A DNA stretch of 32,437 bases from Methanobacteriota archaeon (GTDB lineage: Archaea > Thermoplasmatota > Poseidoniia > Poseidoniales > Poseidoniaceae), in assembly GCA_002722695.1 (NCBI GenBank), contig PBMS01000003.1:7148-39584 (forward strand). The letters run 5' to 3'. The notes beneath the pieces are model-generated. The model saw only the letters and a list, made by a program, of their open reading frames with translations. It made no database searches and was not told where the DNA came from. Below are positions 1-32,437 of the stretch, one piece after another; positions within the stretch are counted from its first letter, which is position 1; every line of letters begins with the position of its first letter. The position numbers and the translations under genes are program-made.

Positions 1-2
1 TC

Positions 3-500
3 CCGATTGAGGTTCACATTCTGAACGACCGACCGCAGTTGACGTACGCCTCAGCGTCCATCACCAAGGACGTCGGTCAGGTGTTCACCTACACGGTGGA
101 GGCGACCGACCCGGACGGTGTTGAACGCGTCCAAATCGATCTCGGCGTTTACACACCGGTTGGAGGTCCCCAGTGGGCGACAATGCACGACGACGGACTC
201 AATGGAGGCGACACGATTGCTGGAGACGGTGTTTACAGCGTCCTCCTTTCGGTTCGGGACGGAACGCCGCTGGGAACCCACGAGATTGCGTTGCGTGCGT
301 TCGACACCTACGGTGAACTCAACACGGGTTCATCGGTGATCGCCCTGACCGAGGCAACGGACTCAACAGAAGCAGGTGGAGGAATCAATGCAAATGTGCT
401 TGCCGGGGCTGGTTTGATCGTCCTCGTTGGAGCCGGTGTTGTGTTGGCGTTGATGAGGCGAGACGGTGGCGAAGGTGGCGACCGATTCGGTATGCAATAG
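3..500 (+). CDS. C-terminal part of a surface/secreted protein with a C-terminal TM anchor (5' truncated by the window edge)
   Basis: Frame is open from nt 3 (PIEVHILNDRPQLTYASAS...). Extracellular-like beta-rich sequence ends in a hydrophobic helix (ANVLAGAGLIVLVGAGVVLALMRR). Confidence 0.7.
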   Translation, partial: PIEVHILNDRPQLTYASASITKDVGQVFTYTVEATDPDGVERVQIDLGVYTPVGGPQWATMHDDGLNGGDTIAGDGVYSVLLSVRDGTPLGTHEIALRAFDTYGELNTGSSVIALTEATDSTEAGGGINANVLAGAGLIVLVGAGVVLALMRRDGGEGGDRFGMQ

Positions 501-550
501 GTGCTGACTGCGGGGGGTTCTTGAACGCCGTTCCGCGTGGCCGACAATGG

Positions 551-556
551 TTTAAA
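551..556 (+). promoter_or_regulatory. Putative archaeal TATA box (tttaaa) for the tRNA gene
   Basis: TTTAAA about 26-31 bp upstream of the tRNA 5' end. Confidence 0.45.
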
Positions 557-581
557 CTCGTTCCAGATGGGCAAGCCACCA

Positions 582-656
582 GCGAGCGTAGTGTAGTGGT
601 TATCACCGGGCGTTGCCAACGCCTGAACCCGGGTTCGAGTCCCGGCGCTCGCACCA
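582..656 (+). tRNA. tRNA-Gly (anticodon GCC), CCA apparently encoded
   Basis: Acceptor gcgagcg/cgctcgc; D-arm with GTG...CAC; anticodon arm GGGCG-TTGCCAA-CGCCT with GCC anticodon; T-arm CCGGG-TTCGAGT-CCCGG; discriminator A then CCA at 654-656. No intron. Confidence 0.95.
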
Positions 657-727
657 CTGCGGTTATCATCGAGACGGTTTTCCGTCAATGTTTATGGGGT
701 GTCCGAAGGCAACAGGATTCGATAGAG

Positions 728-1048
728 ATGACCGACCGCCGCATCATTTTCATCGGGAAAAAGCCCTTGCATGCTTATGTTCGAGCCGTGGTAAAAGCCA
801 TGGAGGATGGCGACCGTGAGGTCCAGTTGGTGGCCCGAGGTGCCACCATCTCCCGTGCCGTTGACGTGGCCGAGGTGTGCCGACGAAGAAACGGACACAT
901 AGCCCAGGGTCTGCCGGGAACCGTGAACATCGAAACCTTGTCCTGTGAATCCGAGGAGGTTGAGGGCGAGAACGGAATGCGAACGGTCAGTGTCCTGCGC
1001 ATCGACCTTCAGGGTGTGGGCGAGGTTCCCGCTTCTCAGGAAGAGTGA
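728..1048 (+). CDS. albA: DNA/RNA-binding protein Alba
   Basis: MTDRRIIFIGKKPLHAYVRAVVKAMEDG...VQLVARGATISRAVDVAEVCRRR is typical of Alba. ATG at 728 inside the longer ORF 521-1048. Confidence 0.9.
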   Translation: MTDRRIIFIGKKPLHAYVRAVVKAMEDGDREVQLVARGATISRAVDVAEVCRRRNGHIAQGLPGTVNIETLSCESEEVEGENGMRTVSVLRIDLQGVGEVPASQEE

Positions 1049-1407
1049 GCGGTCAGCAGCTTCAATCTGCGTTCGATTTCTGCGGCTGTTTTCTCGTAAA
1101 CGTCGTACGCCTGACCTACCGGATCATCGAGTTCCCAATCTTGGTCGAGCCTGATGGCGGGGCAGTGCACGCCGCAGCCCATGGAGATGACCATATCAAA
1201 GGATTCAGGTTCAAATTCATCGATGGATTGGGGGCGCAGGTCGTGGGTTTCGATGCCCTTGGATTGGAGAAGCGTCAGAGCGTGCGGTGCGACCTTGGCG
1301 GCGGGGTGCGTTCCAGCAGAAGCGGCATCAAACCCCATTGATTTGGCCAATCCTTCAGCCATCTGGGAGCGGCAAGAATTACCCACGCAAACAAACAGGA
1401 GCTTCAT
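1036..1407 (-). CDS. Low-molecular-weight protein tyrosine phosphatase / arsenate reductase (ArsC-type)
   Basis: MKLLFVCVGNSCRSQMAEGLAK P-loop (CxxxxCRS) and late DPVG motif. ATG at 1407. Tail overlaps the end of Alba convergently. Confidence 0.85.
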   Translation of the reverse strand: MKLLFVCVGNSCRSQMAEGLAKSMGFDAASAGTHPAAKVAPHALTLLQSKGIETHDLRPQSIDEFEPESFDMVISMGCGVHCPAIRLDQDWELDDPVGQAYDVYEKTAAEIERRLKLLTAHSS

Positions 1408-1492
1408 GTGATTTACATGACGGCCACCCTCTATGAAACCTCTCTCATGAGAAGATTGATGAGTTGACATACCTCGATGCATTGGGACGGTT

Positions 1493-1840
1493 GTGTTGCG
1501 TGCCGTTGGCCTTAACCTCGCCGTCTTTTGCGCCCTTTTTCTGCTTCACATCGTTTTTGCGGCAGCAGGCATCGATGCAGGGTTTCGAATCGTGGCCTTT
1601 CTCATTTCGATTCAAACGATCGGATTCGCTCCGCTTACCGCACTGCTGGTCGGTCCGTGCGAGGCCTCGGTGCGACGCACCGTGGCCCTGCGCTCGTTGA
1701 CGGTCGGTGTCCCGATGGCGTTCGGACTGGCGTGGGCCTACGGAGGGATGGCTTGGTCTTTGCCGGAGACGGTTGGAATCGTGGGTGGTTCCCTCGCCGT
1801 TTACGCAGCGTTTGACCGATTCTGGGCCCGGCCGAGTTGA
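1493..1840 (+). CDS. Small hypothetical integral membrane protein
   Basis: GTG-start ORF of 115 aa with about 3-4 hydrophobic segments. No family recognised. Confidence 0.5.
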   Translation: MLRAVGLNLAVFCALFLLHIVFAAAGIDAGFRIVAFLISIQTIGFAPLTALLVGPCEASVRRTVALRSLTVGVPMAFGLAWAYGGMAWSLPETVGIVGGSLAVYAAFDRFWARPS

Positions 1841-1898
1841 CGTTCCCTAAGTGTGGGGCCGTGGGTGGGTTGAAGTAGCCCAGTTTCGTGGTTTGATC

Positions 1899-2909
1899 AT
1901 GGCGGATTCACCCGTATCCATCAACACACCCGGCTCCGCAGGCGAGGCTCCCGCTGGCCCGTCTCCCCAAGAGCAGAAACAGATGGAGCAGGCCTACGCT
2001 CAAATGAAGCGAAAGATGGCTATGGAAGAAATCGGCCGCAACATCAAGCACAAAATCATGGTGCTTTCAGGGAAGGGTGGTGTCGGCAAATCCACCGTTT
2101 CCACCGGACTGGCTCTCTCCTTGGCTCAACAAGGCCACACCGTTGGCATCCTGGACATCGACATCACCGGTCCGAACGTGCCCAAGATGATGGGTCTTGA
2201 CGGTCGACGCCTGCACGTTGAGAACAAGCGCATTCACCCCGCACAAGGGCATCTGGGCGTGAAGGTGATCAGCATGGCCTTTTTGCTCGAGGACGAAGAC
2301 ACCCCGGTGGTCTGGCGCGGGCCCATCAAACTCGGCGCTATTCAGCAATTCATCGGAGACGTTGAGTGGGGTCAACTCGACTACCTCGTCATCGACTTCC
2401 CGCCCGGGACCTCCGATGAACCCTTGACGGTGGCGCAATCCTTGCCCGACATCGACGGCATGGTCATCGTCACTACGCCTCAACAGGTTGCGCTTCTTGA
2501 CAGCCGAAAATCCATCACCTTTTCGGAATCCCTCAAGGTCCCGGTGTTGGGTGTTGTTGAGAACATGAGCGGATTCACCGTGAACGGCACCGCTGCACCC
2601 GGAACCGAAGTGAACATTGCTGCACCAGGCGGGAAAACCCTGGCCGCAACCGCCGACGAAAGCGGAAACTTCTCCGTCACGCTTGATATTTTCAAAGAAG
2701 GCGGAGGCAAGGAAACAGCGGAGGAATTCGGTGTTCCGTTCCTTGGTGCACTTCCATTTGACCCCGGCTTTGTGCGAGGAGGTGACGACGGCGTCCATCG
2801 AATCGTTTCTGAACCCGAAGGGGCTTCTGCACGAGCCTTTGCCAAGGTCGTTGATGCCATTCAAAATCAGCTTTCAGACGGCGCAGACAACGGACTCGAA
2901 ATCATCTGA
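1899..2909 (+). CDS. Mrp/NBP35-family P-loop ATPase (Fe-S carrier family), cysteine-free variant
   Basis: LSGKGGVGKSTVSTGLALSLAQQGHTVGILDIDITGPNVPKMMG, VVWRGPIKLGAIQQF, DYLVIDFPPGTSDEPLT, GVVENMSGF, GGGKETAEEFGVPFLGALPFDP. ATG at 1899. Confidence 0.93.
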   Translation: MADSPVSINTPGSAGEAPAGPSPQEQKQMEQAYAQMKRKMAMEEIGRNIKHKIMVLSGKGGVGKSTVSTGLALSLAQQGHTVGILDIDITGPNVPKMMGLDGRRLHVENKRIHPAQGHLGVKVISMAFLLEDEDTPVVWRGPIKLGAIQQFIGDVEWGQLDYLVIDFPPGTSDEPLTVAQSLPDIDGMVIVTTPQQVALLDSRKSITFSESLKVPVLGVVENMSGFTVNGTAAPGTEVNIAAPGGKTLAATADESGNFSVTLDIFKEGGGKETAEEFGVPFLGALPFDPGFVRGGDDGVHRIVSEPEGASARAFAKVVDAIQNQLSDGADNGLEII

Positions 2910-2918
2910 GGTGCGAAT

Positions 2919-3272
2919 ATGGGAGAAGTTCTGCCCGTGTTGAAGAAGCTGGAACGGCTTCAGCAAGAAATGGTCTTGACCTACGACAACGAAGCAGATT
3001 TCATCGTTTCCTACGACGACCTTCGTCATGCCTGCCCGTGCGCAAAGTGCTCCCCACTTCGCAACGAAGACGACTCTTCAAGGGTCCTTCGTCGTCAAAT
3101 TGAGGCGCTGCCCGCAGAAAAGCCGACGGTCCGAACGGTTGGAAAATACGCCCTTGCGTTTGAATGGCAAAAGGGATGCTCGGCCGGCATTTACCGGTTT
3201 GAGCGTATTTACGACCTCGCCAATAAGCGCGACCCCGATCGAGGCAAACCCTACGTCCACGGAGCATGGTAG
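2919..3272 (+). CDS. DUF971 (gamma-butyrobetaine hydroxylase-like N-terminal) domain protein
   Basis: Starts 10 nt after the mrp stop. CPCAKC motif and ALAFEWQKGCSAGIYRFERIYDL match the DUF971 pattern (CxCxxC ... DGHxSGIYxWxYL). Confidence 0.8.
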   Translation: MGEVLPVLKKLERLQQEMVLTYDNEADFIVSYDDLRHACPCAKCSPLRNEDDSSRVLRRQIEALPAEKPTVRTVGKYALAFEWQKGCSAGIYRFERIYDLANKRDPDRGKPYVHGAW

Positions 3273-3347
3273 GAACCAACGTGTTCCCTTCCGTATTGAC
3301 GACGCTTTGATGAGGGGACGCCGCAACCCAAAACCAGAGGCGTCGTC

Positions 3348-5408
3348 GTGCAGAGTGTTTACCTCACATGGATGATCAGCGCTCTGGCGCTTGGTGTGCT
3401 CCTTCTTCCCGTGTTCAAACCACCGTGGGCGAAGTTGTCACTTCCACCTTTTGTTGACTTTTTCCGACGCTATTGGGTCCACATTCTCATCGTCTTTGCG
3501 ATCTACAACGCCAAAGACGCTCTTGACCAAGTCGATCGTTTGTTGATGGCCAGCACCGGATTGGACATGACCCCCTACATTTGGGCGGTGGAAGGGAACC
3601 TTGTTCTTTGGGTCCAGCAGACCTTCATGGCGGACTGGCTGACCACGACGTTAACGCATTTTTACGTCGCCGGGTTCATGTTTGTGTGCTATGTTTCGGT
3701 GTTTTACTTCGCCTATTTTGACGACCGGTGGCTCGCCGACCGTGTCACACTTTCCATCGCATGGGTCTACATTCTCGCCGTGCCGTTCTATTTGTTCTTC
3801 AACGTCCGTGTCACAGGGGATACCATTCCGGAAATGCAAACCCTCGCTTACACATTGACACCAGAAATCGCAGATTGGTTCCGCCGAATCGACCCGTTCA
3901 CGAACGGCATGCCGTCACTCCACATCGGCATTCCGTTTGCGGTTTGGCTCTGTTTGACACGATTTGACGACGATCGGAGATGGAACCGGTATCGATACAC
4001 CGTGGGTGTGTTCACGCTGCTGACGGCCTTCACCATCATCTATCTTGGCATCCATTGGTTCTTGGACATCATCGGGGGCATGCTCATCGCTGGAGCGGCC
4101 GTTTCGCTGGCCGACAGAACGTCAAACACTTGGTGGAAATTTTTTGATGAGCGGACGATGAACGCCCGAATCGTTACGGTCCTGACGCGTCCCGGGCAGG
4201 CATGGTCGTGGTTTTCCTCGAAGGCCGCTTCGACGTTCAAGGCCTACCGGTCGCCATCAAGCAGGGAAACCGGCCACATCGCTCTGGCCATTCTCATCGT
4301 CGTTGCGGCCGTCATCACGTGGGACCTCACCCACCGTTCGTTGCCCGCAGGCGGAGTTGAGGCGCCCGACGCTGCCGCTTCCTCCGGGGATTGGACGGTT
4401 GCACGGGACAACCGGGAGGACGGCGTAGGGTTGGTGTTGTACGACCTTTCAGCGGACGGTTTTGAACCGTTTGAGATGGTTGTTCCCGGTCTGGATTTAA
4501 ACTCAACATGGGCGATGCAGAACGAGCGCTTGGTCGTCTCGAACGCCTCCACGCTGTTTGTGTTCGACGTGAATCAACCGGAAACTGCGATTCGTTCCGT
4601 ACCGTTGGGTCCGCACCAGCATCTCGTGCTGTGCGAGCGAGCCTCGGAAACCGTGGTCGTTTACACGGTGGACGGTCGTCTTCACGTAATGGATTTGAAA
4701 GGCAATCCGATGGACGACCCGGATGCGGAGCACACGGGCATACGCACCATGACGTGTGCCGGTTCTGAAATCGCCTACGTCGCCGACGATGCCCCGATGG
4801 AGGTCAACATCGTTCAATTGGGTGTACGTGGACAAGTCGGTTATTCGATCAACGCCACAGCACCCGTCCAGGAAGATGAAATCCTTGCCACGTGGGGAAC
4901 GCCCGTTGACATGGGCAACGCAACCATCCTCAACATGTCGTTTGATCGAGAATATCTTGCTGTGACGGTCAATGTATCAGCCACCGACCGTTTGGTTCTT
5001 TACAACCGCAGCACGGCCGAGCAATGGCTTGCTAGCAACGCAAAGTACCACGTTTCCGATCTATCCCTCGACCACGGAATTCTTGCATGGTCGGTTCGAG
5101 ACCACTACAACCCCATGATGCCACAGTCAAAGTACCTCGATCGAGAAATCTACTTCACCGATTTAGCGACAAACACCTCGCACGTGCTCACATCCGACAC
5201 GAACGACCAGTGGGGACCGCAAGTTTTGGAACATCACCTCATCTATTTCCAATCCGACGGCGAGGTCGTTCAATTCAAAATCCATGCTTGGGAGCCTGAA
5301 CTCCGACTCTACTCGAGCATCGTCCTGCAGACCGGGGTTTTGGCGGCCTTCGTGGTGGTGGCGTGGAACATGTGGCAACGCCAGAGTGAACGGCGGCTTC
5401 ATCGTTAA
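3348..5408 (+). CDS. PAP2-superfamily (Ipt1/Aur1-like) membrane phosphatase/transferase fused to a C-terminal predicted beta-propeller and terminal TM
   Basis: Multi-TM N-terminus with NGMPSLHIGIPF and LGIHWFLDIIGGML motifs, then TM helix (ALAILIVVAAVITWDL), repeated beta-strand blades, and a C-terminal TM. GTG start. Confidence 0.8.
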   Translation: MQSVYLTWMISALALGVLLLPVFKPPWAKLSLPPFVDFFRRYWVHILIVFAIYNAKDALDQVDRLLMASTGLDMTPYIWAVEGNLVLWVQQTFMADWLTTTLTHFYVAGFMFVCYVSVFYFAYFDDRWLADRVTLSIAWVYILAVPFYLFFNVRVTGDTIPEMQTLAYTLTPEIADWFRRIDPFTNGMPSLHIGIPFAVWLCLTRFDDDRRWNRYRYTVGVFTLLTAFTIIYLGIHWFLDIIGGMLIAGAAVSLADRTSNTWWKFFDERTMNARIVTVLTRPGQAWSWFSSKAASTFKAYRSPSSRETGHIALAILIVVAAVITWDLTHRSLPAGGVEAPDAAASSGDWTVARDNREDGVGLVLYDLSADGFEPFEMVVPGLDLNSTWAMQNERLVVSNASTLFVFDVNQPETAIRSVPLGPHQHLVLCERASETVVVYTVDGRLHVMDLKGNPMDDPDAEHTGIRTMTCAGSEIAYVADDAPMEVNIVQLGVRGQVGYSINATAPVQEDEILATWGTPVDMGNATILNMSFDREYLAVTVNVSATDRLVLYNRSTAEQWLASNAKYHVSDLSLDHGILAWSVRDHYNPMMPQSKYLDREIYFTDLATNTSHVLTSDTNDQWGPQVLEHHLIYFQSDGEVVQFKIHAWEPELRLYSSIVLQTGVLAAFVVVAWNMWQRQSERRLHR

Positions 5409-6085
5409 CCGTGATATCGAACCCGAGTTCGAATGTCCACAAGTCGGGTGTGAACCTCATTCGCCGTGGGTACGGCGCCCCCTTGGAGCACCTGTGGAGG
5501 GCCTAGCTCGTCTTCAGCAGCGAGATAGCCTTCGATGACCCAGTCAATACCACCCTCCCACTGGGGGTGTGAGGCACCAAGGATTTCATCGAGGACGTGC
5601 AAGTCAATCCCAAATCGTTCCACATCGTACTCCACGGATGCGAGTCCGAAATCGATCAGGTGGACCTCCTCATCCTCGATCAGAATGTTGTTGCTCGACA
5701 AATCTCCGTGCGTGGTCGCCATTCGGTGCAAAGCCCTGACGGCAGCACCGACTTTTCGAAGGACGGACTCCGCCCGCGGGGCAGTGGTTGTTTCGTCGTT
5801 GAGAACGTCGATGAGTGGACGGCCGTTGAGATGTTCGATGATGAGTTGACCCCCCTCGTAATCCAAATCCCACACGGACGGAACGGAGAGACCCGCTTTT
5901 CGTGTGCGGATCAGCAGCCTTGCTTCGCTGATCATTCGACGGACACCAAGGCGGTGGTCAAGGTTCGGATGGCGCCATGAGCGTGGTCTTCGCTGTTTAC
6001 GAACCGCAGGACGCCCGAACCACGTCCCCTTCCAAACCTCGGCCTCAGCGCCGAGGTGCAGGCGTTCGGTTGGCTCAAAGACCAT
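5405..6085 (-). CDS. bud32: KEOPS-type atypical kinase Bud32
   Basis: GAEAEVWKG, RKQRRPRSWRHPNLDHRLGVRRMISEARLL, THGDLSSNNILI, LIDFGLASVEYDVERFGIDLHVLDEIL, all Bud32 signatures. ATG at 6085 chosen; in-frame ATGs exist further upstream. Confidence 0.88.
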   Translation of the reverse strand: MVFEPTERLHLGAEAEVWKGTWFGRPAVRKQRRPRSWRHPNLDHRLGVRRMISEARLLIRTRKAGLSVPSVWDLDYEGGQLIIEHLNGRPLIDVLNDETTTAPRAESVLRKVGAAVRALHRMATTHGDLSSNNILIEDEEVHLIDFGLASVEYDVERFGIDLHVLDEILGASHPQWEGGIDWVIEGYLAAEDELGPPQVLQGGAVPTANEVHTRLVDIRTRVRYHG

Positions 6086-6206
6086 GCATCGTCCACCTCG
6101 GTCCTCTTTTTGAACGTTCACGCCCATCCGTTCCTTCAAAAAGGATTGAGCCTTGGGTTGGATGAGAGCCATGGCCATCTCCCTCCCAATGTGTTCCGTG
6201 GATTTC

Positions 6207-7325
6207 ATGGACACGTCCTTGTCCGTGGAAGAACAAGCGATTGCGGATCGCATTCAGGAGCTGAAAGCCCAGCTTGGCGATGACCTCCTTATTTTGGGCC
6301 ATCATTACCAGCGAGACAGCATCGTGATGCACGCTGATTTCCTCGGAGACTCCTTCATGCTCAGCCAAAAAGCGGCTGAGTCGGACGCGAAGTACATCGT
6401 GTTTTGCGGCGTGCACTTCATGGCGGAATCGGCGGACATCTTGACGTCCGACAGCCAAAGCGTTGTGTTGCCCAACCTTCGTGCGGGCTGTTCGATGGCG
6501 GACATGGCCACGCTCAGCGAGGTCGAAGTGGCTTGGGAGGAACTGCTGCGAGAGTCCGGTCTTTCCGACCCCATCGATCGCCCGAATCCCGACGCACCGG
6601 TCGCTGCGGACGAGGCCTACCTCGTACCCGTCACTTACATGAATTCAAGCGCCGACCTCAAGGACTTCGTTGGCCGCCACGGCGGCGTGGTCTGCACGTC
6701 CTCCAATGCAGAAGGGGTGTTGAATTGGGCGTTTGAGCGAGCAGGAACCAACGGAGCTGTTCTGTTTTTCCCTGACCAGCACCTGGGGCGCAACACCGGC
6801 CTGGCGATGGGCATCGACACCGACCGAATGCCGACATGGACGCCGGGCGTTGGTGCAATGGGCTCGCTTGACAACGCTCGAATCGTCCTTTGGCACGGTT
6901 TTTGTTCGGTCCACAAGCGGTTCACGCCTCAACAGATCCAGGAGTTCCGAACCGAGCATCCCGACGGCATCGTCGTCGTGCACCCGGAATGCCCGATGGA
7001 AACGGTTGAGCTTGCTGACGCCAACGGCTCAACGCAGTACATCCGAAATTTTGTCAAGGAGCAACCAGCGGGCGCCAGCATCGCTATTGGGACCGAAATC
7101 AACATGGTGGCTCGACTCGCTCAGGAACATCCGGACAAGCACATTGAATGTCTCGATGAAGAGATTTGTCCGTGCTCAACGATGTACATGATTCATCCTG
7201 CCTACCTGATGGACGTGTTGGAGCGCTTGGTCGACGGCGAGGTTCCCAATCAAATCGTTGTTTCCGAGGCCGTCCAAGCAGGTTCACTGCTGGCGCTCAA
7301 CAGAATGCTGGCCATCCTGAAGTGA
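6207..7325 (+). CDS. nadA: Quinolinate synthase NadA
   Basis: ILGHHYQRDSIVMHADFLGDSFMLSQKA, FCGVHFMAESADIL, AGCSMADM, VHPECPMETVELAD, EEICPCSTMYMI. ATG at 6207 within ORF 6153-7325. Confidence 0.93.
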   Translation: MDTSLSVEEQAIADRIQELKAQLGDDLLILGHHYQRDSIVMHADFLGDSFMLSQKAAESDAKYIVFCGVHFMAESADILTSDSQSVVLPNLRAGCSMADMATLSEVEVAWEELLRESGLSDPIDRPNPDAPVAADEAYLVPVTYMNSSADLKDFVGRHGGVVCTSSNAEGVLNWAFERAGTNGAVLFFPDQHLGRNTGLAMGIDTDRMPTWTPGVGAMGSLDNARIVLWHGFCSVHKRFTPQQIQEFRTEHPDGIVVVHPECPMETVELADANGSTQYIRNFVKEQPAGASIAIGTEINMVARLAQEHPDKHIECLDEEICPCSTMYMIHPAYLMDVLERLVDGEVPNQIVVSEAVQAGSLLALNRMLAILK

Positions 7326-7326
7326 A

Positions 7327-7698
7327 TCAAGCCAACCAGGATTCGGCGCTCTTCCATCCGATCCATGCCAACAGCGGGCACACCAGGCCGCTGAGCGCAA
7401 CGTAGACGCCCGCAACCGACCAGCGCCCTTCTTCGAGCAGTGCAATGGTTTCCACCGAGAACGTGGACATGGTGGTGAAGGCTCCCAAGAAACCTGCACC
7501 CAGCAAAAGCGCACCCGCCTCGTCGAGAACGTTCGTCAGCGTTGCCGCAGTGACCGCACCCAGCAGCAAGGAACCCACCAAATTCACGCTCAGCGTAGCC
7601 CATGGAAAACCGGAGGAGGGGATCGTCTCACTCAAGTAGAATCGAAGCAGAGCCCCTGCGGCCCCGCCGACAGCGATCAAAATCCAATTTGAAACCAT
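7327..7698 (-). CDS. crcB: Fluoride exporter CrcB/Fluc
   Basis: GGAAGALLRFYLS, ATLSVNLVGSLLLGAV, GFLGAFTTMSTFSVETIALLEEG. ATG at 7698. Confidence 0.92.
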   Translation of the reverse strand: MVSNWILIAVGGAAGALLRFYLSETIPSSGFPWATLSVNLVGSLLLGAVTAATLTNVLDEAGALLLGAGFLGAFTTMSTFSVETIALLEEGRWSVAGVYVALSGLVCPLLAWIGWKSAESWLA

Positions 7699-7799
7699 GG
7701 CCGGGTCTCGTCCTCCCTGGCTTAAGAAACTCCTCGTTCCCGAGGGCCCCACCCGTGGAAAACGGGCAGGGTCATAGGCTGTCGTGATGTGGACACCGT

Positions 7800-8468
7800 A
7801 TGAGCGCTACGGTCTGGTTTTTGACCTCCAATCAGGGAAAGTTGGACGAGGCAGCGCATCACTTTTCGGAAGTCGGCATGGAGGTCAGAGCCCTCAGCGT
7901 GGATTCAGGCGTCGTTGTCGAGCCTCAAGCCGAGGATTTGGAAACGGTGGCCAGGGCCAAGATTCAGCAAGCTCTGAAGCACTTACCCGAAGGCGAGACC
8001 ACGGTGATGGTGGAGGATGCGGGCTTGTTTATCGACGCACTGGGAGGCTTTCCGGGCGTGTATTCCGCCTACGTGCACGACACGATTGGGAACCTTGGCA
8101 TCGTGCGGTTGCTTCACCATCTCACCAGCGAGGACCCCGTCCGGGCGAAACGCCTTCGCGCCGCTTCCTTCCAAGCGGTGGCCGTCTTGTGGGACGGGCA
8201 TCAACTCATCGTTGGCAAAGGGGTGTGCCGGGGGTCCATTGCATCGGACGCTCAAGGGGAGAACGGTTTCGGGTACGATCCCATCTTCATCCCCGCCGAC
8301 TTGGACGAGGACGGAGCGTCGCTCGACCCTGAAACCTTGGGTGTTGTGAGCACGCACGGACGGACGTTCGGAAGCGTTGACGTGTCTGAGAAGCACCTGT
8401 TCAGTCATCGTCGTAGAGCGATTGAAGACCTCGTGCGCCAGATGCCTCAACTCAACGCTGGTGAATGA
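7800..8468 (+). CDS. rdgB: XTP/dITP diphosphatase (RdgB/HAM1 family)
   Basis: VWFLTSNQGKLDEA, VMVEDAGLFIDALGGFPGVYSAYV, GENGFGYDPIFIP. Confidence 0.93.
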   Translation: MSATVWFLTSNQGKLDEAAHHFSEVGMEVRALSVDSGVVVEPQAEDLETVARAKIQQALKHLPEGETTVMVEDAGLFIDALGGFPGVYSAYVHDTIGNLGIVRLLHHLTSEDPVRAKRLRAASFQAVAVLWDGHQLIVGKGVCRGSIASDAQGENGFGYDPIFIPADLDEDGASLDPETLGVVSTHGRTFGSVDVSEKHLFSHRRRAIEDLVRQMPQLNAGE

Positions 8469-8522
8469 CCGATGCCGTCCATCACCGTCATAAAGAACCG
8501 ATGATTGGATGGAGCGAGGGAC

Positions 8523-9458
8523 ATGGGATTCGCGAGGACCGCTGTCGGCGTGTTGTTCATCTCCGTGCTGGGGTTCTATCTCTCAACCGTGGGTCAGCTC
8601 ACAGACGAAGCAAAGTGGGGCTTCGTGGGTGCTTTGGGCGTGCTGGCTTTCCTGTACATCAACCTCGGTGGTCGGGCTCAACCAACGGCTCGAGCCAAAC
8701 GTTCACGTCCTGCCCAAACCACTCCCTCGTCCGACGCCGAATCCGACGAGGTTGAGGTGGAAATTGAAACCGAAGAGGAGGACGACTTGCCCGAACCTGT
8801 GGTCGCCAACAGCCTCGACGGCGCTACGCTGAGAGAGCGAAAACTCGCAAAAATTGCCGCAGCACAAGCCGCACAAGCCGCTGCGGAGGCTGAAGACGAA
8901 GAGGAAGGTGGCGAGGCTGTGATCGAAGTTGAACTCGAAGACGTCCACGTCGCCGATGAATACGTGGTTGATGTCAGTCCCGAGTCGGTTGAAGACGCCG
9001 ACATCGCCATCACCGTTCGCGACCGAAGAGAGCGCCACGAAGCCATTCGTGAGCGCATCAAGCGTCGACGCATGGGCCAGATGGCGGACATCCGTGCGTC
9101 AACGGCCCGCATGTGGGAAGAGCATGCGTCCGGCGAAGACCTGGTCGCTCTCCTGCAAACCCCCGGCCACGGGCACACCGTTTTGGTGGAGCCTGAGCAC
9201 CCCGCTCCCGGTCATGTTTACGGTGCAACCTTTGTGCGCATTGACGAAGGCCGTATTCTGAAACTCAGACTTCCGCTCGACCTCGGGTTCGAATCGGTGG
9301 CCAGCGCACCAGCCCAACCCGAAATGCCTGTGCTCATTGGACCCGACGGGAAGGAACTTCCTCCGCTCTTGTCCCCCGATGGAACACCGCTCCCACTCCC
9401 GCCGTTGCCCGCTGCCAGCAGTGCCTTGGACGCTCTTCGCCAGGAAATGCAAGAGTGA
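8523..9458 (+). CDS. Hypothetical membrane-anchored protein with acidic/coiled linker
   Basis: Two N-terminal hydrophobic helices, Glu/Asp-rich linker, charged helical region and Pro-rich C-terminus. Coding-like codon use. Confidence 0.65.
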   Translation: MGFARTAVGVLFISVLGFYLSTVGQLTDEAKWGFVGALGVLAFLYINLGGRAQPTARAKRSRPAQTTPSSDAESDEVEVEIETEEEDDLPEPVVANSLDGATLRERKLAKIAAAQAAQAAAEAEDEEEGGEAVIEVELEDVHVADEYVVDVSPESVEDADIAITVRDRRERHEAIRERIKRRRMGQMADIRASTARMWEEHASGEDLVALLQTPGHGHTVLVEPEHPAPGHVYGATFVRIDEGRILKLRLPLDLGFESVASAPAQPEMPVLIGPDGKELPPLLSPDGTPLPLPPLPAASSALDALRQEMQE

Positions 9459-9507
9459 CGGCGTCTCGTTGTTCGGCTAAGTTTGGTCGAAATGAATCGG
9501 TTTGAAT

Positions 9508-10350
9508 TTAGCGATGCTTCCATTCCGGCGTCTCTCGGTTCATGAAAGCCTGAACGCCGATTTCTTTGTCCTCGCTGTCGAAGAGGTCAGCAAAGGCGAT
9601 GGCTTCGATTTCGACACCGTCCGTCAACCCCTCGTCGAGCGCAGCGCGAACGGCCTGCTTGCCCACCCTGAGCGCATGAGACGATTTGGTCCCGATTCGG
9701 CGGGCCATCTCCATGACCGTTTGCTCAAGATCCTCCGGTGCGACCACGTGGTTGACCAGTCCAATTCGATGCGCCTCTTCTGCGGGAACCATGTCCCCGG
9801 TCATGATCATCTCATGCGCCTTGCCGTAGCCAACCAAGCGTTCGAGCCGCTGTGTTGCACCGTACCCGGGGATAAGCCCGAGGTTGATCTCAGGTGTACC
9901 GAAGGTGGAGCGGTTGCTTGCAATGCGAACATCGCATGAGCACGCCACTTCACATCCCCCACCGAGTGCGAAACCGTCCACCATGGCGATGGTCGGTTTG
10001 CTCAGATTCCACAGAGCCTCCACGGCGTTGTTTCGGAAACGCTCCCGAATCACATCACTCCCGGCCCCAGCAAATTCCGTGATGTCGGCTCCGGCAACAA
10101 AGGCGTGAGGCTTGGTCCGCTTTCCTTCAGCGGGGGGGTTGGGCGGTGCGCCCGTGATCACCAAAACACGAACATCGTCCGATTCTTCGACCCAAGCGCA
10201 GACGGTTTTCAGCGAAGCCATGACCTCGGCGTTCAAGGCGTTCAGCTTGTCGGGTCGGTCAATGGTCAGGCAGGCGATGAAACCAAGATTTTGGTCGTCG
10301 CTGACGGGTTCAAGGTTCACCTTCATGACGTCGCTTTGTGGTGGGTTCAT
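9508..10350 (-). CDS. Enoyl-CoA hydratase/isomerase (crotonase) family protein
   Basis: RPDKLNALNAEVM, AFVAGADITEF, ALGGGCEVACSCDVRIAS, FGTPEINLGLIPGYGATQRLERLVG. Confidence 0.92.
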   Translation of the reverse strand: MNPPQSDVMKVNLEPVSDDQNLGFIACLTIDRPDKLNALNAEVMASLKTVCAWVEESDDVRVLVITGAPPNPPAEGKRTKPHAFVAGADITEFAGAGSDVIRERFRNNAVEALWNLSKPTIAMVDGFALGGGCEVACSCDVRIASNRSTFGTPEINLGLIPGYGATQRLERLVGYGKAHEMIMTGDMVPAEEAHRIGLVNHVVAPEDLEQTVMEMARRIGTKSSHALRVGKQAVRAALDEGLTDGVEIEAIAFADLFDSEDKEIGVQAFMNRETPEWKHR

Positions 10351-10444
10351 GCGTTGACTGAGGACTCACCTCTTCTTGATGTCATCGCCGTTGTACAATG
10401 AAGGACAACCAAGGGATGATAATTGACAGCGACATGCAAGAGGT

Positions 10445-11230
10445 ATGGCTGAGAGCAGCAAACCGATGGTCAGCGCGGTTGATATGGCCAAAAAATACGG
10501 TGACTTCATCGCACTCCACCCTTTGAACGTTGAGGTTCATGACGGAGAATTCTTCGGAGTTTTTGGGCCCAACGGGGCTGGGAAGTCCACGTTCATCAAG
10601 CTCCTCACCGGACAACTGCGGCCCAGCAAAGGACGGATAGAGGTCCTCGGCGTTGACGCCGTCAACGACCCTCAAAAGGTGAAGGCCAACATCGGGATTG
10701 TCCCCGAATCTGAATCGCCCCCGTCCTTTCTTACGCCGACTGAGTTTCTCGAGTTCGTCGCTCGTCTCCGCAACGTTGACGACATGAAAACCAAGGTGGA
10801 GCACTGGCTGGAGTGGTTTGGACTCGAAGAAAAACGCGACACGATGTGCAAGGATTTGTCCAAGGGTCAGCGACAGAAGGTCATGCTTGCCAGCGCCTTT
10901 ATCCACAAACCTAAATTGCTCTTTTTGGACGAGCCGTTCGCCAACCTCGACCCCATCTACCAACGCAAGTGCAGGGAATGGTTGTTGAATCACGTGGCGG
11001 AAGGTGGAACGATTTTCCTCTGCTCCCACGTTTTGGAAATGGCCGAGCGAATGTGCAACAGAATGGCCATCATCAACGACGGGCGAGTTCTCGCAGCCGG
11101 TACGGTGAAAGGTCTCAAACAATCCAGCGACGAGACCCTTGAGGACGTGTTCATACGGCTTGTGGGTCGGTCCATTGAGGACGTTGAGCGGCTGACTGAA
11201 GAGGGTGTCAAGGACGATTCGGAGGAGTGA
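10445..11230 (+). CDS. ABC transporter ATP-binding protein
   Basis: Walker A GPNGAGKST, signature LSKGQRQKVMLASAF, Walker B LLFLDEPFANLDP. Confidence 0.93.
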   Translation: MAESSKPMVSAVDMAKKYGDFIALHPLNVEVHDGEFFGVFGPNGAGKSTFIKLLTGQLRPSKGRIEVLGVDAVNDPQKVKANIGIVPESESPPSFLTPTEFLEFVARLRNVDDMKTKVEHWLEWFGLEEKRDTMCKDLSKGQRQKVMLASAFIHKPKLLFLDEPFANLDPIYQRKCREWLLNHVAEGGTIFLCSHVLEMAERMCNRMAIINDGRVLAAGTVKGLKQSSDETLEDVFIRLVGRSIEDVERLTEEGVKDDSEE

Positions 11231-12924
11231 TTATGCCCGGGACCTTCATTGAATCGCGTTCGTGGACCGACGACGATTTCAGTGAATCCGGACCCATGGG
11301 CACCTCATCGCACGGAGCGGTCTTGAACGAACCCCTGCGTGGCTGGTCGTCGTTTTCAACAACCTTCCGGGTCATGTTTCTCGAGGAAGGTCGCAAAAGC
11401 GTGGAGTTTGCGCAAAAGCGGCAGATGGTGCTGTTCCCGCTGCTTCTGACCTTGGTGACGGCCATCTCAACCATCGGTTTGCAGTTTCTCGTGGGCGATT
11501 CGACCGCCCAGACGTCCGACATCGACACCAAGACCTTCACGTGGGGAGAACTGCGTTTCGCCCTTCATCTTCCGATGTTCATGTTCTCCTTGGGCATGGG
11601 CACGTTTGCGTTCATGGGTCGAGACGCCATCGTTCGCCGCACGGGAACCAAAAATTTCCTCCTCGCCGCACCGGCGCTCCAACCGCTCCCCAATTCGATG
11701 GCGCACTTTGCGTACTTCGTGAAGGACTTGCTCTTCTACGTCCTGTTGATTTTGACACCGATCATCGCTGGCATGGCGCTGGGCATTGTGCTGGACGGGT
11801 TTGCCGGCATTCGCACCCCTCTGCTCTGGAGTTCCCTTCCTTGGACATGGCTGGCCATGGCCACCACCCTCGGACAAGGTCTTGCCCTGTCGTTCCTCGC
11901 CTCTTCGTTGTGGTTGAGAGGCCGTCCGTACACCGTTCTCGGCCCGCTGCTTGCCGTTGCCGTGGGTGTCGGCGTGGGTGTCGGTGCTCTTCCCGCCGAT
12001 CTCCTTCTCTGGGGTTTAGCGGCGCAGTCCTCGCAAAGCGGTGTGGCCATTCTGCTCGGGCTGTCGCTGTCCATAGGTGTCGGACTTCTTGCTTCATTGC
12101 TCATCCTAGACGACTTCGATGTGAGCGTTGTTGAGCGTGGCGACCTGCTGGCACCGATGCACGCTCGCCTGGGTTTCCTCGGCCGCGGCCATATTCGTCT
12201 CATCGTGGCGAAAGAATTCGTGGATTTGTTCCGTTCAGGGGCCATCAAGAAGATGACGGTGTCGTACGCCATCCCGCTCTTGGTGCTGCTCGGCATGGCG
12301 TGGTTGGTGGATTTTGCCGAAGCACCCATTCCGATCAATTTGCTTTCATACGCACCGTTCCTTGGATTCTTTGGGTTCAATTTTTACTCGTGGCTGACCA
12401 TCCTCGATTCGCCCGATTTCATGAACGGTTTGCCGCTCAAGGTGCCCGATTTGATTCGAGCAAAAGTCGTGGTCTACTTCCTGGCCACCTCATGGATTTC
12501 GCTGATCTTCATCGTCCTGATGGCGTGGAGACTGGACGAGTGGGCGTCGCTACCAACCAGCATCATCGTGATGTTTGCCAACTCCGTTTACATCGTCGCT
12601 CTCACGGCGTTTCTGATGGGATTGCGTCCCAACAAAGCCATCTTTGATGCCTCGATCATGGTGTGGTTTTGGATCGGAACCGTGCTCCCGTTGCTGGGCT
12701 TGTTCCTTCTCTCCTTCACTCAGGGCGACGTTGGTTTGTACGGCAATTGGTGGGAGCGAGCGAGTCAGGACGGGCTGGCTGCAACCGCCCAAATGTACGA
12801 CGAGAGCATGGTTCAACAAGGCTACATGGGCATGATTGCCATCTCCGTCGGTTTGATTTTCGCCTCAGCGTTGCTCTGGAAGTTGATGGACAAGCGATGG
12901 GGCAGGTCGGAGTTCTCAAACTGA
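11227..12924 (+). CDS. ABC-2-like transporter permease
   Basis: Many hydrophobic segments; immediately follows and overlaps the ATPase stop. GTG 11227 or ATG 11233 start. Confidence 0.8.
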   Translation: MIMPGTFIESRSWTDDDFSESGPMGTSSHGAVLNEPLRGWSSFSTTFRVMFLEEGRKSVEFAQKRQMVLFPLLLTLVTAISTIGLQFLVGDSTAQTSDIDTKTFTWGELRFALHLPMFMFSLGMGTFAFMGRDAIVRRTGTKNFLLAAPALQPLPNSMAHFAYFVKDLLFYVLLILTPIIAGMALGIVLDGFAGIRTPLLWSSLPWTWLAMATTLGQGLALSFLASSLWLRGRPYTVLGPLLAVAVGVGVGVGALPADLLLWGLAAQSSQSGVAILLGLSLSIGVGLLASLLILDDFDVSVVERGDLLAPMHARLGFLGRGHIRLIVAKEFVDLFRSGAIKKMTVSYAIPLLVLLGMAWLVDFAEAPIPINLLSYAPFLGFFGFNFYSWLTILDSPDFMNGLPLKVPDLIRAKVVVYFLATSWISLIFIVLMAWRLDEWASLPTSIIVMFANSVYIVALTAFLMGLRPNKAIFDASIMVWFWIGTVLPLLGLFLLSFTQGDVGLYGNWWERASQDGLAATAQMYDESMVQQGYMGMIAISVGLIFASALLWKLMDKRWGRSEFSN

Positions 12925-12980
12925 GTCTTGCGCCTCCGCAGGGGGGTATGTTCTTGAGCGTTGGGCACAGGGGTTTGGTC

Positions 12981-13544
12981 ATGGCTTGGGTTGTGGCGGT
13001 TTGCGGCATGCCCGGCTCCGGCAAGGGTGAATTTGCGGCGGTGCTGAGTCAGGCGGGGGTCCCTGTTGTCTCCATGGGCGACATGATTCGGGCCGAAGTT
13101 CGTGTTCAAGGTCTGGTGGAAGAACCGCACATCTTTGGCGAGGTCGCTGCTGCGTTGCGAGCGGAACACGGCGAGGACGTTCTCGCGGTTCGTCTCTGCG
13201 AACGAGTGGATGAGCTGCTTGAAACCCACGAAATGGTTCTCATCGAGGGCCTGCGCGGCACGGCGGAGGATGCGGTGTTTTCGGCCCGATGGGGCGATGC
13301 TTACCTCACCGTGGCCATCGAGGCCGAGGCGGAACTGCGCTTCAGTCGAATCGTCCAGCGAGGTCGTTCCGAAGACGGCGACCGAGCGGCGTTTGAAGCA
13401 CGGAACGAACGAGAACGAGGTTGGGGGTTGGAGCAATTGATTGCCGGAGCAAACAACGCCATTCACAACGATGTGGAATTGGATGAGTTTCAGGCCCGTT
13501 GTCGCGTGTGGCTTGACGCCCTCCGGGCCGGACACACCGCCTGA
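12981..13544 (+). CDS. UPF0200-family P-loop nucleotide kinase-like protein
   Basis: VAVCGMPGSGKGEFAAVL...GVPVVSMGDMIRAEVR, LIEGLRG, FSRIVQRGRSEDGDRAAFEARNERERGWGLEQLIAGANNAI. Confidence 0.82.
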   Translation: MAWVVAVCGMPGSGKGEFAAVLSQAGVPVVSMGDMIRAEVRVQGLVEEPHIFGEVAAALRAEHGEDVLAVRLCERVDELLETHEMVLIEGLRGTAEDAVFSARWGDAYLTVAIEAEAELRFSRIVQRGRSEDGDRAAFEARNERERGWGLEQLIAGANNAIHNDVELDEFQARCRVWLDALRAGHTA

Positions 13545-13599
13545 TTCGTAGCGGGGGATTCCGGCACAGCAGGCCGTTTTGTTGCTGATGTTCACCCAA

Positions 13600-13607
13600 G
13601 TGTTATA
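13600..13607 (+). promoter_or_regulatory. Putative TATA box upstream of the pilus operon
   Basis: gttatag in the 110-bp intergenic region upstream of 13654. Confidence 0.3.
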
Positions 13608-13653
13608 GTCGGGGAGATGTTGTAGCAAACTGCAATCGCGGGGGCTGTCGACC

Positions 13654-15177
13654 ATGGCAAGAAAAAAAGGAGGTGGCGGTGGACGACAGCGAGCGCGACA
13701 ACGAGCCCAATACGACGAGTTGGACAAGTACCCCGTGATGCCTCCGCATGCCTTTGCTCGCATTGTTCGCGACAAGCAGACCCTGAACATCATCTACCAA
13801 ATCATTGAACCACCCTTGACCAAAAAGGAACAGGAACAGCGCGATGAAATCATGGATATTTTCATTCGATCTCTGACGGCCAACATCGAAGAAATTGATT
13901 CAAACCCCGAGGCCTACGTGCGGACGGCCATGGACAAAGTCATCAAGTCCTACAGCATGAAAATCAACAAGAAATCCAAATCCAAACTCTTCTATTACCT
14001 GCGAAGAGATCTCATCGGCTATGGAAAAATGGACGTCCTGATGAACGACGTGAACGTGGAGGACATCTCCCTTGACGGCACCAACGTCCCGATTTTTGCT
14101 TACCATCGAAAATTCGAATCGGTGGAAACCACGTGCGTTTGGGCCACCGATCAAGAACTGGAATCCTACGTCATCAAGCTCGCTCAGCGATGCGGCAAAC
14201 ACATTTCCGTTGCAGAACCGCTTCTCGACGCTACGCTGATGGACGGTTCCCGAATCGTGATGAAACTCGGCCACGAAATTTCGACCCGTGGCTCGGCGTT
14301 CTGTATTCGACGATTCAAGGACGACCCCTTCTCTCCTGCTGACATCGTCGCGTTCCGAACCATGTCCTCGCTCATGGTTGCTTACCTCTGGATCGCCTTC
14401 CAGAACGAGGTCCCTATGTTGTTTGTCGGCGGTACGGCCTCCGGGAAAACCACCACGCTCAACGCCATGTGTATCTTCATTCCCTGGCAGATGAAAATTG
14501 TCTCCATCGAGTCCACCCGTGAAGTCAACATCCCGCAACCGAATTGGGTCCCGGGGCTGACTCGGCAAGGCTTCGGTGGTGAGAGCGACGAAGGTGTCAT
14601 CGGAGAGTTCGAGTTGCTCAAGGCTGCGTTGCGTGAGCGGCCCGAATACATCATTGTGGGCGAAATCCGAGGTGCAGAGGCGTATGTGCTGTTCCAAGCC
14701 ATGGCCACCGGGCACTGCGCTTACTCAACGGTGCACGCCGATTCGGTGCCTTCCCTTGTTCACCGTTTGGAAAACAAGCCGATCGACATCCCCCGTGTGT
14801 TGTTGCCGGCTCTCGAAGCGTGCTCCATTCAAATTCAAACTCGAATCAACGGCCGGCGTGTTCGGCGCACCAAGCAGGTTGTGGAAATCGTTGGCATTGA
14901 CCCAAACTCCATGGAAGTCATCACCAACGAGGTGTTCCGCTGGGACGTAACCAACGACGATTTCATCTTCAGCGGCAAGTCGTACGTGCTGGAAAAAATC
15001 ATGGTGAAGATCAACTACAGCCAAGAAGAGATGCGCCGAGAACTGCGCACTCGGAAGCGGATTTTGGAATGGATGGTGCTGAACGACATCCGCAAGGCCG
15101 ACCAAGTTTCTCAAATCATCACGGAGTATTACGTGCGTCCGAACGAAATCCTGGCCCGAGTGGACGGGTTGAAGTGA
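13654..15177 (+). CDS. Type II/IV secretion-type ATPase (TadA/archaeal pilus ATPase family)
   Basis: GYGKMDVLMNDVNVEDISLDG, Walker A GGTASGKTTTLNAM, Walker B-like EYIIVGEIRGAEAYVLFQAMATGH, STVHADS. Confidence 0.92.
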   Translation: MARKKGGGGGRQRARQRAQYDELDKYPVMPPHAFARIVRDKQTLNIIYQIIEPPLTKKEQEQRDEIMDIFIRSLTANIEEIDSNPEAYVRTAMDKVIKSYSMKINKKSKSKLFYYLRRDLIGYGKMDVLMNDVNVEDISLDGTNVPIFAYHRKFESVETTCVWATDQELESYVIKLAQRCGKHISVAEPLLDATLMDGSRIVMKLGHEISTRGSAFCIRRFKDDPFSPADIVAFRTMSSLMVAYLWIAFQNEVPMLFVGGTASGKTTTLNAMCIFIPWQMKIVSIESTREVNIPQPNWVPGLTRQGFGGESDEGVIGEFELLKAALRERPEYIIVGEIRGAEAYVLFQAMATGHCAYSTVHADSVPSLVHRLENKPIDIPRVLLPALEACSIQIQTRINGRRVRRTKQVVEIVGIDPNSMEVITNEVFRWDVTNDDFIFSGKSYVLEKIMVKINYSQEEMRRELRTRKRILEWMVLNDIRKADQVSQIITEYYVRPNEILARVDGLK

Positions 15178-15204
15178 GGCGGCGACCAAGTCAACGGTGA
15201 TACG

Positions 15205-16224
15205 ATGGACCTGACCGCATGGCAACGCATCTGCAATCGGCTTTTGGGCCCGTTTGTGAAAAAGCGTGCCCGCGCCGACAAAGACCTCTCATCGAACCTC
15301 GTGAAAGGTTCCATGGGTATGATGCCCGAGGTCTACTTGTCCACGGTCATCGTCACATCCATCGCCATCACCCTGATGTCGTGGGCCTTTGTCTCGGTGT
15401 TCTTTATTCCCGACATCGGGGTCATCGCATTCTACGAAAGCATACAGGATTCATCCACTGTGAACCCGTGCTTTGAATGGGAATACTGGAACCCCGATTT
15501 GATCAACCCAGCGCAGCCGGGTAATGGCTGTCCGGAATATGCGCTTCAGGTCTTTCCTGCAATCCTGAAAGTGGTCATCGTCGCCCTTGGTGGTTTCATC
15601 GTGCCGTTTGCTGCCTATCGCTACAACAAGGGTGGGGCCGCACGAGAGGCGACACGCCGAGGCGACATGATCGAAAAGTACCTTCCTTACGCTGCTTCTT
15701 ACACCGCAGCAATGTCCGCTGCCAACGCAACACCGGCCAAGATTTTCCGTTCGCTGGCCATGAACAAGGACATCTACGGTGACGTTGCCGACGACGCTGC
15801 GATGATTTATCGAGACGTCACGCTCCTCGGTTACGACCTCATCACGGCCATGAAACTGAGCGTTGACCGTGCGGCATCGGTCTGGCTGACCGAGTTTTTC
15901 CAAGGCATGGTCGGGACCCTGACGGCAGGTGGACAACTCAAACTCTACTTCCTGAACCGAGCCGAGCACTACATGCGAGAAAACCGCACCCGATTGGGTC
16001 AGTTCTTGGAATCCATCGCACTTCTGGCCGAGTCCTACATTGTGGTTGCTGTGGCCATGCCTCTGTTCCTGATCGTCATGCTCGTCATCATGTTCTGGGT
16101 GTCCGGATCGGGTGCGCAGATGAGCGAAGGCATGCTTTACGGCATCGTGTTGGGCTTTATTCCGATGATTCACGTTGCTTATGCCGTTCTGGTGTGGACC
16201 AGCAGCAAAGAGCAAGACATGTAG
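15205..16224 (+). CDS. Type II secretion F-like/TadB-like pilus platform membrane protein
   Basis: TM segments plus YLPYAASYTAAMSAANATPAKIFRSLA...YRDVTLLGYDLITAM and GQFLESIALLAESYIVVAVAMPLFLIVMLVIM. Directly downstream of the ATPase. Confidence 0.8.
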   Translation: MDLTAWQRICNRLLGPFVKKRARADKDLSSNLVKGSMGMMPEVYLSTVIVTSIAITLMSWAFVSVFFIPDIGVIAFYESIQDSSTVNPCFEWEYWNPDLINPAQPGNGCPEYALQVFPAILKVVIVALGGFIVPFAAYRYNKGGAAREATRRGDMIEKYLPYAASYTAAMSAANATPAKIFRSLAMNKDIYGDVADDAAMIYRDVTLLGYDLITAMKLSVDRAASVWLTEFFQGMVGTLTAGGQLKLYFLNRAEHYMRENRTRLGQFLESIALLAESYIVVAVAMPLFLIVMLVIMFWVSGSGAQMSEGMLYGIVLGFIPMIHVAYAVLVWTSSKEQDM

Positions 16225-16241
16225 AGAGGGGGTGAGGTTCG

Positions 16242-17816
16242 TTGGCACGGAAGAAGGAAAAAATCGTCGTCAATCTTGACCTCCCCAAGGACGACACGAC
16301 GTTGACCAGGCTCTACATCATCCTGTTCTTTTCCATCATTTTGGGCCTAGGAAGCGGTCTGTTCTGGCTGGCCAACTCCGGCTTTGTGCCCACGGCCAAC
16401 GGGGAACCGATGTTCACGAACCTCTACTGCGGTGCAACCGCACAGGATGAGGCCGGGAACCCAACCGGGGAATACTTCCAGACCAATCAGCAGCCGACCT
16501 ACACCGCCAACCAAACATGCACCATTCTCCAAGACCGGCCCGACCGCATCACTTGGGAGGACGAAGAGTGGGTCATGGTCACCAAACGCGGTAAAAACTT
16601 CGATGTTCCAGGGGTTCCGGAATCCGCTACGGGAGGAAACCCTGTTCTGCAACCGCTGTGGCTGAATTATTCAGTTGAGGCCGCGAATCCCTACGATTAC
16701 ACGGTTGCCATTCGCTCCTCTGCCGGAGACATATTGGAGTACAGGAACGACACGGCAAACACGGGTGAACAAACGCTGACGATGGTTAGCATACCCCCCG
16801 ACACTCGGTACGAACTCGTTTTCATGTCGTCCCAAGAAGGGCAGTTCCTGCAAACGGTCAGCTTTGACATGACGGTGCACTATCAAGACGGTATTCCCAC
16901 CAACATGAACAACAAATCGCTGTGGCTGGGCCCCGCTGTTGAAGCAGGACCGATCAAGGTGCACCCGACGATGTTCCTCAATTTCTTTGGGTTGACGTTT
17001 TTCTTCTTCATCTTCCCTGCGTCGTACTACTGGGAAAAGGTGGAGGAGGGCAAAAACGAAGTGGAAGAGAAGTTCCCAGATTTCCTTCGTGATCTTGCGG
17101 AGTATTGGAAGGGTGGTCTTTCCATGACCGTCGCTGTTCAAACCCTCGCTACATCGGAATACGGTGCCCTCAACGACGAAGTCAAGAAAATGTCCGACCA
17201 GCTCAGCTGGGGCGTCAAATTCTCTGACGTTATCGGTCAGTTTGCCGAACGAGTCGGCACGCCCTTGGTTCGCCGGGCCATCACCCTCATCGCTGAGGCC
17301 GACCGAGCTGGCGGGAAAATTTCTGACATTCTCGTCACCGCTGCTAACGACTCTCGCGAGCTCAAATTCCTCGAGGGCGAGCGGCGACGGGCCATCGGTT
17401 CTTACATCGCCGTCATATGGACGTCGTACTTTGTTTTCCTCGGTGTTATCGTCGTGTTGGCCAAGGTGTTTATCCCCGCTATTGCTGGTTCAAACTCGGG
17501 CGGTGAGGACGGCGGTGATAGCGGCGGTCAAACCATCGGAAACATGACGATTCGAAACATTGATCCGCTGTTCTTCCTGACGATTTTCTACTACGGTGTC
17601 ACCATGCAGGCGCTTGGTAATGGCTCGATGGCCGGCTTAATGGCCACCGGTCGTTTCTCAACCGGCTTCAAGCATTCGGGCATGATGATCGTGGTCGCCC
17701 TGGTGATTTTCAATTTCGTCGCCTTCTCGCCGGATTTGATCGGTATTACGGAAGTGCCGGGACTCAACCCCTCATCGGGGACCTTCGTCCCCTCACCGCT
17801 GTACTTTGGGGGTTGA
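16242..17816 (+). CDS. Type II secretion F-like/TadC-like pilus platform membrane protein with large extracytoplasmic N-terminal insert
   Basis: TTG start; KFPDFLRDLAEYWKGGLSMTVAVQTLATSEYGALNDEVKKMSDQLSWGVKFSDVIGQFAERVGTPLVRRAITLIAEADRAGGKISDIL is T2SSF-like. About 200 aa lie between the first and second TM helices. Confidence 0.8.
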   Translation: MARKKEKIVVNLDLPKDDTTLTRLYIILFFSIILGLGSGLFWLANSGFVPTANGEPMFTNLYCGATAQDEAGNPTGEYFQTNQQPTYTANQTCTILQDRPDRITWEDEEWVMVTKRGKNFDVPGVPESATGGNPVLQPLWLNYSVEAANPYDYTVAIRSSAGDILEYRNDTANTGEQTLTMVSIPPDTRYELVFMSSQEGQFLQTVSFDMTVHYQDGIPTNMNNKSLWLGPAVEAGPIKVHPTMFLNFFGLTFFFFIFPASYYWEKVEEGKNEVEEKFPDFLRDLAEYWKGGLSMTVAVQTLATSEYGALNDEVKKMSDQLSWGVKFSDVIGQFAERVGTPLVRRAITLIAEADRAGGKISDILVTAANDSRELKFLEGERRRAIGSYIAVIWTSYFVFLGVIVVLAKVFIPAIAGSNSGGEDGGDSGGQTIGNMTIRNIDPLFFLTIFYYGVTMQALGNGSMAGLMATGRFSTGFKHSGMMIVVALVIFNFVAFSPDLIGITEVPGLNPSSGTFVPSPLYFGG

Positions 17817-17820
17817 GGGC

Positions 17821-18261
17821 GTGCGTCACGACGAAGATGCGCAAATCCACATTTTGGAAATGCTCACCCTGTTCTGGCTTTTTTTCATGTCAGCGACGTT
17901 CTTGATTCGCGTTGACGTACCGGATTCGACCTCCGTCGCCCTCGACGCCTCGCTGGAGATGGCTGCAGACGACGCCATACGGTACGGACTGGGACTCGAA
18001 GCAGAAATCGAGGGTGAGAGCCGTCTCGAGGAGTTGCTGGCCGATGATGCACGTGAAGAGGCGTGCCAACTCCTTCAATCGGCCGTGGCGCCCGGGAAAG
18101 AAGCCAATTGCTGGTTGGCCAAGGACAGTTCGGTGGCCACACCTCACGGCACGGTCGGCACGCCTTCGGGCGGGACCGTGGCCGTCCATCATCTCGTGGT
18201 CATCGGTCCTTACGTATGGACGGTAACGTTGGACGTCTGGGCTCGTGGAGGTGGTGCTTGA
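17821..18261 (+). CDS. Small pilin-like / membrane-anchored protein
   Basis: GTG start; single N-terminal hydrophobic helix (ILEMLTLFWLFFMSATFLI) then an extracytoplasmic domain. Sits in the pilus operon. Confidence 0.65.
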   Translation: MRHDEDAQIHILEMLTLFWLFFMSATFLIRVDVPDSTSVALDASLEMAADDAIRYGLGLEAEIEGESRLEELLADDAREEACQLLQSAVAPGKEANCWLAKDSSVATPHGTVGTPSGGTVAVHHLVVIGPYVWTVTLDVWARGGGA

Positions 18262-18707
18262 TGCGCTCAACCACCCTTCGGGATTCTCAAGCCGGTCAAA
18301 TGCTGCTCGCCACCGGCGTCGTCCTTCTGATGTCGTTGTTGTCCATGGCGATCTTCGGTGTAAAAGTGGCTGGATTGACGCTGCCGCACGAACCCGCCTC
18401 CGACGATGTCATCGACACGACCGAGCAAGTGCTCGAATCCATTCAGCCGCTGACCCAAGCACGAATGGACTTGTGGGTGGAGGGTGGTCTGGAAGCCTTA
18501 GAGGCCGCTGAGTTGGGCTTTGAGACCGTGCACGACGATCTTCTGCACCACGGTGAACTTCGCGGGGTTGAAATTAAACTCACCAACATGGTTCTGAATC
18601 AAACGGACTCGAGCACCATTCAGGTCAACGCCGAACTCGGTGTGTCCGACGGCGACGCCATGCTGAATTACGACGTGAGTTTCACGCTCGACGTTCAGAC
18701 TTCGTGA
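18261..18707 (+). CDS. Small pilin-like protein
   Basis: MRSTTLRDSQAGQMLLATGVVLLMSLLSMAIFGVKVAGL N-terminal hydrophobic helix; 1-nt overlap with the previous gene. Confidence 0.65.
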   Translation: MRSTTLRDSQAGQMLLATGVVLLMSLLSMAIFGVKVAGLTLPHEPASDDVIDTTEQVLESIQPLTQARMDLWVEGGLEALEAAELGFETVHDDLLHHGELRGVEIKLTNMVLNQTDSSTIQVNAELGVSDGDAMLNYDVSFTLDVQTS

Positions 18708-19339
18708 TGCGCATCAATGGCGCGGTTCAGCAGTGTGTTGATTCGTTCGACATCGTTGTCCACTCGCGTCGGATCGACCATTGGCCAGTTGGCGATTTTT
18801 GCTCGCTCAATGAGACCGTCTTGAATGGCCCGAATCCTCGTAAAGTTTGCGAGGTACCGGTCCGAGCGACGGTAGGAATGCGCATCTCTCGATTGGAGCA
18901 TGGAGCGGTGGGCTCGCTCCTCATCGACCACCATGACCACACCGAGAGCAACCCCTCCAGCGTCTTCCCATGCCTTGAGCATGCGAGCGTTGGGTACGAT
19001 GTGGACGCCCTCCAGGAGCAAGTCAATGCCTTCTCGTCGTGCGCGTTCAACCGTTGCGGACACGCCTGCTTCAACGGCGAGGCAAGTTTCGTTCCAGTCA
19101 AGCACGGGTTCGCCGCTGCTGCCTCGGGAAAACGACGATCGATGGAGTGCTTCATCGAGGTGGTTTGCGTCGGTTGCCCGCATGATCTCACGTACGGCGT
19201 CGGTTGACATCACTCTCGTAAAGCCTGCTCGCTGAGCAACGCCAACGGCCACCGTGGACTTGCCCACGCCGGTCGCTCCGGCAATGATGAGCAGTCGTGG
19301 CGGCCGGGCCGAGAGCGCCTGGGCGGTTTGGGAGGCCAT
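18695..19339 (-). CDS. 2-phosphoglycerate kinase-like P-loop protein
   Basis: LLIIAGATGVGKSTVAVGVAQRAGFTRVMSTDAVREIMRATD...LHRSSFSRG; LLLEGVHIVPN; SYRRSDRYLANFTRIRAIQDGLIERAK. Confidence 0.72.
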   Translation of the reverse strand: MASQTAQALSARPPRLLIIAGATGVGKSTVAVGVAQRAGFTRVMSTDAVREIMRATDANHLDEALHRSSFSRGSSGEPVLDWNETCLAVEAGVSATVERARREGIDLLLEGVHIVPNARMLKAWEDAGGVALGVVMVVDEERAHRSMLQSRDAHSYRRSDRYLANFTRIRAIQDGLIERAKIANWPMVDPTRVDNDVERINTLLNRAIDAHHEV

Positions 19340-19476
19340 CCCCACCCTGCGTGTCATGCCATCAAGCGAAGCGCACGAGCACATGAGGGTTCTGCCCTCT
19401 TCTGGGCACAGGCTGTTGGTTTTACGCCGTTGCGATGCACCGATGCCCCTTTGAATCGGGCTGACTTGGAACTTTC

Positions 19477-20913
19477 ATGGCCGATGAACAGATGTGGATT
19501 GCCGGTGAATGGTGCGCCGCGGAGAACGGAGAAACCAGCGATGCCCTGAACCCTGCAACAGGAGAGGTCATGGCCACCGTGCCCAAGGCGACCGTGGGCG
19601 ACGTCAACCGCTGCGTTGAGTTCTCACGCACTGCCCTCAACAACCCTGAATGGAAGAACATGGACCCTGCTCAACGGGGCCGTGTGCTCAACAAGATGGC
19701 CGCCGTCACCTATTCCAAGGCGAAAGAACTCGCTACGATTGAATCGTCGAACAACGGCAAAACCTTCCGTGAAGCGCTTTCCGAGGTGCGGTACGGCGCG
19801 TGGACGTTTGAATACTTCGCAGGCATGACGGACAAGATTGAGGGCAGCACAATTCCAGTGCCCGGATCGAGATTGAACTACACCCTTCGTCAACCGTTGG
19901 GCGTGACCGCCCACATCGTTCCGTGGAACTTTCCATTGCAGTTGGCTCTGCGATCCATCGCACCTGCGCTTGCAGCGGGTTGCACCGTCATCGCCAAACC
20001 TGCCTCGTGGACGCCGCTCTCTCTGCTGGCTTGGTGCAAAGCCATTGACGAGGGCGAGACCGGTTTACCATCCGGTGTTCTTCAGGTGCTGACCGGATCG
20101 GGAGCGTTGGCCGGCGATGCGCTCGCTGGCCACGCTGGCGTGGACGGCGTGGTGCTCACCGGTGGCGTACCCACCGGTAAAATGGTCATGGCCAAAGCCA
20201 GCGAACAGCTCACACCCGTCACCCTTGAACTCGGCGGAAAGGGGGCCAACATCGTCTTCCCCGATGCCAATCTGCGCTACGCTGCCAAAGCGATTTGCTT
20301 TGGAATCTTCATGAACGCAGGTCAGATGTGCTGGGCAGGTTCTCGCCTGTTGGTGCACGAGGACGTCCACGACGAATTGGTCGAGGCCGTCTGCGCAGAG
20401 GTGTCGAAATGGCCGGTTGGCCCCGGCATGGAAGAGGGCGTCCGCATCGGCAGTTTGGTCCACGAACGCCACCGTGCGGAAGTGTTGGAAAAACTCGAGG
20501 CGGGTTTGGCCGAAGGTGGCTCGCTTGCTCTTGGTGGTCAGGCGCTCGATCGAGACGGGGCGTTCATGCAGGCAACCGTGGTCACCGGGGTCGACCGATC
20601 CCACCTGTTGTTCCAAGACGAGTTGTTTGGACCGGTGTTGTCCGTCACGTCGTTTTCAACCGAGGAAGAGGCGCTTGAGCTTGCCAACGACACCCCGTTC
20701 GGCCTGCTCAACGGCGTGTGGACCAACGATCTGAAACGAGCCCACAGTCTTGCAAGAGATCTCGAGTGCGGCATGGTGTCCATCAACGAATTTCCCATCA
20801 CGTTTCCACAGACGGCTTTCACCGGTTGGAAGCATTCCGGCATCGGTGTAGAGCAGAGCAAGGAAGCGCTTCGCTTCTACACCAAGGTCAAGAACGTGAA
20901 CGTCAAACTCTGA
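19477..20913 (+). CDS. NAD(P)-dependent aldehyde dehydrogenase
   Basis: VPWNFPLQLALRSIAPALAAGCTVIAKPASWTP, LELGGKGANIVFPDAN, NAGQMCWAGSRLLV, FGPVLSVTSF. Confidence 0.95.
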   Translation: MADEQMWIAGEWCAAENGETSDALNPATGEVMATVPKATVGDVNRCVEFSRTALNNPEWKNMDPAQRGRVLNKMAAVTYSKAKELATIESSNNGKTFREALSEVRYGAWTFEYFAGMTDKIEGSTIPVPGSRLNYTLRQPLGVTAHIVPWNFPLQLALRSIAPALAAGCTVIAKPASWTPLSLLAWCKAIDEGETGLPSGVLQVLTGSGALAGDALAGHAGVDGVVLTGGVPTGKMVMAKASEQLTPVTLELGGKGANIVFPDANLRYAAKAICFGIFMNAGQMCWAGSRLLVHEDVHDELVEAVCAEVSKWPVGPGMEEGVRIGSLVHERHRAEVLEKLEAGLAEGGSLALGGQALDRDGAFMQATVVTGVDRSHLLFQDELFGPVLSVTSFSTEEEALELANDTPFGLLNGVWTNDLKRAHSLARDLECGMVSINEFPITFPQTAFTGWKHSGIGVEQSKEALRFYTKVKNVNVKL

Positions 20914-20919
20914 GGTGAA

Positions 20920-21702
20920 TTGGTGGCCGTTGAAGTCGAACAGCGCAATGACGTACGCGTCATCAAGATGGCCGGGCAAGCCTCCACTCAATCGTTTTCG
21001 ATGGCGTTTTTGCCGACGATCGCCAGCGCCATCGATGACGGTCTGAACGACATCGGCACCAAGGCCATCGTGTTGACAGGTGACGGCCGCTTTTTCTCAG
21101 CGGGCGCCGACATCAACGCTTTCCAAGAAGCTATTGAACAGGACAACGCACCAGCGTTGATCCGCAACCTGACCGGTGTTCTTCATCCGTTGCTCCAACG
21201 CATTCGAACCTCCTCCACCATCGTGGTCGCTGCACTTAATGGTGTATCGGCCGGCGGTGGTCTCGGTCTCGCTCTTGCATGCGATGCTCGAATTGGCACG
21301 TCCGGTGCTCGTATGGCGGCGTCGTACGCAGGGATGGGTCTCTCGCCCGACGGGGGAACCACGTGGCTGTTGCCTCGTCTGGTGGGCGAGCAGCGCGCAC
21401 GGCGATTTTTCATGAGCAACGAAATTTGGTCCGGAGAGCAGGCGCATGAATACGGGGCGATCGACGTTTTTGTGGACGAACCGTCGTTGATGGACACCGC
21501 CATCGGACTCGCCACGATGTGGGCGTCATGGGGACCTCACACCAAGGAGGCGACCAAGCATCTTCTCCACGTTCAAACCGACAACGACTTCTCAACCCAC
21601 CTTGACCACGAGCGGACGCTGATTGAAGCCGCCGGTACAACCGAGGCGTTCCGTGAGGGCGTCGCTGCCTTTCTTGAGAAGCGTCGACCGTCCTTCGAGT
21701 GA
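20920..21702 (+). CDS. Enoyl-CoA hydratase/isomerase (crotonase) family protein
   Basis: FFSAGADINAF, ALNGVSAGGGLGLALACDARIG, MGLSPDGGTTWLLPRLVG. TTG 20920 or GTG 20923 start; 6 nt after the ALDH stop. Confidence 0.9.
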   Translation: MVAVEVEQRNDVRVIKMAGQASTQSFSMAFLPTIASAIDDGLNDIGTKAIVLTGDGRFFSAGADINAFQEAIEQDNAPALIRNLTGVLHPLLQRIRTSSTIVVAALNGVSAGGGLGLALACDARIGTSGARMAASYAGMGLSPDGGTTWLLPRLVGEQRARRFFMSNEIWSGEQAHEYGAIDVFVDEPSLMDTAIGLATMWASWGPHTKEATKHLLHVQTDNDFSTHLDHERTLIEAAGTTEAFREGVAAFLEKRRPSFE

Positions 21703-21703
21703 A

Positions 21704-22648
21704 TCAGTGAATCTGGAACTGCACCTGTTGCTGCGCCTTACCGCCGCCGAGTCGTGTCAGTCCGACGATCAATGCGATGAGGCCACCGCACATTGAACAG
21801 CATCCCGAGCCGAAGCCCACCGCTGAGAGCACGCCAGCGCCGATGGCGTCGTCAACAAACGGAGCTAGCATGGCGTCCAGGTCGACGGCGGACATGGAAA
21901 CACCTGCATCGTTTGAAACCGTGAACACCTCACCCACCCCACAACGGTGCCCGCTGTCGTCCTCGCCGTCGACGAGGGTGTGGCAGATTCGAGCGACCAC
22001 GATGGCGTCTTTGATGTCCCAGTAAGGTTCTCCTGCGTTGGAGTTCTTCTCAGTCGGTGATGTTGAACAAGAAAATCGTGCCGCTCGCTCGCTAGCGTCT
22101 TCTCCGTCGGCGTCGATGATGGAGAAATTCACACCTTCGCACGCATCGATGATGCCGTTGTCGTTTTCATCCGCTTTGGGGTCGCCGGGTATCAGAAGGT
22201 ACCACCCCTCCTCGCCCAAACCGTCAGCATCGTCGTAAGTTAGTTCAGCGTTTCCTTCGAACTCTATCGTGTAGGCCATGGTTTGGAGATCGTTGTACAT
22301 GCCCTCAATGGAACCGGCGATCAGTGATCCGGCGATGAGTGCGATGACACCAATGGCAGCAAGAACTCCAGCAACAATCATTGCACCCTTCGGGCCTTTG
22401 ACGTTGCCGGCGACCACCAATTGTTGCGGGGAGGCCCCGACTTGGTAGCCACCGGCCACCATTTCGGGGGTGATTTGGTCCATGGTCGTGGGTATCGAGG
22501 CAGCCACCATATCGGGCATGACTTGGTCCGTGGTCGTGGGCGTTGGATCGGAGACTTCGTCAGAGGTCGGCGTCTCTGTCGTCGGCTCTGGCTCGCTTTT
22601 TTCTTCTTTTTCAATAGCGCCCCAGGGTGTTGGGTTCACGTCGTCCAT
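21704..22648 (-). CDS. Hypothetical membrane protein with repeat-containing N-terminus and a Ca-binding-like DENDNG loop
   Basis: Thr/Pro/Glu-rich N-terminus, two hydrophobic regions (VAGVLAAIGVIALIAGSLIAG; CGGLIALIVGLTRL), PKADENDNGIIDACEG. Confidence 0.7.
   Translation of the reverse strand: MDDVNPTPWGAIEKEEKSEPEPTTETPTSDEVSDPTPTTTDQVMPDMVAASIPTTMDQITPEMVAGGYQVGASPQQLVVAGNVKGPKGAMIVAGVLAAIGVIALIAGSLIAGSIEGMYNDLQTMAYTIEFEGNAELTYDDADGLGEEGWYLLIPGDPKADENDNGIIDACEGVNFSIIDADGEDASERAARFSCSTSPTEKNSNAGEPYWDIKDAIVVARICHTLVDGEDDSGHRCGVGEVFTVSNDAGVSMSAVDLDAMLAPFVDDAIGAGVLSAVGFGSGCCSMCGGLIALIVGLTRLGGGKAQQQVQFQIH
22455..22550 (-). repeat. Two tandem imperfect 48-bp (16-codon) in-frame repeats
   Basis: 22455-22502 and 22503-22550 both contain gccaccat[t/a]tcggg..tga[t/c]ttggtcc[a/g]tggtcgtggg, encoding T(T/M)DQ(V/I)(M/T)P(D/E)MVA repeats. 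Confidence 0.8.
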
Positions 22649-22698
22649 GATGAGGTGGAACAGGTGCAACTCAATAAATCAGTGGGAACAGGCAACGT

Positions 22699-23583
22699 TC
22701 ACTCGAGGTCGGTTTCTTGGGCCTCTCCGCTGGACCAATCGTAAATTCCTCGACCGCTCTTTTTTCCCAATCGCCCTTCGGCCACAAGCCGCTCCAGCAG
22801 GGGGTGCGGGGCGTACGCGTCGTCGTCAAACGACGCCTGCAAGTTGAGCAGGATGTCTCGTCGCACGTCGAGGCCGACCAAGTCGGTCAGCGCCAACGGT
22901 CCCATCGGGTGCTTGTAGCCAAGAACCATCGCCGTGTCGATGTCCTTGGCGCTCGCAACGCCGTCGGCCAACATGCGTATGGCTTCGTTTCCGAGGACAA
23001 CGCCAAGACGACTGGTCGCAAACCCGGGGACATCGTTGACCAAAATCGTGGTTTTGCCCATGGCGCTTCCAGCGGCTTCTGCCGTCTCGATGGTGGCCTG
23101 AGAGGTTTGATCGTGGCGAACCAATTCCAGTAATTTCATGATCGGAACTGGATTGAAAAAATGCATGCCGATGACACGGTCTGGTCGTGCGGTTGCTGAA
23201 GCGATTTCGGCAATCGAAATCGAGGACGTGTTTGTGCCCAGAATTGCGTGTTCAGGAGCCAATTCATCGAGTTGGGCGAAGATGTTGTGCTTGAGATCGG
23301 GAAGTTCTGGGACGGCCTCGATGACGAGGTCGGCGTCTCCGACCGCTTCTGCGAAGTCGGCGACCGCGTCGAGGTTATCGGACCAAGTTTTGCGTTGCTC
23401 CGGTGTGGTTTTCCCTCGCGCAATGCCTGTTTCCCAAAAGGCCTCGATTCGCTCCATCCCACGCTCGAGCCCTTCAGGAAAAGCATCGTACAGCTTGGTC
23501 GCCCAGCCGGCTTGGGCACAGACTTGAGCGATGCCAGCACCCATGGTTCCAGCACCGATCACCGCAACGCGTTCAATGGTCAT
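22699..23583 (-). CDS. 3-hydroxyacyl-CoA (3-hydroxybutyryl-CoA-like) dehydrogenase
   Basis: VAVIGAGTMGAGIAQVCAQAGW, ILGTNTSSISIAEIA, RVIGMHFFNPVPIMKLLELV, NDVPGFATSRLG, GYKHPMGPLALTDLVGLD. Confidence 0.95.
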   Translation of the reverse strand: MTIERVAVIGAGTMGAGIAQVCAQAGWATKLYDAFPEGLERGMERIEAFWETGIARGKTTPEQRKTWSDNLDAVADFAEAVGDADLVIEAVPELPDLKHNIFAQLDELAPEHAILGTNTSSISIAEIASATARPDRVIGMHFFNPVPIMKLLELVRHDQTSQATIETAEAAGSAMGKTTILVNDVPGFATSRLGVVLGNEAIRMLADGVASAKDIDTAMVLGYKHPMGPLALTDLVGLDVRRDILLNLQASFDDDAYAPHPLLERLVAEGRLGKKSGRGIYDWSSGEAQETDLE

Positions 23584-23605
23584 GGCTCGTGGAGCACGCT
23601 CCCCT

Positions 23606-24529
23606 TCATGATGCTTGCTCGGCGGATGTCTGTTTGGATTGGGCAAGCAGCACCCCTCCCACGATCAGAGCGAACGCCACGGCCAGGGACGCCCCAGGGC
23701 GCTCACCCAACAGTTGCTGTCCACCGAGAATACCGAACGGAGGTACGAGGTAGACGTAGAACGCAGCGGGTCCAGCGCCAATGATTCGTATACCGTCTGC
23801 GAACCAGACATAGGCAACGACCGTGGAAAACAAGGCGAGAAACACGATTCCCATCCAGGCCTCGATGCTCGGAGCCGTCCACGATGCTCCCAACGCTTCG
23901 AAGCCCGCCCACGGTGTGAGAATCGCAAGCCCGACAACGGACGACCAGACGGTCAGGTGAAGTGGGCTCAACGGGCCTTCAGCGTCGTTGGGCGTCTGCG
24001 TCATCACCCGTTTCATGACGATGGAGGAGGCGGCCCACGCCAACGCTGATCCGGCGATGAAGGTGTTTCCAATCCAGCGTTCCATCGCAGGGATGTCGGT
24101 GTTGGGTGAGGCCACGAACAGAACCGCCACACCGGCCAAGGCCAGTGCGAGACCGCCCAACAGGCGCCACGTCATTCGTTCACTCAGGAAAAACACGGCC
24201 AGGAAAGCGGTGAACAACGGGTTGAGCGTGATCATCAGCGACGCATCACCCGCAGCGGTGTAGCTCATGCCGTACATGAACAGCGCTTGGTACAGGAAGG
24301 TGGAGAAGAGGCCGATGCACGCCACTTGCTTCCATTGGGTTGGGGAGGGGAGGGTCCACTGGCGGGTCCATTTCAGGTATCCCAGGAACATGAGGACGAC
24401 CATGACGTACCGAATCCAAGCGGCACCGATGGGCGGGAGTTCGGTGGCGACCACTCGTCCAGCCGGCCACCCAAAACCCCAGATGGCGGCAACGATGATG
24501 AGTTTGATGTGAACGCTGGCGTTGTTCAT
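23606..24529 (-). CDS. EamA/DMT-superfamily transporter
   Basis: Ten-TM pattern with duplicated EamA halves: IKLIIVAAIWGFGWPAGRVVATELPPIGAAWIRYVMV and AWMGIVFLALFSTVVAYVWFADGIRIIGAGPAAFYVYLVPPFGIL. Confidence 0.9.
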   Translation of the reverse strand: MNNASVHIKLIIVAAIWGFGWPAGRVVATELPPIGAAWIRYVMVVLMFLGYLKWTRQWTLPSPTQWKQVACIGLFSTFLYQALFMYGMSYTAAGDASLMITLNPLFTAFLAVFFLSERMTWRLLGGLALALAGVAVLFVASPNTDIPAMERWIGNTFIAGSALAWAASSIVMKRVMTQTPNDAEGPLSPLHLTVWSSVVGLAILTPWAGFEALGASWTAPSIEAWMGIVFLALFSTVVAYVWFADGIRIIGAGPAAFYVYLVPPFGILGGQQLLGERPGASLAVAFALIVGGVLLAQSKQTSAEQAS

Positions 24530-25068
24530 TCAAACCGCTCCAAGCCCAACTGCAGCATCCGGGTACGGGGGAGTCCGATTTCCGGTAGTCCTGCGGCGGG
24601 GGCGTGGAGTTTGAGGCCTTCGATTCGATTGACGTACAACCCGTAACTTGCGATGTCGTCCGGTTTGTACGGTGTGTCAAGGCCCATTTTCTGGAGCGTC
24701 ATGCACGCTTTTTCGGAGTAGATTGGGAACAGGTTGGTCGAGAAGTGCATCCATTCGGAAATGCGCTGAGCGTCCACTCCGTCAAGAGTCATCAGGTGCT
24801 CGAGCAAGGAGACATCGGGATAGGTTGTGGTTCGAAGAACCATTTCCACTTCGTTGACGATGTCTTCTGGCCATGCAAAGGGGGTCCGTTTCGACCACCT
24901 GTCAGCGATGCTGATGTGCTTGATGGGTTGCTCCGCTTGCACGGTGTAGAGGGATTCGATGTAGGACCGGTCCTCGTAGGCATCGGTGACCAGATCGGGC
25001 AACGCTTCAAAGAAGCGTTCGCACATCACGGCGTTAACACCGTAGAGAGCGACGGGGATCAAGAACAA
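24526..25068 (-). CDS. Conserved-looking hypothetical protein within the oxygenase cluster
   Basis: 180-aa ORF, TTG start, 4-nt overlap with the downstream transporter gene. No family recognised. Confidence 0.6.
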   Translation of the reverse strand: MFLIPVALYGVNAVMCERFFEALPDLVTDAYEDRSYIESLYTVQAEQPIKHISIADRWSKRTPFAWPEDIVNEVEMVLRTTTYPDVSLLEHLMTLDGVDAQRISEWMHFSTNLFPIYSEKACMTLQKMGLDTPYKPDDIASYGLYVNRIEGLKLHAPAAGLPEIGLPRTRMLQLGLERFE

Positions 25069-25079
25069 TCACCTCAACA

Positions 25080-26240
25080 TCAGGCCTGGGCGCCGATGCC
25101 GGAAGCGATTTGACGGGCCGTCATTCGCTTCTCTGCCACCCACTGTTCCTTGAAGAGCTCCTTCAGGTCCTCTTCGTCTTGCGCAGTGGGAAGGTGGTTG
25201 TTGATGTAGGCGGTCCATTCGTCGTCCGATCCTTCGAAAAGTGTGCCTTCAACGGTGTATCGTTGACGTCGGAAGGTACCGATTTCTCGGTTGAAGTTCT
25301 CGTGGGGTACGTAGAGCTTTGCTGCGCCTTCTGGAAGGTAGCCGCACAACTTCCTCACTTCACCGACGATTTCGTCGTGGTAGTGTTGTCGAGCTTCTTC
25401 GTTCAGGGTCTCTTTGGAGACTTCGAGGTTGGCCTCGAGTTTCTTGCGCTCGTCCCAGCGTCCTTTGATGCCCCACACGTAGGCCCAGTGAGCCGATGAG
25501 GATTCATCAACGCCGAACAGGTCGTGCGCAGTGGAGACCCACTTGTTGATGTAGCGCTGAAGCATGTCAAGTGGAATAACGCCGGCCTTGATGATGCGGC
25601 GCAATCCGTTGGAACCGGTTCCCAAGTGGAAGGACTCCTCTTTGAGCATGGGCCCCATGCTGGCGGCCAAGGGTTTGAACGCCGACGTGGAGAGCATGCC
25701 GAGTTGGAATTTACCGTCTCGGTCGACAAACATCGTGTAGCAGAAGAAATCAAGCCAGTGGGGCATGGGTCGGTTGAACGCACCGAGCAGTCGGTCGCCG
25801 TCCTGGGCGTTGCGCTCGAGGAGCTTTTGTGCCTCACGTCGTCCTTGCTGGCCGAAGTAGGTCATCAAGAGGTAGGCCATCTGCCATCCGTGGCGCTGTT
25901 CCTCGGCCATGATTCGAGCAGCAGCGTAGCGGTCGTAGTCGGTTGGTGCGGTGGCGAGGAGGTGGCGTTGTTGTTCAACGGACGCAAATTCGGTGTCGCC
26001 TTGAACGGTGATCATGCTGACCAGAGCGTCTCGCATGCTTTGGTGGGGGACCTGCAGCGAGCGCTCCCATTTGCGGCGGCCTTCGTAGTCTCCGAATTCA
26101 ATCGTGTCGCCTGCTCGCTCCCAATCGAATTGAATCGAGAGGTCAAAATCGCCCATCCATTCTCGTTCGTAGCCAACAGTGTCCTGCCATGCTTTGAAAT
26201 TCTCAATCCAGTCGTCCCAGGTCTTCGGTAGGTTGTCCAT
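25080..26240 (-). CDS. BoxB/PaaA-like di-iron (ferritin-like) CoA-thioester oxygenase/epoxidase
   Basis: QGDTEFASVEQQRHLLATAPTDYDRY, MAEEQRHGWQMAYLLMTYFG (ExxH), MFVDRDGKFQLGMLSTSAFKPLAASMGPMLKEESFHLGTGSNGL (ExxH) resemble benzoyl-CoA epoxidase BoxB / phenylacetyl-CoA epoxidase PaaA. Confidence 0.75.
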   Translation of the reverse strand: MDNLPKTWDDWIENFKAWQDTVGYEREWMGDFDLSIQFDWERAGDTIEFGDYEGRRKWERSLQVPHQSMRDALVSMITVQGDTEFASVEQQRHLLATAPTDYDRYAAARIMAEEQRHGWQMAYLLMTYFGQQGRREAQKLLERNAQDGDRLLGAFNRPMPHWLDFFCYTMFVDRDGKFQLGMLSTSAFKPLAASMGPMLKEESFHLGTGSNGLRRIIKAGVIPLDMLQRYINKWVSTAHDLFGVDESSSAHWAYVWGIKGRWDERKKLEANLEVSKETLNEEARQHYHDEIVGEVRKLCGYLPEGAAKLYVPHENFNREIGTFRRQRYTVEGTLFEGSDDEWTAYINNHLPTAQDEEDLKELFKEQWVAEKRMTARQIASGIGAQA

Positions 26241-26262
26241 GGTGTGGGCTAAACCCCGACCT

Positions 26263-26270
26263 CCTTATAC
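26263..26270 (-). promoter_or_regulatory. Putative TATA box of the oxygenase gene (GTATAAGG on the minus strand)
   Basis: About 23-30 bp upstream of the ATG at 26240, consistent with a leaderless or near-leaderless transcript. Confidence 0.55.
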
Positions 26271-26275
26271 CCTTT

Positions 26276-26299
26276 ACGAACATGTTCGTACGAACATGT
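26276..26299. promoter_or_regulatory. Overlapping palindromes (candidate operator): perfect 20-bp ACATGTTCGTACGAACATGT plus overlapping perfect 14-bp ACGAACATGTTCGT
   Basis: Read directly: 26280-26299 and 26276-26289 are each identical to their own reverse complement. They lie upstream of the oxygenase TATA box. Confidence 0.7.
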
Positions 26300-26922
26300 C
26301 AGCCACTGCGACGACGAATCTCCTCCGTAAACGCATGAAAGACGGCCGATTCAATGCGCTGAAGTTGACTGGATAGCGTCGACTTGGCCACATCGAGCAG
26401 ACCTGCGAGCTCGGTCAGGTTGATGCGTCGTGGCACGTCCCAGTAGCCCTCCCTCGATGCCACTTCGAACACCTGTCGCTGACGCGGTGTAAGCAGGCGG
26501 GCTCCCGTGCTGCGTGTAGAGAGAAGGCGGTGTGGGATTTCGTCGCCTCGGAATCGATTCACCAGCGCTCGCATGGTGTCTCGGCTTCCCTCAACGGTCC
26601 ACTCCACCCAACCGTCTCGAACTTCAAACGGCGTTCGGGGGACCACGCCGAGGTCGACCAGTGGACGAAGAAACCCTCCCCCGCCCGCTGAAATATTGAC
26701 CGAAAAGCGTCCGTCCTCTGGGTCGGTGCACTGATCGATGCCGTCGTGATTTCGAACGGTTGCGTGCAGGTCTTCATTGCTCCAACACCGAGCTGTCCCT
26801 CGACCTCTGCTGAGCGGCATGTGCTGTTCGATTCGAAGCGTCGCAGACGGGTGTTCTCTCGTGACGTCGCCCGCCCAATGTCCGTAAGGCAGGCGCACAT
26901 CGATGCGGAGTTGCTGTGACAT
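26299..26922 (-). CDS. HTH_10 (Bat/bacterio-opsin activator-type) transcriptional regulator
   Basis: LTPRQRQVFEVASREGYWDVPRRINLTELAGLLDVAKSTLSSQLQRIESAV is a classic HTH_10 C-terminus. Confidence 0.88.
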   Translation of the reverse strand: MSQQLRIDVRLPYGHWAGDVTREHPSATLRIEQHMPLSRGRGTARCWSNEDLHATVRNHDGIDQCTDPEDGRFSVNISAGGGGFLRPLVDLGVVPRTPFEVRDGWVEWTVEGSRDTMRALVNRFRGDEIPHRLLSTRSTGARLLTPRQRQVFEVASREGYWDVPRRINLTELAGLLDVAKSTLSSQLQRIESAVFHAFTEEIRRRSG

Positions 26923-26931
26923 GGTTTCTCC

Positions 26932-27921
26932 TCAGAGGTTCACGGGGCGCTGTCGTTCGGTTCGGACAACGGTTTTTTTGGAGACATCGATGAGCTCACT
27001 GAACGTCGTGGTGTGGTCTGCGCCGATTTTCACGCCGGGGAGGTAGCCGTCGCACACGCCCGAGGCTGCGAACACGGCATCCTCGCTTTGGCAGAGGTCG
27101 TGCGCCTTCCAAAGGCGCGTGAGGTCGTCGCCGACCATGGTTTCTGCACGCGCTTCCTCCTCGGGTGAGCGAAACACAAGCCGTCCCTCAAACACCCCTC
27201 CAATACCGCGGAGCGCCGTGGCCGAGATGACCCCCTCCGGTGCAGCCCCGATGCCCATGAGCATGTCGTACGGTCCGTCGTCCTTGGCCGCCCAAATGGC
27301 ACCGGCCACGTCGCCGTCCCCCAGCAGATGAAGCTGAGCTCCTGTTTCGTTGATCTCTTTGAACAGGTTTGTGTGCCGCTCACGGTCCAGTGCGACAATC
27401 CTCACCTCGTTCGCCTGACAGTCCAACACGTGCATCGCTTGTTCAATGTTGTACGCTGCGCCGCCTTCCAGTGAGATGTGATTGGCCAGCGCTGGACCGG
27501 CTGCCAGTTTGTCCATGTAGCAATCCGGGGCGTGGAGCAGCGTACCTCGCGGCGCAGCAGCCAGGACGGCGATGGAGTTGGGCAGGTCGTCAGCGCAATT
27601 GTTGGTGCACTCAAGCGGGTCAACGGCGATGTCGATTTTTGGGGCGCCGTCTGCGCCGACCATCGAACCGAGTTCCTCACCGATGTAGAGCATCGGGGCT
27701 TCGTCTCGTTCGCCCTCACCGATGGCCACCCGACCGTCAAACGGTACGTGGTCAAAGGTGCGACGCATGGCTTCGACAGCAGCATCGTCGGCGGCGTTTT
27801 TATCGCCCTTTCCGCGCCAAGCTGCACTTGCTATGGCGGCTTGGTCAACGGCCTCAACAAAGTGATGTGCCAAGTCCGTGGTGATGCCCATGACCGGTTG
27901 GAGGCGCGGGAAAGCCATCAA
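26932..27921 (-). CDS. glpX: Class II fructose-1,6-bisphosphatase (GlpX family)
   Basis: AAWRGKGDKNAADDAAVEAMR, VAIGEGERDEAPMLYIGE, IDIAVDPLE, SIAVLAAAPRGTLLHAPDCYMDKLAAG, GIGAAPEGVISATALRGIGGVFEGRL. Confidence 0.93.
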   Translation of the reverse strand: MMAFPRLQPVMGITTDLAHHFVEAVDQAAIASAAWRGKGDKNAADDAAVEAMRRTFDHVPFDGRVAIGEGERDEAPMLYIGEELGSMVGADGAPKIDIAVDPLECTNNCADDLPNSIAVLAAAPRGTLLHAPDCYMDKLAAGPALANHISLEGGAAYNIEQAMHVLDCQANEVRIVALDRERHTNLFKEINETGAQLHLLGDGDVAGAIWAAKDDGPYDMLMGIGAAPEGVISATALRGIGGVFEGRLVFRSPEEEARAETMVGDDLTRLWKAHDLCQSEDAVFAASGVCDGYLPGVKIGADHTTTFSELIDVSKKTVVRTERQRPVNL

Positions 27922-27930
27922 TACAACGGT

Positions 27931-28389
27931 TTAGTTTCCCTTGAATTTTTTGACCACTTCAAGGTCCGAAATTCGCGCGGTTGGGTACTGCCCGTCCGCG
28001 TCTTTCTCAAGCGATTTCACCATGTCAAACGCGCACAACAAGCCCGCTGCAACACCCGTCATGGCTTCCATTTCGATGCCGGTTTTGTAGGTCGCAGAAA
28101 CCGTGACGGTGCACCAAAGGCTGGTCCCCTCCCACTCCCACTCCACATCGGTTCCTTCCAGCGGGATGGGATGACAGTGGGGGATGATCCTCGGGGTGTC
28201 CTTTACCGCCTGGAGCACCGCAACGGTGGATGCTTCGAGCACGTTGCCCTTTGCGATCGAGTTCGACTGAATGGCTTCTTTGGTGGCTGCTTGGAACACG
28301 GCTCTGCCCCGGGCCGTCGCCCGCCGTTCCACGACGGGCTTTTCTCCAATGTTGATGATGCCTTCAATGGATTTCTCGCTCAGCCCAAC
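27931..28389 (-). CDS. moaC: Cyclic pyranopterin monophosphate synthase MoaC
   Basis: VERRATARGRAVF, KGNVLEASTVAVLQAVKDTPRIIPHCHPIPLEG, KTGIEMEAMTGVAAGLLCAFDMVKSLEKD. GTG at 28389 chosen; ATG at 28434 is an alternative. Confidence 0.92.
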   Translation of the reverse strand, partial: VGLSEKSIEGIINIGEKPVVERRATARGRAVFQAATKEAIQSNSIAKGNVLEASTVAVLQAVKDTPRIIPHCHPIPLEGTDVEWEWEGTSLWCTVTVSATYKTGIEMEAMTGVAAGLLCAFDMVKSLEKDADGQYPTARISDLEVVKKFKGN

Positions 28390-28805
28390 CCCTCCTTCCA
28401 GGTCTCTCCGTCTGAGGTGACCTCTTTCTTCCATATGGGTGCTTGCCTCTTCAATTCGTCGATGAGCCATTCGCAGGCGAGGAAGGCTTCCTTTCGGTGT
28501 GGGCTGCCCACGTGGATGGCCACGATGGGTTCCTGTGGACCGACCGAACCGGTTCGATGGGCCATGGCGACCGAAGAGATGCCGAAATCTTCGATGGCTT
28601 CGTTGGCCAAACGTTCGAGGACCGGCGTAAGTTTGTTTTGCCACGCGTCGAATTCAAGCCTCAGAACAGCTGCGTCGCCTTCGTGTTCTCGGGTCAGGCC
28701 GACAAAGGACACCACGGCTCCGCAACCCTCGGTGTTCAGCTTGAGGAGAAGTTCGTCGGGCCTGAGCACCTCGGGCGCTTCCTCAACCAGCACGGAGCCC
28801 CTCAT
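28380..28805 (-). CDS. moaE: Molybdopterin synthase catalytic subunit MoaE
   Basis: GAVVSFVGLTREHEG, LRLEFDAWQNK, AMAHRTGSVGPQEPIVAIHVGSPHRKEAFLACEWLIDELKRQAPIWKKE. Confidence 0.92.
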   Translation of the reverse strand: MRGSVLVEEAPEVLRPDELLLKLNTEGCGAVVSFVGLTREHEGDAAVLRLEFDAWQNKLTPVLERLANEAIEDFGISSVAMAHRTGSVGPQEPIVAIHVGSPHRKEAFLACEWLIDELKRQAPIWKKEVTSDGETWKEGLG

Positions 28806-28857
28806 GGTCCGTTGAGAGAGAGGGCATCATTCAAACCTCACGCCTCCATGGCAAGGC

Positions 28858-30135
28858 ATGGCCGATGCTTCCGACCAGTCCAAACCCATCACCGTGATGG
28901 GCGCAGGTCTCTCAGGTCTGGCCGCTGCCACCCTGCTGGCTCGAGCGGGCAAGGAGGTGCATGTCCACGACATTCGTGCTGATTCGGGTGCACGATTCGA
29001 CGGGGATTTCCAGGCGCTTGAAAATTGGAGCATGGACGACGACTTCTTCGATCAACTCGAATCGTGGGGCTTCGATTCAACCTCGTTCAAATCGACCGCC
29101 TTCTCGGTGGTTGACCTCATCCACCCCGACGATGAAATCTCTCAGGCAAAAACCGACGGAGTGGCCTACCGCATTGTGGAGCGAGGGACGTCCGACCACA
29201 CCATTGACCAGGCCTTCAAACGGATGGCCATCGAGGCGGGGGCAACGCTCCACTACAAATCACGAATCGATGAACAGGAAGCGGACATTGTGGCCTGCGG
29301 GCCCAAAGACACCTCGGCCATTGCCCTGGGTGAAATCTTTCACACCTCGTACCCCAACCACATTGCGTTTCAGCTCAACGACAAACTGGCACCTGGGGCA
29401 TACAGCTATCTTATTGTCATCGATGGAATTGGTTTGATTTGCACCTGCCTGTGGCGCAAACAAAAGAAGAGCGAACGATTTCTCAACGAAACCATCGCTT
29501 GCTACCAACGCCTCTACCCCGACATGGACATCAACCCCATCAAGCGCGTTGGTGGCAAAGGAGATTTCACTCTGAACGGCCACTACACGGCACCGGCAAC
29601 CGGTCAACACTTCGTCGGTGAATCGGGGGGCCTGCAGGATTTCATGTGGGGCTTCGGCATGCGCATGGCCGTGTGGTCAGGGGTCTTGGCGGCGCAGGAA
29701 ATGCTGGGTGGCCCTTCCTACGAAAAGGAGGTCCGTCGACACCTGCTTCCCTACGTTCGAACGAGTGTTGCAAATCGATGGCTGATGAACCGAGTTGGAG
29801 ACCGCATGTTCAAGCGCATGTGCAAGGCTTGGATGCGGGACCAATCGAAAAGCGGAGATGGGTTGCGCTGGATCGGTCGTCTGTTTCGGCCGAGCATGTT
29901 TAAGCGCCTCGTGTTCGCCGTTGCTTCACCGTTCATGCTCAAGCGAATGGAAGGCCCAACCCGACCGCTGCGTCTCCCGTTTCGAAAGGCAAAATCGCGA
30001 GATGCTTGGGAGCAGAGCGCTGACGCCTTGGAAGTGAAAGCGCGTTGGGAATTGGCTCGACGAGGTGGCGGGCAGGTCTCGTTCACAAGCACGCCCGAGG
30101 GTGAGGCGCAAGAAATCTCAGCGATTTCTTCATAA
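28858..30135 (+). CDS. FAD-dependent oxidoreductase, geranylgeranyl reductase-like
   Basis: ITVMGAGLSGLAAATLLARAGKEVHVHDIR dinucleotide-binding motif; GGLQDFMWGFGMRMAVWSGVLAAQEM late flavin-binding region. Confidence 0.82.
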   Translation: MADASDQSKPITVMGAGLSGLAAATLLARAGKEVHVHDIRADSGARFDGDFQALENWSMDDDFFDQLESWGFDSTSFKSTAFSVVDLIHPDDEISQAKTDGVAYRIVERGTSDHTIDQAFKRMAIEAGATLHYKSRIDEQEADIVACGPKDTSAIALGEIFHTSYPNHIAFQLNDKLAPGAYSYLIVIDGIGLICTCLWRKQKKSERFLNETIACYQRLYPDMDINPIKRVGGKGDFTLNGHYTAPATGQHFVGESGGLQDFMWGFGMRMAVWSGVLAAQEMLGGPSYEKEVRRHLLPYVRTSVANRWLMNRVGDRMFKRMCKAWMRDQSKSGDGLRWIGRLFRPSMFKRLVFAVASPFMLKRMEGPTRPLRLPFRKAKSRDAWEQSADALEVKARWELARRGGGQVSFTSTPEGEAQEISAISS

Positions 30136-31025
30136 TGCCAACCCCTGTGGCACAGGCCATGAGCGACCTCTACGGATTGAAACTTGAACCAATGCCCAAC
30201 CGACTCGTCAACTACGGCGTGACGGAGAACGGAATCGCCGTGATTGAATTGAGCTCGGACTCCGCCGGCGCACCCATCGACGGCGTCAACGACCGCTCTC
30301 CCAACACCTACACGCACGGCATGATGAGGGACATCGACGAAGCCATCGTTCGTGCTCGATTTGACGACAGCGTGACCTGCATTGTCTTGACAGGCAACGG
30401 GGCCTCGTTCTTCTCGGCGGGCGCCTCCATTCAGATGCTCAACAGCGTCAGCCCCGGCTTCAAGTACAACTTCTGCTTGCACGCTAACGAAACCCTTTCC
30501 CGTCTCGAGCAAACCGCAAAACTCGTCATCTGCGCCATCAACGGCCACGCCGTTGGTGGTGGTTTGGAAATCGCCATGGCTGCTGACATTCGCATTGCAC
30601 GAAAGAACTCGGGCAAGGTCGGTCTTCCCGAAATCAACCTCGGTGTGCTTGCAGGAACCGGTGGCACGGCTCGCCTAACCCGTCTGATCGGGAAGGCAAA
30701 GGCCCTCGAAATGATGGTCACGGGCGAACTCATGTCCTTCGAGGACGCTCACGCCTGCAACCTCATCAACCACATTTGGGAGGGCGACCCCGACGACTTC
30801 CGTCGAGACATTCTCGACTGGTGCAGCCAATTCACCCTGCCCAACAAGGCCGTCAAGGCCGTTGGCAACATCAAGCGTTCCTGCCAGACAGGTCCAGAAA
30901 TTCCCTTCGAGTACCATCTGGCCCTCGAGCGAGAACTGCAAGCCGCCTTGTTCAACAGCAACGACGCCAAAGAGGGCATCGCTGCGTACGTTGAGAAGCG
31001 CGTGGCCAATTTCACCGGTGAGTGA
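30135..31025 (+). CDS. Enoyl-CoA hydratase/isomerase (crotonase) family protein
   Basis: FFSAGASIQMLN, CAINGHAVGGGLEIAMAADIRIA, VGLPEINLGVLAGTGGTARLTRLIG. Start overlaps the previous stop (TAATG). Confidence 0.93.
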   Translation: MPTPVAQAMSDLYGLKLEPMPNRLVNYGVTENGIAVIELSSDSAGAPIDGVNDRSPNTYTHGMMRDIDEAIVRARFDDSVTCIVLTGNGASFFSAGASIQMLNSVSPGFKYNFCLHANETLSRLEQTAKLVICAINGHAVGGGLEIAMAADIRIARKNSGKVGLPEINLGVLAGTGGTARLTRLIGKAKALEMMVTGELMSFEDAHACNLINHIWEGDPDDFRRDILDWCSQFTLPNKAVKAVGNIKRSCQTGPEIPFEYHLALERELQAALFNSNDAKEGIAAYVEKRVANFTGE

Positions 31026-31969
31026 GCCTTGAGGTGGTCTCCGTGAGCGAAATCACCGTCCCCGCCGACGTTCCAGACGAACTCATTGAGACCTACCTTG
31101 ACAACATGCATGCGGCCACGGCCGGAACAGGCCTGATGAACCTCTTCGCCTGCGACCAAAAAATCGAACACCTGAACGACGATTTCTACGACGGCGGGCA
31201 GAGCATCCCACTCTCTTCCAACGACCCTGGACATCTGTTCGAGATCGGAGCGAAGGCTCACGCCGACGGCACCATCGGTGTCCTTGCGGGACAGTGCGGT
31301 CTTATCGCTCAATACGCCCGCGATCATCCTGATGTACCCTATCTTGTGAAACTCAATTCCAAATCCCATCTGGTCAAAACCGCTCAACGAGATCCCATCA
31401 GTCAAGCCCTTTGGGACATGGACGACGTGATGTCGCTGGTTCACAACGGCATCAACGTCGTGGGCATCGGCTACACGGTGTACATCGGAAGCGAGTACGA
31501 ACACGAAATGCTGACCGAAGCAGCCCATTTCATTCGTCAGGCCCACGAGCTCGGTATGATTTCGGTGGTGTGGATGTACCCCCGCGGTCAGGCCGTGGCC
31601 GATGAAAAAGACCCTCAACTCATCTCGGGTGCAGCGGGTGTTGCCTGCTGCATCGGTGCGGACTTTGCTAAGGTCAACTACCCTCGAGCCTTCGACGGGA
31701 TGACGCAACCGGAATCGCTCAAGGTCGCCGTCGAAGCCGCCGGTCGAACCGGCATCATCTGCTCGGGTGGTGGCACGCTTCCTCCACGTGAATTCCTTCA
31801 GCGACTCCACGATCAAATGGCGGTGTCCGGCTGCCGAGGTGCAGCAACGGGACGCAACATCCACCAGAAAACCACTGAAGAGGCCGTCCGCATGACGGCG
31901 GCTTGCCACGCCATCATTTGCGAGGCCGCCTCGGTTGACGAGGCCATGGCCATTTACGAAGGCAATTGA
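31022..31969 (+). CDS. DhnA-type class I fructose-bisphosphate aldolase-like protein
   Basis: NLFACDQKIEHLNDDF, DFAKVNYPR (Schiff-base Lys context), GIICSGGGTLPPREFLQ, GRNIHQ. GTG start. Confidence 0.85.
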   Translation: MSLEVVSVSEITVPADVPDELIETYLDNMHAATAGTGLMNLFACDQKIEHLNDDFYDGGQSIPLSSNDPGHLFEIGAKAHADGTIGVLAGQCGLIAQYARDHPDVPYLVKLNSKSHLVKTAQRDPISQALWDMDDVMSLVHNGINVVGIGYTVYIGSEYEHEMLTEAAHFIRQAHELGMISVVWMYPRGQAVADEKDPQLISGAAGVACCIGADFAKVNYPRAFDGMTQPESLKVAVEAAGRTGIICSGGGTLPPREFLQRLHDQMAVSGCRGAATGRNIHQKTTEEAVRMTAACHAIICEAASVDEAMAIYEGN

Positions 31970-32107
31970 ATTCAGTCGACTCCGCGATTCAGACGAATCC
32001 AAGGGTAGCGTCCATATTGACCCGCTGGAGCCAACCTATATTTGAAAACAATACAGAGGTGTGTATGATGGCTCCTTACAACGTATCCGAAACGATTTGT
32101 TGATGCA

Positions 32108-32389
32108 TTAATTTCTGAACATCAATTGGGGGGAGAATCCTTCCGATTTCATCTCAGCCATTAGTAGATTCAAGTCTTCTTCACTACCATGTCCAGAATC
32201 ATGACAAACGATTCCAACTCTACGATTTCTTGTGATTTTAGTATTATCGAGTAAACAACGGAAATCGCCTGTCACATAATTTGGCCCTCTGTGTGTTGGA
32301 ATACATACCGGCTTATCCTGTTCGGTTGAACCGCCTTTGAACCAAACAGGACAGGGATGGAATACAAGTTCGTAAATTTCCGTTGGGCC
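32108..32389 (-). pseudogene. Start-less open frame in AT-richer DNA (possible gene remnant)
   Basis: Minus-strand frame open from a TGA at 32390-32392 to a TAA at 32108-32110: GPTEIYELVFHPCPVWFKGGSTEQDKPVCIPTHRGPNYVTGDFRCLLDNTKITRNRRVGIVCHDSGHGSEEDLNLLMAEMKSEGFSPQLMFRN. No early ATG/GTG/TTG. Confidence 0.35.
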
Positions 32390-32437
32390 TCATCCTACCT
32401 CGAATAACAACGTGAAGTACATGTCAAACCGTGGATG

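Follow-up and report, generated by a model that had tools for sequence, protein, structure and literature searches.

A four-cysteine DUF971 protein encoded beside a cysteine-free Mrp ATPase in Poseidoniales: a possible HCF101-like module in separate parts

Introduction

The N-domain of gamma-butyrobetaine hydroxylase (BBOX1) contains a zinc site of the CxCxxC type. A related domain, DUF971, is found in HCF101, which in plants serves as a scaffold and carrier of [4Fe-4S] clusters (PMC5890173, PMC7980591). The role of DUF971 in HCF101 has been described as elusive (PMC7980591). Land-plant HCF101 has replaced the DUF971 motif with D[KRQT][GS]Ax[GS] and lost its cysteines (PMC7980591), and the protein without them carries a [4Fe-4S] cluster (PMC5890173). 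The Mrp/NBP35 ATPases bind a bridging cluster through a conserved CxxC, and in MrpORP the Mrp has in addition an accessory domain that bears its own cluster (PMC6345978).

Here, we analyse a stretch of 32,437 nucleotides (the window) from a Poseidoniales archaeon, in which a gene for an Mrp is followed by a gene for a DUF971 protein (Table 1). The Poseidoniales are common ocean archaea, and their Mrp/DUF971 pair resembles the pieces of plant HCF101 set apart. In the literature searched, we found no description of this pair.

Table 1. Features of the mrp-DUF971 locus, in window coordinates
Feature	Position	Strand	Basis
Mrp/NBP35-type P-loop ATPase, 336 aa, no cysteine	1899..2909	+	PF10609; PDB relatives; AlphaFold2
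Deviant Walker A, GKGGVGKST	2070..2096	+	Sequence; invariant in alignment A3
Ig-like (Big_6-like) insert in place of the Mrp CxxC cluster loop, residues 226-262	2574..2684	+	Big_6; model
Spacer between mrp stop (2907-2909) and DUF971 start, 9 nt	2910..2918	+	Sequence; family conservation
DUF971 (GBBH-like N-terminal domain) protein, four-Cys variant, 117 aa, ATG start	2919..3272	+	PF06155; fold matches
CPCAKC, putative metal ligands C39, C41, C44	3033..3050	+	Invariant in alignment A2
C87 in KGCSAGIY, where a His ligand is usual	3177..3179	+	Alignment A2, column H87

The two proteins

The Mrp scores 302 bits against PF10609, its nearest PDB relatives are CFD1 (6g2g) and an archaeal Mrp (3kb1), and its AlphaFold2 model has a pLDDT of 86. 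A preliminary description, made from the letters of the window, had called this protein free of cysteine, and there is none in the whole open reading frame. The Walker A motif fits the GKGGhGK[ST] pattern of the Mrp/NBP35 family. The cluster CxxC of that family is absent from all 65 distinct Poseidoniales Mrp loops (0/65), and about 37 residues stand where a CPHC-type loop is usual. The window loop, taken in isolation, matches Big_6, a bacterial Ig domain (E=3.6e-7), as do 11 of 16 loops tested, and AlphaFold2 predicts four beta strands in the insert with pLDDT mostly 84-95. The predicted sheet would sit just where Mrp binds its bridging [4Fe-4S] cluster, so that the usual mode of cluster binding is presumably closed to this protein.

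On the tree, the Poseidoniales Mrp is placed among archaeal-type Mrps, and the gene was therefore probably inherited. A similar Ig-like insert occupies the same place in the Mrp of four planctomycete genomes (L259, L261, L262, L268), and a common origin of the two is rejected (AU p=8e-53 against joining them). A third case, genome G302 (L439), comes from another Thermoplasmatota family and has no DUF971 match; joining its Mrp with those of Poseidoniales is not rejected (AU p=0.29). The cluster loop has thus given way to an Ig-like sheet at least twice independently.

The DUF971 protein scores 51.1 bits with PF06155 (GBBH-like_N/DUF971), above the gathering score of 22.8 bits. The top fold matches of its AlphaFold2 model (pLDDT 75, with low confidence around the cysteine loop, residues 41-60) are the solved DUF971 structures 2l6n (E=7.8e-4), 2l6p and 3luu, along with the human BBOX1 N-domain 3o2g; for 3luu and 3o2g the match probability is 1.00. 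The preliminary description had also pointed to CPCAKC and to a cysteine in place of the usual histidine, and alignment bears this out for C39, C41, C44 and C87. In alignment A2, with 48 relatives, C87 falls in a column where His is nearly invariant, and KGCSAGIY lines up with GHNTGIF of 3luu. The CxCxxC of the Cys3His ligand set is therefore present and its histidine has become Cys87. We infer that all four cysteines coordinate a single metal in tetrahedral geometry. The source genome, in an assembly about 71% complete, contains one DUF971 and one full Mrp.

Directly after DUF971 (3348-5408), the window encodes a PAP2-type phosphatase domain with a long C-terminal part that looks beta-propeller-like by eye. 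On the other side, a gene resembling low-molecular-weight phosphotyrosine phosphatase or arsenate reductase (1036-1482, minus strand) points away from mrp and adjoins an Alba gene (about 668-1048).

Conservation of the four cysteines

The Poseidoniales consist of two families, f1, to which the window belongs (genomes of about 1.9 Mb), and f2 (about 1.4 Mb). PF06155 is present in 186 of 195 Poseidoniales genomes. In a sample of 296 genomes from the phylum Thermoplasmatota, DUF971 was found in 84, all within the class that contains the Poseidoniales and none outside it. The complete four-cysteine set occurs in every unambiguous f1 sequence (42/42, from 44 distinct ones) and in all 22 distinct f2 sequences (22/22), with Cys at the C87 position in 64/64 unambiguous sequences of the order; since it is kept so uniformly, the set is not a product of chance. 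The DUF971 domain tree rests on few columns, from which the source of the archaeal gene is not resolvable, and it groups the Poseidoniales sequences as a single set of 31 rows (SH-aLRT 99), which suggests that His was exchanged for Cys once. In the bacterial sequences that were read, there was no four-Cys DUF971 and His stood at this position in nearly all; in one set of 61 matches it was scored in 59, and the remaining two also read DGH by eye. One of the bacterial samples was gathered with a CPCA-type query and may therefore miss rare variants.

Could the pair be an assembly artefact, a frameshift or a contaminant? This is exceedingly improbable and we regard it as refuted, because mrp and DUF971 occur in well over a hundred (>100) independently assembled genomes, including the single-contig G011, with conserved reading frames.

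Linkage and fusion of mrp with DUF971

The DUF971 gene had been said to start 10 nt after mrp; the adjacency holds, and the spacer as counted is one nucleotide shorter, with the same 9 nt in most f1 relatives. Of 44 distinct f1 loci, 41 have Mrp immediately upstream of DUF971, and the remaining three are cut off by a contig end or contain ambiguous sequence. No such linkage exists in f2. There, DUF971 adjoins a transporter-like gene of about 1100 aa or other genes, and is followed by a gene of about 480 aa and then by L21e, an RNA polymerase subunit, DUF655 and KsgA (neighbours named by eye).

The separation in f2 is what one would expect if the loss of CxxC and the His-to-Cys change were unrelated products of drift, with a cluster-free role for Mrp, DUF971 as a zinc protein and an operon shared in one family only. 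We consider this explanation unlikely, considering that adjacency or fusion of the two genes recurs in distant lineages. In Acidobacteriota, Omnitrophota, SAR324, Armatimonadetes and Planctomycetota, the gene next after mrp is DUF971. Mrp-DUF971 fusions occur, among other lineages, in marine group III, Zixibacteria and Planctomycetota. As for the third domain of HCF101, stand-alone DUF59 proteins are present in 14/14 Poseidoniales genomes tested and also in 13/14 control genomes; such proteins are near-universal, and their presence therefore adds little.

Marine group III, the sister order of Poseidoniales, has a true DUF59-Mrp-DUF971 fusion (L096, L097, L106, L129-L132, L138, L140-L142). In genus g23, the fusion retains CPEC and the Cys3His set. 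In genus g24, it lacks CxxC (ENMAGFTPPGSDE), and its DUF971 has CPCAHC with the fourth ligand missing (SPGAGAGIY), which leaves three ligands only; by eye, an NfuA-like gene follows. Marine group III thus shares with Poseidoniales the presence of DUF971 and, in g24, the absence of CxxC. It differs in that its fused Mrp is of bacterial type, with a tree origin separate from that of the Poseidoniales Mrp, and in the fourth DUF971 ligand, which is His in g23, absent in g24 and Cys in Poseidoniales.

Loss of CxxC and the presence of DUF971

The Planctomycetota provide a larger comparison, with DUF971 in 85 of 151 genomes. When each genome was represented by its best Mrp (119 parsed), a CxxC-less Mrp was found in 30 genomes with DUF971 and 2 without, as against 49 with and 38 without for CxxC-bearing Mrps (Fisher P=6e-5). 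Corrected for descent, 10 of 11 planctomycete losses fall on DUF971-bearing branches, which make up 56% of branch length (P=0.017). With Thermoplasmatota added, the figure is 12 of 15 losses on 44% of the tree length (P=0.005), a count that takes in the discovery case, Poseidoniales. These enrichment P values come from quick trees and simple parsimony, and in an independent-pairs test the number of informative pairs was too small. The planctomycete loops that replace CxxC vary (L280, L388, L392, L396, L401 and others), and some losses are plain deletions (ENMTGEIFGQGG).

CxxC has also been lost where there is no DUF971, in G302 (L439), in the lineage of G278 and G305 (L467, L468) and in the planctomycete G554. 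G278 and G305 are near-complete, single-contig Thermoplasmatota genomes in which the CxxC loop of the best Mrp is deleted (ENMAGEIFGQGGG). A rule by which CxxC loss needs DUF971 is thus ruled out by L439, L467 and L468, and in view of all these counter-examples the relation is an association. The survey of co-occurrence that had been proposed for these genes gave a divided answer, in that CxxC loss is enriched with DUF971 and CxxC-less Mrps often have no four-Cys DUF971 next to them. Independent drift would fit the losses in G302, G278 and G305 and the retention of CxxC in many DUF971-bearing genomes (49 in the planctomycete count), but not the enrichment of losses on DUF971-bearing branches. 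Taken together, the comparative data tie DUF971 to Mrp and to the disappearance of its cluster motif. They also show that the Mrp, DUF59 and DUF971 parts were repeatedly split apart, joined and modified. These patterns give good support to joint action of Mrp and DUF971 and suggest a partnership at the protein level.

Zinc site or iron-sulfur cluster?

What might the four cysteines bind? One possibility is that they hold an iron-sulfur cluster and have taken over from the lost CxxC of Mrp, so that the ATPase and the cluster site would lie on two proteins. The loss of the Mrp CxxC and the gain of the fourth DUF971 cysteine are both fixed in the whole order, the losses are enriched on DUF971-bearing branches, and MrpORP shows that an Mrp can have an accessory domain that bears a cluster of its own (PMC6345978). 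We nevertheless find this reading doubtful. Cys3His DUF971s are retained in bacteria with CxxC-less Mrp, the CxxC-less marine group III fusion (SPGAGAGIY) has three ligands only, land-plant HCF101 has replaced the motif (PMC7980591) and still carries [4Fe-4S] (PMC5890173), and two Thermoplasmatota lineages lost CxxC without any DUF971.

The preliminary description had proposed that DUF971 supplies the cluster ligands missing from the ATPase. In that form the proposal is not supported, given that mrp and DUF971 are unlinked in f2, that an ordinary Cys3His DUF971 accompanies the CxxC-less Mrps of Bryobacterales and Planctomycetota, and that three Thermoplasmatota genomes of two lineages have a CxxC-less Mrp and no DUF971. 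We know of no Mrp/NBP35 system in which the ATPase and the cluster are divided between two proteins, and a carrier of that kind, with the cysteine-free Mrp as ATPase and the separate four-Cys DUF971 as cluster holder, seems improbable.

A Zn(Cys4) partner domain is the likelier assignment for DUF971 than a cluster carrier. Four points favour zinc. A zinc site is present in BBOX1, which belongs to this fold family; bacterial DUF971s paired with CxxC-less Mrp stay Cys3His; the g24 DUF971 offers no more than three ligands; and land-plant HCF101 carries [4Fe-4S] (PMC5890173) although its DUF971 motif has been replaced (PMC7980591).

A proposed split HCF101-like module

The explanation that we favour, and that we hold to be somewhat more probable than its competitors combined, is a split HCF101-like iron-sulfur module in which DUF59, the Mrp ATPase and DUF971 are separate Poseidoniales genes, with DUF971 as a dedicated partner of Mrp. 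The Cys4 site would most likely bind zinc, as in the BBOX1 N-domain. It may stabilise the small domain and give Mrp, or the targets of Mrp, a surface on which to dock. Mrp would probably act as an ATP-driven clamp or docking platform, together with DUF971 and another cluster donor. A split HCF101-like arrangement had been suggested at the outset, and it has gained support from adjacency or fusion in several lineages, the marine group III fusion, the stand-alone DUF59 proteins and the enrichment of CxxC losses.

If DUF971 does allow Mrp to work without cluster ligands of its own, the view that a bridging cluster is what defines Mrp/NBP35 ATPases needs revision. If DUF971 binds zinc only, the CxxC-less Mrps must have a task other than carrying clusters.

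Comparison with known systems

The window DUF971 has the same Pfam domain and fold as the N-domain of BBOX1, but that domain is part of a dioxygenase and has His as its fourth ligand, while the Poseidoniales DUF971 has no attached dioxygenase. The bacterial mrp-DUF971 pairs and fusions (Acidobacteriota, Omnitrophota, SAR324, Planctomycetota) have the same order, with DUF971 after mrp or fused to it; they differ in that the DUF971s read are Cys3His and that their Mrp usually retains CxxC.

The same three domain families are found in HCF101 (DUF59-ParA-DUF971) of plastids and mitochondria and in the HCF101-like proteins of PVC bacteria, and the CxCxxC present in the DUF971 of most HCF101 lineages is common to Poseidoniales. 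The differences are the separate genes, the archaeal-type Mrp with its Ig-like insert and the cysteine as fourth DUF971 ligand. HCF101 is a single polypeptide; in the window, Mrp and DUF971 are separate reading frames, and DUF59 lies elsewhere in the genome. As judged from these genes, the Poseidoniales set would work like an HCF101 taken apart, although by fusion it is not a member of that family.
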